Origin: Chthonomonadaceae bacterium
GTDB lineage: Bacteria > Armatimonadota > Chthonomonadetes > Chthonomonadales > Chthonomonadaceae
Reading direction: 5' to 3'
Assembly: GCA_027459665.1 (NCBI GenBank)
Contig: DAIDHN010000018.1
Location: 1-63,884 of the forward strand
DNA length: 63,884 bases
In this document: positions 1-63,884 of the stretch, piece after piece
Position numbering within the stretch: the first letter of the stretch is position 1
Layout: each line of letters begins with the position of its first letter
Translations under genes and position numbers: made by a program
The notes under the pieces: model-generated
The model's database searches: none
What the model was told of the DNA's origin: nothing
What the model saw: only the letters and a program-made list of their open reading frames with translations

Positions 1-552
1 GGAGCGAAGAGGAGGAAATGAGTTTTGAAGAGAAGGGTGGGTGAGCTGCCAAACATGTTCTGGCGAGAGGTCTTTGAGGCCGTGTATGCCCAGGTCGAGC
101 AGCACCGCATGAGAAGGCAGAGACGAAAAGAGAAGTGAGGCGGTTGCGTGAGAAAGAAGAACCTGCCCGCCGTGGGCGATGGCGCGAAGGCGCGCACAGC
201 GGTTGACAGCAGGACCGAAGAAGTCGCCGTCGCGAAGCTGGGAATGACCGCTGTGAAGGGCAATGCGTACACGAAGGGGAGTGGGGGTGGGCCAGGAGGT
301 GTTTTGAAATGCCAACTGCAGAGACAAGGCACACTCAAGAGCAGACTGAGCAGAGGAAAACACGGCAAACAGGCTGTCGCCTTCACCACGAGACTTGAGC
401 AGATCGCCACCAAAAGCAGACAAATGATGAGCAGCCAGGCGGTCATGCTCGACAAGCGCAGAACTCATCGCATCTGAATACAACTCCCATAAACGAGAAC
501 TGCCCTCTATGTCGGTCATAAAATAGGTGTAGGAAAAGGATTCAACATCCAT
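1..552 (-). CDS. Class III nucleotide cyclase-domain protein, 3' part cut by window edge
   Basis: An open frame runs from an ATG at 552 off the left edge, giving about 184 residues. The N-terminus has the cyclase metal-binding motif FMTDIEGSSRLWE. This is followed by a GEGDSLFAVF segment, the LRVRIALHSG strand and the NRCARLRAIAHGGQ helix, which are the expected blocks of an adenylate/guanylate cyclase homology domain. In many bacteria this N-terminal domain precedes a large STAND-type ATPase with TPRs, so the rest of the gene probably lies outside the window. Whether it makes cAMP cannot be judged from the fragment. The strand is supported by the continuous domain; plus-strand frames here have no recognisable content. 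Confidence 0.82.
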   Translation of the reverse strand, partial: MDVESFSYTYFMTDIEGSSRLWELYSDAMSSALVEHDRLAAHHLSAFGGDLLKSRGEGDSLFAVFSSAQSALECALSLQLAFQNTSWPTPTPLRVRIALHSGHSQLRDGDFFGPAVNRCARLRAIAHGGQVLLSHATASLLFSSLPSHAVLLDLGIHGLKDLSPEHVWQLTHPSLQNSFPPLRS

Positions 553-849
553 CTAGGTCTACTCTTTATTTCTGAATGAGACAAGCAAATCCCATTTTAT
601 AGAAGTGCATCAAAATAGTATATATATTATATATTACCTTGCTGAAGAATCCATTAGCACTTGGGGTACGGCAACAAGCAGTTTATCGTGGAATTGTCGG
701 CGTGGTCACAGGGGGTGGATATGCAAGAGTGATCACCTGAAAGAAGCTGCTATGAATAATTTGCCGCAGGTTGAAGCCAATACATTTTCTCGCGAGAAGA
801 TGGTTTCGCCGCCAAGAGGAGGCTGGTATTGGCTTCAACTGCGGGGCAT
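553..849. other. Intergenic region between the Pup/Ubl operon and the cyclase gene
   Basis: About 300 bases without a supported gene. The part near 605-640 is very AT-rich, with repeated TATATA runs, and could hold the promoter of the minus-strand cyclase gene. I could not fix a convincing -35/-10 pair. The part near 770-839 holds a large inverted repeat, listed separately. Confidence 0.5.
770..839. repeat. 14-bp perfect inverted repeat just after the operon's last gene
   Basis: The arm at 770-783 (GTTGAAGCCAATAC) is exactly complementary to the arm at 826-839. Pairing can extend outward with one bulged base into CCGCAG/CTGCGG. The 42-base loop contains a 12-bp perfect palindrome (TTCTCGCGAGAA, 787-798). 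It starts 11 bases after the stop codon of the last gene of the operon. It may be a transcription terminator or mRNA-stabilising structure, or a small mobile repeat such as a MITE. There is no clear U-tract. Confidence 0.6.
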
Positions 850-2901
850 TCAATCCAGGGGCTGCGGCAGGATATTCCAGAGATGGAACACTTCCAGGCT
901 GTCAGGCAGTCTGCTGCCTGACAGGACTTCAACCAGAGCTGCAAGCAAAGCATGTTCCGGATGCCGTATTTTATTCTCCAGATAATCTAGAACGGGCGAC
1001 ATGCTCCATTCAGCATCAAAGTCATCTTGCTGAATAACAGTCTTGAGTTTACCAAGCAAAGTTCTATAAGAGCAGGACTGCAGCATGCTGATAGCTATCT
1101 TCAGCCACAAGGTGCGGGCGACAATATATGTTTGCGCCTCATCACGAAGCTCCCATGCAGCATTGGTATGCTCTGCTGCCTCATCCAGATCACCGGTTAT
1201 GATGGCAATGCGAGCGAGGTGACAGTGAGTACTGGGAAGCTCGCAGTCAGCATCAATCATCTCTTGCAAGTAGTGAATAGCTGCTGCATACTCTCCATTA
1301 TTGTAACATGTTAGCGCAATGCTTCTATTATTCATTATGGAATTTGAGCTTGTACCATCCATTCCCTCATCCTTCCACACAATGTTATTTTGGAAGGGAT
1401 TTAATGGAGCTACCTGTCTGGTTCTCAGGTTTGCCAGCATCTCCCAGGTGCATTGATGGTGTTCTGAGTGCGCATTCTGCTTGACAAATGCACCACGAAG
1501 AGCAGCGCGACCAGTCTCAGGAGGTGATGATACAGCCAGATCGATTGCACTGCGATCAGTTAATATATTGTGGTTCAGTATTCCCGCCTCGTTCATCTTG
1601 TAAAAAATCCCTCCAAGCTCCAAAAAACGAGTATCCGCTTCAAGAAGCTGCAGACGAAGTTTCAGAAAACGGGGCAAATCGCTCCACATCATGCCGTTAT
1701 TGTTGAGGTAGCCTATTACCTCTTTCGCCTCGCTTCTTTCAGGGGAGAGATTCTTCACCATCTCTGGTGTAAGCAGTTCAATTGCTGGTGTATTGCGTTT
1801 CATCTCTTGAAACAGTTTGGCGGCGACATTATTCCAGTGTTTCAATGACTCCCATTCAAAGCCTTCTGCATCGCACATTGCAGTGTAGACAGCCCGCTTT
1901 ATGGTCCAGTCAAGTACCCACTCGCGATCTGTACCCTGCAATGCATGCGTGTTCTGCAGCATATCCAGTGTCATCTCCCAGCCTTTCAGCACCTGCTCTG
2001 ACCACTCAGGCAACCCGCCGCAGCTGTGCTGTCTGCAGACAAGAGCGAGATAGTACCGCTGAATGTCTATAGCACTTACCTGGTTTCCCTCTGTGGTTAT
2101 TGCGGTAGCAGTGAGTGTGGGGTCGGCAGAAAACACTCGGAGCGCAGCCATAGGGTTCTTCAGCATGAGTTGCTCGTCGGGTAGTCCGCCTGCATCTATC
2201 ATTGCGATTACAAGCGCTGTTACGCCTGCTTGCAGAAACATACCGACCTCTGATCCAAGTGCATCGGCACAAATCAGATGGAGGCGGTGGTATCCATTTC
2301 CACCCAGCGGCTGATCACGCAGATTCAGGATTGAGCGAGAATCCATTGTACTGTCGCTGGTCACAGTTGTCAGAAAGTGAGAGCGTGGAGAAAGTGTGAA
2401 TGAAATACCAGGGCTAAAAGGGTCAAAGCCGCCTGAGCCAGTGTAGACAATTCTGCTCACCAGAAAGGGGATAATATTCTTATATCGGGTGGGTGGGAAG
2501 CGGCAAAGGTAGTTTTCATGGCATGCCCATGCCTCAGGCTGAGGGCCGTAACCCGTATTGCCTCGAAACACGAGCGCGCGGGAGGGAGTATGGTTTTGCT
2601 CGTACTCTCGCACGAGTTCAGCCATGATTAGATCCCCAGCCAGTACATAGCGCACCAAATCCCAGGGGTTGGTGCACTCTGGCGTGCAGTATTCCGGATG
2701 ATTGCCAACGTCGATGTAGAACCTTCCGCCGTTGGCAAAAAATATGCCTTTGCTATTGTAGCCTTCGAGGCTCTGAAAGCGTTTGTTTGCGATCGCCAGA
2801 AGCGAGAGTGCAGGGGTAGACGAATCTGTGCAGCACCCATTGTTGTCGAGAACCGTAAGCGCATATTCGGTCTCGATCCCTATCAAGGTATTTGTAGTCA
2901 C
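850..2901 (-). CDS. pafA: PafA-like Pup ligase with C-terminal helical-repeat (TPR-like) extension
   Basis: Predicted carboxylate-amine ligase of the PafA/Dop fold that would attach Pup to target lysines using ATP. The frame has 683 residues against roughly 450-500 for known PafA. Visible motifs are GIETEY (8-13), FYIDVGNHPEY (61-71, with Asp64 at the position of the PafA catalytic base), ACHENYL, a YHRLH segment, LDWTIKR, and a late PPETGRAALRGAF block that matches PafA better than Dop. About 60 residues are inserted after LDWTIKR. From about residue 521 a 163-residue alpha-helical tail (ALTCYNNGEYAAAIHYLQEM, then LARIAIITGDLDEAAEHTNA) looks like TPR repeats and could bind substrates or partners. 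The start overlaps the stop of pup by four bases, implying translational coupling. The ligase/hydrolase assignment rests on motif comparison by eye. Confidence 0.85.
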   Translation of the reverse strand: MTTNTLIGIETEYALTVLDNNGCCTDSSTPALSLLAIANKRFQSLEGYNSKGIFFANGGRFYIDVGNHPEYCTPECTNPWDLVRYVLAGDLIMAELVREYEQNHTPSRALVFRGNTGYGPQPEAWACHENYLCRFPPTRYKNIIPFLVSRIVYTGSGGFDPFSPGISFTLSPRSHFLTTVTSDSTMDSRSILNLRDQPLGGNGYHRLHLICADALGSEVGMFLQAGVTALVIAMIDAGGLPDEQLMLKNPMAALRVFSADPTLTATAITTEGNQVSAIDIQRYYLALVCRQHSCGGLPEWSEQVLKGWEMTLDMLQNTHALQGTDREWVLDWTIKRAVYTAMCDAEGFEWESLKHWNNVAAKLFQEMKRNTPAIELLTPEMVKNLSPERSEAKEVIGYLNNNGMMWSDLPRFLKLRLQLLEADTRFLELGGIFYKMNEAGILNHNILTDRSAIDLAVSSPPETGRAALRGAFVKQNAHSEHHQCTWEMLANLRTRQVAPLNPFQNNIVWKDEGMDGTSSNSIMNNRSIALTCYNNGEYAAAIHYLQEMIDADCELPSTHCHLARIAIITGDLDEAAEHTNAAWELRDEAQTYIVARTLWLKIAISMLQSCSYRTLLGKLKTVIQQDDFDAEWSMSPVLDYLENKIRHPEHALLAALVEVLSGSRLPDSLEVFHLWNILPQPLD

Positions 2902-3095
2902 TGCCCACCTCGCTGTTTGGACTGTCTCAGAAATGTGTCAGAGTTTTGGCTGAGTGTACGGTTTATGACTTCTCGAGCTGCTGTGAGCCTCTGAGCAGAC
3001 TGCTGCAGGTTGTCACGCTTTGGCAGGGTTTCTTCGGGGGAGTCTGTTTCGTTGACCTGTGGTTCGGTTCGGGCAGTTTTTTTTTGAAGTTCCAT
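2898..3095 (-). CDS. pup: Pup, prokaryotic ubiquitin-like protein (C-terminal Gly-Gly-Gln)
   Basis: A 65-residue, hydrophilic protein lying between the Dop-like and PafA-like genes. I chose the ATG at 3095 because GGAG lies eight bases upstream; a longer frame up to 3185 lies inside the neighbouring gene. The C-terminal part, INRTLSQNSDTFLRQSKQ followed by RGGQ, matches the Pup pattern of an acidic or polar helix, a Phe-x-Arg segment and a terminal Gly-Gly-Gln. A terminal Gln must be deamidated to Glu by Dop before ligation, which fits the Dop-like gene directly upstream. Pup homologues outside Actinobacteria (some named UBact) are known but uncommon. It overlaps the next gene by four bases. 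Confidence 0.9.
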   Translation of the reverse strand: MELQKKTARTEPQVNETDSPEETLPKRDNLQQSAQRLTAAREVINRTLSQNSDTFLRQSKQRGGQ

Positions 3096-3099
3096 TGTT

Positions 3100-4707
3100 T
3101 TATCTCCGTGGTTCAGAGCGAAATACGTCGCTCGCATAGTAGTAGCTAGTGTCTTCCATAGTATGAGGCGCGTGAGATTTACCATGCACAGTTATCACAT
3201 CCTGGCAGGGTGCAAGTACCTTAAGAATTGCAAGAGGACTGATTTTGTTGCGATTCTTAAAGAGGCCTCCATTTTGTGCGCGTGCCGATCCTGCAGGATC
3301 ATCCAGTTTTGCGGTTCTTATTCGCCTAAAGATGTCTGACGACTGCCGGATGCAAACTTTGTCCCAGTCTACAGCAACGACTTCCGACCCGAATTTTCGA
3401 AGCAGATGGGCGCGTGTGTAGGCCCTTGTGTCGGAAGGAGGCTCATGGACAAACCGCTGAACTTGAGAATCGGATACAGGAAGGTCTACATACCCTGCGC
3501 CCTCCATTGCCCAGTAGAGACCTTCTTGTGGATTCAAACTGCCGTAAAGTAAATCCAGCTGCTTGATCTCAGGAGATTCCCATGTCAGCCCCGGGGTTTC
3601 GTTCATTATCTCAGTCAGCAGACTGCGTTTTAGCACCCAGTCTAGCCGGCGTGAGAGTGTCTCCCAATCTCGGGCAGCAAGACGTTCCAGGGTGTCTCCC
3701 CATAGGTTTATTATTTCTGCAGCACGCGGCACCATCTCTTCGCACCCTCCGGCTGAAACAAAACTGGAGGCAGCATCGAAGAAGCGCCACTGTAATTCAA
3801 GTGCAGTTAAATCTTCGTCTCCCAGGGTTTTGTGTTTGATGGTGAAGTCTAGATCGTGACTGAAAGTACGGAACGCAAGCAAGGGCTGTTTCAGCATGAG
3901 ACTGGGCTTGATTTGGGTGTTTTCACTTTCGACCATTGCCAGCAGTATCTGCATGATGCCAACTTTCAGAATATTTGCTGTGTGAATGAGGTTGCTGTCG
4001 CAAGAGATGTGGTGGAATCTGGCATATTTGGCATCGATGCCACAGAGTGCCTCGTTGCGGCAGTTGATGATGGGGCGGCTGAAGGTAGTTTGCAAACCTA
4101 CAACCTCCTCGAAAAAGTCGGCGCGCTGGCTTAGCTGATAATCAACTCGTTCGGATGCTCTTTCGGCTCCCACCTTGCCCTGGCCTGTGATGAGAGAACT
4201 GCACGCCTGGTAACTTGCCAGCCACAAGAGCATGTCAAGCCGAAAATGAAAAATATTTTCAAAGCAGCTTCGTGAGATAAGGAAGTTGAGATGACTGCCC
4301 CAGGATGAACCGAGGCCGTCACTGTTGCAAGCAAGCGCCTGCAGAGAAACTCCGGGCTGCAGCGTGGCTGAGGCATTGTGCAGAGCCGCCTGTACAATGC
4401 GCAGCTGTGCATGAAATGCGGCAGTAAAGTCCCAGGCGCTTCGTACCTCTGGCAGACAGATTTCCAGGTGCTCCAAGTCGATGTAGCAGCATGATCCGTT
4501 GCTCAGCCATTTTCTACCGAAGTCTTGCGGGTCGTATTTCAGTGTGCCAAATGCACTACCGGGAGTGCCTGCAATATGCCTCAGAAGGAGTTTGCTTGCT
4601 TCTGCGCCTGTTCCCTGCGGTAAGAATTCTCCAAGCAGGAAATTTCCGATTTCTATGTCTGCGCCGACTATTTTGGGCAACAGTTCAGGCCGGTTGTCTT
4701 TTTTCAT
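3100..4707 (-). CDS. dop: Dop-like Pup deamidase/depupylase, divergent active site
   Basis: 535 residues from the ATG at 4707, which has GAGGAA six bases upstream; an earlier in-frame ATG at 4743 has no good site. Dop removes the amide of Pup's terminal Gln and cleaves Pup from substrates. The C-terminal half is close to Dop: LTWESPEIKQLDLLYG, PPSDTRAYTRAHLLRKFG and VDWDKV line up with the Dop blocks. The active site is looser than usual: the GxExEY motif reads GADIEIG (Glu19 kept), the Asp of the YxD motif is present (Asp77), HPEY is HLEI, SHENY is SHLNF, and the usual RDEPH reads RNEALC. It may be a weakened enzyme, a specialised hydrolase or a Pup-binding pseudoenzyme. The pup start lies four bases after its stop. 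Confidence 0.8.
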   Translation of the reverse strand: MKKDNRPELLPKIVGADIEIGNFLLGEFLPQGTGAEASKLLLRHIAGTPGSAFGTLKYDPQDFGRKWLSNGSCCYIDLEHLEICLPEVRSAWDFTAAFHAQLRIVQAALHNASATLQPGVSLQALACNSDGLGSSWGSHLNFLISRSCFENIFHFRLDMLLWLASYQACSSLITGQGKVGAERASERVDYQLSQRADFFEEVVGLQTTFSRPIINCRNEALCGIDAKYARFHHISCDSNLIHTANILKVGIMQILLAMVESENTQIKPSLMLKQPLLAFRTFSHDLDFTIKHKTLGDEDLTALELQWRFFDAASSFVSAGGCEEMVPRAAEIINLWGDTLERLAARDWETLSRRLDWVLKRSLLTEIMNETPGLTWESPEIKQLDLLYGSLNPQEGLYWAMEGAGYVDLPVSDSQVQRFVHEPPSDTRAYTRAHLLRKFGSEVVAVDWDKVCIRQSSDIFRRIRTAKLDDPAGSARAQNGGLFKNRNKISPLAILKVLAPCQDVITVHGKSHAPHTMEDTSYYYASDVFRSEPRR

Positions 4708-4764
4708 AGTTTCCTCACATGTCTGTTTTTCGCAATCCCCCACTTTAGCGTGGAGAGGTGTTTA

Positions 4765-6441
4765 TCAGGCAAGGCTCATATAGCGCAGCGGACGGACGAC
4801 CCGTCGGAGTATGGGATCTACCCCGACCACATGTTCGTCTTCTGGCAGCGATTCAAGATGATCGTGTACATTCTGAGGCGTTAAGGTGGTGATAAGCCGC
4901 TGTATCGCTTCTGCCAGTGCCACTTCCATGTCATCCAGTCGCAGCCCTTTGTCACCAGTGTTAATTTCACGCTGCAGAGCGCGCCGCTTTACAGAGTGGC
5001 AGATTTGCTGAATGAGGCGGCCGCTCACAAGTTCTTTTATGGCCACTGTGCGCGTTTTGCCATCTCTCAGCTTGAGAACACAAATCTCGCTTTCGGCATT
5101 GGGCGCATAGAGTCTGGAAACGGCTCGTTCGATCATCTCCGTTCTGGTGTTGCCAGCAATACCTTGACAAGCTTGATAAGGAATATCCTCTTCGAGATGA
5201 ACCGAGAATATTTCTTTGGCACCTCGAATATCTGGCCTGTGTACAGGTATCTGATCTCCAAATCGCGAAAGCAAAGCTGAGTCGAGCAGGTCTTTGCGAT
5301 TGCAGGCGCCAACCACAGAGACGTTGTGCAGCTGCTGAAAACCGTTCATCTCGTTGAGCAGGGTGCTGAGCGCTTTGTCGTCATGATGACCTGCATAGCT
5401 GCCTCGAGTGCGAGCCACGGCTTCGATTTCGTCTATAAAAAGGACAGCGATATTGCCTTCAGCGGCTGCCTGACGCATGCTGGTGAAGAGGGCAGTGATG
5501 TTCGCCTGCGTCTGACCGACCCACATTGACTCCCATGAGCTTGCATTGACGACAGAAAGAAAAACCTTTTTGCCGCTGCGCCGCTGAATCTCTGCGAATA
5601 CAGCCCGGGTCATGCAGGTTTTGCCGTTTCCGGGCGGCCCGTAAAGCAGAAGGGTGTTGGAGCAGGGAAGGCGGTATTGTTTAGTTCGATCTGGGTAGAG
5701 CAGGCTGTTGAGCAGCGCTTCCTGTATTCGATTTAGATTGCCTTGCTGTCCCCCAATGCTCTCCAGCGGAATATCTTCAACTTGCTCAAGCAGGTACGGG
5801 TTGCGCTCCGAATCGTCCATTTTTTCCTGGCAGAGGCGCGCTGCCCTATCCCACCGCACCAAATCACCGGGACGCAAAGCGATATCTTGCAGCGAGGAAG
5901 CAGCTTCTACCACAACCTTCTCATCGCTGTGCGTCGAGCGCAAAACAATTCTTGCATCTGATGTGTAACGTTCAAAATTTGCTATCTCCCCGCTCTGCGG
6001 GCGAGAATCTGCGGTTTTTACAAGTACGCTTTGATCTGAACTCAGATAGACAGATTCGCCAGTGTGCAATGCGTTCGCGTTCACATATGAGGAAAGCGCC
6101 ACTATCCTGCGTCCATTTCCGCAGGCTACCAGAGCCATCTCGCCTTGCGGGGTCTGCTCCATGTAGAGAAACAATGCAGGAATGAGCGGAGCTTCGGAGT
6201 ACTTATCGAGCAGCGTCTGCGTCTCTTCCATTTGCGCATCAGCCTCTTGCAGCCCGGTGCGATACATGCTGATCTGGCTCAGTAACAGATCATCCAGTTC
6301 GGGGCTGCTTTCAGGCACCCGGCTGCGCGCAGACTGAAGCGACGCCAGTGCATCTGCCTGAGAGGCTTCACCATTCTGCCATGCGCGAAGCACCCTCAGC
6401 GCATCCTGGAGAGAATCCGTATTTTTTTCGGTGCGAGACAT
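4765..6441 (-). CDS. arc: ARC/Mpa-like AAA+ ATPase of the Pup system
   Basis: 558 residues with the layout of ARC/Mpa, the hexameric ring that binds Pup and unfolds pupylated proteins: a helical, probably coiled-coil N-terminus (about 50-82), an OB-type beta region (about 85-200), then one AAA domain with Walker A GPPGNGKT (268-275) and Walker B LFIDEIEAVARTRG. The start ATG has AAGGAG nine bases upstream. The family usually ends in a Gln-Tyr-Leu type motif that docks into the 20S proteasome; here the end is RPLRYMSLA, without that motif. Together with the absence of prcA/prcB nearby, this suggests a proteasome-independent unfoldase or another partner protease. It lies between the deubiquitinase and the Dop-like gene, with gaps of about 50-60 bases. 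Confidence 0.88.
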   Translation of the reverse strand: MSRTEKNTDSLQDALRVLRAWQNGEASQADALASLQSARSRVPESSPELDDLLLSQISMYRTGLQEADAQMEETQTLLDKYSEAPLIPALFLYMEQTPQGEMALVACGNGRRIVALSSYVNANALHTGESVYLSSDQSVLVKTADSRPQSGEIANFERYTSDARIVLRSTHSDEKVVVEAASSLQDIALRPGDLVRWDRAARLCQEKMDDSERNPYLLEQVEDIPLESIGGQQGNLNRIQEALLNSLLYPDRTKQYRLPCSNTLLLYGPPGNGKTCMTRAVFAEIQRRSGKKVFLSVVNASSWESMWVGQTQANITALFTSMRQAAAEGNIAVLFIDEIEAVARTRGSYAGHHDDKALSTLLNEMNGFQQLHNVSVVGACNRKDLLDSALLSRFGDQIPVHRPDIRGAKEIFSVHLEEDIPYQACQGIAGNTRTEMIERAVSRLYAPNAESEICVLKLRDGKTRTVAIKELVSGRLIQQICHSVKRRALQREINTGDKGLRLDDMEVALAEAIQRLITTLTPQNVHDHLESLPEDEHVVGVDPILRRVVRPLRYMSLA

Positions 6442-6489
6442 TTTTTTCGATCTCCTTGTTCTGCCTGTGTTGATAGCATCATCAGGCTG

Positions 6490-7512
6490 TTAGTCGAGCA
6501 GGTAGAATCCCCGTGGCTCAATTATTCCGCTGCGCCAGCCATAGAGCGCATGTACAATTTCCCATCCCCCATCGGGGAGGGGACGATCTCCGGTGACAAG
6601 AGCGGTATGAAAACCCAGTGAAAAGACTGTACGATGAACAGACTTATCGTCTGAACTGAAGAACTGCTGCCCCAAAGGGCAGTGACGCTGCAGCTCAGGC
6701 CCACATGTGCACCAAAAACGTGAAGGGTGAGTGTGGTGCCAGGCGAGAAAGACTTCTTCACGGTTGCGCAGGAGGATCGCGGCCCTGACTGCATCCCAGG
6801 TTGCGGGGGTAAATGTGAGCCTGGTTGACTGCGCTATGGTATGAAGCGCTGGAACCAGAGCCGTGACCTCTGCGAAAACCTCGGGCGACTCTGTATCTCG
6901 CCAGAGGTAGCCAATCAGGATGCCGCCAGTCTCATTGACGTTTGCTTCTTCTTTGAGCGCTTCGGCCTGCTGCAGCACGGAGAGTGGTATGAAGACCGGG
7001 TAGTCACCCGTTTCCTCGGAACCACCTATGAGCCGGGAAGACCCTAGAAAAGACTTTAAAGGTCTTTCACCGCAGAGCGGTGAGGAGGGCACCTGCTGCA
7101 CATGCCAGCCTTGAGGTTGTCCCGGCCCGTCGGCAGCCTCCTCTGCAGAACAGGCGAAGGCGGCGATTCGATAGTGAAAGGTCTCTCCTACCTTGAGCTT
7201 TCCCTCTTCGATACATCGGGAAGAGACCGACTGTACCTGGCTCTTGAAGTAGGCTAGAGGGATATCGCAGGGGATGTCTCTGCCATCTCCATTGCAGACA
7301 ACAGCCTGCACGCCACTAAGGTGAGGCGCGCCATCAGCGTCCCAGACAGGAACAATCCTCTCAGGCCCTACTAACGATTTACTTTGCCTGAGCGCAAGGA
7401 ATCTGGCTGATTCAGTGGCGGGATGCCAGTCTGGGGTGATTGGATACTCTCCGATAGGGATTCCTGCTTCTGAGGAGAGTACCGCCAGCAAACGGTAGGG
7501 GAGACCGGCCAT
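6490..7512 (-). CDS. JAMM/MPN-domain deubiquitinase-like metalloprotease
   Basis: 340 residues from the ATG at 7512, preceded by AGGAGG; that site sits over the end of the modifier gene, so the two are coupled. The C-terminal half is a JAMM domain: Glu194 in NETGGILIGYL, His260 and His262 in HHTHP, then Ser286 and Asp289 in FFSSDD. These are the zinc-binding and catalytic residues expected of an isopeptidase. The spacing from HTHP to the Ser/Asp pair is longer than normal because of an insertion with several Cys and His (WCTCGPELQRHC), perhaps a second metal site. The first 170 residues are a separate domain I do not recognise. It probably removes the neighbouring ubiquitin-like protein from targets. 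The modifier already ends in Gly-Gly, so maturation is not needed. Confidence 0.85.
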   Translation of the reverse strand: MAGLPYRLLAVLSSEAGIPIGEYPITPDWHPATESARFLALRQSKSLVGPERIVPVWDADGAPHLSGVQAVVCNGDGRDIPCDIPLAYFKSQVQSVSSRCIEEGKLKVGETFHYRIAAFACSAEEAADGPGQPQGWHVQQVPSSPLCGERPLKSFLGSSRLIGGSEETGDYPVFIPLSVLQQAEALKEEANVNETGGILIGYLWRDTESPEVFAEVTALVPALHTIAQSTRLTFTPATWDAVRAAILLRNREEVFLAWHHTHPSRFWCTCGPELQRHCPLGQQFFSSDDKSVHRTVFSLGFHTALVTGDRPLPDGGWEIVHALYGWRSGIIEPRGFYLLD

Positions 7513-7516
7513 GTCT

Positions 7517-7822
7517 TTAACCTCCTGCGCCCCTGCCGGCATCCACGGTTGGCATCAGGCGAAGAGTGTCATCAGCCTGAAGCGAATCGCCAACACGTTC
7601 ATTCCCTCCCAGGTATCTGCCCTCGCGCTCGCTGCGCACTCCGTAGGTCAGGGGACGGCCCTCCGGGTCCTGGGCGGGCTGCTGCATTGTCGCCAGCAGA
7701 TACTTTACAACCTCATCTATGGTCGCCTGCGATGGAATTTTGCTTGCGACAAATGTCTTTTGGCCGGTTACATCGGTAACTGTTATCGGTCCGATTTCAT
7801 GTTCATGCGTCATTTCACTCAT
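7517..7822 (-). CDS. Ubiquitin-like modifier with free C-terminal Gly-Gly
   Basis: A 101-residue protein whose last residues are DAGRGAGG, with nothing after the di-glycine, so the mature C-terminus for E1 activation is encoded directly. The body fits a beta-grasp fold: an ITVTDVTGQKTFVA hairpin, the helix IDEVVKYLLATM, then strands ending in DDTLRLMP, as in ubiquitin-like proteins. Its position between the E2-side genes and the JAMM protease gives the strongest support. AAGGAG precedes the ATG at 7822. The first four bases overlap the stop of the upstream gene. Confidence 0.85.
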   Translation of the reverse strand: MSEMTHEHEIGPITVTDVTGQKTFVASKIPSQATIDEVVKYLLATMQQPAQDPEGRPLTYGVRSEREGRYLGGNERVGDSLQADDTLRLMPTVDAGRGAGG

Positions 7823-8694
7823 TTCAAGTTATCTCCTTGTATGGTTTCTTTCAGCTTGCCAGATGTCATTGCAAGGTAGGTTGAAGCGATATCAACCTGC
7901 TTCAGCGCCAGCAGCTCGTGCTTCATTCTTGCAGCGCTTACGCTCAGTGCGCTAAGCGCCATTGGTAGATCAGTCTCCAGATCAGCAGCCTCCAGGCTCA
8001 CAAGCAGCAGGGCGCGATGGGTGTTCACCTTTACCTCGGAGGCCGAGCGTACCATTCGGAAGAGCTGACACGCCCTTAAAAGCAGATGCGTAATTGCCTG
8101 AGTACAAATGTCAGGCAGCTGCTCGTCCCACTCGCCGAGGAGTACGCTCACGACAAGACCATGGTGGTGCAATGTGATTTCTGCCTGACTGAAACTGGGG
8201 GTGCCTTCCAGTTCAACCAGCAGTGTTCCGGGCGAGCGCTCAAGAACGGGCCAGCCTGTTTCAGAACAGATCGCCTTCAGTGCCGTATAATCTGCTTCAG
8301 GTTTTGACTGCGGTAAAGGATTGAGAGGGGCGGTTTTGCATAGGAAATCGAGTGCCTGCTGCAGAATGACGCCGCCCTCCTGTATTATTTTCTCGACATT
8401 TTGATGTTGTGAATGCACAATAATATCGAGCAGCAGTGCAGGCTTGCCAGACGGGCAAAGGCAGAACTTTGCTCCCCCTGGCACGGTTTGATTGAGTTCC
8501 AGAAGTTTTATCAGGTCATGCTCATATTCGTTCGGCAGAGAGACAGCAAGCCGTACCCAGTCTGTTTCTACCCGGATGGCGGGGTGGGAGAAGGCGGTCT
8601 CTTCAGCCGACAGATTGTTCTGCAGACTTTTCACATGCACGCCAGTTTGAAACGGTCTTCGCTTTGCGAAAATGCGATCTGTAAATGCTAGCAT
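7819..8694 (-). CDS. Unrecognised protein of the Ubl operon, possible tandem domains
   Basis: 291 residues, soluble, without a signal peptide, membrane segment or metal motif. I do not recognise the family. It appears to hold two related alpha/beta halves: residues about 40-130 (including LLLDIIVHSQ and an amphipathic helix) and about 150-275 (including TLLVELEGTPSFSQ, RALLLVSLEAAD and a long helix). The pattern of antiparallel strands plus helices loosely recalls YbjN or type III secretion chaperone folds, but this is inference from the hydrophobic pattern only. Tight packing between E2 (3-base gap) and the modifier (4-base overlap) implies a core role, perhaps as adaptor, E2 partner or substrate binder. 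Confidence 0.7.
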   Translation of the reverse strand: MLAFTDRIFAKRRPFQTGVHVKSLQNNLSAEETAFSHPAIRVETDWVRLAVSLPNEYEHDLIKLLELNQTVPGGAKFCLCPSGKPALLLDIIVHSQHQNVEKIIQEGGVILQQALDFLCKTAPLNPLPQSKPEADYTALKAICSETGWPVLERSPGTLLVELEGTPSFSQAEITLHHHGLVVSVLLGEWDEQLPDICTQAITHLLLRACQLFRMVRSASEVKVNTHRALLLVSLEAADLETDLPMALSALSVSAARMKHELLALKQVDIASTYLAMTSGKLKETIQGDNLK

Positions 8695-8697
8695 AAG

Positions 8698-9204
8698 TCA
8701 ATGTTTCTCCTCTATTTCCATATGAAACCTTCGCCGTTTCAGCGGACGGCTGTCGATGGGAAATCGGGACATGTTCTCACGCGCCCAGTCGGCTGCCTGA
8801 GGGTTGAGAAAGTCGACCAGATTAAGATTCTGATAGGTTAAAATGCTGTGAATCTGATAGAGAATATCGATCAATCCGACCCCAGGACGCAGATGCCCTG
8901 TGCAGAGGGCAGGGCCATATACGTTGGGATGCCAGACGTTGGGCGTCAGCATCCAGACCATTTGCACCGGGTTGATTTGCCTTAGGTGATCTTCACCGAA
9001 ATAGATCCCAGCGACAAAATGGTCCGCTTCGACTATTTCGCCGTTCAGCTGCCGTATCAAGCCTTTGCACATGAATTGAGCAACAAATCTTCGACAGGGC
9101 GATTCCGCATCATCGGGGATGATTATCACCAGATCGGTTTGATCTGCAAAGGCCTGCCAGTCTGATTCCTGTCGACGTAGCCAGGAGGCTAAAATCCGGT
9201 CCAT
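8698..9204 (-). CDS. E2-like ubiquitin-conjugating enzyme
   Basis: 168 residues with a UBC-type core. The segment WHPNVYGPALCTG (91-103) corresponds to the HPN...C active-site region of E2 enzymes, giving Cys101 as the thioester-forming residue. The following LIDILYQIHSILTY and NLVDFLNPQAADWA helices match the E2 C-terminal half. It should receive the modifier from the E1 encoded directly upstream and pass it to lysines, with or without the RING protein. The start is set by GAGGAG nine bases upstream and overlaps the E1 gene by 16 bases. Confidence 0.87.
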   Translation of the reverse strand: MDRILASWLRRQESDWQAFADQTDLVIIIPDDAESPCRRFVAQFMCKGLIRQLNGEIVEADHFVAGIYFGEDHLRQINPVQMVWMLTPNVWHPNVYGPALCTGHLRPGVGLIDILYQIHSILTYQNLNLVDFLNPQAADWARENMSRFPIDSRPLKRRRFHMEIEEKH

Positions 9205-10313
9205 GTCTGTAATCTCCTCGCATGTGGGCGCTGCGCTATGAGGTAGTGCCGTTCACCAAACTGGTCTTCTACGGTAAGCAGATCTCCTGGCCGCAGCCCC
9301 AGGGCAGCCGGCCCTCTTGCCAGCAGGCGCGCCGGAATATCGTGGCAGCGCAGATGCTCTTGCAACATTCCGGGGCGGCAAGTTGATGTGTCGCCGCAGA
9401 ATCGACAGCTCTGAACAGGACTGTCGCGCGTGCCGACGCACTGAATGGGCCGATCTATGCGCCCGCAACGCTGGCAGGGCTCTCGCCGCAGGAAGCGCTG
9501 CCCCGGTGCGGAAAGGGAGACGCTTTCAGAAGACATGCTCATCCTGTCAGCCGGCACCACCGGGAACAGAAGGTCTTTCAAGCGCAGACGGCCTGAGATC
9601 TCCTGCGGAGCGAACACCCGGTGGTCAAAGCGACATTCCGGATTTCGGCGGTTGTGACTGACGTAGTGCCGGTGACCGTTCAGCCCATAGAGCACCTGCT
9701 CTCCCGCACGCTGCTCGTCCCTCTGACCGTGCAGCAACTTGTCCACCTCTGCCGCCTGAAGCGAAGCCGCTAAAGCGCCGAGGTAGGCGGGTGCGTTGGT
9801 CGGGGCTGCAGAAGACGGCCCCTTCTGGCAGGGATGACGCACCTCCATAGTGTCGTAATGTTGCTGCGTAAAGGCGCACTCCAGGCAGGGGGCCGACATG
9901 GCAGGTAGAAATATTTCTATGCGAGTCAGCCTCTCCGAGGCCAGCACACCAGAATCTATCCACGGAACGCCGAGACGCCAGGCAACCTCGTTCACGTGCA
10001 GTCGGCTGAGCCTTGAGTCCAGACAGGCACAGATGACACTGCATGACAAAGCCCCATAAGGCAGCGATTCTACGTCGCATATGTGCGTGGTGATCGGCAA
10101 GTTCGGCCGAATACGCTTTAAAAATCTCCTCATGGCATGCGCCTTCGGCATACCTACCTCGGCGAGTGAGATGTTTTGCGTGCTCAGGTTGTCATGCTCG
10201 TAAACGCCGGGGTCTATTAGCGTGAGGCTTTGAATCTCTTGCATGCGGGCGAGCAGACCGCAGAGTGCTGAACCAATATTCCCACAACCGATGATCGTTA
10301 CGTGTCCGTCCAT
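9189..10313 (-). CDS. ThiF/E1-like activating enzyme with C-terminal zinc-ribbon extension
   Basis: 374 residues. The N-terminal Rossmann motif GCGNIGS (9-15) and TLIDPG define an ATP-using ThiF/MoeB/E1 adenylation domain. CLEC (143-146) is the usual first half of the structural zinc site, and Cys162 precedes an AYLGALAASLQAAEVDKLL helix, the position where MoeB-type enzymes carry a conserved Cys. After about residue 270 there is an extra domain with CQRC and CRFC pairs, likely a zinc ribbon, then a short basic tail. It should adenylate the Gly-Gly end of the modifier and load the E2. Extra zinc ribbons are not part of the minimal family and may bind E2, modifier or nucleic acid. Confidence 0.87.
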   Translation of the reverse strand: MDGHVTIIGCGNIGSALCGLLARMQEIQSLTLIDPGVYEHDNLSTQNISLAEVGMPKAHAMRRFLKRIRPNLPITTHICDVESLPYGALSCSVICACLDSRLSRLHVNEVAWRLGVPWIDSGVLASERLTRIEIFLPAMSAPCLECAFTQQHYDTMEVRHPCQKGPSSAAPTNAPAYLGALAASLQAAEVDKLLHGQRDEQRAGEQVLYGLNGHRHYVSHNRRNPECRFDHRVFAPQEISGRLRLKDLLFPVVPADRMSMSSESVSLSAPGQRFLRREPCQRCGRIDRPIQCVGTRDSPVQSCRFCGDTSTCRPGMLQEHLRCHDIPARLLARGPAALGLRPGDLLTVEDQFGERHYLIAQRPHARRLQTWTGF

Positions 10314-10321
10314 GACGCATC

Positions 10322-10852
10322 CTATAGCTCTTCGGGAGTCCAGCGGTAGCCATCATCCAGAGAGCCGGGGCGCCCGCAGAAAGCACACGGCCCATATGTC
10401 CAGCACAACAGTTCCTCACTGGCATCCTGGTGGTATGTAACGCCACAGTCACAACGGACTGCCGGCTGACCAGGAGCAATTTCCAGCTGACACCTCGGGC
10501 AGAGGACTTTTTGAGCAGCGCCTTTGAAAGGAATAATTTGCGGCAGCATCTCGGTTGAAAAAAAATGCCTCGGGCCGTTTGCTGCCTGAATCTCGTCTTT
10601 GTCGCGCAGTACTCGAATATTGAGATCTATCGGCTCTCCGTTGATGCGGCAGCCACCCTGCCGGGTGATTAAAACCCACTGTGATCCATCTGCGTGCAAC
10701 GCCTGCAAAACTGCAACCGACTCTTCAAGCTCACCGCCTTGCCCGATTCGCAGCGATTGTGCAGGGTATTCGGGTAAAATAATCAGACTTCCAGCAGGCA
10801 AAGGCAAGATTTGCCACTCATTTATGTTATCTTCAATCCACAGGTGAGCCAT
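10322..10852 (-). CDS. FHA-like plus RING-type protein, E3-like ligase component
   Basis: 176 residues. The first 95 look like a degenerate FHA domain: RINGEPIDLNIRVLRDKDEI resembles the C-terminal strands where the NG and L-x-D-x-D features sit. Residues 118-159 carry a cysteine/histidine array: Cys118, Cys121, Cys134, Cys136, His141, Cys150, Cys156 and Cys159. This order is that of a prokaryotic RING or related binuclear treble clef. Such domains are known next to bacterial E1/E2/ubiquitin-like/JAMM genes. The FHA-like part could bind phosphothreonine targets. AAGGA precedes the ATG at 10852, and the E1 gene starts eight bases after its stop. Confidence 0.8.
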   Translation of the reverse strand: MAHLWIEDNINEWQILPLPAGSLIILPEYPAQSLRIGQGGELEESVAVLQALHADGSQWVLITRQGGCRINGEPIDLNIRVLRDKDEIQAANGPRHFFSTEMLPQIIPFKGAAQKVLCPRCQLEIAPGQPAVRCDCGVTYHQDASEELLCWTYGPCAFCGRPGSLDDGYRWTPEEL

Positions 10853-10890
10853 TTTTGGTATCCTTATCGATTCAGATTCTGAGATAGCAG

Positions 10891-11361
10891 CTAAAGAGCT
10901 GCCTTGACCTGCCCGGATAGCGCGGTTGCGATCTCAAGCTCTACTGCCTGGCCGGCATCTGTGGTGCCATTTCCGACCTGGCCGGTTTGAGACCATGTTT
11001 GGTCAACAGGTTGGTCAAAACTGGCCAGAATCTGAGTTTGTGTTGCCGTTGGCAGAGCCTTCATGGCGTCGACGCCAGAGCTGAACGTACTCGAACTCAC
11101 GAAACCTGAAACGATCGCAGACAACCTGCCAGAAGAATCGAAAGCAGCCTGATCTGCAGCCGAGAAGCCAGGGTTGTAAATATCGCCGCCCGGCCTGACG
11201 ACATTCCGCTGATCCTGGGCAATCAGGCGGCCAAGCGAGTTGACTGCTGCCGGCCAGTTTGGATTCGGAACGTAGTTCACGGCGCCATTACCACTGGCGC
11301 ATCCGATGACTGTCAATGCCAGGGCGGTGCTGGCGAGAAAATGCATAGGCCTCGACTTCAT
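10891..11361 (-). CDS. Small lipoprotein at the head of the Pup/Ubl operon
   Basis: 156 residues with a basic N-terminus, a hydrophobic stretch and the lipobox LTVIGC, so it should be exported and lipidated at Cys21. The mature part is Gly/Ser/Ala/Gln-rich with no recognised domain. GAAGGAG lies six bases before the ATG. The stop is 38 bases from the next gene and no terminator is visible between them, so it may be co-transcribed with the conjugation genes. An envelope protein would be an odd member of a cytosolic modification system, so the link may be positional only. Confidence 0.75.
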   Translation of the reverse strand: MKSRPMHFLASTALALTVIGCASGNGAVNYVPNPNWPAAVNSLGRLIAQDQRNVVRPGGDIYNPGFSAADQAAFDSSGRLSAIVSGFVSSSTFSSGVDAMKALPTATQTQILASFDQPVDQTWSQTGQVGNGTTDAGQAVELEIATALSGQVKAAL

Positions 11362-11739
11362 AGCAGCTCCTTCTTTGCGAGCGATGGGTCTGATTCAGTT
11401 ATACATCAGAAAAATTGCTGTGAAGTGGGAAGATATGGGGAGTTAACGGGAAGTTAAGCAGGGATGAATTGCCCTGCAGTATCTGGCAGAAATGCATAAG
11501 TTAAATCACAGTGAGAAAGTAATTACAGAAGGCGCATTTCTCTTGCCATCGCCGCACCAACAATTCAGCCTGGAGTTGAGAGTCACCCAGGCAGCATACT
11601 AACCGAGCGCCTGCGCTGAGGCTTTGACGACTGGTGTGCAAATGCGTTCCTGCTGCCAAAAGTATTTGTGGCATAAGTGTGGAGACCATGCCGCCATTCG
11701 ATTTGCTTACCAGTGCATCAAAGCCGCCGCACAGAAATG
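11362..11739. other. Intergenic region upstream of the lipoprotein and Pup/Ubl operon
   Basis: About 380 bases with no supported gene. On the minus strand a hairpin at 11458-11477 (GCAGGG/CCCTGC, 8-base loop) could terminate the upstream secreted-protein gene. It is followed by a candidate promoter for the operon. A 62-codon minus-strand frame (11501-11689) has no good start signal or recognisable content. Confidence 0.45.
11398..11424 (-). promoter_or_regulatory. Candidate promoter of the lipoprotein-Ubl-Pup operon
   Basis: On the minus strand TTCACA (11424-11419) is followed after 15 bases by TATAAC (11403-11398), about 37 bases before the lipoprotein ATG. Both hexamers are close to the sigma-70 consensus, but the spacing is short, so this is a weak candidate. 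Confidence 0.3.
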
Positions 11740-12183
11740 CTACCGATGCCGCTTAGCACGAGCGACCGCGAGTATCTTGCCCCCAACCTTTGGCAGGGTG
11801 TCGATGGTGGAGGACGGCTTATACCCAGGCTTGACAAGCAGTGCCGCGAACTGATACCCTCCGTGTATATTAGCGCTCCATTGCCCATTCTTGTTAATAT
11901 CTGTGAAGGGCGCATCTGCGTAAGGCTGTACGTACCATGTATTGCCGAGGGAGTAAATAACCACCCTGCTTCTGGCTGGAACATTGTGAGCGATGCCGCG
12001 GATATCTCCAAATGAGTCTTCACCCGGCCCTGCGCTCGGTATGTGAGTGATGGAGATGGAAATTCTTACCTTGGCAGGGTGCCGTTTTTTTGTTTGGTGA
12101 CCGGCACCTGCCATGCCTGCTGTTACAATCATCATGGCCCACATAAGGAGCTGGGTAGACAGAAGAGAACGATGAAGTTTCAT
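11740..12183 (-). CDS. Secreted protein of unknown function
   Basis: 147 residues from the ATG at 12183, with AAGGAG upstream; an earlier ATG at 12228 lacks a site. The N-terminus is a typical signal peptide (basic, then hydrophobic LLMWAMMIVTAGMAGAG). The mature part is beta-rich, with GDIRGIAHNVPARSRVVIYS, NTWYVQPYAD and GQWSANIHGGYQFAALLV, suggesting a single beta-sandwich domain seen in exported proteins. No catalytic motif is visible. It is divergent from the STAND ATPase gene at 12307, and the two share an intergenic dyad that could coordinate them. Confidence 0.75.
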   Translation of the reverse strand: MKLHRSLLSTQLLMWAMMIVTAGMAGAGHQTKKRHPAKVRISISITHIPSAGPGEDSFGDIRGIAHNVPARSRVVIYSLGNTWYVQPYADAPFTDINKNGQWSANIHGGYQFAALLVKPGYKPSSTIDTLPKVGGKILAVARAKRHR

Positions 12184-12204
12184 ATCACATTTTCTCCTTT
12201 CATC

Positions 12205-12227
12205 TGTTATCGATTTGTGTGATAACA
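12205..12227. promoter_or_regulatory. 7-bp dyad, candidate operator between divergent genes
   Basis: TGTTATC (12205-12211) and GATAACA (12221-12227) are perfect inverted arms separated by nine bases. The dyad lies between the secreted-protein gene (start 12183, minus) and the STAND ATPase (start 12307, plus). The arm length and spacing suit a dimeric repressor. No regulator can be assigned. Confidence 0.4.
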
Positions 12228-12306
12228 TTACTTTGATCTGTTTTATTATTTAACCTGAACTGCAGGCAGCAAGCAGTGGAAGATATCAGGAAGATTAGGA
12301 TGGACT

Positions 12307-14748
12307 ATGCCAAGCAATAAAGCTGTAAAAAAACGCTACCGTGCCATGATTTTGACAGACGCGGCGCTTGCAATGCTGAGCAAAAGACTGAGTACTTCGT
12401 CAAGCAGAACATTAGCAGATGCTATGGGCCTGGATTATAAAACTGCCAAAAAAGTACTTGATCAGGGCGGTAATGACATCGCTATATTTAAAATAGTTTT
12501 CGAAAAAGTTGGTTTGGTTTGGAATGATACGTATGCTGTAGGGAAGCCGCTTTCAGCGGCAAACAATCTCCCTGCCGCCACAGATACTATCGGTCGAGGT
12601 GACGATGTTGAGACTATTAAGAAAATGCTGGAGCAAAGGAAATTTGTTTCTCTCACAGGACCAGGAGGGATTGGGAAGACACATCTTGCCCTGTCTGTTG
12701 CCAGAGAACTTGTTAATAACCAGCAGCAATATCCCAATGGCATATGGTTAGTGAATTTGCAGCTGCTTAACCCAGGTAATACAGAATTGCTTTACCAGAC
12801 TATCGCAAGGGTTCTAAACGCGCCTCCTGAAGTTGATAGCGAGTCGAATCTTATCAAATGGTTGTCTAACAAACAATTGATTCTTATTCTTGATAATTGT
12901 GAACATTTGCGCGCAAAGTGTGCCTCTTTTTTAGATTCTTTGTTAGCAAACTGTTTTAACGTAAAAATTTTGACTACAAGTGTCAGTAGCTTGAATGTGA
13001 ATGGGGAGCAAAATTATTTGGTTCCGGCTCTAGAGCTGCCCAGCTCACCAGAGGGTTTGGATGAGAGTGATGCAGGCAGCGGCTACAAAGAGTGTGTGGT
13101 CGATAGTATGTCGGGTACTCTGTTTATCCATGAGGCGAAGTTAAAAAAACACGATTATGAGTTATATGACAACCAGGCTAAGGAGGTATTTGACCTACTA
13201 CATTTTTGTGAGGGTAATCCTCTCTGGATCAAGCTGGCTGCAGCCCAGATAAATCATGGAACTGCAGAATTGTTGAACAATATGAAGCACATGTTGTCGG
13301 GCAGCCCTGGATCATCCACTCTTCAGATGAGCTTAGACAACATGATGGACTGGGTCTTAGATATTTTGAATAAGGAACCTAAGGCTGCTTTACTATTGTC
13401 TCGCCTTTCTATATTTGAGGGAGGGTGGACCATTGACGCCGCTAAATCGGTATGCAGCGATCAAACTGATATAAATGAGAATGAGATTGGGATTATCATT
13501 ACTACACTCATAGATTGGAACCTGATAGTTGCCCCAGACTCTGAATCTCGGTATGTAATGCTTGAACCGATCAGAATATATGCACAGGGCAAACTCGCTC
13601 AGTCTGATAAAGAACAGTTGCAAGTAAGCATGCTCCAGTACTATACCTCCTGGACAATGCAGGAGGTAAGCGGCTTGATGACCTCAGCCCAATCACGAAT
13701 TCTGAGTAGAATTGGTTCAGAAATTCATAACCTATCAGTGTGCCTGCGGCATTCTAAACCTGAGAATAGGGACAATGTGTTACGGCTGGCGGTCTCACTC
13801 ACCCCATTTTGGGACATTCGCGGCTATTGGCTCGAAGCTTATAGTATTATTAGCAGCCTCATTATTGATGTTGAAAAAAATAGCTGTGACTCTATTCTGC
13901 ACGCGGTTGTATATGTATCTGCAGGGATATTCGCCATGCGATTGAGGAAGTTCACTGAATCAAACGAGAATTTTATAAAGAGTAAGAATCTGCTCTTGAA
14001 ATTGCTTTCCAAATCACCAGACGAATTGCTCTCTATATCACCAGGCAATCTGTATTCTATACCACCAGGTGATAGCTTGTGTCTTGGCTATCTTGTAAAG
14101 GTATATAATAATCTGGCCAGTGTTGCTCAAGAAAGTGGTGATTTTAATACAGAGATAGATTATTATCTCCTTTCAATACAGATAAAGCAAATACTTGGAG
14201 ACTCTAATGGCGTTGCGGTCAGCCGTATAAACATAGGGTACTCATACTATCTTCAAAGCCTTCTGGATAAAGCTGCAGAAACACTGGAACTGGGAATATC
14301 CGAGCTTAATAAGAATGGAGACTCCGCTCCACTTGCAAACGCACACAACAACCTGGGTGGTGTCTACAGACTTAAAAATGACAAGCAGAAGGCACTTATT
14401 CATCTCAAACTCAGTCTGGGTATGCGTCAAAGGCTGAAGGATAAACGTGGACTAGTCTATTCGATCTACGAATTTGCTCAACTCCTCAACTGTTGCGAAA
14501 AGTTCGAGGAATCTACACAGCTGATAGCACAAGTCGAATGGCAGATAATAAAGCTTGGCAGTTCATTCCCTTCTGCAGAGCAGGTGCGCATGAAAAAGTT
14601 ACTCACATTTCTAGAGGAGAAATTAGGCAATGAGAGATACATTTTGAATTGTAAGAAAGGGAAAAAAATGTCTCTGACTCAAGCAGCGAATTTTTGCGCT
14701 GATATAGATACAGAAGTCGCTTCGAGCGATAGAGATCAACCTATCTAA
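12307..14748 (+). CDS. STAND-type (NB-ARC-like) ATPase regulator with TPR C-terminus
   Basis: 813 residues. The N-terminus (about 10-80) is helical with an apparent helix-turn-helix (TLADAMGLDYKTAKKVL), followed by a nucleotide-binding domain with Walker A GPGGIGKTH and Walker B LILILDNCEH. These are hallmarks of the AfsR/MalT-like predicted ATPases. The C-terminal third has TPRs (AVSRINIGYSYYLQSLLDKA; NAHNNLGGVYRLKNDKQKA). Such proteins act as ligand-controlled switches, often transcriptional. AGGA lies about eight bases before the ATG. The gene looks clearly more AT-rich than the neighbouring Ubl operon, which may mean a separate origin. The cyclase fragment at the left edge probably belongs to the same broad protein class. 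Confidence 0.8.
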   Translation: MPSNKAVKKRYRAMILTDAALAMLSKRLSTSSSRTLADAMGLDYKTAKKVLDQGGNDIAIFKIVFEKVGLVWNDTYAVGKPLSAANNLPAATDTIGRGDDVETIKKMLEQRKFVSLTGPGGIGKTHLALSVARELVNNQQQYPNGIWLVNLQLLNPGNTELLYQTIARVLNAPPEVDSESNLIKWLSNKQLILILDNCEHLRAKCASFLDSLLANCFNVKILTTSVSSLNVNGEQNYLVPALELPSSPEGLDESDAGSGYKECVVDSMSGTLFIHEAKLKKHDYELYDNQAKEVFDLLHFCEGNPLWIKLAAAQINHGTAELLNNMKHMLSGSPGSSTLQMSLDNMMDWVLDILNKEPKAALLLSRLSIFEGGWTIDAAKSVCSDQTDINENEIGIIITTLIDWNLIVAPDSESRYVMLEPIRIYAQGKLAQSDKEQLQVSMLQYYTSWTMQEVSGLMTSAQSRILSRIGSEIHNLSVCLRHSKPENRDNVLRLAVSLTPFWDIRGYWLEAYSIISSLIIDVEKNSCDSILHAVVYVSAGIFAMRLRKFTESNENFIKSKNLLLKLLSKSPDELLSISPGNLYSIPPGDSLCLGYLVKVYNNLASVAQESGDFNTEIDYYLLSIQIKQILGDSNGVAVSRINIGYSYYLQSLLDKAAETLELGISELNKNGDSAPLANAHNNLGGVYRLKNDKQKALIHLKLSLGMRQRLKDKRGLVYSIYEFAQLLNCCEKFEESTQLIAQVEWQIIKLGSSFPSAEQVRMKKLLTFLEEKLGNERYILNCKKGKKMSLTQAANFCADIDTEVASSDRDQPI

Positions 14749-14970
14749 CAGTCAGCCATTTTGTACTGATCTTTCTGCTTTCAACGTTGGCTGTAGTAGA
14801 GGTGTTTTTTTCTGTTCTGGTTTGAGCAAAATGATCTGAGGCAACTGGCAGGCAGAGAATAGTAAACGTTTGGTCATGCAGACGCCCTGTCTTCATGGGG
14901 GGTATTTCCAGAGAGACAGGGCGGGCTGGTGCTGTGCGATGCATTTTGCAGAGAGCGGGTGTGGCTGCAA
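14749..14970. terminator. Convergent intergenic region with candidate hairpin
   Basis: This region separates two convergent genes. GCCCTGTCT (14884-14892) and AGACAGGGC (14914-14922) form a perfect 9-bp inverted repeat with a 21-base loop, a possible terminator for the minus-strand envelope operon. A 100-codon minus-strand frame crossing this region has no start signal or domain. Confidence 0.35.
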
Positions 14971-15612
14971 TCACGGCGTCTGCGGTATTTGAGCGCCGCA
15001 TTCTGCACAAAATTTTGCCCCTGCCTTTACAACTGCACGGCAAGATGGGCAGTGGGTTTCAGTGTGAAAGGGTGCGCCGCACTGCGCGCAGAATTTGCCG
15101 CCCGAAGCAGGAGCGCCGCATTCTGCACAGACGGCGCTGCCAGGGGTTTTTACATCTATTCCTTCTGTTTGATCTACTGCCAAAGTTTTCTCCTGTACCT
15201 GCATGCGTGCTGCCTGTGCCTGTGCGCTCGCAAGTTCTTCTATAAGCACAGGGGCACACTGTTTGCACAGCCCTTTATCGCTGTTCCAGCAGACTTTTCT
15301 GCATACCCAGGCGCCACAGCGGCTGCACTGCACAAACAGCGGCTTTATTTCTTCAACCGCATGCTGCAAAGCTCCATCATGCGCTGTTCCGCCCACTGCG
15401 CGTTGTATGTCGTAGGCGGTATTGGAAGCTGGGCTGAATACTCCGCCCAGCATATCGCTGGCAGCACGAAACAAGCTTCCTGCCATGCCGAGTTTGTTTT
15501 TCTGAAAGCCCGAAAGGTATCCATTTCGGCAGTGGTCACAGTAAAACCTGAACTGAAAGCCTTCATCGGTTGAAAGATCATCATAATTTTGTACAAACTC
15601 TATCACGTTCAT
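14971..15612 (-). CDS. Double zinc-ribbon protein
   Basis: 213 residues. A central part has CSRCGAWVCRKVCW and CKQC pairs, and the C-terminus has several CxxC knuckles: CAECGAP, FCAQCGAP, HCPSCRAVV and FCAECGAQ, a DZANK-like tandem zinc ribbon. There is also a CDHC near residue 25. No catalytic domain is seen, so it is probably a protein- or nucleic-acid-binding adaptor. AAGGAG precedes the ATG, ten bases after the CsgG-family gene, so it closes a four-gene unit otherwise made of exported proteins. Confidence 0.8.
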   Translation of the reverse strand: MNVIEFVQNYDDLSTDEGFQFRFYCDHCRNGYLSGFQKNKLGMAGSLFRAASDMLGGVFSPASNTAYDIQRAVGGTAHDGALQHAVEEIKPLFVQCSRCGAWVCRKVCWNSDKGLCKQCAPVLIEELASAQAQAARMQVQEKTLAVDQTEGIDVKTPGSAVCAECGAPASGGKFCAQCGAPFHTETHCPSCRAVVKAGAKFCAECGAQIPQTP

Positions 15613-15622
15613 TTTATGCTCC

Positions 15623-16711
15623 TTACTGTTTTGCTTTATCTGAACTTGTGAGACGCACTACATCGCCTACAGAAAATCCGCTGCCGCTGTCTACGGCAAG
15701 TATAGAAAGAGCCTGCTTTACCTCTACAACATGAGCGGTGCCTTCTGGCACGTCTTTTGCGTGCCCTATTACTGTTTGCGTTGAGGGGTCTACTATGGTG
15801 TGACCGGGTTTCAGAATCTGAACCGTATATCCTACTTTTATACCCGTCTCTTTCCCTGCATTAAGGTAAAGGGTGGGAGCAGCCTCGCCGGTGTTTTCCA
15901 CGTCTGCAATGCGTCCTTCCCAAGGCACAGCCTGCATGCTGCTGCAAAGAAAGACAACAGCCTTTGCGAGGGCTTTGCGGCAAGCCTCTCCCAATGGCGA
16001 CTGACTGAATGCCGATGTGCCTACATTGAGATTGGCATTGGTGTAGTTGATAGAGGTGCCAGAGCTTCTGGCGTGTCCAACAGTGTGTACAGAGGCCAGT
16101 ATCTGGCCGGTAGTAGTGTTGTACAATCGTACATCCATGCCGATCATCGCCTGCATGCTGCTGTGCTCAACACCCAGATTTCCAAGTATTCCTCCGCCGC
16201 CAACGCTTGACTGTGCGAAAGAATATTCTGTAACAGCCCCTCGAACCAGAGCCTGAGCGCCCAGAAGCTGACCAGCGCGGGGGGCTGTTGCAGGATTGAG
16301 GGCACCGCTGGACCCAAGCTGCTGCTCTGCCTGAATATCCTGCAGGGCAGTGCGCTCAAGCAGGATAAACCGATGTGTGTTTTGCAGCGCAGTCACAAGC
16401 ATTTCTGTCAGGCCTGTACCCAGGTCAGCGGGGGGTGGAATCTGTATCGTTGAGCCGTTCCCTCCCGACTGCTGCGGCTGTGTGGAATTTGTAGATACCT
16501 TGATATCAATACCTACCACGGCAATACGCTTTTTCGGGCCGTAATAAGGAGGCAGCGGGACGGAGAGAATGTCTGTGTTTTTTTTCTTTTGCGGCAGATG
16601 AGGCTTGTGTTTGAACAGGCTGCCGAGGCTCTGACTTGCTGCAGGCAGAGATATAAGAGCAAGCAATACCATAAGCTCTGCTGTGTATCGGTGTATTTTG
16701 GAAGTGTGCAT
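15623..16711 (-). CDS. CsgG-family outer-membrane/secretion protein
   Basis: 362 residues with an N-terminal signal peptide (ELMVLLALISLPAASQ). The middle matches the CsgG/HfaB family: KKRIAVVGIDIKV, a GTGLTEMLVTALQNTHRFILLERTAL region (read as two adjacent blocks), a short GQLLGAQALVRGAVTEYS segment, and VRLYNTTTGQILAS. CsgG forms the export pore for curli; many relatives are envelope lipoproteins of unknown role. No lipobox Cys is evident here. The C-terminal part (about 275-355) is a small beta domain. GGGGAG precedes the ATG. It follows the secreted HEAT-repeat gene by 27 bases. No csgA/B/E/F-like genes are seen. Confidence 0.8.
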   Translation of the reverse strand: MHTSKIHRYTAELMVLLALISLPAASQSLGSLFKHKPHLPQKKKNTDILSVPLPPYYGPKKRIAVVGIDIKVSTNSTQPQQSGGNGSTIQIPPPADLGTGLTEMLVTALQNTHRFILLERTALQDIQAEQQLGSSGALNPATAPRAGQLLGAQALVRGAVTEYSFAQSSVGGGGILGNLGVEHSSMQAMIGMDVRLYNTTTGQILASVHTVGHARSSGTSINYTNANLNVGTSAFSQSPLGEACRKALAKAVVFLCSSMQAVPWEGRIADVENTGEAAPTLYLNAGKETGIKVGYTVQILKPGHTIVDPSTQTVIGHAKDVPEGTAHVVEVKQALSILAVDSGSGFSVGDVVRLTSSDKAKQ

Positions 16712-16738
16712 GCTGGTTCTCCCCTTTCTGTGATGATT

Positions 16739-18577
16739 TCAGAACAGTGTATGTGCGTAACGGCGAACACTTTCAGAAGCTGCATATGATGCTGCCCAGT
16801 GCAGTGCGGCAAGTGAGACAGAGCTTTGTTTTCGCCATGCTGAAAGGTCTGCCAGAATTTGTTTTTGCACTGCAGCATCTTGTTCTGAATGAAGCTGCTG
16901 GCAAAGCAGATTGATTGTGGTTTTGTTGGCAGGTCTGCTGCCTGCTACTGTTACTGCCTCATAACGCACCTGGCTGCTGCTGTCGTGCAAGGCTCTCTGC
17001 AACAGAAGCTCTGCCGCTGAAGTACGTATGCGACGCAGTGCGAACACTGCAGTGGCACGCACTTGAGCATCGGGAGTAGAAATGAAATGGGCAATGTGAG
17101 GCAGAACCATTGGCATGCCTGTGTTGCCCAGAGCAAACAAAAACTGTTCCTTCTCTTCTTTGGTGCTTGTGACAAGGCGATTCAGCAGCAGCAGCGTGAG
17201 TTTTTTAGCCAATAACGGCTGTTTATGCTGCAGCGTATGGGCCAGCACGCCAAGCAGGAGCTGTGCTGTTTGCCTGGCAAGCTGGGAGGGAGCATTAAAA
17301 GCAAGAGACTGTATGAGAGAAATGGTTTGCCGATCTGGTGCAGGAGACATGCCAAGCGCTGGGATAAGCAGCGCGAGTGCATTATTATGGTGCATATCTG
17401 CACGCACAGCGGCGGCCAATGCGGCCTGAGCCTGAGGCGTGCCAGCCGCCAGACAGGCATCTGCCAATATGCTCAGCGCGGCGCCATCTGAGGGAGACTG
17501 AATGATGAGCATGGCTATTGCAGGCGACTCACTGGGGTGCAGTACAATGAGCGCCCTGAATTTGCGAAACAGCATGCTTCTCTCTTGCCTGGGTACTTTT
17601 TGTGGCGGAATATTTGCAATGCCTGCCAGCATGTGCGTCAGCGACTGCAGCGTACTGTTTCCCAGCGCCGTTTTCTGCAGGTTTCTTTCTGCAAGATATG
17701 CCTGGTTTTGCCATAGAGTGAAGGGGGCGCTGCGTGTAAGTCTGGCCGCATAAACCAGAATTCGCCTTTGTTGCGGGGCAGAGAGCTGATTTTCTGCAGT
17801 GTACTGCATGTGAAGCGTGTAAGTTGAGGCAGCGATTTTTCGCCCATTCAGCATCTCGTTGATCTGGTCTGCAGCATGCAGGCTCCAAAGCTGGCCACTG
17901 TGCCTGAAGAGTCGTATTACTGCATGACCGGCTGGCAAACAGACAGTAGAGACTGCTTTTTCTATGCTGCTCGATTGTGTTTGCTGCGGATAATAGAACG
18001 TGCGGGTTTTAGTGATGAGCGTGTGTTGAGAATGCCCTGCCTGTTTGATGTAAAGCGCTTTGTATTTGCCAAAGGCATCCTGTTCCTGTGCCCCCCACCG
18101 TTGGGGAATACCCCGGGCAGATGGAAATACCACTTCCATTTCACCGAGCATACGCTGCAGCAGCTGCCCCGCAAGCTTCTGCCCTGAACTGAGCCACAGA
18201 GTGTGGAATGTACCATTCTGCTGCATGCGCACAAGAAACGGATGCTGAATCTGTGTGCAAAGAGCGGATTGGTCTGCTATATCCCTGCCATTCACCCGAA
18301 AGAAAAAAGCATCGGCATGAATCGTTATGCATAGAAGAGCAGAACCTTTTTGCTGCTGCAGACAGGCAACTGTACAGGTTCCTTGCAAGGTGGTTTGCAG
18401 TATGTATTCTGGAGCAGGGGTGCCAGGATGAATGCTTGCAAGATAGGTGCGATCTGAATCTGTGCAGGCAAGGTGATAGACTATCTGCCGGTTTACAGGA
18501 ATGTAAAAGCCTGCTGCCTGCGCCCCCCAAAGGGGGCGCAAAAGCAGCATGCAGGCAAGAGGCACTATTGTTTTCAT
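16739..18577 (-). CDS. Secreted HEAT-repeat protein
   Basis: 612 residues from the start that overlaps the upstream stop as ATGA. A signal peptide (MKTIVPLACMLLLRPLWGAQAA) is followed by a beta-rich N-terminal half with an RWGAQEQDAFGKY segment, then an alpha-solenoid C-terminal half of HEAT repeats, such as VRATAVFALRRIRTSAAELL and VRYEAVTVAGSRP. The beta-plus-HEAT order recalls the vitellogenin/large lipid-transfer type module, but that is inference. It probably works in the cell envelope with the large surface protein and CsgG-family protein of the same unit. Confidence 0.75.
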   Translation of the reverse strand: MKTIVPLACMLLLRPLWGAQAAGFYIPVNRQIVYHLACTDSDRTYLASIHPGTPAPEYILQTTLQGTCTVACLQQQKGSALLCITIHADAFFFRVNGRDIADQSALCTQIQHPFLVRMQQNGTFHTLWLSSGQKLAGQLLQRMLGEMEVVFPSARGIPQRWGAQEQDAFGKYKALYIKQAGHSQHTLITKTRTFYYPQQTQSSSIEKAVSTVCLPAGHAVIRLFRHSGQLWSLHAADQINEMLNGRKIAASTYTLHMQYTAENQLSAPQQRRILVYAARLTRSAPFTLWQNQAYLAERNLQKTALGNSTLQSLTHMLAGIANIPPQKVPRQERSMLFRKFRALIVLHPSESPAIAMLIIQSPSDGAALSILADACLAAGTPQAQAALAAAVRADMHHNNALALLIPALGMSPAPDRQTISLIQSLAFNAPSQLARQTAQLLLGVLAHTLQHKQPLLAKKLTLLLLNRLVTSTKEEKEQFLFALGNTGMPMVLPHIAHFISTPDAQVRATAVFALRRIRTSAAELLLQRALHDSSSQVRYEAVTVAGSRPANKTTINLLCQQLHSEQDAAVQKQILADLSAWRKQSSVSLAALHWAASYAASESVRRYAHTLF

Positions 18578-21402
18578 GGCAGCATGATGGTTTCTGTAAT
18601 GCTTTGGCTGGGGTCTGATGCAGCCCATACTGTTACCTTTGCAGCGGTAGAGCCTTTGCTCAGATAGATATAAACGTTCGCATAACCATTCTTGTCAGTT
18701 ACCACGGGTGAATCTGCCAGGCCGCCTGTTGCACTGGCATAGACCTGCCATCCCTGTTCTGGCCCTTTTTTCCCCACAAACCTGAAGCGGCCAATCAGCA
18801 CATTTGCCTTGCTCTGCCCCTGGCCGCCTGCATTCACTGTGGTGTTTTGGCCGATCTGGAATGGATGTTTCGGCGGCTGGACATAGGGTGGGAATAGAAT
18901 AGGAATGATCAGTTTGGCCTGAGGCTTGGCGGCACTCCAGACAGTTACATCCGAAGTTCCAGGCTGCGGGTTTGTTTGCGATGTACTGAGCGGAGCGCTG
19001 GTGAGGTATGCCACTGCAATGCCGTTTGCATCTGTGGTTACGGTGATCTGCTTGCCGCTTTGTCCAAAACTCCCGCTGTTGGTAGAAAGGCTGATGCTCT
19101 GGTTGGCTTCCGGCTGGCCGGCAGCATTCCATAGCTGCAGCGGAATCGGTACAGTAGAAGACCCGTAGGCAGCAGGAGCAGGTGGATAGAGCTGAATGCT
19201 GTTATACACTGCTTCCAGTGGAACCGGCACATCGGGGGTGTAATAATAGAAGCTGGCGGCAGAAGGCGGCCGGGCAGAATATGTATTGGAGCCGGGATTC
19301 TGTCCAGAGAAGCCTACATCGACATAGCCGGGAGTTGTAAGGCTTTGCTGTGCTGGCACGGTTGCTGTCATGGTCTCGGCTGTTCCAATTGTCTGGGTGG
19401 CTGCGGCAGCTGGCAAATTCAGACCTGTGGCTGGTATCCAGCCAAACAGCAGCTGCTGGCTGCCTGGTGCAAGCGATGTTCCGTTCAATGTTATAGTGTC
19501 GCCTGGCTTGCCATGATTGGGTATTACCGCTGTTATCTGCGGATTATAGTAAGCGCCTACATTGAGATTGAGTACACCCGAAACGCTGCCCGATACAGCC
19601 TTGAATTCTGCCTGCCCTCCCTGCACAGATGGGAAATACTGTTCACCAGAGTTGAGAGTACCAGTGCCGGAAACCTGTGAAATCTGTATAGAGCAGGGAA
19701 AGTAATTGCCAAACTGGTCGTAGGGGGTAGCCTGCAGCAGCAGCTGCTGTCCAGCAGGTGTATTGTCTCCGTTGCCATAGGTCTGATAGTCACCCAGAGC
19801 CTGAAGGCTGATGGAGGCTAACTGCGGCGTTTGGCCGGATGGAAGCGATGTAGGTGAAGATCCGTTCAGCCATGCTGGTACGGTGATTCCAAGATCGTCC
19901 CATTTGGCAACATTGAACAGGGTTTGTTTTGCAACGGAAACACCGGTCCAACTGAATAGATCGTACTCAGCCTTGAACGGCCCAAGCTGTGCATACACAT
20001 AGAGTTTGCCGCTTAGTATGTTGTATTCAAATGTCCAGTTCAAATCGAGGTAGAGACCCAGATTGGCAGGATTGTTTCCGTTGTTTGCAGTTGTACCAGG
20101 CACCATTGCCGCGGTAGCGGTGAGCGGCGCCTGAATGTCTACCAGGTCAAGTTCGCCGCCAACTCCTGCCGAAACCACGCCTCCCACTCCGATACCGGCC
20201 TGCAGTTGAACCCCAACCCGAAAGCGCGGGTCGAGCTGCAGAGCAATCTCTGCAGGCTGCGGTGCTTCGAGTTTCAGTTTTGCCGTGATTTTGAGAGCAA
20301 GGTTTACCTCGATTGCAACCGGAACCGGCCCGCACATAACGGTGGTGGAATATAGGTTGTAGTCTTGCTCGCCTACGGATTTATCTATCAGGTTGTACGA
20401 AATGGATATCTGTGAAAGGTTTACCGCAGGCGGCGTAATAGAATTGCCCAGGATGGATCCGGTGATTTGCGCTGTACCGGATGTTTTTGCCTGCAATGGA
20501 GACTTTAACGTGATTCCAACCCCTGCTATATCGACCTTGTTGCCCAGAATGTATCCGCCGGTATCGGCACTGGCAGTAAAAGTTTCTCCGTTCTGGTCTG
20601 CAGCAAACCCTACTGAAGAATGAAAGTATGCTCCAAACGAAGAGGGGTCGCCCAGGTCAAGGTTTTCTGGAAAGTTTTCGCTTGCAGGCGGATCGTGATG
20701 CAGCAGAGTTTTATGAAAGGCATTGTGCATTGCATTGTACAAGCGCGGGTTTAGGATGCGCAAAGCGTTGAGACGCAGGTTTGAAAAAGCGCTTTTTTGT
20801 ACTCCCGGTCCAGTCTGCAGCAGGGGCAGATAGATGAGCGGGCCATATCTCTGTGCAGTCAGAGGTTTTGACGGTGTTTGTGCGATTGGCGTAGTTTGTG
20901 TGAAAAGATGGCGTGCCAGCGAGATGCCCTGAAGCTGCTTTATCAAGGGAATCGGAGGAATATAGGCTCTGTGTTGTGAAGTTATCTGACGCTTCTGTTC
21001 TTCGAGGCGGGTGTAGGGTACATTGTACGAACCGATTACAAAGGTACCTTTTTGCCTCATAGAGTAGCCCAGCTGGTTGAATGCCTGTTCGTACTTGTTC
21101 AACTGGCCATAGTAGTCTTGTGCGCTTATGCGGCGGCCATCGGGCAGCATGATGATAGTATTTGGAGAAACTATTTTTTTGCTGACTGGGTCTCGCATAG
21201 CAAAAGGGCGAAAAAGAATTGCTGGCTGCTTGTGCAGGGTGAAATCTCCCGGCGCCAGCGTGATATGCTGAGGCGTGTGAGCACGCAGAGCAGCGGGTTG
21301 TGTGCCAGTTTTGATAAATCCCTGGGCGTTAGCAATGCCCAGGCTTCCCCACCACAGAATGGTTACGAGAAGAGTTGTACGCTTCGGACAAAGGTATTGC
21401 AT
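18574..21402 (-). CDS. Large secreted protein with IPT/TIG and Big-like Ig domains
   Basis: 942 residues with a clear signal peptide (TTLLVTILWWGSLGIANA). The N-terminal 200 residues are unassigned, followed by a beta-rich region (about 270-500). An IPT/TIG domain starts near ITAVIPNHGKPGDTITLNG. Big/invasin-like Ig segments follow, with the typical TDANGIAVAYLTSA and TDKNGYANVYIYLSKG ends. The protein is rich in Ser, Thr, Gly and Asn, typical of cell-surface or extracellular matrix proteins. AAGGAG precedes the ATG. It leads the four-gene unit (surface protein, HEAT protein, CsgG-like protein, zinc ribbon). It could be the exported cargo of the CsgG-like protein. Confidence 0.8.
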   Translation of the reverse strand: MQYLCPKRTTLLVTILWWGSLGIANAQGFIKTGTQPAALRAHTPQHITLAPGDFTLHKQPAILFRPFAMRDPVSKKIVSPNTIIMLPDGRRISAQDYYGQLNKYEQAFNQLGYSMRQKGTFVIGSYNVPYTRLEEQKRQITSQHRAYIPPIPLIKQLQGISLARHLFTQTTPIAQTPSKPLTAQRYGPLIYLPLLQTGPGVQKSAFSNLRLNALRILNPRLYNAMHNAFHKTLLHHDPPASENFPENLDLGDPSSFGAYFHSSVGFAADQNGETFTASADTGGYILGNKVDIAGVGITLKSPLQAKTSGTAQITGSILGNSITPPAVNLSQISISYNLIDKSVGEQDYNLYSTTVMCGPVPVAIEVNLALKITAKLKLEAPQPAEIALQLDPRFRVGVQLQAGIGVGGVVSAGVGGELDLVDIQAPLTATAAMVPGTTANNGNNPANLGLYLDLNWTFEYNILSGKLYVYAQLGPFKAEYDLFSWTGVSVAKQTLFNVAKWDDLGITVPAWLNGSSPTSLPSGQTPQLASISLQALGDYQTYGNGDNTPAGQQLLLQATPYDQFGNYFPCSIQISQVSGTGTLNSGEQYFPSVQGGQAEFKAVSGSVSGVLNLNVGAYYNPQITAVIPNHGKPGDTITLNGTSLAPGSQQLLFGWIPATGLNLPAAAATQTIGTAETMTATVPAQQSLTTPGYVDVGFSGQNPGSNTYSARPPSAASFYYYTPDVPVPLEAVYNSIQLYPPAPAAYGSSTVPIPLQLWNAAGQPEANQSISLSTNSGSFGQSGKQITVTTDANGIAVAYLTSAPLSTSQTNPQPGTSDVTVWSAAKPQAKLIIPILFPPYVQPPKHPFQIGQNTTVNAGGQGQSKANVLIGRFRFVGKKGPEQGWQVYASATGGLADSPVVTDKNGYANVYIYLSKGSTAAKVTVWAASDPSQSITETIMLP

Positions 21403-21511
21403 GATGTATTACTCCTTAGCATAGCGAAATACCACTGGTTTTGCACCGTTAGTACAGGAGATAGGCACAATAGATGACCTTGTGAATGATGCCGCAGACA
21501 TTGTAATCGAA

Positions 21512-21543
21512 CTACCGTTGCGAAAACGTATGCGAAACGGTAG
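21512..21543. promoter_or_regulatory. 8-bp dyad upstream of the surface-protein operon
   Basis: CTACCGTT (21512-21519) and AACGGTAG (21536-21543) are perfect inverted arms 16 bases apart. They lie 110-140 bases upstream of the surface-protein start, with a TACAAT-like -10 element on the minus strand just downstream. It could be an operator or a leader hairpin. Confidence 0.4.
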
Positions 21544-21814
21544 AAAAAACGCTGCGAATTCGTTTTGCAAAAATTAATTGCGGTATTATGCATTCTCTCT
21601 GAAAGTGGTGATTGCAGAAGAATAAAGAAGGAAACGACAAAACCAGCCTTGCAGTGTGTTGGATAGATGGTCTCATAAAGCAAATTGCCGACTGGCACTA
21701 CAACACAAAGTTAGAGTGAATCAAAATCAAAACCGACCCTATTCTGCAGGCGGTATTACTGGCAAACGGTCGGCGAATTACTGCAGGCAGCAGGTTATAT
21801 AATCGATTGATATA

Positions 21815-21843
21815 TTGTATAATGAATGATTATGAATTATACT
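21815..21843 (+). promoter_or_regulatory. Candidate promoter and operator of the ArsR-B12 regulator
   Basis: TTGTAT (21815-21820) and TATACT (21838-21843) are separated by 17 bases, placing transcription start near 21850, about 29 bases before the TTG start. The spacer contains the inverted repeat ATAAT-GAATG-ATTAT, an AT-rich dyad of the style bound by ArsR proteins, so autoregulation is plausible. Confidence 0.45.
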
Positions 21844-21878
21844 AATTGTCTGTCAGTGCTAAAGGTGGGAGTGTATAG

Positions 21879-22886
21879 TTGACTAACAAGTTGCATGATG
21901 CTGATACGCTTGCCCAGGCTTTGGCTGAGCCATCCCGCAGGGCGCTGTTGGAAAAGCTTCGTATGGAAAGCAAGACTGTGAGCGAGTTGGTAGCAGCAAC
22001 AGGTCTGAAGCAGCCCAATGTTTCAAACCACCTTGCAAAAATGCGTACTCAGGGTCTGGTGCGTGCAGATCGGCATGGCAGGCATGTGTACTATTCATTA
22101 ATCACCCCTTATGCAGATGTGCTGATGCGTATGCATGAACTTGTTGCAGCACCGCATTACGAGGCAGACAATGCGTTTGTCAGCCAGCATGATGACACAG
22201 CTGTTAATGACTCTGAAGAAGCAATGCTTGTTTGGCGCGACAGTTACTTAGAAGCACTGATACAGGGAGATGAAGAACGAGCAGCCGCGGTTATCAGCGC
22301 CTTGTTATCGCACAAGGCGAGCATGAAGAATATTTATATGAATTTGTTTGAATGGTGCCTTTACAAAGTGGGAGAAATGTACCAGTCTGGCAGAATAGAT
22401 GTTGCACATGAACATATGGCTTCTGCAATTACAGAAAGAATGATGTACCGTGTTTCACAGTATTACCGCCCACAGGTACGTACTCATTACCGGGCAGTAT
22501 TGGGAAATGTACAGGGAAACTGGCATACCGTGGGTTTGCGCATGCTTGCAGATGCTCTGCGACAGCAGGGGTGGGAAACAGTTTATTTAGGGGCGAATGT
22601 ACCAGAAAGCAGTTTTATATCACTGGTGAAAGAAAATGACCCCGATTTGGTGGTTATCTCGTGTTCGATGCAGGAACAGATACCTGATTTAGGGCATTTG
22701 CTGGCAGGTTTGGGTGAAGAGCTGGGCAAGGGAAGCATGCGCTTTCAGGTGGCAGTAGGAGGGCATGTTCTGCAGCAGCTAGGAGAATTTACCGGATTAG
22801 AAGCAGCAGATTTTTACAGTAATAATCTGGTTGACTTTTTGCAGGAAGTGCAGCTACGTTTCCCTGTTGAATACGATGCAGATTGA
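21879..22886 (+). CDS. ArsR-type HTH regulator fused to a cobalamin-binding domain
   Basis: 335 residues from a TTG start with a GGTGGGAG site. Residues 5-85 form an ArsR winged helix (LAEPSRRALLEKLRMESKT, then LKQPNVSNHLAKMRTQGL). Residues 115-200 are the helical cap and 205-325 the B12-binding Rossmann domain, with NWHTVG (214-219) matching the D/ExHxxG cobalamin loop, and LVVISCSM. In the light sensor CarH the cap carries W-x9-EH; here the same spacing is Tyr168-x9-Glu178-His179. So it probably senses B12 and possibly light, although the key Trp is Tyr. Most B12 photoreceptors are MerR-type; an ArsR version is less usual. It is transcribed divergently from the surface-protein operon, a possible target. 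Confidence 0.85.
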   Translation: MTNKLHDADTLAQALAEPSRRALLEKLRMESKTVSELVAATGLKQPNVSNHLAKMRTQGLVRADRHGRHVYYSLITPYADVLMRMHELVAAPHYEADNAFVSQHDDTAVNDSEEAMLVWRDSYLEALIQGDEERAAAVISALLSHKASMKNIYMNLFEWCLYKVGEMYQSGRIDVAHEHMASAITERMMYRVSQYYRPQVRTHYRAVLGNVQGNWHTVGLRMLADALRQQGWETVYLGANVPESSFISLVKENDPDLVVISCSMQEQIPDLGHLLAGLGEELGKGSMRFQVAVGGHVLQQLGEFTGLEAADFYSNNLVDFLQEVQLRFPVEYDAD

Positions 22887-22907
22887 GTAAGGCATTTTTA
22901 TTTGTTA

Positions 22908-24164
22908 TCATTTTTTCCAGGGATGGTACGTAAGCGCAAACAATATGCGTGATTTCAGTGTTGGGTGAGTGCCGTACCACCACTGTATGAGTGCAGGCGG
23001 GTTGGGATCGGCATAGTCTCGTGAGACAAAGCCTGCCATGAGTTGAGCCATCGGTACATTGAGGTGGGTAAGCCGCAGCCCAAATGCATCTGCTCTGTGT
23101 TCAAGATACCGCGATTCGAAGTTGGCCGCTGGCAGCTGCAGAAGTAAACAGAGGTTGAGTGTAAGCAGTATGAGCGGCAGCGCGGCGATATCAAGCAGGC
23201 CATTTAGATGCAATACTTTTTGGCCCATGTTTTGCAGAATGGGGAGCAGGATGTGCAGCAGATAGAGAAGCAGCAGGCTGCCAACAACTCCTGAGAGAAA
23301 CAGCCACCACACATGATGTTCTTTGTAATGCCCCATTTCATGCCCAACCATAGCAAGAATCTGCTTGTCTGGCAGCACCCTGAGATCGGTGTCGTTGATG
23401 ACAATGCGGGCTTCTGAGCCAATGCCTGTCACATATGCGTTTACATGGGTACTGCGGATGCTGGTATTTTCAACGAGTATGAGCGGATGCTTTATTTTGG
23501 CCATGGCGGCCATCTGCAGTATCTGGGTTTTCAGCCTGCCATCTGGTAGAAGAGTGAATGTGTTGAAAAGTGGCGCTGCTACAATTGGCCATAAGATCAA
23601 CTGCAGAAAGAGTACAGGCACCAGAAAACCCCAGAGCATCAGCCACCAGTTTTTAGGAAATCTGGCATAAAATCGGTAGGCAGCCCAAATGAGAGGTATT
23701 TCCAAAAGGTTCAACAGATATCTCAATGCATCATCCTTGGCAAAGAGACCAATGTTTTCGCTGGAAAAGCCGTAATGTCTTTGCAGAAACCACCCTGCCA
23801 GATGACAGGGGAGCATCCAGCATGTTGACATTAGTGTGAAGCATGCGTAAAAACGCACTGTCTGCATGAAACCCGGTGGCGAATTGGCAGCAATCGTACT
23901 ATCTGAATGTTTCGAAAGGAGATTACGCAGTGCGGCAGAAGCGCCTGTAATGAGAAATAAAATAAAGCCAAACAGCAGCCAAAACTGTTCAAAAAAGCTG
24001 AGGGCATACAATGAGCGCTGGTAAAGAATCGCACGGCGGGGCACTGCCGGCAGGTACTGGCGCAGAAGCAGTGCATTTGAAATATTTGATCCGTTTGCGA
24101 GGGCAGGGTGAACCAGCAAGAAGAGTAGGAGAGCAAACCCGCAGGTAGTAAACAGCTTTTTCAT
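22908..24164 (-). CDS. M48-family membrane metallopeptidase (Ste24-like)
   Basis: 418 residues with an N-terminal hydrophobic segment and about six further membrane segments. The zinc motif HEMGH is followed by HRADAFGLRL about 80-90 residues later, supplying the third ligand. This arrangement is typical of Ste24/HtpX-type M48 proteases that cut membrane or exported proteins. The start overlaps the stop of the ABC ATPase by four bases, so they are co-translated. The substrate is unknown. Confidence 0.88.
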   Translation of the reverse strand: MKKLFTTCGFALLLFLLVHPALANGSNISNALLLRQYLPAVPRRAILYQRSLYALSFFEQFWLLFGFILFLITGASAALRNLLSKHSDSTIAANSPPGFMQTVRFYACFTLMSTCWMLPCHLAGWFLQRHYGFSSENIGLFAKDDALRYLLNLLEIPLIWAAYRFYARFPKNWWLMLWGFLVPVLFLQLILWPIVAAPLFNTFTLLPDGRLKTQILQMAAMAKIKHPLILVENTSIRSTHVNAYVTGIGSEARIVINDTDLRVLPDKQILAMVGHEMGHYKEHHVWWLFLSGVVGSLLLLYLLHILLPILQNMGQKVLHLNGLLDIAALPLILLTLNLCLLLQLPAANFESRYLEHRADAFGLRLTHLNVPMAQLMAGFVSRDYADPNPPALIQWWYGTHPTLKSRILFALTYHPWKK

Positions 24165-24847
24165 AGAGAAGGTGCGAAAAGGGTGTGATTATGATCGTCT
24201 GAGATCATTCCATCCTGAAGATAGAACACATGATCTGCTCCTTCCAGCATGGAAGCATCGTGCGTGACTACAACCACTGCCCCTTTTGTTCGATAGCTGC
24301 GCAACAGATTGATGACAGCATGACCATTTTTGCTGTCAAGCGCTGCAGTAGGCTCATCTGCAAAGATAACTTCTGGTGAATTCATCATAGCTCTTGCTAC
24401 CACGATGCGCTGTTTTTCTCCCCCCGACAGGTGTGCGGGGGTTCTGTCTGCCAGGTGACTCACGCCGAGGTTTTGCAGCAGCAGGTCTGCATGCGCTTGT
24501 GCAGACCTGTCGTTCTGCACTGCAGCTGTGAGAATATTCTCTTTTGCAGTGAGATAATTGAGCAGGAATGGCTGCTGAAAAACGAACCCGAATTTCTTTC
24601 TGCGCAGCAGCGCCCTCTGCCTTGCGGGCAGTTCTGAAATCGGTACAGAGTCATACAGCACTCTGCCTTCGCTGGGCAGCTTAAGCCCGCTCATAAGATA
24701 TAGAAGCGAGCTTTTGCCCGATCCAGACGGCCCCATGATGCCAAAAAAGCCCTGTGCCGGCAGGCAGAGTGTAATGTTTTGCAGCGCATAGGTGGTTTTG
24801 TCGCCGTCTCCGTAGACTAGGCTAACCTTTTGCGTTTGCAGGGTCAT
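24161..24847 (-). CDS. ABC transporter ATP-binding protein (MacB/LolD type)
   Basis: 228 residues. Walker A GPSGSGKSS, Q-loop VFQQPFLL, signature LSGGEKQR, Walker B VIFADEPTAALD and switch VVTHD are all intact. Sequence style and length are those of the LolD/MacB family, which energises lipoprotein or peptide extraction and export. No permease gene is adjacent, which is unusual for this family; the partner may be elsewhere. It lies three bases after the sugar-type ATPase gene and overlaps the M48 gene by four. Confidence 0.88.
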   Translation of the reverse strand: MTLQTQKVSLVYGDGDKTTYALQNITLCLPAQGFFGIMGPSGSGKSSLLYLMSGLKLPSEGRVLYDSVPISELPARQRALLRRKKFGFVFQQPFLLNYLTAKENILTAAVQNDRSAQAHADLLLQNLGVSHLADRTPAHLSGGEKQRIVVARAMMNSPEVIFADEPTAALDSKNGHAVINLLRSYRTKGAVVVVTHDASMLEGADHVFYLQDGMISDDHNHTLFAPSL

Positions 24848-24850
24848 AGT

Positions 24851-26002
24851 CTAGAAAAGCGCCTGTTCTGTTTCCTTGTCGAACAGGTGTGCCTTTTTCA
24901 TATCAAGCACTACCTGCATGTCTGTACCCTGTGCAGCTTTTGTGGCGCTGTCTATCATGGCGATGAGAGTATAGTCGCCTGTTTTCAAATGCATTTCCAC
25001 ATTGCTGCCCAATGGTTCGATTACATCGACGTCTACAGTAATGGTATTGCCCTTTTCAGCCACTACCAGCCCCGGAAGCGCCAGGTCATAAATGTCTTCA
25101 GGCCGAATGCCAAACATACAAGTTTTGTTCACATACGGTGCGGCTATATCGCGATGTTCATCTGCCAGTTCAACCTGAAAGCCTGCCGTTTCCACAAAAA
25201 TCGAGTTTCCAGACTGCTTGACCTGCACGGGGACAAAATTCATGGCAGGCGAACCTATGAAGCCAGCAACAAAAAGGTTGGCCGGGTGGTGATAAAGATG
25301 CAGAGGCGTATCGCACTGCTGAATGATTCCGTTGCTCATAACAGCAATGCGGTCTCCCATCGTCATGGCTTCTACCTGGTCGTGTGTAACATATACAGTT
25401 GTGATGCCCAGCCTTCTGTGCAGTTTAATGAGTTCTGCCCGGGTTTGTACGCGCAGTTTTGCATCAAGGTTGGAGAGCGGCTCATCCATAAGAAAGACTT
25501 TCGGTTCGCGTACAATGGCTCTGCCCAGAGCAACGCGCTGTCTTTGCCCGCCAGAGAGTTCTTTAGGCTTGCGCTGCAGCAGTGGTTTGAGGCCAAGCAT
25601 CTCTGCTGCTTCCTGCACTCTGCGGTCTATTTCATCAGAAGAGAAGGCTTTTTTCATATTGAGAAGGGGCAGATTGGAACCGGATGGAATTTTTTTCAGT
25701 TTCAGGCCAAAACTCATGTTATCATATACAGACATATGCGGGTAGAGAGCATAGTTCTGGAAAACCATTGCGATATCGCGGTCTTTGGGAGACACATCGT
25801 TCACAACGTTGTCGCCGATCCAGATTTCGCCGCTAGTTGCTTCTTCCAGACCTGCAATCATGCGCAGGGTAGTAGTTTTGCCGCAGCCTGATGGGCCAAC
25901 CAGTACCATAAACTCCTTGTCATAAATTTCAAGGTTGATACTGTTTACTGCGGTAACTTTATTAAAAGCTCTTGTGAGATTTTTCAGCATAACACCTGCC
26001 AT
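24851..26002 (-). CDS. Sugar-type ABC transporter ATPase (MalK/UgpC family)
   Basis: 383 residues from the ATG at 26002, with GAAGGAG upstream. It has Walker [10 protein letters not shown], signature LSGGQRQR, Walker [32 protein letters not shown], and a C-terminal TOBE region of about 130 residues. These features define the ATPases of maltose, glycerol-phosphate and other CUT1 uptake systems. No permease or binding-protein gene is adjacent, so it probably serves permeases encoded elsewhere, as known for shared MsmK-like ATPases. A long plus-strand frame across it (24830-25891) is not a gene. Confidence 0.9.
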
Positions 26003-26130
26003 GAGTACCACTCTCCTTCGAGACCATGCTGTATATGCAGCAGGAAATATTGTAGGGTTAATGGCATTATGATGAATAGCACGGCACTGTGTCAAGAGTA
26101 AGCAGCAGACAGGCTGAAATGAGGTGCATA

Positions 26131-28716
26131 ATGGAGCAAAACAGGGATCATGATTTCTGGTTTCGCCTTCTTGCAGATGTCATACAAGGAGTGCACAATG
26201 CAGCGAACTACAAGGCTGCGTTGTGGTTTCTTGGGCAGATTCTGGGTGAACGTATTGGTTTGAGAAGCCTGCGGTGCGTAGTTTCTGAACATGTTACCGA
26301 GTACATTCGCCCCAATACTGTGCAGAGCGATTCTGAGAGTTTGACAGAGTACCGCGATGTGAATTTTGAATACCAGTCGGCAGAAGGGAAGCGGGTATGT
26401 ATACTGGAACTGCCTGTAACAGTATCGCCGCCGGCCAGCTTTCTGGAATCAGTAGCAATTCAGCTAGTCTCACATATGAAAATAGAAGCAATGAGCCAAC
26501 AGAGTAGCATTGCCGATGAAAAATCACAAAGAAGAATACTGGAAATGGCTGCCATTTATGAACTTGGGCAGGCTGTAGGGTTTACAGACACACATTTGCT
26601 GCTAAAGAAAATTACCGAAAGAACTGCGCTATTAATGGAAGCCCAGGCATGCTCTATTCTGTTGGTAGATGAACCCTCCGGGCATCTTTATATGGGTGCC
26701 AATTATGGTCTGCCCGACGACCTGCCAGAAAAACTGCAAATGGTTGGTGAAGGTATTGCGGGCAAAGTAGCGGCAACCGGTTCGCCTATGATTATTGCAG
26801 ATGCACATGCCGACCCGCGGCTGGAGGGAGTGGCTTTGAAGCCAGACATCAGTTCATCGATGGTGGTGCCCATGCATGATCAAGAGGGCAAGACACTGGG
26901 AGTGCTTGCAATTCGGCGTGCCAAGCCGGCCTCAGATTTTCAATCAGATGACCTGAAACTTTTTTCGGTGTTTGCAGCTCAGGCGGGAATGGCACTGGCC
27001 AATCACCAGTTGTATTCTGCCCTGCAAAACAGGGCGCATGAACTTCAGACGCTCACCACTCTGTCGAGGGCGCTGATACAGAACTCTGATTTGAATGTGC
27101 TGATGCAGCGAGTGGTGGAAGCTGTATGCGAACAGACCCAGATTGCTCGGTGCGGTTTGTTTATGAGAGAGCCAGAAAGCAGCACCTATATACTTCGAGC
27201 CTGGAAAGGGTATCCAGACAGCCTGCAGAACATGCAGATACGGCATGGCAAAGGTCCGCTTGGGGAGACTGCAGCACATCGCAAAGCCACTCGCTACAAC
27301 TGCAATGAGATGAAAGAGGGCGATGTAATTGATAAGAAAAATATGCAAATACGAGGCATTGCAAGAACTTTGGGCACTGAGGTGTTTATAGCAGCGCCTA
27401 TATGCGGTTCTAATGGAGAATGTATTGGACTGTTGACAGCAGACAATAAAACATCTCGATTACCTATTTCGCAGGAGCATCTGCATTTGCTGGAAGGTTT
27501 TGCAGGCCAGGTAGGCATTGCTTTTGAGAATGCGCAGCTATACCATAAAATTCAGTATGCCCTGCAAAGCGCGCAGCGGTTAAAGCAATACACCGATCAG
27601 GTGCTGCGTTCGGTGGATGTAGCCATTGTGAGTACAGATGCACGCGGCAGAATAGTACGCTGGAACCCTGCCGCAGAACAGTCTTTGCGTTCAAACAGAG
27701 CAAAACTGCGCCATGCTAGACTGGTTGATGTAGTGCATCGGCTTGACCTGCCAAGACGGGAAGAAACAGAGATATTGGAGATGATAGAGAGTGTGGTGCG
27801 TACGCGCAGGGGGGTGCACCGCACTGCAATGGTTCTGCATCCGGCAGGAGTGGAAGAGCAGGTATTTATGATGGTTTTTTCTCCACTGATGGAACCTGAA
27901 GGAGAGAAAAGCGGCGTAGTAATGTTGATGGAGAACGTTACTGAAGAAACAAAACTGCAGCGTGAACTGGAGCAGCTTAGGGGGTTGGCGGATATTGGGC
28001 AGCTTGCCGCCCGAATGGCTCATGAGGTGCGCAATTCACTTTCTCCCATTCGAGCAGGCGCACAAATGATAAAGAGAGACCTGCAGACTCACAGAATTAA
28101 AAGTGAATGGCCAGATATCATCGTATCGGAGGTAGATGCCCTGAGTCGTTTGACCAGTGAAATGCTTGACTTTGCCCGGCATGGCATACTAGAGTCAAAA
28201 GCAGTTGACCTTTCTGCTTTGCTGGAGTCTGTGGTATCTTCGATGGCTGAAATTCTGATGGAGCACAAGGTACACATTGCCTGGAATTGTGAGGATGTTC
28301 CTGAGATACAGGCTGACCCTGCCCAGTTGTCTCAGGTTGTGCGCAACCTGGTTCTGAATGCGGCACAGGCTATGCCTAGTGGGGGGACAATCACCCTGCG
28401 CACTCGCTTTGCATCACGCTTTGGTATGGTTTGCATGGAGGTAGCAGACGAGGGGAACGGTGTGCCCGATGAGGATAAAGAGCGAATATTTCGACCTTTT
28501 GTTACAACGCGCACACGCGGCACCGGTCTGGGCCTTCCCATTGTGCAAAAAATAGCAGTTATGCACGGCGGGAGGGTGGAGGTGGAAAACAATGCAGGCA
28601 GCGGAGCCTGTTTTAGGGTATTACTGCCCATACAATGTCCGCCCAGCAGCGGCAGCACTGTGAGGGTAGTCAGCCCAATTATGCCATCGATTGGTTCCGG
28701 GCTTTCAGATAGATAA
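26131..28716 (+). CDS. Multi-GAF, PAS sensor histidine kinase (NtrB-type output)
   Basis: 861 residues from the ATG at 26131, with a GAGGTG site. It is soluble, with no membrane segment. At least two GAF domains (about 130-285 and 305-465) precede a PAS domain (about 485-600). The HisKA helix contains the phospho-accepting His in [13 protein letters not shown], and the ATPase domain has [29 protein letters not shown] and GTGLGLPIV. The next gene, 16 bases on, is an NtrC-like activator, so the two should form one phosphorelay. The GAFs suggest cytosolic cues such as small ligands, redox or cyclic nucleotides. Confidence 0.9.
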
Positions 28717-28731
28717 TTTAGGAGGGTAAAA

Positions 28732-29928
28732 GTGGCAGGAACACGCAAGACTGGTCAGACTTTGCTAGTAGTAGACGATGAGCCAAACATTCGCAAGGTA
28801 CTGGAGGCAATCTTTACACGTGAGGGGTATCGTGTTCTGCTGGCAGAGTGCGGTACCACAGCCTTGCGTTTAGCGGCTGAGAATCAGATACATGTTTTGA
28901 TTACAGATTTGATTATGCCTGATATGAACGGTGTAGAGGTGCTGCAGAATGTGAAGAAAAATTACCCCAGCTGCGCTGCCATTATTATTACTGCCTATGG
29001 AACTATTCGCTCTGCAGTGGAAGCCACCCATGCAGGAGCTTTTGATTATCTGCAGAAGCCGTTTGATGTAGAGGATGTGAAAGCAATTGTACGCAAAGCA
29101 ACTAATTTTCAAAGTGCGGGCGAGGGGCGCCGCAAAACGCACTTGGCAGACAATGCCTCCATTGGGCTGCAATGCTCCAGCCCTGGCATGACGAATCTGT
29201 ATCGCATGGTGGATAGAGCAGCACAAACAAGGGCAACAGTTTTGATTAGAGGAGAAAGCGGTACAGGCAAAGAACTGATAGCTCGCGCAATACACATTAA
29301 AAGCAACCGCTGCAACAAGCCTTTCATTGCTATCTCATGTGCTGCACTGCCTGAGAATTTACTGGAGAGCGAATTGTTTGGGCATGAAAAAAATGCTTTT
29401 ACCGGCGCACTCAATTCCAGGGAGGGACGATTTGAAACAGCAAACACTGGCTCGTTATTTCTGGACGAGATAGGAGAAATACCGCTTTCGATGCAGATTA
29501 AACTGCTTCGTGTAATGCAGGAGTGGACTTTTGAACGAGTGGGCAGCAACAAGCCAATTACAGTAGATGTGAGACTCATTGCGGCAACCAACAGCAACCT
29601 GGAGCAGGCGGTGGTAGATAAAAAATTTCGTGAAGACCTGTACCATCGAATGAATGTAGTCACTCTGTTTGTGCCGCCTCTGCGAGAGCGTAAGGAAGAT
29701 ATACTACCTTTGGCGGAATATTTTTTGAAGCGTTATGCAGAAAGAGACCAGCGTACTATAGAGCATATTCACCCGGAAGCATCTGCACTACTTGAGAAGT
29801 ACTCATGGCCTGGAAACGTGCGTGAACTGGAAAATTGCATGGAGCGTGCTGCAGTTTTATCAGAAGAGGGAGTGAAACTGCTTACTGCAGACCTGCTTCC
29901 CAACTCAGTTTTGAAAGGCTCGGAATAA
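28732..29928 (+). CDS. NtrC-like response regulator/sigma-54 activator lacking a DNA-binding domain
   Basis: 398 residues from a GTG start with AGGAGG. The receiver domain has the acidic pair Asp15/Asp16, phospho-acceptor Asp59 and Lys109. The AAA domain has GESGTGKE, ELFGHEK-NAFTGA, and SLFLDEIGEI. The protein ends soon after the WPGNVRELENCMERA segment, with no Fis-type helix-turn-helix, where NtrC relatives continue for about 50-80 more residues. FlgR of Helicobacter is a known activator of this kind. The sigma-54-contact loop reads NAFTGA rather than GAFTGA (221-226), still with the functional Phe-Thr core. It pairs with the upstream kinase, and rpoN lies 4.3 kb downstream. Confidence 0.9.
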   Translation: MAGTRKTGQTLLVVDDEPNIRKVLEAIFTREGYRVLLAECGTTALRLAAENQIHVLITDLIMPDMNGVEVLQNVKKNYPSCAAIIITAYGTIRSAVEATHAGAFDYLQKPFDVEDVKAIVRKATNFQSAGEGRRKTHLADNASIGLQCSSPGMTNLYRMVDRAAQTRATVLIRGESGTGKELIARAIHIKSNRCNKPFIAISCAALPENLLESELFGHEKNAFTGALNSREGRFETANTGSLFLDEIGEIPLSMQIKLLRVMQEWTFERVGSNKPITVDVRLIAATNSNLEQAVVDKKFREDLYHRMNVVTLFVPPLRERKEDILPLAEYFLKRYAERDQRTIEHIHPEASALLEKYSWPGNVRELENCMERAAVLSEEGVKLLTADLLPNSVLKGSE

Positions 29929-29971
29929 ATATTTTACAGTGAAGTTGCAAAACTGATGAAAAAAGAGTTTG

Positions 29972-29987
29972 TGGCACAAAAATTGCC
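29972..29987 (+). promoter_or_regulatory. Sigma-54 (-24/-12) promoter
   Basis: TGGCAC-AAAAA-TTGC has the exact GG-to-GC spacing of the sigma-54 consensus. It predicts a start near 29998, about 140 bases upstream of the receiver-PilZ gene and directly after the sigma-54 activator gene. This is the best sigma-54 site I found in the intergenic regions I checked. Confidence 0.75.
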
Positions 29988-30135
29988 ACTGTATACATCA
30001 TTGTTCTACACCGAATGCCAGGGTTTGTAGTCTGGGTGAGAAATATCCAACTTTGACGGGTGTTTTGCAATTGACCAGTGCAAAAGCTGAATTCATGGAG
30101 GTGTCATCAAAGTTGATTTCACTGGAGACCTAATC

Positions 30136-31098
30136 TTGACTACTGAATCTGGTTCTTTTCAAATACTTGTGGTAGATGTAGATGCCTCGGTGAGTCGCGT
30201 TGCTGCGATTGGAATACCCAGTGCCCTCATTACTACTGCTACCAGTGCTTCTGCAGGGCTTCAGCATGCACTTCAAACCCGATACGATGCTGTTGTGTGG
30301 GATATTGATATCGACCCAGACTTTACAAATTTTTTGCTGGTTCGGTCTATATGTCCACAGGCCCATATTATCTGCACAACCTCTGCGTACTCCCCACTCC
30401 CACAGCTTTTGAAAGAGAGGCTTGGCATTAGACAGATTCTGCGAAAACCTTATCAGATAGAGAATCTTATATTGCTGCTGGTTAGGTCACTACAGCAGTC
30501 CAACCATACATGGCAGGCGATAAGCGATATTTTTTGTGTTGGCCAGCCGCTGCGCGTGTGGGTTCAGGATCAGTGCGGTTATACGCGCATTATGCTGAGA
30601 GATCAGAATGTTTTTCATATAACAGGACATCCGCGGGGAGATATGCCCTTGAATATAGCAGTGGGTACCGTGATACAGGCTGAAACAGCTGCTTCGTATG
30701 GAGTATACAGGTTTAGGAGCAAGGTTATACGAGAAATACTAGAACCTGCCAGCGGGTTGGAAATGAAAATGCCCTCTTCTGTACAACTTGTACAGAGGAG
30801 AAAACATAGGCGATCAAATCTCAGGCTGCATACTGTTTTACAGAGTGAAGCGAGCGGTCGATGGGAGTCACAATTACTGAATTTGAGTGTTTCAGGCTGT
30901 GCTATTGTGAGTAAACCAGTGCTGGAAAAAGGAGCAGCAGTGTTGGTTGAATTTACCGGTGCAAGAGCGCACTGGAGTGGAAAAGGGTATGTTAAACGCA
31001 TAGAAGAAGTGACTGGGAGTTTGGAAAAAATATACGGTATAAAATTTACAGGGCGAAGCAGTAATTCTACTGGTTTGTATCAGCTTCTTGACGAATAA
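30136..31098 (+). CDS. Receiver-like plus PilZ-domain protein
   Basis: 320 residues from a TTG start with GGAG eight bases upstream. Residues 8-120 resemble a CheY-like receiver (ILVVDVDAS; YDAVVWDIDID; LRKPYQIENLILLL), with an Asp at the expected site. The middle (about 135-215) is a YcgR-like N-terminal beta region. The C-terminus is PilZ: the RRKHRR motif, then LNLSVSGCAIVS, the c-di-GMP-binding signature pair. It could control motility or surface behaviour in response to c-di-GMP. A sigma-54 promoter lies upstream, and a GGDEF protein is encoded about 10 kb away. Confidence 0.85.
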   Translation: MTTESGSFQILVVDVDASVSRVAAIGIPSALITTATSASAGLQHALQTRYDAVVWDIDIDPDFTNFLLVRSICPQAHIICTTSAYSPLPQLLKERLGIRQILRKPYQIENLILLLVRSLQQSNHTWQAISDIFCVGQPLRVWVQDQCGYTRIMLRDQNVFHITGHPRGDMPLNIAVGTVIQAETAASYGVYRFRSKVIREILEPASGLEMKMPSSVQLVQRRKHRRSNLRLHTVLQSEASGRWESQLLNLSVSGCAIVSKPVLEKGAAVLVEFTGARAHWSGKGYVKRIEEVTGSLEKIYGIKFTGRSSNSTGLYQLLDE

Positions 31099-31350
31099 TT
31101 TTGAGCTGGGTTATGCATTCTGCGCAGCCAACATTATAAAGCTCGCATGATACAGACCTGCAAACTTGAGTGCGGCAGCATAGCTTTCAGGCTAATGTGC
31201 GCGACAAAGTGCAGGGTATGCGTTGGTGTAATGTTTAGATGAATTGTCTGCCTGCCTGTACGCTGCCCAGATAAAAGGCGATTTTTTGCTGGAAAGTGGT
31301 ATATATAACCCTCTAGAGAATAACACTGCAGAGGTAATTGAGAGGGATTT

Positions 31351-34119
31351 ATGCGCAGCGAAGAGAGAAAGCCGCTTTGGTCAACTGGCAGTCAGCAAAC
31401 ACGATTGCAGGAAGTGTTGTCGATAGACCCTGCTGAGAAAGAGATTCCGCTACGCCGTGATGTAAGGCTGCTTGGCATTTTGCTGGGTGAGGCCCTTCAG
31501 GAATTGGAGGGTGAAGAGTTATTTGCCGGAGTGGAGGACCTGCGCCGCCTGGCAAGTGAATACCGCTCTGCAGATGCTTCAGATGAGGAGAGAACTGAAG
31601 CGCTGAAACGCCTGGAAGACCGTGTAGGCGAGCTAAGCATAGAACAGATATATGGCTTGACAAAAGCGTTTTCTATTTATTTTGAGTTAACTAATCTGGC
31701 AGAAGCCAATCATCGCAAGCGCCGGCTGCGCACAGCACGCATACTTACTGCGCAGCAGGCTCCTGCCGGATCTATGGAGGGTACGCTGCTTCGTTTGAAG
31801 AAAAGCGGTAAAACCCTGAATGAAGTGCTTGCACTGCTCAACGAAGTGCGCGTTACGCCTACGTTTACTGCTCATCCTACTGAAGTGGCCAGGCGTACCG
31901 TTTTGTACAAGCGAAGGCAGATTGCACATGAGATTGAACAGATAGACTGGCTGCCGCTTACAGATCAGGAGGCAAGAGAGCGCGAAGCCACAGTGATGGC
32001 AGCTATTGTAGAGCTTTGGCTTACAGACGAGGTACGCCGCCGTGCACCAGCGGTACGTGATGAAATACGAATGGGAATGGATTACTACCCTAATGTACTT
32101 TTTCAGACACTGCCTCATTTGTATCTTACCATGTCTGAAGCTATACGACGTGTGTACGGTGTAGCTATACCAGCGCACGCCCTGCCCAAAGTGGTTGAGT
32201 TTGGCTCGTGGATAGGCGGGGACCGCGATGGAAACCCCAATGTTACAGCAGATGTGACCAAGCAGGCGCTTCAGATGGCACGTGAAACTGCACTTAAGCT
32301 GTACATTTCTTCTGTTTCTGAACTAATAGAACAGGTAAGCGTTTCTACGAAACAGGCTTCGGTATCTGTTGAACTGCAGGAAAGAGCCTCCAATTATACG
32401 GCATGGATTCATTTGGAAGAAACGCAGCTGAGAAGCAGGTCTGCCTACGAAGTATACCGTTTTTATTTCGCCATGGTTTTGCAGCGTTTGCATGCAACGC
32501 TGCAAGGCACAGCTGAACCTTCGTACCAGACTTCACAAGAGTTTGAGCAGGACATATATCTGGCATTTTGCAGTTTGAATGACAATCGCGGTGAGCGTAT
32601 AGCAACCAGGTACCTTGCCCCTCTGCTCAGACAGATACAGACTTTTGGGTTTCACCTGCACAGTTTGGATATTAGACAGCATGCACGCGTGCATGCCAAC
32701 GCACTGCAGCAGCTTATGCCGAGTGAGCAGTACGGCGACAAACTGCAATTTATTCCCACATTGAGTGCTGACTGCGTACAACTGCTGGAGACGCTTCGTA
32801 CAATCGCCTTGCTGAAACGTACCTATCCTTCCTCTTCCATTCGTCAATATGTGATTAGCGGAGCACGCTCTGAAAAGGATGTAATCAACCTGATCTGGCT
32901 AATGCGCACTGCGGGCATACAGGTAGAGGGATCGGAGACCGACCCGGGCTTGATGCCTGTGCCCTTGTTTGAGTCGATTGAAGACCTGCGCAACTGCCCA
33001 GGTGTTTGCAAAAAACTTTGGGACAATGCTGAATACAGGAAGCTTATCGCTAGCTGGCAGGGGTGCCAGGAGGTGATGCTGGGCTATTCGGATTCAAACA
33101 AGGATGGCGGAATGCTTACTTCCACCTGGGAAATATTCAAGGCACACCGCTCTTTGCACCAGATTGCTGATGAATGCGGTGTAAAGCTTCGTCTTTTTCA
33201 TGGACGCGGCGGCACAGTAGGCAGGGGAGGCGGTCCGACTCACCGTGCAATTACAGCTCAGCCTCCGGGGGCATTTCATGGAGCCTTGCGCATAACAGAG
33301 CAGGGGGAAGTGATGAATTGGAAATATGCCGACTCGCTGGTTGCTGAGCGCAATCTGGAATTGATGGCGGCAGCTGCTCTGGAGGCTCTGACACGTTCTG
33401 GTGGCTGGGGCGCAATGATAGAACCAGAGTGGGAGGCAGCTATGGAGTCGCTTTCCAACAGGGCTTTTGAGCATTACCGTACACATATTGCAGAGAACCA
33501 GGATGTGCTGACCTATTTTGAACAGGCTACCCCTGTTGATGTACTCGATAATGCGCGAATTGGCTCGCGGCCAGCAAGGCGAAGCGCCAAGCGCGGTTTG
33601 GAAGACCTGAGAGCAATTCCGTGGGTATTTGGCTGGATGCAGAGCAGGCATGTGACCCCTGCTTTTTTTGGGGTGGGCACCGCCTTGCAAATGTTTCTTG
33701 ACGAAGACCCTGGCCACGAAAGTCTGCTGCAAGCCATGCTGCAAAAATTTCCACTTTTTGAAGACCTACTGCGCAATGTTGAAACAGCGCTTGCCAAATC
33801 AGACATGCTCATTGCCCGCAGATATGCTGCATTGGCAACCAACCAGAGTATGGCTGATCGGGTTTTTGAAATGCTGCAGCAGGAAATGGATAAAACTATT
33901 ACAGTACTGCTGCGTATAACCGGGCAGAAAGAACTACTGGAAAACAATGCAACACTGTATCAATCGATCAAACTGCGCAACCCTTATGTTGACCCAATGA
34001 GCCTGATGCAGCTGGAGCTTTTGAAACGCAGGAGGGGTGGAATAGAAAGTGAAGAACTGAATTATGCTCTAGGCGCCACCATCAATGGAATCTCTTCAGG
34101 TTTGCGCAATACTGGCTGA
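31351..34119 (+). CDS. ppc: Phosphoenolpyruvate carboxylase
   Basis: 922 residues, normal length. Makes oxaloacetate from PEP and bicarbonate, replenishing the TCA cycle. The catalytic-His motif TAHPTE, GYSDSNKDGG, FHGRGGTVGRGGGP and the invariant C-terminal end LRNTG are all present. The ATG has a GAGAGG site. The 250-base upstream region holds a TATATAA stretch that may be part of the promoter. No neighbouring gene is clearly linked. Confidence 0.97.
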   Translation: MRSEERKPLWSTGSQQTRLQEVLSIDPAEKEIPLRRDVRLLGILLGEALQELEGEELFAGVEDLRRLASEYRSADASDEERTEALKRLEDRVGELSIEQIYGLTKAFSIYFELTNLAEANHRKRRLRTARILTAQQAPAGSMEGTLLRLKKSGKTLNEVLALLNEVRVTPTFTAHPTEVARRTVLYKRRQIAHEIEQIDWLPLTDQEAREREATVMAAIVELWLTDEVRRRAPAVRDEIRMGMDYYPNVLFQTLPHLYLTMSEAIRRVYGVAIPAHALPKVVEFGSWIGGDRDGNPNVTADVTKQALQMARETALKLYISSVSELIEQVSVSTKQASVSVELQERASNYTAWIHLEETQLRSRSAYEVYRFYFAMVLQRLHATLQGTAEPSYQTSQEFEQDIYLAFCSLNDNRGERIATRYLAPLLRQIQTFGFHLHSLDIRQHARVHANALQQLMPSEQYGDKLQFIPTLSADCVQLLETLRTIALLKRTYPSSSIRQYVISGARSEKDVINLIWLMRTAGIQVEGSETDPGLMPVPLFESIEDLRNCPGVCKKLWDNAEYRKLIASWQGCQEVMLGYSDSNKDGGMLTSTWEIFKAHRSLHQIADECGVKLRLFHGRGGTVGRGGGPTHRAITAQPPGAFHGALRITEQGEVMNWKYADSLVAERNLELMAAAALEALTRSGGWGAMIEPEWEAAMESLSNRAFEHYRTHIAENQDVLTYFEQATPVDVLDNARIGSRPARRSAKRGLEDLRAIPWVFGWMQSRHVTPAFFGVGTALQMFLDEDPGHESLLQAMLQKFPLFEDLLRNVETALAKSDMLIARRYAALATNQSMADRVFEMLQQEMDKTITVLLRITGQKELLENNATLYQSIKLRNPYVDPMSLMQLELLKRRRGGIESEELNYALGATINGISSGLRNTG

Positions 34120-34196
34120 TGTACGAAATACCGGTTTTTTACTGCACATCAACACGCATGCAATACTTGCGATAGAAAGAGAAAATTCATTTTGGG

Positions 34197-34229
34197 TTGA
34201 TATATTACCTGTAAAATCTAGCGTATAAT
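34197..34229 (+). promoter_or_regulatory. Candidate rpoN promoter region
   Basis: A consensus TATAAT (34224-34229) lies 48 bases before the rpoN ATG. TTGATA sits at 34197-34202, but the 21-base spacing is too long for a normal -35, so the -10 is the better supported part. The same TATAATGAAT string occurs upstream of two other genes in the window. Confidence 0.4.
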
Positions 34230-34276
34230 GAATACAGTTGATTTTTGTTTTGGGCAGATTAATTTAGAAAGAGGCG

Positions 34277-35683
34277 ATGATGCGATTACAATCAAGTCAG
34301 GCTCAGCAGCAAGCCCAGAAGATGCATTTGCGCCACATTGTCACCAGCAAATTTTTGCAAATGCCCAACATGGAACTGGCCGAATATATACAGGATACGA
34401 TGGATGAAAACCCAGTACTTGAATTGCATGATCGCGATGCAGATTATGGGGTACTGGAAAACCCAGACTCATTTTCGACACTATACCTCCCTGAAGATTC
34501 GCTGAATTCGGTATTGTTTGAGCGAGAAGATAAACTGGGAACTCTGATGGAATTGCTGCCGCAAAACGAGGCATTGCTTAATCTGGTTGAGACACCAACT
34601 CTAAAGCAGCATCTATGCATACAACTGCAGGGTCTGCTCTCTGGTGAGGAGTATCTGCTGGGAGAATACATGATTCATTGTTTGAATTCTCGAGGCTGGC
34701 TTACTGACCCACTAGAGTGGATTGCTGCAGTGAATGAAGTGAGTTTGGAATTGGTAGAAAAAATTTTATCGGTGATTCAAACCCTTGAACCAAGTGGAGT
34801 AGGAGCACGCAATCTGCAGGAATATTTACTGCTGCAGCTCAATGAAAAAGAATATACCTGTACTGAGGATCAGCGGGAAATTGTTCTGGTTGCCCGCAAA
34901 ATGCTGGAACACGACCTTTCGATTCTTACAGATACCAAGTATACAAAAATAGCAAAAATTTTGAATTGCACCCCGGCGGTAGCACAAATAACCCAAAACT
35001 ACATTCGCACTCAGTTGTCTCCTTCAGTATGCGATCAGTATGGAAGCGGGCATATAGAAATAAAAGACTCGAAAAGAAAAGACAAGGTTGTGCCCGATGT
35101 CGTGGTGGAGAGAGAAGAGGGTGGATTCAAGGTACATGATGTAGCTGCCTACCATGAGCGCATCAGATTGAACCCTGAATGGATCAAAGTGTACAACTCT
35201 ATCAAAAAATCTGGCAAGCAGACGCCTGAAGAAATGCAGATTGTACAGCAGATAAAGTTTGCTGAATTTTTTCTCACCAATTTGAAAATGCGATCACGCT
35301 CCATATTAAAAATTGCCAAGAGGCTGATGGAATATCAGTCTGGTTTTTTAGATACTGGCTCTGAAATGTATCTACTTCCAATTACCCGTTCTGAACTTGC
35401 CGAACTCATGGGGATGCATGAGTCTACAGTGAGCCGGGCGCTGAAGGATAAATATGTGCAGCTGCCCAATGGCCGTGTCGTATCATTTGACGTATTTTTT
35501 GACCGAAGCGTGAAGGTTGGTGCAGCGATAGAGGATTTGTTGCGCAATGAAAGTGCTTGTCACCGCTATACCGACAAAGAACTGGTGGATTTGTTGAGCA
35601 CACGCGGAATTAATGTGTCACGAAGATGTGTGGGCAAGTACCGCAACAAGTACCGTATTGTGTCTTCAATTTTGAGACGCTGA
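34277..35683 (+). CDS. rpoN: RNA polymerase sigma-54 factor
   Basis: 468 residues. The N-terminal Gln/Leu-rich activator-interaction region (QAQQQAQKMHLRHIV, MENPVLEL-like DENPVLEL), the core-binding middle, and the C-terminal DNA-binding half (ITRSELAELMGMHESTVSRAL) are all visible. The C-terminal RpoN box is divergent: VSRRCVGKYR in place of ARRTVAKYRE. It still keeps the Arg-Arg and Lys-Tyr-Arg core needed for -24 recognition. The ATG follows an AAAGAGGCG site. Its 3' end overlaps the convergent RNase Z gene by 18 bases. Confidence 0.95.
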   Translation: MMRLQSSQAQQQAQKMHLRHIVTSKFLQMPNMELAEYIQDTMDENPVLELHDRDADYGVLENPDSFSTLYLPEDSLNSVLFEREDKLGTLMELLPQNEALLNLVETPTLKQHLCIQLQGLLSGEEYLLGEYMIHCLNSRGWLTDPLEWIAAVNEVSLELVEKILSVIQTLEPSGVGARNLQEYLLLQLNEKEYTCTEDQREIVLVARKMLEHDLSILTDTKYTKIAKILNCTPAVAQITQNYIRTQLSPSVCDQYGSGHIEIKDSKRKDKVVPDVVVEREEGGFKVHDVAAYHERIRLNPEWIKVYNSIKKSGKQTPEEMQIVQQIKFAEFFLTNLKMRSRSILKIAKRLMEYQSGFLDTGSEMYLLPITRSELAELMGMHESTVSRALKDKYVQLPNGRVVSFDVFFDRSVKVGAAIEDLLRNESACHRYTDKELVDLLSTRGINVSRRCVGKYRNKYRIVSSILRR

Positions 35684-36655
35684 CTTTTGGCAGGCCGCGC
35701 TGGAGTTGATACTTTCTTTTTGTATAATGTCTCCTCGCAGTACGTCTATGCACATAAAGTCTGCAGCCAGTATGGTTTCCGGGAAGATGGCCTTTGCTTC
35801 CCTGAGCAGTTCCTGCATTTGCAAGGCGGTTTCGTACCGTGCGCTGAAATGGTTAAGAGCAAGCAGCTTCACCTGTGCCTGGGCAGCGGTTTTTGCGACT
35901 GATTCGACGGTAGAATGATAGCCTCTTAACGCATGCTCAGCCTCTGACTGAAGGAAGGTTGCTTCATGAATAAGCAGATCAGCCTGATGCGACATTTCTG
36001 CAATGATAGGCAGTGGAAGAGTATCACCCGACAGCACGACCCTGCGTCCTCTTCGCGGCGGGCCAACAAGCTGTGTGCCATCAATGGTTCTGCCATCTGG
36101 CAGCAGAATGCTTTCACCCGATTTCAGTTTGCCGTACAACGGCCCTGCCGGTATCTGCATTTTTCTTGCCAGTTCAACGTCAAACTGTCCCGGCAGAGGT
36201 TTTTCCTGTATAACAAAGCCATATGCCTCTGTTCTGTGTTTAACAGGAAAAGCAGTTACAGTGAAATGGTCGTCTTCATGCAGGATTCCTGGTTGTATGG
36301 TAACTACCCGAATTGGGTAGCCAGGGTGGCTGTGGCTTACCGAGAGCGAGACTCGTACATACTCCTCCAATCCTGCGGGGCCATACAGAGTAACAGGGGT
36401 TGTGCCCCCATTCTGCAGTGATCTGCTTGCGAGCAAACCTGGCAGCCCAAACAGATGATCACCATGTAAATGGGTAAAAAACACTTTTTCCAGATGACTA
36501 AGTCGCAGAGAAGAGCGCAGTATCTGGTGCTGCGTGGCCTCACCGCAGTCAAACAGCCAGAGAGCAGCCTGTTCTGGCAGCTGCACGGCAGTGCTAGATA
36601 CATTGCGGCTGCGGCTTGGTGTAGCAGACCCAGTGCCCAGAAAAGTAATCTTCAT
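35666..36655 (-). CDS. rnz: Ribonuclease Z
   Basis: 329 residues from the ATG at 36655; a longer frame up to 36766 adds a non-conserved leader. Metallo-beta-lactamase fold enzyme that trims tRNA 3' ends. Visible features are MKITFLGTGSATPSRSRN at the start, the zinc motif THLHGDHLFGLPG, VVLSGDT, HEATF and LNHFSARY. The ribosome site is weak. The C-terminal tail overlaps the end of rpoN on the opposite strand. Confidence 0.95.
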   Translation of the reverse strand: MKITFLGTGSATPSRSRNVSSTAVQLPEQAALWLFDCGEATQHQILRSSLRLSHLEKVFFTHLHGDHLFGLPGLLASRSLQNGGTTPVTLYGPAGLEEYVRVSLSVSHSHPGYPIRVVTIQPGILHEDDHFTVTAFPVKHRTEAYGFVIQEKPLPGQFDVELARKMQIPAGPLYGKLKSGESILLPDGRTIDGTQLVGPPRRGRRVVLSGDTLPLPIIAEMSHQADLLIHEATFLQSEAEHALRGYHSTVESVAKTAAQAQVKLLALNHFSARYETALQMQELLREAKAIFPETILAADFMCIDVLRGDIIQKESINSSAACQKSASQN

Positions 36656-37253
36656 AGTGAATACATCCGGCAGGGGCAGCAGCGCAGCGCAGTATATAGC
36701 CTGTAACAAAAGAAAGGAGGGGTAGTAACAGGCACAGGGAAGAATATATCTGAAAGATTGGTGCATGAATAAAACATTTCTTTATTTTACCCCAGCCTAT
36801 GGCAAACAGATTTTGGAGACAGCAGCGTTGAAAGTTTTGATTATTTTTTTGTTATTGAGCAATTGAACGTTTGTGTGCGATATAATGAATTAGTTGCGCA
36901 ATGCGGCCAGCGAGAGCGGCTGCGAGCGCTTCAATATATTCAGGAGGTGTAGCGTGTTGTATGCAATCATACTGCCTCTGGCGATCATACCGGATGGCAT
37001 TTTACAGCCTTCTGCCGGTAATGCCGGCAATAAGGGAACAGACTCGTGCTGCATCTTTGTAGAGTATTCCGCATCAAATTGACGTGCGATATTAGATAGG
37101 CATTCTTCTTCCTGTCTGTATTCTTCTCCAAAGCAATGCATCAGCATGATACACATAGGCTGACTGTGACTGTATAACGGTCTGTTTCCCCCAGGGATAC
37201 CCTGATGATGTGTTGCTATTCACCCTGTTTGTTTTTGTAGGGAGAAGAATTTT
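36656..37253. other. Long mostly noncoding region between rnz and the sigma-factor gene
   Basis: About 600 bases. The left part (36656-36870) shows AT-rich tracts but no gene. TATAATGAAT at 36882-36891 is a strong -10 element, preceded by TTGAGC with a poor 20-base spacing. It is followed by a short frame with an excellent ribosome site (listed separately). The part at 37083-37253 includes a TATAAC near 37174, possibly part of the promoter of the sigma-factor gene. Confidence 0.4.
36954..37082 (+). CDS. Possible 42-residue small protein
   Basis: CAGGAGGTG, a near-perfect ribosome binding site, lies four bases before a GTG at 36954. The frame encodes about 42 residues: a hydrophobic start (LYAIILPLAIIP), then a Gly/Asn-rich part with a Cys-Cys pair, ending at 37082. 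A TATAAT -10 element lies about 65 bases upstream. No family is recognised. It could be a small membrane peptide or a leader peptide controlling the sigma-factor gene downstream. Confidence 0.4.
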   Translation: MLYAIILPLAIIPDGILQPSAGNAGNKGTDSCCIFVEYSASN

Positions 37254-37751
37254 ATGTCTGTTTGTGCTGGTAAAAGTGAGGAAGAAGATTTGCGTTTTGC
37301 GTTGCTTGGCGCAATAGAAAACCGTCTTGTAAGAATGGCAGCGTACCTGGGCAAATGCTGCGGTGTTGATGCAGATGATCTGCAGCAAGATGCCTGGATT
37401 GCAGTATTGGAAGTGCTGCCGCATGTAGATATGCAAATTGGCATTGCAGAGCAGCATTTGCTCAAACGCGCCCGCTGGCGTATGCTAGACAGTATACGCA
37501 GGCAGCGCAGAAGGGTACACTTCTCGCTGGATGAGCTTTCTCATTTGCCTGTTTGCGGAGAGTTTGAAACCACTATTGATTTTCACTTGCTAATGGAACG
37601 CCTTAAACCGGTGCAGCAAAGAATACTGAGGGCTTTGCTGGAGGGCTATACATGGCGTGAAGCAGGCGTTCTGGAAGGCTGTACCTCTGCCAACATTGCT
37701 TACCACGTGCGCTGTATTCAGAAAACCTATCTTGGTCTGTTTTCTGAATAG
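37254..37751 (+). CDS. Small sigma-70-family (ECF-like) sigma factor
   Basis: 165 residues. The N-terminal half has the region-2 pattern (DADDLQQDAWIAVLEVL, and HLLKRARWRMLDSIRRQRRR with the basic DNA-binding helix). The C-terminal half has region 4 (LKPVQQRILRALLEGYTWREAG, then TSANIAYHVRCIQ). No anti-sigma factor gene is adjacent. GGGAGAAG precedes the ATG. It is followed 33 bases later by the large GNAT-fusion gene. Confidence 0.8.
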   Translation: MSVCAGKSEEEDLRFALLGAIENRLVRMAAYLGKCCGVDADDLQQDAWIAVLEVLPHVDMQIGIAEQHLLKRARWRMLDSIRRQRRRVHFSLDELSHLPVCGEFETTIDFHLLMERLKPVQQRILRALLEGYTWREAGVLEGCTSANIAYHVRCIQKTYLGLFSE

Positions 37752-37784
37752 AATGGATTTTGAATATGCCTGAAGAGGAAAGAC

Positions 37785-40700
37785 ATGACCTATAGACTTG
37801 TTGATCTGAATGCAGAGAACCTGGAACATATGGAGAAGCTTGCAGACCTGTTTTGCAAGATGGATGACGCCTGGCCAGGTGGCTTTGCTGAAGGAGCAAC
37901 CATTACTGCCAGCTTTATGCAGCAGAAGCTTAAGCGTGCAAGCCAGGCGGCTGCGCTGGCGGTAGAGCACGAAGGTGAATTTGTGGCCTACTGCGACATG
38001 TCGCCACCACCTCCAACAGGCAGAAAGTCATACTATATTCCACTGCTTGGAGCCAGAAAAGAGCATCATGGCCGGGGGCTTGGCAAGATGCTTCTGCGTG
38101 AAATGATACAAAGAGCCTCTGAATCTGGCGCAACCCTGCTCACCCTGTATACCTGGGGCGGGAATATGAAAGCAGTGCCCCTGTATAAAAAAATGGGCTT
38201 TTTCTGGAAGCCCGAATCTGATGTGCATATGCTGAATTTTCTTCCGGCTGCGTTTGCACTGCCTTTAGTTCAAAATTTTTTGAGAGGAACCGACTGGTAC
38301 ACTGCTCATCAGCGGGAAATCAAGATAGCCCCGGATACTATGCAGTGGGAGGGGATAGACGTTTATCTGTATAGATTTGAACGTGAGGGGCGAAGCTTGC
38401 TGCTTGCCTACGACGTAGAAAGTCTTGGCCTAACAGGAATTGAAACAGATACCTGGAAGGCAGTTTGCATTACGAAACAGAGAGAAGTGGTTTCTGGAAG
38501 TGAATTTTCAGTAGAGTGGCAGATTGAAGCAAAAACGGATGAGACACTTGATGTCACTGTGATGTCTCACTCGGAGGGCTGGCTTACTCTGGATGTGGCA
38601 GAAAGCTGCAGGGTAAATGGCAGAAAGCGCATAGAGGCAACCGCTTCTCTGAGCAGCAATGCACTGCCTGGGCACGAGGACGACCTGTGCAGAGCATTGT
38701 TTAGCACTGTTTCGATACAGGGTGATACCTTCAACTTTTTGAAAGGATGGAAGATACAGCGACCTTTTGAACTGACCTCTGGCGATGCACAGATTGATGC
38801 TGGAAAGACTGTTAAAGTACTTGTGCCGGTTAGAAACAACATGGAGGAAACTGTAGAGTGCCAACTCACGTTCTTTCCCTCTGAGGCGCTTCAGGCCGCG
38901 CCCCTGCAGCAAAGTGTGACTTTGCAGCCCGGGCTTGGAAATGAAGTACACCTTGAGGTGAAGGCGCTGAGAGAAGGGCTGTGGCCGCTTCATGTTGTGT
39001 GCAAGGGAAATGGAAAAAAGACTGAGCGTACCATGTGGCTGAGGACTGTGAGCGCACACCCTGCTGGATGGCTGGATGAGTACGATGCACAGGCAGTGAT
39101 GGAATGCAACTCACTTCGGCTTGAGGCGCGGGAATATGGAGGCGATCTTGAGGTGAAATTAGCCGGGCAGGATGCTTGGCATCTGTTTCAAAGGATGTGT
39201 GAGGCCGGCCCCCCCTTTGATGATGAGCCTCAGAGATCAGAAAAAGTACGCCTGAGGATCACAGATGAAGAGGAACCCAATCGAATCATCACTATTTCAG
39301 AGAGCCAGGCATCTGGCCTGAAACTGGAGCGAGCGGCAAGCGTGTGCGAAACAGGAGTAGTGCGTGTTGTTTGCCGAAGTCAGGCAATAAGTGCAGAACC
39401 GGCGTATACTGCAGTCAGACTGATTACCATGCCTCCGGGCAGCGGCAAAATTGCTTTGCCGCTTGCAGAGGGGATTCTTTTCTCGGATACACAGGGAGGC
39501 GAATGGCCCGCCGGTCCGCAAGATTTGCTGCCGGAAGGGGAGCTGCCGGCTGAAAACTGGATTGCCATTGAAGAAGATGGGGTAGTGTATGGCCTTGTTT
39601 GGGAAGGCAAACCCGAGTGTGTCTCCAGCTGGTATTTATTTCCATCACTTATCTATTCGGTGCCGGATATTCCTCCTGGAGGGTGTTTTGAACTGCCAAA
39701 ACTCTACTTGGTGATGAAACAGGGCAGCTGGAGAGATGTGCGAGAAGTATGGAGGAAACATGTATTGTGCGAGCCGGAAATGCCCGAAAGGAAACTGATT
39801 GGGCTAAGGGAAGTGACCACCGTGCCCTCTCCACTGCTTTTGCTTGAAGAAAGCACAAAGACAAAAGTAGAGGTAAAGAACCGGCGAGACAAACAGCTGA
39901 ATGGAGAGTTAAGGATTACTGGCAGTACATTTTCCTGCGCTCCCAGCAGGTTTGATTTGAGCGGCATAGACAGACACCAGGCATTTGAGAACTCTGCCGT
40001 CTTTTCCACGGCTTCTGCACTGGCAGCAGAGACTATGCAGGCACTGCTTACCAGCAACGGCCTTACAGAGCACCTGGAGCTGCCTGTAATAAAAGCAGGC
40101 GATGCGAATGCAAAGATAGTAGTGAATCAGCATCATGGGGCAGTTACAGTAGACAATGGGTGGCTTTCTTACTGTGTGCATCCGAGTCATATGGGAAGCA
40201 TAGTAGAGCTGAAGCGAAACGAACAAAACTGGCTCAGATCATCCTGGCCCTCACCCCGCCCATTCAGATTTGCAAATCCATGGCATGGCGGAATACATTC
40301 GGATATAGATAATCTGTCGCTATCTACTCTGTCGGAGGAGCAGTTTGAAAGCAGCATGCTGCAAGTAACTGGTACAACCGGTATGCAGTGGCACGGTGTG
40401 AGAACTCAGTGCGTTTTAAAAAAGAAGCAATGGCAGTGGCTGTCTCTGCAATTAGATGCACTTACACTCCCCGGCAGCAACCTTATTGCGCTGTTGTGCC
40501 GGTTTGTGAATCGGAGCGGCGACACGCGCATACTGCGAGGGGGGCTTACAGTTTGGACTGCACCTGCAGACAAACTGGAGGGAAACAGTTCGGTGTGGCA
40601 GGCAGAAGGACAAATACTAGAGCGAAGCACTACCCGTTTTGGTCAGGGCAGCCCTCAGTCACGCTGGTGTGCTGTTAGGAACCCTGCTGCAAATGCCTCT

Positions 40701-40901
40701 CTGCAGCTTGTGCCTGCCACAGAGCAAAAGAGTGTGCAAATATCAGACTGGGATGCAGAAGGCATGCACATTCGCGAGAAGCGCCGGCTGATACTGCATC
40801 CCGGGCAGCCTGTGGAAACCCTCTGCTGGCTGGCTGCGCTGGAAGGAGAGGCAAACTGGAAAGGGTATGCAGCGCTTGCAAATTTGCATCAGTTACCCTG
40901 A
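37785..40901 (+). CDS. Giant GNAT acetyltransferase fusion protein
   Basis: 1038 residues, of which only about 150 are a GNAT domain: the acetyl-CoA loop is in HHGRGLGKMLLREMIQRA, with LYKKMGFFW at the end. The remaining 880 residues have no signal peptide or membrane segment and look beta-rich, with Ig-like or carbohydrate-binding style segments; I recognise no catalytic motif in them. GAGGAAAGAC precedes the ATG. The gene follows the small sigma factor and converges with the diguanylate cyclase, overlapping by nine bases. The acetylation target is unknown. Confidence 0.8.
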   Translation: MTYRLVDLNAENLEHMEKLADLFCKMDDAWPGGFAEGATITASFMQQKLKRASQAAALAVEHEGEFVAYCDMSPPPPTGRKSYYIPLLGARKEHHGRGLGKMLLREMIQRASESGATLLTLYTWGGNMKAVPLYKKMGFFWKPESDVHMLNFLPAAFALPLVQNFLRGTDWYTAHQREIKIAPDTMQWEGIDVYLYRFEREGRSLLLAYDVESLGLTGIETDTWKAVCITKQREVVSGSEFSVEWQIEAKTDETLDVTVMSHSEGWLTLDVAESCRVNGRKRIEATASLSSNALPGHEDDLCRALFSTVSIQGDTFNFLKGWKIQRPFELTSGDAQIDAGKTVKVLVPVRNNMEETVECQLTFFPSEALQAAPLQQSVTLQPGLGNEVHLEVKALREGLWPLHVVCKGNGKKTERTMWLRTVSAHPAGWLDEYDAQAVMECNSLRLEAREYGGDLEVKLAGQDAWHLFQRMCEAGPPFDDEPQRSEKVRLRITDEEEPNRIITISESQASGLKLERAASVCETGVVRVVCRSQAISAEPAYTAVRLITMPPGSGKIALPLAEGILFSDTQGGEWPAGPQDLLPEGELPAENWIAIEEDGVVYGLVWEGKPECVSSWYLFPSLIYSVPDIPPGGCFELPKLYLVMKQGSWRDVREVWRKHVLCEPEMPERKLIGLREVTTVPSPLLLLEESTKTKVEVKNRRDKQLNGELRITGSTFSCAPSRFDLSGIDRHQAFENSAVFSTASALAAETMQALLTSNGLTEHLELPVIKAGDANAKIVVNQHHGAVTVDNGWLSYCVHPSHMGSIVELKRNEQNWLRSSWPSPRPFRFANPWHGGIHSDIDNLSLSTLSEEQFESSMLQVTGTTGMQWHGVRTQCVLKKKQWQWLSLQLDALTLPGSNLIALLCRFVNRSGDTRILRGGLTVWTAPADKLEGNSSVWQAEGQILERSTTRFGQGSPQSRWCAVRNPAANASLQLVPATEQKSVQISDWDAEGMHIREKRRLILHPGQPVETLCWLAALEGEANWKGYAALANLHQLP

Positions 40902-41990
40902 GAGTGCGGCAGCCTGCTTGCTAAGATGAATTTCTTGATGATGTACATATGCACCGGTTCCCTTTGAAACAGCCTGCTTCAAAGCGTTTTCAGCATACTC
41001 CAGCATTTCCAGTGCAGAGTGTATGTTGTCTTTGATAGTAACCGCGCCATACTGTACAGAGATGGGGGCAGGCTGCCAGGAATATTGGCTCATTCGCTCT
41101 TTTATACGTTCGACCAGCGCTCCTGCTCCCTGCTGATCTGCACCAGGCAGCAGGAGAGCAAATTCCTCTCCATCGTACCTTGCCACAATGTCGTAGGGGC
41201 GCACTATTTCTGTGAGAAGGCCAGCCAGGTCACACAGTATTTTGTCTCCAGCATCTACCCCATGCCTTTTGTTGTAGGCTGTGAACTGTTCTATGTCGAG
41301 CAGCAGCACCGAGAAAATATTCTTGTGCCTTCTATGGTAAGCCACAGACTGTTCAACCTGCTCCATAAAGAAGCGTCTGTTTCTCAGATTGGTGAGGGGG
41401 TCTTGCGTGACCAGCGCTGCCAGTTTCGAGTTTGCCAGAGCAAGCTGCTGTCTTTGCTGTTCGAGTATGACGTTGTTTTCTTTTGCTTTTTGAAGCTGCA
41501 GTTCTATCTGCTGTTCGAGCTGATGCCTTAGAGTGATGTCAATCCAGGCATACATCGCTCCTACAATACTCTGATCATGCGAGCGTAGAGGAAAGCAGTT
41601 GCCTACCACTCTCACTGTTCTGCCATAGCAGCTCAAGTATTCTTCTTCCATATCCATCAGCGCTTCACCGGCACATACTCTTTGTATCTGCTGCTGGATT
41701 TTTTGCATATGCTCATCAATTGAATAGTTACTGCAGGGAGTGATGACTTCCCAGACAGGCCGCGAAAGAGCATCATGCGGTGGATAGCCAAACAGACCTG
41801 TGGCAGCTCTATTCCACTGCAGAATGCTGCCATGCGGTTCGCAGGAAACACAAGCCACAGGGAGGTTTTCAAACAGGGAATCAAACCTTTTGTTGGCAGA
41901 TTCAAGATACTCCATAGAAGTTTCCAGCTGTCTGTGTCTGTTTTGCAGCTCGGCACGCAGTATTTGCAGCTGTTCGTGCAAGTCTTCCAT
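40893..41990 (-). CDS. PAS-GGDEF diguanylate cyclase
   Basis: 365 residues: an N-terminal coiled coil (about 1-35), a PAS domain (35-165), a second coiled coil (170-205) and a GGDEF domain. The active-site motif reads DGEEF (in ARYDGEEFALLLPG), with the first Gly changed to Asp, a tolerated variant in some active enzymes. The inhibitory site RPYD lies five residues before it, as expected for product feedback. It makes c-di-GMP, which the PilZ protein at 30136 could read. AAGGAG precedes the ATG. Confidence 0.88.
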   Translation of the reverse strand: MEDLHEQLQILRAELQNRHRQLETSMEYLESANKRFDSLFENLPVACVSCEPHGSILQWNRAATGLFGYPPHDALSRPVWEVITPCSNYSIDEHMQKIQQQIQRVCAGEALMDMEEEYLSCYGRTVRVVGNCFPLRSHDQSIVGAMYAWIDITLRHQLEQQIELQLQKAKENNVILEQQRQQLALANSKLAALVTQDPLTNLRNRRFFMEQVEQSVAYHRRHKNIFSVLLLDIEQFTAYNKRHGVDAGDKILCDLAGLLTEIVRPYDIVARYDGEEFALLLPGADQQGAGALVERIKERMSQYSWQPAPISVQYGAVTIKDNIHSALEMLEYAENALKQAVSKGTGAYVHHQEIHLSKQAAALSG

Positions 41991-42118
41991 TTAGCCTGTC
42001 ACTCCTTTTATGGTAATCTCCTGCCGGCAAGAGTTGAATATGTGGTATACAACTTGTGCGAAAACTGGATGTGAGTTAATTATTCGGCACAATCACTGTT
42101 TTTTTTAGGGGGATATCA

Positions 42119-42847
42119 ATGCCTGTAACCAGAATTACGCTGCCCGATGCAACTGAGCTAGCTGAAGCAGCTGCACTGCACATTGCTGACTCTGCGGGCA
42201 GGGCAATTAATGAAAGAGGACTGTTTCACATTGCGCTTGCCGGCGGCAGCACACCTGAACAGACATACCGTGAGCTGGGCAGCAGGGTGACTGACTGGAG
42301 CAGGTGGCGCTTTTATTTCAGCGATGAGCGCTTTGTGCCATACGAAAGTTCGGAGAGTAATTATGGCATGGCGGTGCGAAGCTTTATTGAAAAAGCGAAA
42401 ATACCTACAGAGTATGTTTTTGGAGTAAATACCAATTTATCTACAGCTGCAGATGCCGCCGAAGACTATGAAATCGTATTACAGAAACATGTTGGTTTAA
42501 CAGAGGGAGATATTGTACGGCTGGATATGATATTGCTTGGGCTGGGAAGTGATGGGCACACCGCTTCTCTGTTTCCTGGAATGCCATCACTTCAGGAAAA
42601 ACAAAGGTGGGTAGTAGCTTCTGCACATGGAGTTCTGCCTCCTCCTGTTGAGCGTGTTACATTTACTTACCCACTGATCAATGCTGCAAGAGAGGTGATG
42701 TTTCTGGTTTCGGGCAGCGGCAAACATTCTGTTTGGAAGCAGATTGAGGCAGGAGAAGGCGGGCAGAATGATCTGCCCGCCCTGGGTGTGCAGCCTGCAG
42801 CTGGTGAGTTGACATGGATGTTAGATTATGCTGCGGCTGGATGCTAG
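42119..42847 (+). CDS. pgl: 6-phosphogluconolactonase
   Basis: 242 residues, usual length. Hydrolyses 6-phosphogluconolactone in the oxidative pentose phosphate pathway. Features: LAGGSTPEQTYRELG, FSDERFVP, ESNYGMA and GLGSDGHTASLFPG, all typical of the DevB/Pgl family. GGGGGATATCA precedes the ATG. The 3' end overlaps the convergent gene by four bases. No other pentose phosphate gene is nearby. Confidence 0.95.
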   Translation: MPVTRITLPDATELAEAAALHIADSAGRAINERGLFHIALAGGSTPEQTYRELGSRVTDWSRWRFYFSDERFVPYESSESNYGMAVRSFIEKAKIPTEYVFGVNTNLSTAADAAEDYEIVLQKHVGLTEGDIVRLDMILLGLGSDGHTASLFPGMPSLQEKQRWVVASAHGVLPPPVERVTFTYPLINAAREVMFLVSGSGKHSVWKQIEAGEGGQNDLPALGVQPAAGELTWMLDYAAAGC

Positions 42848-44628
42848 TCTGCGTTGATTTGCCCTTTGCTCTTCATGTACTGGTAGAGGGTTTTCACGAG
42901 ACCTTTGCGTCCAAAGCCGCATTTGACCGGGATGAAAACTCCACCCGTTTCATCCATCCATTTCTTGCCTTTTTCAGACATGTCATGGCCAGAAATCTTG
43001 ATGACAACCATGAGGATGTCGGCTTTGCGCACATCTGCCTCGAACTTGGTTGCAGGCGAATCTGCGCTGCCCCACAGCCACTTCGTCTCTGCATTCAAGT
43101 GCTGCTCAAGCCATTCCCTGGTTTCCTGCTGTGGTTTCTGCCCGCCGGCAATGACGATTTTTTTGCCTTGAAGCACCGTTTGCAGGCTGTCTACCCACTG
43201 CTGCAGTTCTTCATCAGAGATGCTGCTCTCTTCCTGCTGGCTTTCGTTGTCTAGTGTTTTCAGTTTATCTGCCGCTTCCAGCCGCTGCTTCTCTTCAAAA
43301 GCGTACTTGAGAAATGTTTTATATTTGCTCTGCCCTGTCAGTAGGAAGCAAAGCGGTACCAGCATGGTTTTTATCTCTTTATGTGACGGTGGAAGGGATG
43401 CCTGCTTGCACTGATCCAGTACTTCTAGCAACAGCTGCCGATCGGCAGGCAGGGTATCTGGGTTTTTGCCGAGGTGTGGGTTAGATTCGAGAAGCTGCTT
43501 CAATTGCGCCATTGCAGATTCCTGATCCTGCCTGCGTTGTTCAGATTCATCCCGTCTCTGTTTATCGGTTTTTACCGTAGTGAAAACATTTTTTAGCTGT
43601 CCGGCTAAAGATCGAAGATCATTATTTGGTACTGCCGGGTTCAATGAGCCAATAAAGCCTGTAGACTTCGTTTCATCCAGAATACATTGGTAGAGTTTTT
43701 GCTGCGAGCTATCGCTCATGTTTTCTTCTTGCAGAATGCGATACAGCAGCTGCTGTGCGGCGCCGATGGTATTGAGCAGTTCCTTGTTTGTGATCTTGTT
43801 TTGAAGATACCAGTCAAATGCATCCTGTGCATCGGCCGTAAGCTGATATGCGCTGGCGAGGTCTGTCCAGTACTGTATGTCATTGATTTCTTCACGCAGG
43901 CAGAATTGAAGCAGTTCACGGTCGCTTTCAATATTGTATGCTTCAAACTCCAGACCACTCATAAGCTCATTCAGCTTTTGCATAATGTCGCCTGTGCTGC
44001 TGTAGCTGTTCAAGTCTATGCTGAAGGCACGTGATTTGCATATGAGCGAGGTGAGGCGGTAGTGGTATGACCTGGGCAGAAACCCTGAGTTTTGTGCTGC
44101 AGACTGCTGCAGTATTCCATACTCAACCTCCATCTTTTGCATTGTCTGTACTTGCTCTTCCCCAATGGTCGGCAGTATGGGCAGTACTATAGGGGTAGTG
44201 TCTTCGATGAGTTCTGCAGACTCTGGTTCCTCAGATTCGATGATAGAGCGCTGAGATATATTTCTGGCAAACTCGGTAAGTTCATCGTAGATACCACTTT
44301 CACTTTCGTCCGTGAGTTCTTCTGAGAGAGGCAGCAAGGGAGGCTCGCATGTGATTACTTCTGCAAAGTGACTGGTGTGTTCAAGAGGCTGCAGGTATAG
44401 CATTCTGATCTGGTTTTGGTGGGCCAGTATGTGCTGAAGCAAATCGAGAGAAAGCTCGAAGTTTCTCTCATGTACAGCAAATTCCAATTGTTCTGTAAGC
44501 AAGGTGAGTGTTGCTTCCAGTTTTTTCTGACGGTCAAAGCGCGCATTGAAGGCATCACGGCACTGTCGAATGTAAGTTAGATAGCTGTTGAGTTCATCAT
44601 CACCCTGGAAACAATTGCTTTCGCTCAT
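42844..44628 (-). CDS. Unrecognised helical protein with DUF2325-like C-terminus
   Basis: 594 residues, strongly acidic and helical in the first 480, with coiled-coil-like stretches (about 395-425, QRRDESEQRRQDQESAMAQ). The last 100 residues form an alpha/beta domain: GKKIVIAGGQKPQQETREWL, ADILMVVIKISGHDM, and GGVFIPVKCGFGRKGLVKTL. The shape and GG...Ser-His pattern resemble DUF2325, a small Rossmann-like domain of unknown function, but I am not sure of this. There is no signal or membrane segment. GGGAG precedes the ATG. Confidence 0.75.
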   Translation of the reverse strand: MSESNCFQGDDELNSYLTYIRQCRDAFNARFDRQKKLEATLTLLTEQLEFAVHERNFELSLDLLQHILAHQNQIRMLYLQPLEHTSHFAEVITCEPPLLPLSEELTDESESGIYDELTEFARNISQRSIIESEEPESAELIEDTTPIVLPILPTIGEEQVQTMQKMEVEYGILQQSAAQNSGFLPRSYHYRLTSLICKSRAFSIDLNSYSSTGDIMQKLNELMSGLEFEAYNIESDRELLQFCLREEINDIQYWTDLASAYQLTADAQDAFDWYLQNKITNKELLNTIGAAQQLLYRILQEENMSDSSQQKLYQCILDETKSTGFIGSLNPAVPNNDLRSLAGQLKNVFTTVKTDKQRRDESEQRRQDQESAMAQLKQLLESNPHLGKNPDTLPADRQLLLEVLDQCKQASLPPSHKEIKTMLVPLCFLLTGQSKYKTFLKYAFEEKQRLEAADKLKTLDNESQQEESSISDEELQQWVDSLQTVLQGKKIVIAGGQKPQQETREWLEQHLNAETKWLWGSADSPATKFEADVRKADILMVVIKISGHDMSEKGKKWMDETGGVFIPVKCGFGRKGLVKTLYQYMKSKGQINAD

Positions 44629-44720
44629 TTGATTTCTCCCGAACTTGAATAGTAGTGAGAAAACACGTGTTTTCTATAAAGATACTGTAGAGTTGCAGGA
44701 GATTTTATCCATGCCTGCTG

Positions 44721-45284
44721 TTAAAAATTTATAAAATTTTGCAACATCTGTCTGCCATGCTCTGTAAGCACCGATTCTGGATGAAATTGAACACCCTCAA
44801 CTGGAAAACTGCGGTGTTTGAGGCCCATTATTTCGTCATCTTTGGTCCAGGCTGTAATTTCCAACTCTTCGGGGAGAGTTTCCTTTTTCACAATAAGCGA
44901 GTGGTAGCGCGTAGCATTGAGCGGGGAAGGAAGGCTGGCGAAAACTCCCTGCTGCCTGTGGTAAATAGGAGAGGTTTTGCCGTGCATAATGCGTGAATGC
45001 CGCACTACCTGTCCGCCGAAAGCCGCACCAATTGCCTGATGACCCAGACAAACGCCCAAGATGGGGATTTGAGAAGCGAACCGCTGGATAATAGGAATAC
45101 AAATGCCTGCTTCTTCTGGCGTGCATGGGCCTGGTGAGAGCAGGATGTGCTGCGGAGCAAGCTTTTCAATCTCATGCAGGGAAACACAGTCATTGCGTTT
45201 CACCATGATTTGCTGTCCCAGTTCACCCAGGTACTGTACCAGATTGTATGTAAAGCTGTCGTAGTTATCTATGACGAGAATCAT
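44721..45284 (-). CDS. pabA: Glutamine amidotransferase subunit (PabA/TrpG type)
   Basis: 187 residues, normal length. Class I amidotransferase that hydrolyses glutamine for p-aminobenzoate or anthranilate synthesis. [17 protein letters not shown] at the start, nucleophile Cys in [15 protein letters not shown], and the HPES catalytic pair in [13 protein letters not shown] are present. No synthase component I or trp gene is adjacent, so folate versus tryptophan use cannot be decided; one protein often serves both. AGGAG precedes the ATG. Confidence 0.93.
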
Positions 45285-45437
45285 TTCAAACTCCTGATGT
45301 AGAGTACGATATTGTGTTAAATTGTATTTAGGATACGCTGAATCCTGCCTGCAGCATTTGTGTACAAGGCTATATACATGTTGTGGAGCGGTGGAATGCG
45401 CTGCCGGAGCGCTATGCAGCCTTTTAGTGTTGAAACG

Positions 45438-45449
45438 GTAATATATTAC
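45438..45449. repeat. 12-bp AT-rich palindrome upstream of the rhodanese gene
   Basis: GTAATATATTAC is a perfect palindrome about 72 bases before the rhodanese start, in the divergent region between pabA and that gene. It could be an operator or simply a promoter-like AT element. Confidence 0.3.
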
Positions 45450-45520
45450 TGCCTGCGAGCGCTAAACAGCTTTCTGGGGCACAAACATACTGATGGCATG
45501 TACTGTAGGGAGAACAGATA

Positions 45521-46408
45521 ATGAATGAAACACATTATGCAGCAATGCGTGCGGCGCACCTTGTAGAAGCCTCTGAACTGCTGCAGCTTGTGGACAACCT
45601 TGATGACGGCATACGTCTGGTAGACATGCGCGGCATAGTGGAGCGTGCAACAGACGCGAATGGAAACCAGAAAGCTGTGTACCGCGGACAAAAGGAAGAA
45701 TACCTGCAAGGGCACATACCTGGTGCGGTTTTTATAGACTGGACACAAGATATTGTCGATTTGCACAACACTGTACCAGTTCAGCTGGCTGGCCCAGAAA
45801 AAATGGCTTTGGTTCTTGGGCTGTCGGGCATAGGCAGCAGACATCAGGTGATAGTATACGATGCCTCTACAAGCATGCAGTTTGCCACGCGATTTTGGTG
45901 GGCTATGCGAGCGTATGGGCATGAACATGTGCGTGTATTGAATGGGGGGCTTTTAGCCTGGCAGGAGGCAGGTGGCAAGCTGCAGAGCGGGGGGGCCAGC
46001 TATGCCCCGGAAATATTTGAGGCTCACTTTCAACCAGAATGGGTAGTTGATGCGAAGCAGGTGCTGGCTCTGGAGAAAGAGGATGTTCTGCTGGATGCGA
46101 GAGACCCTGATCAATACTTCAACCGTGTTAAGCGCGGCTCACGGGGAGGGCATATTCCGGGTGCGAAACTGTTATCACGCGAGTTTGTAGTAGATGAGAA
46201 AGGGCGTTTTTTACCCTCTGAGCAGCTTCAGAAGCTGGCATTAGAGGCTGGGGCAGAGCCTGAGAAACGATGTGTTGCGTATTGCAATGGGGGTGTTGCA
46301 GCCACTGCTGTGCTGTTTGCACTTTCGATGATTGGTTACAAAAACCTGGGCAATTATGACGGTTCGTGGAATGAATGGAGTGAAAGAATGGAGCTGCCTG
46401 TAGAGTAG
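45521..46408 (+). CDS. Thiosulfate/3-mercaptopyruvate sulfurtransferase (rhodanese)
   Basis: 295 residues with two rhodanese domains. The N-terminal one (about 15-140) has the CAT-motif-like IPGAVFIDW. The C-terminal one (160-290) has LLDARDPDQYF, HIPGAKLL and the active-site Cys in VAYCNGGVAATAVLF. CNGGVA in place of CRxGxR-type loops makes the donor (thiosulfate or mercaptopyruvate) uncertain. It transfers sulfur to cyanide, thiols or sulfur carriers. GGGAGAACAG precedes the ATG. Confidence 0.92.
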   Translation: MNETHYAAMRAAHLVEASELLQLVDNLDDGIRLVDMRGIVERATDANGNQKAVYRGQKEEYLQGHIPGAVFIDWTQDIVDLHNTVPVQLAGPEKMALVLGLSGIGSRHQVIVYDASTSMQFATRFWWAMRAYGHEHVRVLNGGLLAWQEAGGKLQSGGASYAPEIFEAHFQPEWVVDAKQVLALEKEDVLLDARDPDQYFNRVKRGSRGGHIPGAKLLSREFVVDEKGRFLPSEQLQKLALEAGAEPEKRCVAYCNGGVAATAVLFALSMIGYKNLGNYDGSWNEWSERMELPVE

Positions 46409-46458
46409 AGCTTATGGCGGCTGAGCAGCGCATATGAGAGAGTGTAAACTGTTCAAAG

Positions 46459-47643
46459 CTAAGGTGTTCTACTTTGTTTCACCGGTATATGCAGTATAAA
46501 CTTCACTCCCTCATCGGAAATATTTTGAGTAGATATGCCGCCTCCCAGTATTTGCAGGTACCTTTGAACCAGAGCAATGCCGGTTTCCCAGCCTTCCAGC
46601 CCTCTGGCAGGATGATCTGCTCTAACCGGCAGTGCGCCTGGCAGACTGTGCAGCAGTTCATCCGGCAGGTGAATAGCAGAATCTTTCAGGGTGATGCACA
46701 ACTCGGCAGCAAGCATTTCAGCTTCAATGCTTACGCTGCCCCCTTCGGGAGTTGCACGAATGGTTACAGTGAGCATTTGGTGTATGATGTGCCTCAGCAA
46801 CCCTTCATCTACAATGATTTCAGAGGCATCTTTCGGGAGGCATATCGTGAGAGCAATGTTTTTGCGCGCGGCTACCGGCTGTACAATAGAGAATATCTGA
46901 TGAACCGTGGAGCTCCAGCTGCAGGGGCGGCTGGTCAACTTGAATACACCCTGTTTGATGCGCAGTACATCGAGCAGGTTGTTGAGGTTTTCGAGCAGCT
47001 GATGCGCAGAATTTTCAATGTGGCCAATCACAGTACTTTGCGAGCTGTTGAGCGGGCCATAAGTGCCTTCCTGCAAAAGTTCCAGAAAGCCCAGTACGGC
47101 AGTAAGAGGGGTACGCAAATCATGGCTGGCATCGGTAAGAAAACGCGAGTTGAGGTGATGTATCTGCAGTGCATTTTGCTGCTGTGCAGCTAGTTCATCT
47201 GCCTGCATTTGAAAGTACTTCATACCCAGCTGCACTGTGTAGCATGCAATTGTACCTGCACACAGATCGCACACATCCTGCGGAGCGTTGTTCCGAACTA
47301 AAAGCTCTCTTACTTCCTCCTCTAGCAAAGAGAGTGAGCCATGTATGTCAGACCAAGATAATTCCATGTCATGATGAAAAGAAAAGAGAGATGTTCTACT
47401 CACATTCTGCTGTGCTGCAGAGGAGAGAGTTTGAAGTCTTTGTGAGTGTTGTTCAGGGTTTTCCAGATAGGCTGCGACTTGCTGATATGCTTCTTCAGTA
47501 ATTGTTCGCAGCATGCTTTTGGGGGCGGCGTTATTTTTGTTCAGGTACCAAAGCCTGGCAAGGAGTTTTTTACTCCAGCGGCGAAAAACTGCAGTACGGT
47601 TCTCTTGCAGCAGTTGTGCATATTGTGTGTAATTCAACTCCAT
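46459..47643 (-). CDS. Cytosolic sensor histidine kinase
   Basis: 394 residues. An N-terminal helical sensor domain (1-160) of unknown ligand is followed by HisKA with FLTDASHDLRTPLTAVLGFLE. The C-terminal ATPase domain is loose: LRHIIHQMLTVTIRATPEGG replaces the usual Asn box, but GLEGWETGIALVQRYLQ is recognisable as the G2 region. No membrane segment or response regulator partner is nearby. The weakened N box leaves kinase activity uncertain. Confidence 0.82.
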   Translation of the reverse strand: MELNYTQYAQLLQENRTAVFRRWSKKLLARLWYLNKNNAAPKSMLRTITEEAYQQVAAYLENPEQHSQRLQTLSSAAQQNVSRTSLFSFHHDMELSWSDIHGSLSLLEEEVRELLVRNNAPQDVCDLCAGTIACYTVQLGMKYFQMQADELAAQQQNALQIHHLNSRFLTDASHDLRTPLTAVLGFLELLQEGTYGPLNSSQSTVIGHIENSAHQLLENLNNLLDVLRIKQGVFKLTSRPCSWSSTVHQIFSIVQPVAARKNIALTICLPKDASEIIVDEGLLRHIIHQMLTVTIRATPEGGSVSIEAEMLAAELCITLKDSAIHLPDELLHSLPGALPVRADHPARGLEGWETGIALVQRYLQILGGGISTQNISDEGVKFILHIPVKQSRTP

Positions 47644-47676
47644 TGTTGCGTACCTTACATTACTGAATGCTCAGTT

Positions 47677-48345
47677 CTAATTTTCTTCACTATCAGATAG
47701 ATTGATTAGTGACCGGCAGAGCATCTTGACTGCCTCTATGAGCGCTGTATGTTCTACCGCAAGAACACGCGCAGCCAACGATGCAGGCGTATCAGTTTCC
47801 AGTACGGGCACCTTGTGCTGAACCAGTATGGGGCCAGTATCGTATTCTTCATCTACAAGATGTACAGTGCAGCCACTTTCGGCGGATTTACACTCCAGCA
47901 CTGCTTTGTGTACATTCTCTCCATACATTCCCTGTCCGCCAAACTGCGGCAGCAGTGCAGGGTGAATGTTGATCACCCTTCCACTGTAAGCCTTCACTAC
48001 AGAAGGCGGCAGGCGTCTCATATACCCTAGAAGGCAAACAATATCAACCGCATGTCGCTGCAGGTTATTGAGCAGTGCCAGTGCGTAATCGTCGTGCTGG
48101 TCTGTATATTTTTTAGGCGAAACAATTTTAACAGAAGCGCCTGCCAGTTTCGCTTTATCCACTGCCGGGGCATCTGAGCGCGTAGCAATCAACAGAGCAA
48201 CCTTTGCAGGAATCTGCCCATTTTCAGATGCATTCAGCAGAGCCTGCAGGTTTGACCCCCGCGAGGCGCCGGAGCAGAGGACAGCAATACGCACGGGAGG
48301 GTGAGCAAAAGGATCGCCCAAGAATCTCTCCTGATATGCTTTCAT
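47677..48345 (-). CDS. purN: Phosphoribosylglycinamide formyltransferase
   Basis: 222 residues. Transfers formyl from 10-formyl-THF to GAR in purine synthesis. VLCSGASRGSNLQALL at the N-terminus, LLGYMRRLPPSVV, NIHPALLPQFGGQGMYG (catalytic Asn/His) and VDEEYDTGPIL (catalytic Asp) are present. The N-terminal extension of about 18 residues is longer than usual. The ribosome site is weak, so the start could be further in. Confidence 0.94.
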   Translation of the reverse strand: MKAYQERFLGDPFAHPPVRIAVLCSGASRGSNLQALLNASENGQIPAKVALLIATRSDAPAVDKAKLAGASVKIVSPKKYTDQHDDYALALLNNLQRHAVDIVCLLGYMRRLPPSVVKAYSGRVINIHPALLPQFGGQGMYGENVHKAVLECKSAESGCTVHLVDEEYDTGPILVQHKVPVLETDTPASLAARVLAVEHTALIEAVKMLCRSLINLSDSEEN

Positions 48346-48457
48346 GTTATGAAAGCTACTACATGATAATGGAGTATACCTTTTTTGCCGATGCTGGTAA
48401 ACAATGCCTGATGGTATACTGTAACAAACAAGTGCTATAAAAGGGTATGCCTTTCAC

Positions 48458-48640
48458 ATGTTGAAAAACAGACCGGTTTCCCAAATGCCAGAGGAAGAGA
48501 GAAAGAAGCGGCTGGAGGAGACGCTGAATTTTTACGGCAAATTTTTGCTTTTGGCGGCAGGCAGCGTACTGGTTGCCTGGCTTGCCTGGCATACTCAGCA
48601 TCACCCAGCGGCTTTTCTGTATCAGGTAAAACTTCGTTGA
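48458..48640 (+). CDS. Small single-pass membrane protein upstream of a glycosyltransferase
   Basis: 60 residues: a charged cytosolic N-terminus (PEEERKKRLEETL) followed by one membrane segment (FLLLAAGSVLVAWLAWH). Its stop overlaps the TTG start of the GT39-type gene by four bases, so the pair is translationally coupled, suggesting a partner subunit. The start site is uncertain. Confidence 0.6.
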   Translation: MLKNRPVSQMPEEERKKRLEETLNFYGKFLLLAAGSVLVAWLAWHTQHHPAAFLYQVKLR

Positions 48641-50349
48641 GCGAGCTGGAAGAAACAGATAAACCTTTAGAGCATTTGAATCATGCTGCAAGAGAGAATA
48701 AGGATGCACCTGCTAAACTGACTGTTTATTTCTGGCCGTGCATGCTCATTTTGTTCGCGCTGGCATTGCGCCTGCCCGGTTTGGAGTGGTCACTGCCCAA
48801 TGCGCAACATCCCTTCAGTACCTTCCATCCCGATGAGGCGGTAAATTTAGGGGTTGCCCGCACAATAGATTTTGCCCGCGGCAAGCTGGATATAGGCTAT
48901 TACAACTATGGAGCTTTATTTTTTTATTTGGCTGCCCTGTCAATGGCGATAGGCAGGGGGTATGGGTTGGTATCTCCAGTCCCTTCGGGCGGTCAGCCGC
49001 TTTCTGCCATTGCTCCGCACATGTCAGGTTTGTTTCTAGCAGGCCGAATAGTGAGTTTGATCTCTGGGATATTGACCGTTGCCCTGGTGTATGCAATGGG
49101 CAACAGGTTGTACGGTAAAAAGATAGGTCTGCTTGCCGGTTTTTTTATGGCTATCGCTCCTCTTGCCGTGGTGCATTCAGATTTTTTTACCGTAGACAGC
49201 ACCGCTGCTTTATTCACCACTCTTTCACTACTCTGGTCTATGAAAATGCAGGATGGGGTGAATTGGAAAACAGCGTGCATCACCGGGGTATGGATAGGAC
49301 TGGCCTCTGCCACCAAGTACAACATGGGGCTGGCCGCTGCAGCACCTCTCATGGTACTCTGGCAGCAAAGAAAGTCAGGTAAATGCCTGCCATCTATGGC
49401 AGCCCTTGCTTTGGGCGGCATAGCAGCCTTTCTGATCGGCTGCCCTGGTGCTCTCATCAATTTTCATGAGTTCTGGTATGGTATGCCTGGCAACAGTCAA
49501 ACTGGTCTGGCATATGAATTGTTTGTACATTCACGTACAGGCCATGGGTTGCTTTTTGTAGATACCGGCCCGGGGTGGTGGTATCATTTAGTGGTTTCGC
49601 TGCCGTGGGGGCTTGGTTTATGGATGGAACTGCTCTGTCTGGCAGGCCTGGCGGCGGCGTTTGCAAAAAAGAGTGAAAAAGAGCTGCCGCTTCTTGTGTT
49701 TTGGCTAGTGGCGTTTTTTGTGACAGGCCTTTCTGCAGTTCGATTTGCACGCTATATGCTGCCGTTGTTCCCAGTTTTCTGCTTGTTTGGCGCAGGTATT
49801 TCAGCCCGGGCAGGCTCTATTGGGCGGAAAGTTGCAGTTGTGGCATATGCAGCTGTGAGCATTTTGACACTATGCTACACTGCTGTGCTGGTAAAGAGTA
49901 TGGCCGGCACGCCTGTTCAGGAGCAGGCGCTTGCATATTTGCAAAAAAATGTACCAGACAAGGGAAGCATTGCCTTTGCAACTGTGCCATGGTTTTATAC
50001 TCCACCGGTATCGCCCTATTTTGGCGCACTCAGCGCGCAGGTGAGAAGACAGGCAGTTGCTCAATGTGTGCGCTATGTGCTGCGCATACCTGAGAAAGAA
50101 TGGAGTACGAGTGTTTTGACACCCTTGCCGAATGCTGTAGTGCTTTGCAATTTTGAAACCATGCATCCTGTTCGGCTAGGCCAGAAACGCGCCTTGAATT
50201 TTCTAGATCGTTTGAAGGGTTGGAGAGTGCATACTTTTGCCACCTCACTGCCGGAGATTATTGCGCCGCCAAATCTGGGCATTGTACCAGACGATATTTT
50301 ATATGTGATACCATCTATTCGTGTGTATCAGCCTGAGAATCAATCATGA
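48637..50349 (+). CDS. GT39/ArnT-like integral membrane glycosyltransferase
   Basis: 570 residues from a TTG start overlapping the upstream stop. About ten to twelve membrane segments are seen. The first extracytoplasmic loop carries FHPDEAVNLGVAR, the acidic catalytic motif of the GT-C family (ArnT, PMT), and a long C-terminal soluble domain follows. It probably transfers a sugar from a polyprenyl-phosphate donor to lipid or protein at the membrane. AhcY-, Pup- or LPS-related genes give no further clue to its substrate. Confidence 0.85.
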   Translation: MSELEETDKPLEHLNHAARENKDAPAKLTVYFWPCMLILFALALRLPGLEWSLPNAQHPFSTFHPDEAVNLGVARTIDFARGKLDIGYYNYGALFFYLAALSMAIGRGYGLVSPVPSGGQPLSAIAPHMSGLFLAGRIVSLISGILTVALVYAMGNRLYGKKIGLLAGFFMAIAPLAVVHSDFFTVDSTAALFTTLSLLWSMKMQDGVNWKTACITGVWIGLASATKYNMGLAAAAPLMVLWQQRKSGKCLPSMAALALGGIAAFLIGCPGALINFHEFWYGMPGNSQTGLAYELFVHSRTGHGLLFVDTGPGWWYHLVVSLPWGLGLWMELLCLAGLAAAFAKKSEKELPLLVFWLVAFFVTGLSAVRFARYMLPLFPVFCLFGAGISARAGSIGRKVAVVAYAAVSILTLCYTAVLVKSMAGTPVQEQALAYLQKNVPDKGSIAFATVPWFYTPPVSPYFGALSAQVRRQAVAQCVRYVLRIPEKEWSTSVLTPLPNAVVLCNFETMHPVRLGQKRALNFLDRLKGWRVHTFATSLPEIIAPPNLGIVPDDILYVIPSIRVYQPENQS

Positions 50350-50519
50350 AACAGCTGATACAAGCGATATTCCATTTCACGGGAATGAGAAAATTTTTTG
50401 ACTTGTCTTTTTGCAGGGGGATGAACCAGTACTTTGTGCGTATGCCAGCGTAGATTTGAACAGAGACGCTGCAGTCGTATTTTTTCTTGTGTAGTAAGTG
50501 GGGTGATACGTTCTTTCAT
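50340..50519 (-). CDS. Small basic protein coupled to the HTH regulator
   Basis: A 59-residue frame starting at 50519 whose ATG overlaps the stop of the HTH gene (ATGA), with GAGGTG about seven bases upstream. It is rich in Lys, Arg and His, starting MKERITPLTTQEKIRLQ and ending YRLYQLFHD. No family is recognised. Its 3' end overlaps the convergent GT39 gene by ten bases. The tight coupling and start site make it likely to be real. Confidence 0.55.
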   Translation of the reverse strand: MKERITPLTTQEKIRLQRLCSNLRWHTHKVLVHPPAKRQVKKFSHSREMEYRLYQLFHD

Positions 50520-50896
50520 GAAGGCACCTCTGCAAGATGCAGTTCGACGGCGTTGTGCTGTGTAGAAAGGCTGGTCGCAGCCTGCAGCAGCCTTTCAAGA
50601 GATGAGAGATAAGTACGAAATGCTTCTGTACCAGAATCGGTTGGGCGATAGCTTGTGCGGGGTTTTCTCAGTACAAACTCTTTTTGTACTGAAATGTAAC
50701 CTCGTTCTTCGAGCAATGCAAGATGAGTTGCCAGATTACCATCAGAGAGAGCCAGATTAGCCTTAAGCAGCTTGAAATCTGCTTCTCCCAGTGCGACGAG
50801 GGTAGACATGATGGCCAATCTTGCTTTCTGGTGGATTGTATTGTCCAGTGCTTCAATTGTGTCAGACAGGTCTGGCATAAGCGAATGTGTATTCAT
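50516..50896 (-). CDS. Winged-helix transcriptional regulator
   Basis: 126 residues from the ATG at 50896, which overlaps the upstream stop by four bases; a longer frame up to 51166 lies within the membrane protein gene. The helix-turn-helix is QKARLAIMSTLVALGEADF, then LALSDGNLATHLALLEERGY and a wing (KPRTSYRPTDSG), a pattern of the HTH_34/MarR-like family. These short regulators are often encoded with a small membrane protein, as here. Confidence 0.85.
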   Translation of the reverse strand: MNTHSLMPDLSDTIEALDNTIHQKARLAIMSTLVALGEADFKLLKANLALSDGNLATHLALLEERGYISVQKEFVLRKPRTSYRPTDSGTEAFRTYLSSLERLLQAATSLSTQHNAVELHLAEVPS

Positions 50897-51513
50897 GCTG
50901 AGCGGCGCTCCTTTGCTGCCAGCATTACTCCGTAAAGAATGTGGAAGCCTCCAAAACTTACTGCGTTCAAAAGCAGCCCTTGTGCAGGAAAGATCAGAGT
51001 AACCGCCCCAGCAGCAAGAAAAGCACAGCCAAGCCGCAACACATCTGATTGCGAGAAGAGAGCAACAGAACAGACCGCACATCCATAGCAGAGCATCCAT
51101 ACCGGATAGACCCAGTTGAGATGCTGATGCCTCCAAAGGAAGAGTGTGAGTAATGCACCGCTGCACAGCCCTGGCATTGCCCCGATAAACATCCGTCTGC
51201 CCAGGCTGGAAAGCATTACCTTGCCAACTTTAGCTGCGGGTCGTTTTGTAAGAAAGAAATCTTGCAGCAGGGCAATGAAAACCACTGCAGCCCATAGCAG
51301 CAGAAACAGAATATCTCTGTTGTGCGGCAGAGAGTTGTGCTTTTGCATCAGAAAGGTAATGAAGCATCCTGCAAGCGAGGCACAGCCTGCCATTACCCCT
51401 GAGAGTCCTGAGAAGGTAGAATGCCGTGTGGGGCGTTCCATCAGCTCACGAATGGCGCGCAGGTTTTCTTCGGCCTCAGATTTTGTATGTGGTACATGCA
51501 ATGGGTTTGTCAT
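50893..51513 (-). CDS. Membrane protein, partner of the winged-helix regulator
   Basis: 206 residues with about five or six hydrophobic segments (AGCASLAGCFITFLMQ; DILFLLLWAAVVFIALL; LNWVYPVWMLCYGCAVCSVA; LGCAFLAAGAVTLIF). The N-terminus is charged and cytosolic (SEAEENLRAIRELMER), a pattern found in membrane proteins that pair with HTH_34-type regulators. Function is unknown. It overlaps the regulator gene by four bases. Confidence 0.8.
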   Translation of the reverse strand: MTNPLHVPHTKSEAEENLRAIRELMERPTRHSTFSGLSGVMAGCASLAGCFITFLMQKHNSLPHNRDILFLLLWAAVVFIALLQDFFLTKRPAAKVGKVMLSSLGRRMFIGAMPGLCSGALLTLFLWRHQHLNWVYPVWMLCYGCAVCSVALFSQSDVLRLGCAFLAAGAVTLIFPAQGLLLNAVSFGGFHILYGVMLAAKERRSA

Positions 51514-51699
51514 GGCAGAGATTCGTTTTCACTTTGTGGTTCAAAGCACTTTTTTAGTATACCCCTATATGCAGAGAGCATGATTTTATTTTTGTGTGAG
51601 GCTAACGAACGAATGCAGATTGGGTTGACAACGCATGAAATGGCAGGTACAATTATTAGTAACTACTTTGGTAGTGTATATCATAGCGGAGGTTTTGGC

Positions 51700-53378
<1,679 letters not shown>

Positions 53379-53405
53379 CGTACAGGTGTTGGAAGGGCTT
53401 TGCAT

Positions 53406-53441
53406 ATTCTGTTCTCCGGCAATACTGCCGGAGAACAGAAT
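53406..53441. terminator. Strong hairpin between convergent genes
   Basis: Bases 53406-53421 and 53426-53441 form a perfect 16-bp stem around a 4-base ATAC loop. It lies 28 bases after the ahcY stop and 70 bases before the end of the convergent dehydrogenase gene. No U-tract follows on the plus strand, but the stem is long enough to act in both directions. Confidence 0.65.
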
Positions 53442-53510
53442 ACTGGTATTGTGCTGCGGGTTTGCGCTGCAGGCGATCGGCAAGATACAGTTTGATTTGG
53501 TTAGGATGCC

Positions 53511-54566
53511 TTATTCTTCAAACGTAATGACGACTTTGCCCGACTGCCCCTCATCTGCTGTTGTGTATGCCTCAGCCGCTTTCTGAATGGGAAACCTGTG
53601 CGTGACTGTGAGTTCAGGATGCAGATCAAGACGCGAGAGGTGAGCGGCCAGTTCACTCATGTGTGCAAGACTGGTGACCCATGACCCATACAGTGTGATT
53701 TGAGGGTGAATGAGCAGTGGGGAAACATCAAACGAAACCGTGTTTCCTTCTCCTACAAACGCGCACCGACCCCAGTGTCTGGTGCCTTGCAAAGCGATAA
53801 GCCTTGCTGGCGCCGCTCCAGAGCAGTCTATACTTGCTTCACATCCATGACCATTTGTGAGCTGCATTACAGCCTCCAGCGTGTGTGCATCTGAGGCAAG
53901 AGCATGAGAAACCAGCCCTAATTTGAGTGCAAGGCTGCAGCGCTGCTGACTGGTATCAATGCCTATAATTTCTCTTACCCCCAGTGATTTGCCCAACATT
54001 GCTGCTGCCAGGCCAACCGGCCCCAGGCCAGTTATGAGCAGCCTGTCACGGCCATTGACCATCATTCGTGTCAATGCCTCCCATGCAGTGCCGAAGCCGC
54101 AGGCAATGAGCGCACCATCTGTGTAGCTGAGATTATCGGGCAGAGCTACGCATGTATTTTCTTCTGCCAGTAAATAGGTAGCATGACCGCCGTTGCGCTG
54201 CCATCCGTATGCCGCTCGGTGCGTGGATGTACATGAAATCATGTATCCTGCCTTACAGTCATCGCAAACCCCGCACCCGCTTATATGATAAAGAATGACT
54301 TTATCTCCCTCTCGAAACTGTTTGCATCCTTTCCCGGTTTCCACGATTACTCCACAGGGTTCATGCCCTGCAATCACACCCTGGTAAGCTTCTGGCCCTT
54401 TGCCCAGGTGTTCTCTATAGATGGCGCGGATATCGCTGCCACAAATAGAACTTGCTTTCATTTTGACCAGTACCTGGCCCGGACCGGGGGCAGGTACTGG
54501 TACTTCCCTATATTCAATAGTGCTGTTTCCGGGCAGCACCACCCCGCGCATAGTGGTGGAATTCAT
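53511..54566 (-). CDS. Zinc-dependent medium-chain alcohol dehydrogenase
   Basis: 351 residues from the ATG at 54566. Catalytic zinc: Cys in SSICGSD and His-Glu in AGHEPCG. Structural zinc: four Cys in [16 protein letters not shown]. The NAD site is [15 protein letters not shown], and the coenzyme-binding region follows. It probably oxidises a polyol or sugar alcohol. It lies 41 bases after the aldo/keto reductase gene, suggesting a joint redox role on one carbohydrate. Confidence 0.93.
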
Positions 54567-54607
54567 ATTGCGGTTTCCTTCTATCCTTTCTTGCATGCCG
54601 ATCTAAG

Positions 54608-55687
54608 TCAGGGTGGAGTAATCTGCCCTTCTACATCCCACAGCGCTTCCCAGGTTTGATTCTCTTTCCACAGAAATACGTGTCCCTTGATCAGCCGGTT
54701 ATGCTTATCTATAGCAGCGACTGCCTGCATCTCTTCATTTGTTAGAAAGCTGCCGGTAGCTGCCATCAGATTGGCAAGCATTTGCTGCGGCTTTACAGAG
54801 AAAGCAATGGGCACCTGCCCACGCTGCACCGCCCACAGTATACACACTACGGCAGGATGCACCTTCAGCCTGCTGGCAATGGCAGTGATCACCGGGTCGC
54901 TGGTGTCTACGGTATCTTGCGGGGTACGGTCTCGTTCTGGGCGGTTAGGGGAACCTATAGGGCAGTAGCCTGCAGCAATCATGTTATGCTCGCGCACAAA
55001 CTGAAACAATTCAGGTTGCTGAAAGTGCGGGTGCAGTTCCATCTGCTCACAAACCGGCTGTATTTTTGCATCTTCCAATACGCGCTTCAGTTTGGGAATA
55101 GTCATATTTGAAGTGCCGATGTTTCTGACTAACCCAATTTCTACCAGACGCTCCATTTGATGCCATGTTTGCATGTAGCTTTGGTGGTTGTACGGTTGTG
55201 CATGAGGGTCACGTGAGGAAACATCTACGCCAGGGGCATGAAAATTTGGAAACGGCCAATGTATTAGGAAGAGGTCGAGGTAGCTGAGCTGCAGTTCTTC
55301 CAGAGTTTTTTTACATGCGGGGATCACGTTTTCAGCAGCATGCTGGTCGTTCCATAATTTAGAGGTAATGAAGAGCTGTTCCCTGGCGACACCTGTTTTC
55401 ATGGCTTGCTGCAAAGCCATGCCTATCTGATTCTGGTTTGCATACACTGCGGCGCAGTCTATGTGTCTGTAGCCCAGGCGTACAGCCTCTAAAACTGCAT
55501 TCGCTACAGTTTCTGGTGAGTAGTGGTCTGAACCGTAGGTGCCGAGACCGAGTGCGGGCATTTCTGTACCATCTGGCAGGATATGTTTTTTTACTGCATT
55601 TGGGTTTATTTGCGACGGCAAATCGGGAAAGTGTTGTTGCAAAGCATTCTTCCTTATCTGATTTTGTATAGCTGGTGCTTTCAGCAT
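54608..55687 (-). CDS. Aldo/keto reductase
   Basis: 359 residues from the ATG at 55687; the start is uncertain, as no strong ribosome site is seen. The tetrad is present: Asp and Tyr in YRHIDCAAVYAN, Lys in ITSKLWND and His in FLIHWPFP. The first 35 residues before LPDGTEMPALGLGTYG are an extension. NADPH-dependent reduction of sugars or aldehydes is likely. Confidence 0.93.
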   Translation of the reverse strand: MLKAPAIQNQIRKNALQQHFPDLPSQINPNAVKKHILPDGTEMPALGLGTYGSDHYSPETVANAVLEAVRLGYRHIDCAAVYANQNQIGMALQQAMKTGVAREQLFITSKLWNDQHAAENVIPACKKTLEELQLSYLDLFLIHWPFPNFHAPGVDVSSRDPHAQPYNHQSYMQTWHQMERLVEIGLVRNIGTSNMTIPKLKRVLEDAKIQPVCEQMELHPHFQQPELFQFVREHNMIAAGYCPIGSPNRPERDRTPQDTVDTSDPVITAIASRLKVHPAVVCILWAVQRGQVPIAFSVKPQQMLANLMAATGSFLTNEEMQAVAAIDKHNRLIKGHVFLWKENQTWEALWDVEGQITPP

Positions 55688-55918
55688 AGTGATTAGATAG
55701 CGGTATGAAAAAATCCTCTTTAGCGATTTTGGCAGCAATGGCAGTTAGAAAGGCGGGTAAGACCAACTGCCAAGTAGAGTGAAAGCAATGAACCTGGACT
55801 TACAGTGTGTTTTTTTGGGGTACTATATCTCTGGATGTTATGACAGGTTTAATCCTAAAGCTGTATCGTCGCACTCATCCAGAATATCTTGCGGCGAAGA
55901 AGAGTGGCACACATAAAC

Positions 55919-56545
55919 ATGGCACATATTTTGCCCATTGCGGCTGTAGTGGTTTTCTGGTGTTTGTATGGCAGTTTTTTTGAGTGGTACTGGCATAAGT
56001 GCTGGATGCATACTTTGCGTTTTCCCAAAGAGGCATTTAGGGGGCACACGCTGGTACATCATCAACGGTACAAGGGCGATGACCGCTACTTTGCACCTGT
56101 TGAGATGGCTCACCCAGAACATATTCTCCTCAAGCCTTATGCACTTCCAGGAATTGTAGCAGCGCATTTGCCGCTGATGTATCTGGTAGACCGCTATTTA
56201 CTACCCCATACGCTTATACCTGCTGTAGTTACTGTTACCGTTTATTTTGTAGTGTATGAATATATGCACTGGAATATGCATGTGCCGCGCGGTCATTTTG
56301 TAGAGAAATTCAACTGGTTTCAGTTTTTGCGCAATCATCATCATTTGCATCATCGGTATTACCGCAAAAACTTCTGCGTGCTGAATCCTTTGGCTGACTA
56401 TTTGCTAGGTACATGGCTGACCGAAAAGAGCCTCGCGCAGTACAAGGGTGAGCAGCTTGCCCTTTTGATTCAGAGTGAAGAGGATGAGAGGGAAGAGCTT
56501 TTGCGCCGTAGAAAAGCACGCAAGCTGCGTGTATGGAGCCGCTGA
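55919..56545 (+). CDS. Fatty acid hydroxylase/sterol desaturase-superfamily membrane protein
   Basis: 208 residues from the ATG at 55919; TTG at 55889 and an in-frame GTG are alternatives. Four hydrophobic segments and the di-iron histidine boxes WHKCWMH, HTLVHHQRYK, HWNMH and NHHHLHHRYY define the fatty acid hydroxylase superfamily. The product could be a hydroxylated lipid or carotenoid. The tail is charged and helical. Confidence 0.88.
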   Translation: MAHILPIAAVVVFWCLYGSFFEWYWHKCWMHTLRFPKEAFRGHTLVHHQRYKGDDRYFAPVEMAHPEHILLKPYALPGIVAAHLPLMYLVDRYLLPHTLIPAVVTVTVYFVVYEYMHWNMHVPRGHFVEKFNWFQFLRNHHHLHHRYYRKNFCVLNPLADYLLGTWLTEKSLAQYKGEQLALLIQSEEDEREELLRRRKARKLRVWSR

Positions 56546-56553
56546 AATAGAGA

Positions 56554-56591
56554 ATTCTCTGCCCCCGGCATGTATGTCGGCGGCAGAGAAT
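56554..56591. terminator. Hairpin between convergent genes
   Basis: ATTCTCTGCC... and ...GGCAGAGAAT pair over about 17 positions with two mismatches around a TGTA loop. It lies nine bases after the hydroxylase stop and 18 bases before the end of the DUF2227-type gene, a natural bidirectional terminator position. Confidence 0.6.
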
Positions 56592-56608
56592 TGACTGACG
56601 GCCGAAGT

Positions 56609-57124
56609 CTAAAATCTGCGCTTTATGCCTGTAGAAATCAGGTCAGCGAGCGAGTGGGTTGTTCCGGCAAGCACGAAGCCTGTAAAAAAAGCAAGGCACT
56701 GCTCCTGATGGGTTTGCGCAAAAGCGAACGCTGTCTGCCAGCTTTTGCTGGTGAACTGCTGCGGATTTATGTGCGTACCAAGTCTGCCTGCTACCCAGCT
56801 TACCGCCAGTGTGAGAATAGTAAACACCGCTGCCAGATAGAGCGCCCGAATTACGCCCCCCATAATCAAGCCGTGTGAAACCCATGATCTGTGTGGCACC
56901 ATGACCCGGTATGGCCACCAAAGTATGCGAAATGGCCCCCATCTTCTATACTCTCTGGAATTCAGATCTAGGTCACCTGCACAGGCATAGCCTGCAAACA
57001 GAAATGCACCTGAAAATATTGCCGCCAGTTCTAGGCTAGGGTGGGGCGCTTCGGTAAAATAGATGCCATTGAGACCTATTGCAGCTGTCACTGTGATTAT
57101 GTCGTGAGTGTGAGCGCCTGGCAT
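56609..57124 (-). CDS. DUF2227-type metal-binding membrane protein
   Basis: 171 residues with several hydrophobic segments and conserved polar motifs: HTHDIITV, GDLDLNSREYRRWG, WWPYRVMVPHRSWVSHG, and GTTHSLADL. His and Asp residues of this spacing are characteristic of the DUF2227 putative metal-binding family, whose function is unknown. The start overlaps the stop of the HtrA-like gene by one base (TAATG), implying coupling. Confidence 0.82.
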   Translation of the reverse strand: MPGAHTHDIITVTAAIGLNGIYFTEAPHPSLELAAIFSGAFLFAGYACAGDLDLNSREYRRWGPFRILWWPYRVMVPHRSWVSHGLIMGGVIRALYLAAVFTILTLAVSWVAGRLGTHINPQQFTSKSWQTAFAFAQTHQEQCLAFFTGFVLAGTTHSLADLISTGIKRRF

Positions 57125-58254
57125 TAAGGTTTCTCTGCTGCAATGAGATGAATATTGGCAATCTGGCTGCCTCTGCGAACCTGTAAGATTACTTTAGACC
57201 CTATTTTACTGGCGTTTTCCTTTTCGAGAAATGATGTTTTTCCTGAGATGGGCTGTCCATTAAAGCGAATGATTACATCCCCCGGCTGCAGGCCCACGCT
57301 TGATGCCGGGCTGTTTTTGTAAACGCCCGAAACCACGGCTCCTGCTACATTGGGCAGCCCATAGCTGTCAGCAAGGTCTTGGGTATTGGTCACCACATCT
57401 ACCCCCAGCCACGGGCGTATAACATGACCATATTTTTTCAGCTGCTGTGCAACCTTGAGGGCAACATCGATGGGTATAGCAAACCCTATGCCTTCTGCGT
57501 GCTGCTGAACCAGCGTATTGATACCTATGACCTGGCCTTGCAGGTTGATGAGCGGACCGCCGGAATTACCCGGATTTATGGGTGCGTCATGCTGTATGAG
57601 GTGCGGGTATATACGGCCGTCTGGCATTGCAATAGCTCTGTCGAGTGCGCTGACTACACCGCTGGTAACTGTAAACTCGAGGTTGTATGGATTGCCAATG
57701 GCAATGCATATCTGGCCGGGTACGAGGTTGCTGTCTGTTCCCAGCACAGCAGTTGGCAGGCTGCCGGCATTCACCTTAATAAGCGCTACATCGTTAGTGT
57801 AGTCTGCTCCAACCAGATGGCCAATCAGTTTACGCCCGTCAGTCATGGTTACGGTGATTGTCTGATGACTGCTGCTCACCTTATGAACTACATGTTCATT
57901 TGTCAGTATATATCCATTGGGAGAGATGATGACTCCTGAACCGACCTGTTCATTTTGTCCGTATCGCGGGCCAAGCCCCATCATATCATCGAATATATTT
58001 GACCGCAGCCTTACCTGCTGTGTTGCATCTATGTTTACAACTGCCTTGTATACCTGCTTTGCAGCACGCGCGTAAATTTCCTGTGAAGAAAGCGGTGCAG
58101 GAGGTGCCTGCCTTACTTGCATTGCCAGCGTGTCTGCCCTGCTCCAGGGAAACACCCACTCTATGCGCAGATGAGGCAGTATAAGACCCCCCAGCAGAAA
58201 CGCAGCAAGAAAACCTGCCAGCATGCGTTTTTTAGAACGGGTATTGTGGTTCAT
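57124..58254 (-). CDS. HtrA/DegP-type periplasmic serine protease with PDZ domain
   Basis: 376 residues. An N-terminal membrane anchor (MLAGFLAAFLLGGLILP) precedes a trypsin-like domain with the triad His in LTNEHVVHK, Asp in YTNDVALIK and Ser in NPGNSGGPL, then one PDZ domain (AVVSGVYKNSPASSVGLQPGD, spanning about 285-365). A quality-control protease for envelope proteins is the usual role. Confidence 0.95.
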   Translation of the reverse strand: MNHNTRSKKRMLAGFLAAFLLGGLILPHLRIEWVFPWSRADTLAMQVRQAPPAPLSSQEIYARAAKQVYKAVVNIDATQQVRLRSNIFDDMMGLGPRYGQNEQVGSGVIISPNGYILTNEHVVHKVSSSHQTITVTMTDGRKLIGHLVGADYTNDVALIKVNAGSLPTAVLGTDSNLVPGQICIAIGNPYNLEFTVTSGVVSALDRAIAMPDGRIYPHLIQHDAPINPGNSGGPLINLQGQVIGINTLVQQHAEGIGFAIPIDVALKVAQQLKKYGHVIRPWLGVDVVTNTQDLADSYGLPNVAGAVVSGVYKNSPASSVGLQPGDVIIRFNGQPISGKTSFLEKENASKIGSKVILQVRRGSQIANIHLIAAEKP

Positions 58255-58258
58255 TTTC

Positions 58259-60832
58259 CTACTCCCAGGTAATCAGCGCCAACTCTTGTGGAAGCTCTGC
58301 ATCTGCATGTGTAGGCACTACTCTGAGCGAGAAGCCCTGCATACCGCTGCTTATGCAGGGCAGTCTGCCCTCAAAAAGGCAAACCCCATCCTGCGTACCT
58401 TCTGACAAGTGGTGCAGCAGTGTTATATTGCCCTGGGTAACATGGTGGTTGGTATCAATTGGACCATGATACGCCTGAACCTGAACATCTTGCGGCATCA
58501 GAGTGCCCAGCTGCACTCGTGCTTTTATGATCACTGCTTCACCCACTGTGAGCGCTTTTCCCAGTTCGGGATCAGTTTGAACTTGCAGCACCTTCACCAG
58601 AGGCCATCCCTGCCGCACCCTTTGTTTCCATGAAACAAGTTCTGCAGCATAGCGCATATTCTCCTCTGCGAGGTGGTCATGCCGCTTCAATGAGGGGAAG
58701 TAGAATCGGGATGCATATTCGCTCACCATGCGGTGCGTATTGAACACTGGGCAGAGGGTGCGCATTGAGTTTCGAATTCTGGCGAGCCATGCCCTGGGTA
58801 TTCCTGCAGTGTCTCTGTCGTAGAAAAGAGGCACAACCTCTTTTTCCAGTATTTCAAACAGAGCGTTTGCCTCAAGGCGGTCCTGCAAATTGGGGTCTGA
58901 ATATTCCTCGCCTCTGCCAATAGCCCAGCCTGTTTCGGGGGTATATGCTTCGTCCCACCACCCATCCAGCACAGAAACATTCAGTCCGCCATTAGCCAGC
59001 ACCTTCATACCGCTTGTACCACTTGCCTCCAGTGGTCTTCGCGGTGTGTTGAGCCATATATCTACACCCTGTACCAGGTAGCGTGCGATGCTCAGGTCGT
59101 AATCTTCAAGAAAAACTATTCTGTTTCTTGCCTCTGGTCGGTTTGCAAACTGAAATATTTGCCTAATCAGTTCTTTGCCGCCATCATCATGCGGATGCGA
59201 CTTGCCCGATATGATGATTTGTACAGGTCTGTTTTCATTGTTGAGTAATTTCAGCAGCCTATCGGGGTCTGAGAGCAGAAGAGTTGCCCGCTTGTAGGTA
59301 GCAAATCTTCTGGCAAAGCCAATGGTAAGCGCCTCAGAGTTGAGTACTTCACGCGCCTGTCTCTGTTCTGCCGCCCCTCTGCCATGTTTTGTGTATTGCT
59401 CCTTGAGGCGTGTACGTGCAAAAAGCACCAGTCTTTCTCTTCTGCGCTGTCTGATTCGCCAGATTTCCTCATCTGGTATAGAGTCAATTCTATTCCAGAA
59501 ACCGTTGTCGCTTACATCTTGTGACCATCTTCCTCCGAGGTATCTGTCTAGCAGGTCTGCCATTTCCTTAGATACAAAAGAGCGTGTGTGTATGCCGTTG
59601 GTAACATGTGAAACAGGCACTTCCTGTTCTGGCAGATCACGGTAGCCGGCCTGCACCATTCTTCTGGTAACCGCCCCATGCAGTTTGCTTACCCCATTCA
59701 CATGATGAGAAGTTCTAAGCGCCAGTACCGCCATGTTGAAGTGTTCGCTGTTGTCTTCCCTGTTCACTCTGCCGAGTTCCATAAATTCTCCGAAAGAGAT
59801 TCCCAGGTCTTTTACGTATTCGGTAAAATATGGCGCAAGCATTTCTGGTGAAAACACATCAAAGCCGGCAGGTACAGGCGTATGAGTGGTAAACAGGCTT
59901 CCGGCAGCCCCTAGTTCGCGTGCTACGGCAAAAGAGCAGCCATGTTCCTTCATGAGCAGGCGCGCCCGTTCCAGACCCTGAAATGCGCTGTGTCCTTCGT
60001 TCATGTGGCACATTTGGGGTTGTATTTGCATTGCTTTCAAAGCTCGCTGCCCGCCGATGCCGAGTACAATTTCCTGTTTCAGCCTCATTTCGCTGTTGCC
60101 ACCGTAGAGCTGATCTGTGATATTCTGGTCTTCTTCGTTGTTGGCGGGCAGGTTTGTATCGAGCAGAAAGAGGGGGATTCTGCCTACCTGCACTTTCCAA
60201 ACCTGTATTTGTATCTGTCGGCCGGGGAGTTCTACACTTACCTTCAGGGTTTGCCCTGCAGCGTCTAAAACAGGCTGAATGGGCATATTGTAAAAGTCAT
60301 TTGAGGGGTAGCGTTCCTGCTGCCAGCCATCGGTGTTGAGCGACTGTCTGAAGTATCCCTGCTGGTAAAGCAGACCAATGCCTACCAGGGGAATGCCCAG
60401 GTCGGAAGAGGATTTGAGGTGGTCTCCAGCCAGCACACCGAGGCCGCCCGAATAAATTGGCATGCATTCGGTGATGCCAAACTCCATGCAGAAATATGCA
60501 ATGGTATATTTTTTGCTGCCCGCATGCGCCTGCGTTCTATGAAACCATGTATTTGTTGACCGCATATAGGTTTCCAGGTTCTGATAAGCGCTTTCGAGCA
60601 GGGCAGTAAAGCTGTCATCACCCGCTGCATCCTTCAGTCTTTCCTGGTCTATGGTGCCCAGCATTTTTACGGGATTGTGCCCGCTGGTTTCCCACAAGTC
60701 TCTGTCTAGTCTGCGAAAAAGTTCGAGCGCTTCCAAATCCCAGCACCAATGAAGGTTATAGGCAAGGGTATGTAAATGTTTCAGTGAATTTGGTAGAGCG
60801 GGTACTATTTGAAATGTGTGAACTGTTGGCAT
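58259..60832 (-). CDS. glgP: Alpha-glucan phosphorylase
   Basis: 857 residues of the bacterial/archaeal alpha-glucan phosphorylase type (N-terminal LAYNLHWCWDLEALELFRRLD region). The PLP/phosphate region has RRPLEASGTSGMKVLANGG and the catalytic-loop Lys in GTSGMK. Releases glucose-1-phosphate from glycogen or maltodextrin. The stop is only four bases from the HtrA gene start. No glgA/B/C neighbours are in the window. Confidence 0.93.
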   Translation of the reverse strand: MPTVHTFQIVPALPNSLKHLHTLAYNLHWCWDLEALELFRRLDRDLWETSGHNPVKMLGTIDQERLKDAAGDDSFTALLESAYQNLETYMRSTNTWFHRTQAHAGSKKYTIAYFCMEFGITECMPIYSGGLGVLAGDHLKSSSDLGIPLVGIGLLYQQGYFRQSLNTDGWQQERYPSNDFYNMPIQPVLDAAGQTLKVSVELPGRQIQIQVWKVQVGRIPLFLLDTNLPANNEEDQNITDQLYGGNSEMRLKQEIVLGIGGQRALKAMQIQPQMCHMNEGHSAFQGLERARLLMKEHGCSFAVARELGAAGSLFTTHTPVPAGFDVFSPEMLAPYFTEYVKDLGISFGEFMELGRVNREDNSEHFNMAVLALRTSHHVNGVSKLHGAVTRRMVQAGYRDLPEQEVPVSHVTNGIHTRSFVSKEMADLLDRYLGGRWSQDVSDNGFWNRIDSIPDEEIWRIRQRRRERLVLFARTRLKEQYTKHGRGAAEQRQAREVLNSEALTIGFARRFATYKRATLLLSDPDRLLKLLNNENRPVQIIISGKSHPHDDGGKELIRQIFQFANRPEARNRIVFLEDYDLSIARYLVQGVDIWLNTPRRPLEASGTSGMKVLANGGLNVSVLDGWWDEAYTPETGWAIGRGEEYSDPNLQDRLEANALFEILEKEVVPLFYDRDTAGIPRAWLARIRNSMRTLCPVFNTHRMVSEYASRFYFPSLKRHDHLAEENMRYAAELVSWKQRVRQGWPLVKVLQVQTDPELGKALTVGEAVIIKARVQLGTLMPQDVQVQAYHGPIDTNHHVTQGNITLLHHLSEGTQDGVCLFEGRLPCISSGMQGFSLRVVPTHADAELPQELALITWE

Positions 60833-60883
60833 GCAAACATTCTCCTTTACCTGTACCTAAGCGCCATTTTGATGAGAGAAGCA

Positions 60884-62803
60884 TTATGGGTGCTGTACTG
60901 ATGGTTTTGCACTGTTTGCCTGAAGCGCGGTATTTTTTTCTAAATGAAAGTAGCTGAGCAGCATTTTTCTAGCTACACCCGCAGCAGCAATCCCTCCGTA
61001 ACCTGCACGTTCTACAAGAACAGCAATAGCAATTGTGGGGTGATCTACCGGTGCGAAGCAGATAAACACTGAATTGTCTGTTTCCTTACCATGAAAGTAT
61101 ACCTGCGCCGTGCCGGTTTTAGCTGCATACGGGAAACCTGGAATGGCGGCGTTAGGAGCAGTGCCGCCTGGCTGTGTTACACGTAGCATGCCTTGTATAA
61201 TTTCCTGCAGGTATTGCGGGTCTATGTTTACTTTGCCGCGTACTTTGGGCTGAATGGTGTGAGCCGCACCTGTTACCGGGTTGATGATACTATCTACCAG
61301 ATGCGGCGTCCACAGTGTGCCTCCATTTGCTATGGCAGACACATAGTCTGCGAGCTGCAGGGGGGAAACGCGTACGTATCCCTGCCCTATAGCCATGTTG
61401 AGGGTATCTCCCGGCAGCCAACCCATGCCATGTTTTTTCTTCCATGCCGTAGTTGGCACCAGCCCCGAGGCATCTGCAGGGATGTCTACCCCAGTTTTCC
61501 ATCCAAAGCCATACTCGTGAGCCATATTTGCAATGGCTGTGTGCCCTACGGTTTGAGCCACATGGTAGAAATAGACATCACAAGATTTGCCAATAGCGTT
61601 GTAGAAGCCAATTTCTCCATGCACAGCATCACAGTGAAATTTACGCTTGCCCACCACCAGGTACCCCGGGCAGAAATAGCTTACATTGGGATTGAGCGTG
61701 CCTGCTTTTAACGCTGCCGAGGCAGTGACCAGTTTGAATGTGGAACCGCATGGATATGTGCTGTCGGAGGCTCGATTGATGAGAGGATGATTCTGGTTTT
61801 TTACCAGCTGACTGTAGTTTTGTCCATAGGTATTGAGGTTGTAGGTTGGCATGCTTGCCATTGCCAGCACGGCGCCGGTATTTGGGTTGAGGGCTACAGC
61901 CGCTCCCGGATGCCCTGTGTTGTGAAGGGCTTCTGCAGCAACTCTCTGTAGTGAAAAGTCAAGCGCCAAACGCAGTGTTTTTCCTGGAGTTGGAGAGGTT
62001 TGTCCTTCTGTTCTCAGCAGTCTTCCTCGTGCATCTACCGCTACATCTCTTTCGCCTGGTTTGCCGCGCAGGTTGAGTTCGTAGCTTTTTTCCAATCCGA
62101 ATATACCAACAGAGTCTTCACCTGTGTAGCCGTACCTCGCCATTTTTTTCAGGGTAGCAGCATCTATCGGGCGTGTGAGGCCAAGTATGGGTGTGCAGAG
62201 AGTATCATCGGTGTAATATCGTACCGGCTGCCTTGTGACCAGAGTGCCGGGGAGCTGGAGAATCTGCTCTTCCACCATTGCGAGGGTATGAAAATCAATG
62301 TTTGCGTCGATGGAGAGAGGTGTGTAGCGCAATGGGCCGTTGAGGGTTTTTTTTACCTTGTTTTTGAGTAGTTTCAGATTAAGGTGAAGCAGTTTTGCCA
62401 GCCTGGGAAGCGTGTGCGGATTGTGTACGATGTCATCGGGGGTGACAGCAATAATGTACTGCGATTTGCTTGTGGCCAGTATGTGCCCGTATCTGTCTTC
62501 TATGATTCCTCTGGGGGCGGCGGTTTTGATTCTTCTGAGCTGCTGCTGTACAGCCGCCTGCTCAAGCTGCGGGCCATTTACAATTTGCAGCAGCCACAGT
62601 CTTATTATGATGGTACCTAGCAGCGCCCCTATGATCGCTGCCATAAATTTGAGTTTTCTTACCTCTGCCGGAGAATTGGGGATACGTATATAACGGGGTG
62701 GAAGGTTCAGGTATCCGTCTGTATCTGCTCCTGGTAAGCCTGTGTTGTCTGTGCTATCTTTCGGAACCATGCTCCAGTTGAATCCACTAAAGGCATCCAC
62801 CAT
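60884..62803 (-). CDS. mrdA: Penicillin-binding protein 2 (elongasome transpeptidase)
   Basis: 639 residues. One N-terminal membrane segment (FMAAIIGALLGTIIIRLWLLQI), a dimerisation domain and the transpeptidase domain with SxxK (YPCGSTFKLV), an SxD variant of the SxN motif (KSCDVYFYHV) and KTG (AKTGTAQV). It crosslinks lateral cell-wall peptidoglycan. The start at 62803 overlaps the upstream gene by about 97 bases and has no clear ribosome site; starts at 62770 or 62644 are possible. Confidence 0.93.
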   Translation of the reverse strand: MVDAFSGFNWSMVPKDSTDNTGLPGADTDGYLNLPPRYIRIPNSPAEVRKLKFMAAIIGALLGTIIIRLWLLQIVNGPQLEQAAVQQQLRRIKTAAPRGIIEDRYGHILATSKSQYIIAVTPDDIVHNPHTLPRLAKLLHLNLKLLKNKVKKTLNGPLRYTPLSIDANIDFHTLAMVEEQILQLPGTLVTRQPVRYYTDDTLCTPILGLTRPIDAATLKKMARYGYTGEDSVGIFGLEKSYELNLRGKPGERDVAVDARGRLLRTEGQTSPTPGKTLRLALDFSLQRVAAEALHNTGHPGAAVALNPNTGAVLAMASMPTYNLNTYGQNYSQLVKNQNHPLINRASDSTYPCGSTFKLVTASAALKAGTLNPNVSYFCPGYLVVGKRKFHCDAVHGEIGFYNAIGKSCDVYFYHVAQTVGHTAIANMAHEYGFGWKTGVDIPADASGLVPTTAWKKKHGMGWLPGDTLNMAIGQGYVRVSPLQLADYVSAIANGGTLWTPHLVDSIINPVTGAAHTIQPKVRGKVNIDPQYLQEIIQGMLRVTQPGGTAPNAAIPGFPYAAKTGTAQVYFHGKETDNSVFICFAPVDHPTIAIAVLVERAGYGGIAAAGVARKMLLSYFHLEKNTALQANSAKPSVQHP

Positions 62804-63884
62804 GCTGAAGGCCGGTGGTTGGTGTGTTTCAATCCTTCCGTTGTCAGTAAGGCATATCTTACCATACGCAGGCGCGCAAGTTCTGATTCCAATTCTATAG
62901 TGCGCATTTTTCGTCGTGCTTCTGCTGCCTCTACACCCCTTTCGATGTTCGATCGCTGTGTAGAGTTTTCGTTGATTTCATTGCAGAGCTGCCTTGCTGC
63001 ATTCAATAGTTGGCTGATTTGTTTTTGCAAATGTTCTCTTTGCTGCAATTCTTCCTGTGTCCAGTGAGTTACAGAGCGGAAGTGTCTGCCGCTTTCGCGC
63101 TGCGCTGCTTCGAGGCTTAATTTAATGGCTCTCAGTTTGCCATAATCCGCCTGTATGTTTTGTTGTATGACAGCAGCCTCTGCCCTGAGCTGCATCAGTT
63201 TCTGCTTTGCCGCCTCATATTCGACTATGCGCTCTTCCCAGGGAGACGCGGGGTCTCGTTTTTGCAAAAAGCCTAACAGTTCTGCAGGCTTTTTGATTTT
63301 CTGCAGCCGAGTAAGCAGTTCTTCCTGTTCAAGTAGTACTTCTCTCCATCTGGCAGAAAATTCCTCACAGCCTATCTGTCTGCTGCCGAATGCCTGCGCC
63401 AAATGTTCGGGCAGGCACAGGGTAGTGCGTGCATTTGAAAGAGCATCCCATGTGTGATACTGAAGCCGGAGAATGGGATGCATATGCAATTCGATGCCAT
63501 GCTTCATCAGAATATCGTTCATCTGGTGCGTTCTATGCACATACATAGAACCTTCTTCGTTGAAGACAAAAATAAATTCCTGTGCGAGCATGGAAATGAG
63601 GGAAACCGCTTTGCCCACCAGTGTTACATGGGGGCCAAAACGGCTGGTGAGAACAGCAGCCAGATCGTGAATGGATTCGACAGGTTTTTTGAGCGCCACT
63701 GCTACCGGATTGCGTGTTTCTACAAAAAGCACCCTGTCGGTAATTCGCAGGGTGCCTCGACCTCTGCCGGGCACAATGCAGTCGAAAGGAAGCGCCCCTT
63801 TACCGAATCTGTCGAGTGCATACATTTCGCCGCCTGCTACAGCCTCATTGTAGGCATTGACTGCTATATCGCGAGTAGCGGTTT
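62707..63884 (-). CDS. Partial coiled-coil protein of unknown function
   Basis: The frame remains open to the right edge, so the N-terminus lies outside the window. The visible 390 or so residues begin inside the protein, then MYALDRFGKGALPFDCIVPG, a beta-rich stretch, and two long helical, probably coiled-coil regions (RLQKIKKPAELLGFLQKRD; QQREHLQKQISQLLNAARQL) to the C-terminus. I do not recognise the family. It overlaps the PBP2 start region, suggesting they may form one unit. Confidence 0.75.
   Translation of the reverse strand, partial: TATRDIAVNAYNEAVAGGEMYALDRFGKGALPFDCIVPGRGRGTLRITDRVLFVETRNPVAVALKKPVESIHDLAAVLTSRFGPHVTLVGKAVSLISMLAQEFIFVFNEEGSMYVHRTHQMNDILMKHGIELHMHPILRLQYHTWDALSNARTTLCLPEHLAQAFGSRQIGCEEFSARWREVLLEQEELLTRLQKIKKPAELLGFLQKRDPASPWEERIVEYEAAKQKLMQLRAEAAVIQQNIQADYGKLRAIKLSLEAAQRESGRHFRSVTHWTQEELQQREHLQKQISQLLNAARQLCNEINENSTQRSNIERGVEAAEARRKMRTIELESELARLRMVRYALLTTEGLKHTNHRPSAWWMPLVDSTGAWFRKIAQTTQAYQEQIQTDT

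Follow-up and report, generated by a model that had tools for sequence, protein, structure and literature searches.

Locus and gene content

The window analysed here is a stretch of 63,884 nucleotides from a Chthonomonadaceae bacterium (Armatimonadota). A cluster of ten genes occupies positions 10852-850 of its minus strand (Table 1). The initial annotation had proposed a complete ubiquitin-like (Ubl) cascade and a complete Pup set in a single unit, and all the genes that it named do lie tightly packed on the same strand. The intergenic gaps, from the FHA-RING gene to the PafA-like gene, are 8, -16, 3, -4, -26, 48, about 57, 4 and -4 bp; the inner ATG at 4707 is taken as the Dop-like start for both this count and the coordinates. 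Separate transcripts divided by a terminator had been considered for the JAMM-ATPase junction (6441-6490), and as far as sequence analysis tells there is none. GC content is 53% in the cluster and 49% in the remainder of the contig.

Eleven genes had originally been counted, spanning 850-11361. Ten of these, at 850-10852, are retained; the eleventh, a lipoprotein gene at 10891-11361, is not kept beside the cluster in any relative examined and is ruled out as a system component on that ground. The identities first given (RING/FHA, E1, E2, Ubl, JAMM, ATPase, Dop, Pup and PafA) stand, and a gene then left unnamed, here called X, is a full member of the system.

Table 1. Genes of the ten-gene cluster, in order from the FHA-RING gene
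Product	Coordinates	Strand	Features or basis of assignment
FHA-RING protein, probable E3	10322..10852	-	N-terminal FHA-fold domain, C-terminal Prok-RING_1 zinc domain
E1-like adenylating enzyme	9189..10313	-	ThiF/MoeB fold, C-terminal zinc ribbon
E2-like enzyme	8698..9204	-	HPN motif, invariant Cys101
X, two-domain protein	7819..8694	-	C-terminal domain with type III secretion chaperone/YbjN fold
YukD-like ubiquitin-like modifier (Ubl)	7517..7822	-	YukD and SAMP1 profile matches
JAMM/JAB metalloprotease with N-terminal extension	6490..7542	-	Prok-JAB match, family profile
ARC/Mpa-type AAA+ ATPase	4765..6441	-	TIGR03689, Mpa/ARC structures
Dop-like enzyme (depupylase/deamidase)	3100..4707	-	TIGR03688, PDB Dop match, motifs
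Pup-like modifier, 65 aa, ends GGQ	2898..3095	-	Position, relatives, weak Pup match
PafA-like Pup ligase with C-terminal TPR region	850..2901	-	Pup_ligase and TPR matches, motifs, PDB match

Ubl cascade and protein X

Single-sequence matches are weak for the E2, RING, Ubl and JAMM proteins, and the family alignments support them. The FHA-RING model (pLDDT 82) finds FHA domains in nearly all of its best 50 Foldseek matches and gives VIA Z scores of 8-9.7 against FHA structures. Nine of the 11 family members match Prok-RING_1 (best E 3e-6; window copy alone, E 0.1), and the family has invariant Cys; the phosphothreonine-pocket residues of its FHA domain are not conserved. The E1-like protein matches ThiF (E 2.6e-27), its family profile reaches MoeB (E 7e-24) and UBA5 (E 2e-17), its CxxC is invariant and Cys162 is the candidate catalytic residue. 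UQ_con is matched in 4 of the 12 E2 family members (best E 0.0014), with H92 and C101 invariant and P93 and N94 nearly so; HIV capsid matches in the E2 profile search were set aside as chance.

The Ubl fold is assigned by profile, from YukD matches in 3 of 15 family members (best E 2.9e-4) and a SAMP1 match (E 0.0066). In the 15-row alignment the family ends in Ala-Gly followed by a tail of 0-11 residues: four copies stop exactly at AG, L047 has AA, and the window copy reads DAG and then RGAGG. A modifier ending in Gly-Gly, as initially described, is therefore a peculiarity of the window copy, and a conserved Gly-Gly at the mature C-terminus is absent as a family feature from that alignment. 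A conserved Ubl lysine for Pup-on-Ubl chains was also rejected, the position after invariant Gln21 being Lys in about 9 of 15 copies. The JAMM protein matches Prok-JAB (E 0.0016), its family profile finds STAM-binding protein and RPN11 (E 0.006-0.01), and the E, HxH, D motif is present in the family alignment, where E204, H270xH272, S296 and D299 are invariant.

The two-domain protein X was modelled at pLDDT 79. Its C-terminal domain (model residues 133-267) gives VIA Z scores up to 12.7, with rmsd 2.9 over 128 residues. The top Foldseek match for X, Arp2/3 subunit 2, superposes with rmsd near 17, which indicates a similar tandem arrangement and is not evidence of homology. X keeps its position in every locus that extends to it, and is possibly a substrate adaptor.

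Judged by sequence, then, the cluster belongs with the prokaryotic RING-E1-E2-Ubl-JAB operons: it has the Prok-RING, the E2 with HPN and Cys, the E1, the YukD-like Ubl and the JAMM protein.

Pup module and ATPase

The PafA-like protein matches Pup_ligase (E=1e-75), TPR models and a PDB structure, and carries the motifs GIETE, FYIDVGNHPEY and HENY, such motifs being found in most PafA-like relatives. For the Dop-like protein the profile match is at E=3e-93 (TIGR03688, E 1e-82), and against PDB it scores 212 bits to a solved Dop and 117 to PafA; GADxE replaces GxExE, and Y73xD75xxH78xE80 is conserved. The two labels are based on profile scores and motifs, and in a tree with Armatimonadota references neither protein groups with canonical Dop or PafA. 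Catalytic residues are conserved in the E1, E2, JAMM and Dop-like alignments.

The window Pup has the C-terminus RQSKQRGGQ and by itself gives a weak profile match (E 0.045). A PF05639 search of the window genome at E 0.001 did not detect it; it is identified by where it lies and by its relatives, of which 13 aligned ones (14 with L106) occupy the same position and end in [GS]G[QE]. Lysine depletion, which might prevent Ubl attachment to Pup, was looked for and rejected (23 lysines observed against 21.5 expected). With a Pup ending in G[EQ] encoded beside a PafA/Dop gene, and with PafA/Dop catalytic motifs, the cluster has the marks of a predicted pupylation locus.

The ATPase matches the TIGR03689 proteasome ATPase (E 1.4e-81) and has the Mpa/ARC architecture of an N-terminal helical region, OB domains and one AAA module. 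Only Mpa/ARC matches it end to end among the PDB chains listed (29-516 as one stretch), and the Walker residues are invariant in the family. The C-terminus of the ATPase was not retained as proof that 20S docking is absent, since the canonical ATPase of the window genome also lacks a GQYL end and this feature cannot decide the matter.

Recurrence and spread

All ten genes recur in identical order and strand at ten loci (the window, L051, L049, L041, L042, L043, L044, L047, L050 and L106), often at only 30-45% protein identity, so that the recurrence which the initial annotation had called for is borne out, in related and unrelated genomes alike. Hosts of the full set are Verrucomicrobia, Planctomycetes, Latescibacterota, Proteobacteria and other Armatimonadota (at least five phyla); contig-truncated copies from Acidobacteria and others keep the gene order, with one exception, L048, where the PafA-like gene is not adjacent to Pup. 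Such sharing of order and strand among remote loci is far beyond chance. Distances in the Ubl half and the Pup half are correlated (Mantel r 0.95, or 0.79 without an outlier, p=0.0002), and strongly supported tree nodes are common to both halves. The Prok-RING-type Ubl cascade, the divergent Pup module and the ARC/Mpa-type ATPase, all as predicted from their sequences, form one syntenic, co-diverging unit.

That a rare unit is kept whole over such distances argues for joint function. The reading we prefer, to which we give about even weight for and against, is a conserved dual-modifier operon of ten genes in which the Ubl cascade and the Pup module would cooperate through the ATPase for extraction or unfolding without a 20S core. 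Two independent tagging systems might instead share a promoter and act on separate targets, with no joint substrate or motor. Other Armatimonadota have Ubl/E1/E2/RING/JAMM clusters without Pup (L108, L109, L110), and G008 has a Dop of the paired type plus two PafA-like genes but neither a Ubl half nor Pup, so the halves can separate; the fixed gene order across phyla and the co-divergence of the halves nevertheless make independence unlikely.

Occurrence is patchy: five of the 291 Armatimonadota carry the operon, one more copy is divergent, and the seed genome is the sole carrier among 289 genomes sampled from the phylum of G121. The flanks are not conserved across copies. A search of plasmids and viral contigs found no copy of the operon. 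The nearest matches in mobile elements, at about 34% identity, were two plasmid-collection records (one of 11.8 Mb) and one unannotated phage record; given only these, and no viral-contig relatives, carriage on mobile elements was rejected. Horizontal transfer probably accounts for at least part of the operon's spread. We regard the ten-gene pairing, as predicted, as a genuine, widely shared and rare system.

The same rarity would suit an anti-phage or stress defence operon (Bil, Bub or CBASS-like) in which the Pup module would act as effector or amplifier, a reading that bears on purpose and is compatible with cooperation of the two halves through the ATPase. STAND/NACHT genes lie close to two copies, and a passage of PMC7159879 places related Ubl systems among conflict systems. 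Against this, PADLOC returned generic E1, JAB and AAA matches and no defence family beyond those, no toxic effector was recognised, and neither the unconserved flanks nor the plasmid and viral-contig searches lend support; we consider a defence role rather improbable.

Proposed mechanism and the 20S proteasome

In the preferred dual-modifier reading, the JAMM protease would trim the Ubl tail to Ala-Gly; Ubl would then pass along E1 and E2, and the FHA-RING protein, aided by X, would place it on selected targets. The PafA-like enzyme would attach Pup, after deamidation by the Dop-like enzyme where Pup ends in Gln, and JAMM and the Dop-like enzyme could remove the tags. The N-terminal helices of the ATPase may bind Pup, and the target would be pulled apart or out of its complex. 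A precedent for the Ubl half is the Caldiarchaeum E1/E2/RING/Rpn11 operon, a working cascade in which Rpn11 trims pro-ubiquitin (PMC5654768). In a stricter form that we hold to be distinctly unlikely, a target would need both Ubl and Pup, and JAMM with the ATPase would be a bacterial counterpart of the Rpn11-ATPase part of the 19S particle, a segregase without 20S.

The window genome also encodes a separate canonical Pup-proteasome cluster. Its PF00227 matches are on contigs C2 and C23; none is in the window or in any operon copy, so 20S subunits are not linked to the cluster. There are 16 other host genomes (those of 15 loci, plus G035). A 20S beta subunit was not recognised in 14 of these, although its absence from draft metagenome-assembled genomes may reflect their incompleteness; the single-chromosome assembly of L047 is one of the 14. 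The other two have 20S beta in a separate canonical cluster, as the window genome does. The PF00227 search gave zero matches in four host genomes and only HslV-like ones in most others. Because a 20S core was not found in most hosts, extraction, unfolding or hand-over to another protease is a more likely outcome than 20S degradation. A second proteasome-targeting route, feeding the canonical 20S that the window genome and a small number of others encode elsewhere, or the HslV-like proteins of many hosts, is very doubtful given those PF00227 results and the lack of a peptidase-core gene inside any operon copy.

Comparison with known systems

The chemistries of Ubl and Pup tagging are unrelated, and the two are usually seen as alternatives. 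An operon with both tags, both deconjugating enzymes and one unfoldase makes two tags on one substrate testable, along with the role of a Pup-engaging motor without 20S. It also gives a handle on a question raised in 2006, whether Ubl conjugation in bacteria is coupled to unfolding or degradation (PMC1779556), and it provides many orthologous sets for reconstitution.

Like the canonical Pup-proteasome of Mycobacterium and of the window genome itself, the cluster groups a Pup ending in G[QE] with Dop-like and PafA-like enzymes and an ARC/Mpa-type ATPase. It differs in having no 20S genes, and its proteins share only about 27-34% identity with their canonical counterparts in the window genome.

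Burroughs, Iyer and Aravind reportedly described in 2011 prokaryotic operons that bring together Prok-RING, HPN-type E2, E1, YukD-like Ubl and JAMM/JAB proteins. The window shares these five and adds the fusion of FHA to RING, X, and the Pup module with its ARC-type ATPase. E1, E2, Ubl and JAMM in one operon also recall Bil and Bub, whose published gene sets, to our knowledge, contain neither a Pup module nor a RING. The BilB E2 has a CEHH motif (PMC11354881), whereas the window E2 has HPN plus Cys. The Caldiarchaeum operon is alike in its E1, E2, RING, Ubl with C-terminal tail and JAMM/Rpn11, but is archaeal, uses a di-glycine ubiquitin and is without Pup (PMC5654768).

The closest precedent qualifies the novelty first claimed for the pairing: one main-text sentence of Kaur et al. 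2020 mentions, for Thermofonsia and Planctomycetes, a system in which Ubl conjugation is coupled with that of Pup (PMC7159879). That sentence likewise concerns RING-type prokaryotic Ubl conjugation with Pup conjugation, the genes for both share one locus here, and it is probably the same system. New here are the finding of no 20S in most hosts, the catalytic residues, the full anatomy, with ten genes laid out where that main-text sentence has no gene list, and the breadth, which relative to the same sentence extends to Armatimonadota, Verrucomicrobia, Acidobacteria, Latescibacterota and Proteobacteria (PMC7159879).

Layout of the paired operon

The paired operon comprises ten open frames running in a single direction with four overlaps, a Ubl half (FHA-RING to JAMM) followed by a Pup half (ATPase to PafA-like). 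The largest intergenic gaps measure ~57 bp, between the ATPase and the inner Dop-like start, and 48 bp, between JAMM and the ATPase; we read the Dop-like start as the ATG at 4707. GGAG/AGGAG-like sites lie upstream of several gene starts. Domain searches of the frames returned Pup_ligase twice, proteasome ATPase, ThiF and Prok-JAB, with weak matches to UQ_con and Prok-RING. The initial annotation treated the Ubl and Pup genes as one unit, and a terminator that could divide them was looked for near 6441-6490. Scans of this JAMM-ATPase junction found no minus-strand terminator-like site, and its RNA folding does not stand out (z -0.74), so a single transcript is likely.

Coordinates of the operon, its neighbours and related loci
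Location	Strand	Feature
Window 850-10852	-	Paired operon
Window 10891-11361 and 11740-12228	-	Small proteins upstream of operon, lipoprotein-like and signal-peptide-like
Window 12307-14748	+	STAND ATPase (NB-ARC + TPR), divergent from operon, ~1.5 kb upstream
G000 (window genome) C2:71695-78009 (= L037:9600-16010)		Canonical Pup-proteasome cluster: ATPase, Dop, 20S beta subunit, PafA, Pup
L033:9451-14123 (G008:C14)		Dop-like gene of the paired type plus two PafA-like genes, retained in a relative
L050:14589-15995	-	Extra Pup_ligase-family gene in proteobacterial copy, convergent with operon
L041:19609-20121	-	Small separate gene resembling C-terminal TPR tail of PafA-like protein
MT835496.1:42213-43355		Dop/PafA-like sequence (34% identity), two places, in unannotated 159 kb faecal phage record
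L108:4727-10091, L109:6370-10844, L110:6869-11651		Ubl-only clusters (Armatimonadota) of a YukD-like Ubl with TAG at its end, E1, 1-3 JAMM genes and E2; RING in some

Recurrence and co-inheritance

A Pup_ligase search of relatives gave divergent pairs in a few genomes; the full set is present in L031 and L032, and L034 has the genes from X to PafA, up to its contig end. Four aligned Dop-like proteins, used to scan 84,980 species genomes, picked up 15 loci, labelled Verrucomicrobia (4, including a Pedosphaera MAG), Acidobacteria (3), Planctomycetes (2), Armatimonadetes (2), and Latescibacterota, Proteobacteria, Deltaproteobacteria and Chromatiales (1 each). The Armatimonadetes loci, L051 and L049, are L031 and L032 again; the genome of L031/L051, labelled uncultured Chthonomonas, belongs by kinship to the family of the window genome, which points to Armatimonadota as the phylum of the latter. 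Wherever a locus spans the region, order and strand are constant (RING, E1, E2, X, Ubl, JAMM, ATPase, Dop, Pup, PafA), and contig-truncated loci keep this order in the genes present. The exception is L048, where Pup is not followed by a PafA-like gene; the PafA-like gene of that genome lies on another contig, and the only other long frame at the locus is an opposite-strand gene. All ten genes are present in L106, a more remote Armatimonadota copy, among them E2, an X-like frame and a Pup with RQRGGQ at its end.

By JAMM profile, the system was found at strong scores in 5 of 291 Armatimonadota genomes, plus one divergent copy; in a sample of 289 genomes from the phylum to which G121, a verrucomicrobial MAG, belongs, only the seed genome matched. 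Recurrence of Ubl genes next to Pup genes, which the initial annotation named as evidence that would support one unit, is borne out by the ten-gene order in related and unrelated genomes. The pairing is genuine and conserved, and few genomes carry it. At L033 the Ubl half, the ATPase and a recognisable Pup are all absent, which points to either reduction to a remnant or another use.

The two halves co-diverge. Their trees agree in the strongly supported nodes and their patristic distances correlate (r 0.95, or 0.79 when the outlier L106 is left out; permutation p 0.0002); at greater depth many nodes conflict and have weak support. Since the Armatimonadota copies do not cluster together in either tree, transfer of the operon as a whole unit is weakly suggested. 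Operon copies have no flanking genes in common, except one unnamed divergent upstream family in three loci (L042, L050 and L055). A NACHT-FGE protein lies downstream at L044.

Proteins of the two halves

The window genome is a 3.67 Mb draft, 99.9% complete, in which the window makes up all of contig C18. It has a separate canonical cluster, whose Pup ends RYRQRSGE, and contig C23 encodes a second PF00227 protein. The window enzymes are only ~27-34% identical to the canonical set, and the paired operon is therefore a second, distinct system in this genome.

Mpa/ARC were the only ones among the PDB chains listed to align end to end with the ATPase in a single stretch. The Dop-like protein, compared with solved structures, clearly prefers Dop (212 versus 117 bits for PafA); for the PafA-like protein, which has PafA-like spacing, GIETE/HENY motifs and in the window a TPR tail, Dop and PafA score alike. 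Because the two paired-system families fall outside a group uniting canonical Dop and PafA in a tree with Armatimonadota references, these labels denote likely chemistry only, not orthology. All 13 aligned Pup copies end [GS]G[QE], with Gln in seven and Glu in six, so deamidation by the Dop-like enzyme would be needed only in some.

In E1, whose family profile matches MoeB, ThiF and UBA5, GxGxxG, CxxC, Cys162 and four C-terminal Cys of zinc-ribbon pattern are invariant. E2 has HPN and an invariant Cys in the arrangement of eukaryotic E2s, and JAMM has invariant Glu, HxH, Ser and Asp. The FHA-RING protein folds as FHA in its N-terminal half and is Prok-RING_1 in its C-terminal half; phosphopeptide binding is uncertain, since the residues that usually contact phosphothreonine are missing from the invariant columns. 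The C-terminal domain of X has matches in type III secretion chaperones and YbjN (Z up to 12.7), and the N-terminal half, judging by its sequence pattern, appears to be a second copy of it. The YukD-like Ubl has a conserved Ala-Gly end (Ala-Ala in L047) followed by 0-11 variable residues, a tail that JAMM may trim much as Rpn11 trims archaeal pro-ubiquitin (PMC5654768).

20S proteasome in host genomes

PF00227 searches covered the genomes of the 15 named loci plus G035, G036 and G008, and matching sequences were read by eye. Most were HslV-like (GDGQV after the Thr); G121, G122, G123 and G126 had no match at all, and matches in G036, G134 and G135 were weak. A 20S beta subunit occurs in G131 and in G008, which is without the Ubl half; that of G132 (L052, a verrucomicrobial MAG) was assigned by position beside canonical Dop, not by sequence. 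The PF00227 searches found no 20S in most host genomes, with draft incompleteness as a caveat except for L047 (Latescibacterota), a single-chromosome assembly in which the only such match is an HslV-like gene.

Coordinated dual tagging is the best-supported reading; in most hosts the ATPase would act with no 20S core. Ubl and Pup would be conjugated and the tags edited, FHA-RING and X would choose targets, and tagged targets would be unfolded or extracted.

Comparison with known systems

The Ubl-only clusters L108-L110, which have similar counterparts in several families of Armatimonadota, are consistent with the RING systems reported by Burroughs et al. 2011. Bacterial E1/E2/Ubl/JAB operons were described by Iyer et al. 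2006 (PMC1779556), and Pup outside Actinobacteria by Iyer et al. 2008 (PMC2588565), the available portion of which describes no Ubl link. Further mentions of the pairing may exist outside the open-licence literature. The initial annotation regarded it as the best candidate for a new system; we do not claim a first sighting, because Kaur et al. 2020 (PMC7159879) provide a precedent, in Thermofonsia and Planctomycetes, for a Ubl-conjugation system coupled with Pup conjugation.

Follow-up and report, generated by a model that had tools for sequence, protein, structure and literature searches.

Ubiquitin-like conjugation and pupylation are usually seen as separate tagging solutions. Burroughs, Iyer and Aravind reportedly treated prokaryotic RING/E2 operons in 2011, and their paper possibly mentions what our searches of the open literature found described nowhere else: an operon that unites ubiquitin-like (Ubl) and Pup genes, or the protein in it that is examined here (X). 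Class I secretion chaperones and their flagellar counterparts deliver cargo to a hexameric ATPase, a route comparable to the one proposed below for X; the title of one study (PMC2546511) refers to export subunits that dock at the membrane ATPase. AmyR/YbjN proteins are reported to work by protein–protein contacts with no enzymatic action, and to have conservation confined to the core and the dimer interface (PMC5398634). The fold that we assign to X is already known, and so is its two-copy arrangement, described in ADP-ribose systems as predicted peptide-binding chaperones with two type-III-secretion-chaperone/YbjN ("TY-chaperone") domains (PMC9503650). Pup without linked 20S genes was noted in a planctomycete in 2008 (PMC2588565).

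The window, by which we mean the whole stretch of 63,884 nucleotides analysed, carries a ten-gene operon on the minus strand that runs from 10852 to 850 in the order RING, E1, E2, X, Ubl, JAB, ARC-type AAA ATPase, Dop-like, Pup and PafA-like, with X as the fourth gene (Table 1). X begins with ATG, three bases after the E2 stop codon and about 13 nt downstream of a GAGGAG within the 3′ end of the E2 gene, and the end of the X gene shares 4 bases with the start of Ubl. The coordinates and spacing in the initial annotation, which had put X between E2 and the modifier, were thus correct; the operon, however, is far larger than the "Ubl operon" named there and continues into the ARC/Mpa-type ATPase and the Pup-related genes. 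Near the operon we noted by eye an adenylate-cyclase-like gene fragment (window 1–552, minus strand) and a large STAND/TPR-type regulator (12307–14748, plus strand).

Table 1. Genes of the operon in the window and predicted domains of X, with the basis of each assignment
Feature	Position	Strand	Basis and remarks
RING-like E3 candidate, 176 aa	10322..10852	-	weak Prok-RING_1/zf-RING_2 matches; conserved Cys/His ligands
E1 (ThiF fold)	9189..10313	-	conserved C-terminal Cys pairs
E2	8698..9204	-	HPN motif, invariant Cys101
X (tandem TY-chaperone protein, 291 aa)	7819..8694	-	ORF, homologues, predicted structures
X N-terminal TY-chaperone domain, residues 34-122	8329..8595	-	model; complete form in homologue L011
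X C-terminal TY-chaperone domain, residues 132-267	7894..8301	-	model, structure matches
Ubiquitin-like modifier (Ubl)	7517..7822	-	conserved core to ...DAG, then tail RGAGG
JAB/JAMM peptidase	6490..7542	-	conserved E, HxH, S..D
ARC/Mpa-type AAA ATPase	4765..6441	-	proteasomal-ATPase OB domains; TIGR03689 1.4e-81, under equivalog cut-off
Pup-ligase-family protein, Dop-like	3100..4743	-	TIGR03688 1e-82, under cut-off
Pup/UBact-like protein, C-terminus KQRGGQ	2898..3095	-	listed ORF opens at 3185; ATG 3095 fits spacing
Second Pup-ligase-family protein, PafA-like	850..2901	-	added C-terminal region

The E2, JAB and RING-like proteins retain the residues expected of them (Table 1). Nearly all homologues have AG at the end of the conserved Ubl core; several stop exactly there, and others carry variable tails of 1–12 residues; this pattern of short and variable, or lacking, tails suggests that they are trimmed by the operon JAB to mature the modifier. 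On the Pup side, the matches of the ATPase and of both Pup-ligase proteins are strong but fall under the NCBI equivalog cut-offs, so that by sequence these are relatives rather than certified family members. A long C-terminal extension of the PafA-like protein weakly resembles TPR/PPR repeats. Elsewhere in the same genome is a complete Pup-proteasome locus that includes 20S subunits (L127, 11603–18184: ARC, Dop, Pup ending in RSGE, two 20S subunits and PafA), and the window operon is therefore an additional system beside the canonical one. Mpa ends in GQYL; the operon ATPases do not, and because the ARC of the canonical locus differs from GQYL likewise, the missing motif is uninformative on docking of the operon ATPase to 20S.

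That X is a real gene follows from homologues at about 20–30% identity, which are found at this position in several phyla; all X proteins are very diverged, with about 17–27% identity to the window copy. With leave-one-out profiles, 17 of 18 X members scored E 9e-29 or better; only L026, from Zipacnadia, fell short at E 0.065, though it was the top match of its own locus. Another candidate homologue, L008, proved to be a false match inside an IspG-like gene. Across 22 members, 12 alignment columns reach a conservation of at least 90%; they hold mostly core residues and no Cys, His or Asp. Comparison of the homologues thus offers no conserved catalytic residue, X is probably not an enzyme, and this pattern of conservation is that reported for YbjN proteins. 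Identity as an E3 (RING/HECT), a JAB or a ThiF protein was rejected on the same columns and for want of a profile match. X is acidic (median pI 5.1) and the fastest-diverging protein in the comparison: over 120 operon pairs its mean identity is 25%, against 36–48% for RING, E1, E2, Ubl, JAB, AAA and Dop, and it falls below E1, E2, Ubl, JAB, AAA and Dop in every one of the 120 pairs and below RING in 119.

Structure prediction very probably identifies X as a tandem TY-chaperone protein. The AlphaFold2 model, built from an 18-member alignment, has a pLDDT of 82 and a pTM of 0.81. For its C-terminal half, the best Foldseek matches were AmyR of the YbjN family (E 5.2e-4) and then Escherichia coli YbjN, and VIA-align returned the YbjN-like regulator 8q8o (Z 9.6), VecA (9.1) and YbjN (8.5); the first 34 rows were all secretion chaperones, YbjN-family proteins or uncharacterised proteins of the same fold, with unrelated rows from 5.8 down. 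The N-terminal domain of the window protein is partly eroded: its model shows no confident first helix or first strands, which are present in homologues. Modelled alone, the N-domain of the homologue L011 reaches a pLDDT of 91 and matches SycT with Z 11.8 (unrelated rows from 7.2 down), and its order of elements, helix, strands, helix, two strands, helix, is identical to that of the C-domain of X and matches solved members. The fold is hence present in both halves, and the two domains in one chain are seen from the X model together with the L011 N-domain. A sequence comparison of the two halves detected no similarity (probability 0.5%), so the repeat rests on structure.

The VIA-align ranking for X also bears on the idea of a pseudo-E2 (UEV/RWD-like) that would partner the E2, a reading to which the element order of TY-chaperones, loosely like that of RWD/E2 folds, lends some appeal. 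The best UEV-type row, BRCA1-A complex chain C, has a Z of only 4.7 versus 9.6 for the TY-chaperones, and with a confident model of the TY-chaperone fold the pseudo-E2 is strongly disfavoured and very improbable.

Library searches told little of this. The window protein has no Pfam or PADLOC match and one meaningless NCBIfam match, in keeping with the earlier statement that it resembles no E1, E2, E3 or protease type; Pfam YbjN (PF10722) touches 4 of the 18 homologues weakly (best E 9e-4), so the profile search that had been recommended gives a hint from relatives but no name for the window protein. A search of the PDB by sequence gave nothing useful, and a comparison with viral structures gave none at E ≤ 0.001. 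The recommended structure prediction, on the other hand, supplied a fold, so that "unknown" no longer applies, and it bore out "tandem-domain", if only at the level of predicted structure.

X was first seen in two relatives and then across the phylum. A JAB-anchored contig scan placed loci in Armatimonadota, Planctomycetota, Acidobacteriota, Verrucomicrobiota and Latescibacterota, with gene order constant throughout; L026, where X is recognised by its weak match, is counted within Armatimonadota, the phylum of the window itself. Scanning IMG/VR with the JAB profile found none. In E2-profile searches of four phyla, the E2s that adjoin X form a tight subfamily (150 bits or more, clipped contigs excepted), with many weaker E2s standing apart; longer stretches were then read around the loci. 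All 24 operons in which both an ARC-type ATPase and the E2–Ubl slot are visible have X in that slot (L026 by the weak match only), and neither X nor an ARC-type ATPase occurs in any of 30 related E2 loci, some of them on short contigs; these counts do not represent independent events.

The sole AAA match beside an X-less E2 is IteA-like, an anti-phage type of ATPase (L148, 9329–11321). In a second E2 family of Armatimonadota, trypsin/DegP-like proteins with a membrane segment, recognised by eye, come after the E2 (L036–L045), and zinc-ribbon/RING-like membrane proteins follow it in L049–L060.

Related Ubl/E1/E2/JAB operons without X exist, and bacterial Ubl transfer therefore does not generally depend on X: the earlier expectation that it is "probably a required component" stands in so far as X is a constant part of its own operon family. 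The X-less relatives also bear on the idea of X as a structural scaffold between E2 and RING, a bacterial E3 co-factor that binds no peptide. The fixed order within one operon and the lack of a conserved enzyme-type residue would suit such a part, but many related operons combine an E2 with one or more RING-like proteins and have no X, which makes the scaffold quite unlikely.

Some loci with X depart from the full gene set. L019 is an X operon without the ATPase/Pup half: no ATPase lies within 10 kb, other contigs of the genome carry Pup-ligase genes, and the ATPase must be elsewhere in the genome or missing from the assembly. The distant sister loci L112–L114 retain E1-E2-X; L112 and L114, of which more is readable, continue with Ubl, JAB and ATPase. 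There (L112, 5276–9839; L114, 3808–8311) Pup/Dop/PafA give way to a second Ubl-like ORF, a possible E2-like protein, a PRTRC_A-like JAB and a ThiF protein. Because this clade retains X and ATPase with a PRTRC-like cassette in place of Pup/Dop/PafA, X tracks the ARC-type ATPase and not Pup, in counts that are not independent and include some short contigs.

These loci also weigh on a second alternative, in which X is the dedicated escort of a single product of the operon, be it E2, immature Ubl or disordered Pup, and keeps it soluble or unused until needed, with no role in handling clients. Class I secretion chaperones are often encoded beside a single cargo, the X gene directly adjoins both E2 and Ubl and overlaps the latter by 4 bases, and the divergence of X, in background-corrected pairwise identities, leans weakly to E1/E2 (partial r 0.34–0.36, versus 0.03 for the ATPase, shared ancestry uncorrected), which is a mild, weak pointer to a role on the conjugation side. 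Yet since related Ubl/E2 pairs manage without X, and X occurs in the sister clade without Pup in the operon, neither E2/Ubl as such nor Pup explains X, and we regard the escort as unlikely, if still a serious candidate. A third alternative, a stress regulator of the YbjN/AmyR type that tunes expression of the operon, takes its cue from the annotated regulators among the nearest solved structures (8q8o, 6vu7 and AmyR). It is improbable given the fixed place of X within an enzyme cluster, its strict pairing with the ATPase across phyla and a model with no separate DNA-binding domain.

The predicted fold, its tandem arrangement, the absence of catalytic residues, the fast divergence and the strict co-presence with the ATPase are each well supported, and together they lead us to favour, with a probability of about one half, X as a non-enzymatic peptide-binding adaptor chaperone that handles clients for Ubl conjugation and the unfoldase. 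With two TY domains in one chain, X could act as a built-in pseudo-dimer that would hold extended or misfolded stretches of clients. By contacting the E2, it would bring these clients to E2 and RING, which would modify them with the operon Ubl, and it may then pass the modified clients to the ARC-type ATPase for unfolding. Against this adaptor role, some YbjN-family proteins are regulators with no shown chaperone role, the weak lean of X divergence is to E1/E2 and not to the ATPase, and L019 has X in a locus that lacks the ATPase. Only tentatively would we extend it to a client receptor of a two-tag quality-control machine, in which X would deliver the same clients to Ubl and Pup conjugation alike and to a shared ARC-type unfoldase, and in which a fixed RING-E1-E2-X-Ubl-JAB-ATPase core would accept a swappable second tagging cassette, Pup/Dop/PafA or PRTRC-like. 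In at least five bacterial phyla both tagging pathways share one operon and one unfoldase, with X as the sole non-enzymatic, fast-evolving part that always accompanies this unfoldase. If X is a client adaptor, it offers a direct handle on substrate choice by bacterial Ubl systems and on a possible convergence of the two tags on one machine.

Among known systems, the ubiquitin-like defence systems Bil/Bub and CBASS share the Ubl, E1, E2 and JAB logic of the operon but are not known to include a Pup half or an ARC ATPase. PADLOC gave only generic E1, JAB and AAA matches on the operon. Bacterial RING-E1-E2-Ubl-JAB operons have these five components in common with it, whereas the 30 X-less relatives of this type have neither X nor the ARC-type ATPase. 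The Pup-proteasome (UBact) loci of the same bacteria share the ARC-type ATPase, Dop, Pup and PafA, but the canonical locus L127 has 20S subunits and no E1, E2, RING, Ubl, JAB or X. As to X itself, YbjN/AmyR (PF10722) is similar in fold (to the C-domain, and to the N-domain of the homologue), in low conservation and in the lack of enzymatic residues; unlike X, it is single-domain, occurs outside Ubl/Pup operons and matches only the four of 18 homologues by sequence, weakly. Class I type III secretion chaperones (SycT, SicP, SycE, ExsC and VecA) are acidic and have the fold of each domain, but are separate single-domain proteins that serve secretion, whereas X is a tandem protein in an operon without a secretion gene. 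TY-Chap2 (2022, PMC9503650), described in ADP-ribose systems and compared here by description, no Pfam match linking the sequences, resembles X in having two TY-chaperone domains per protein and in being a predicted peptide-binding chaperone.
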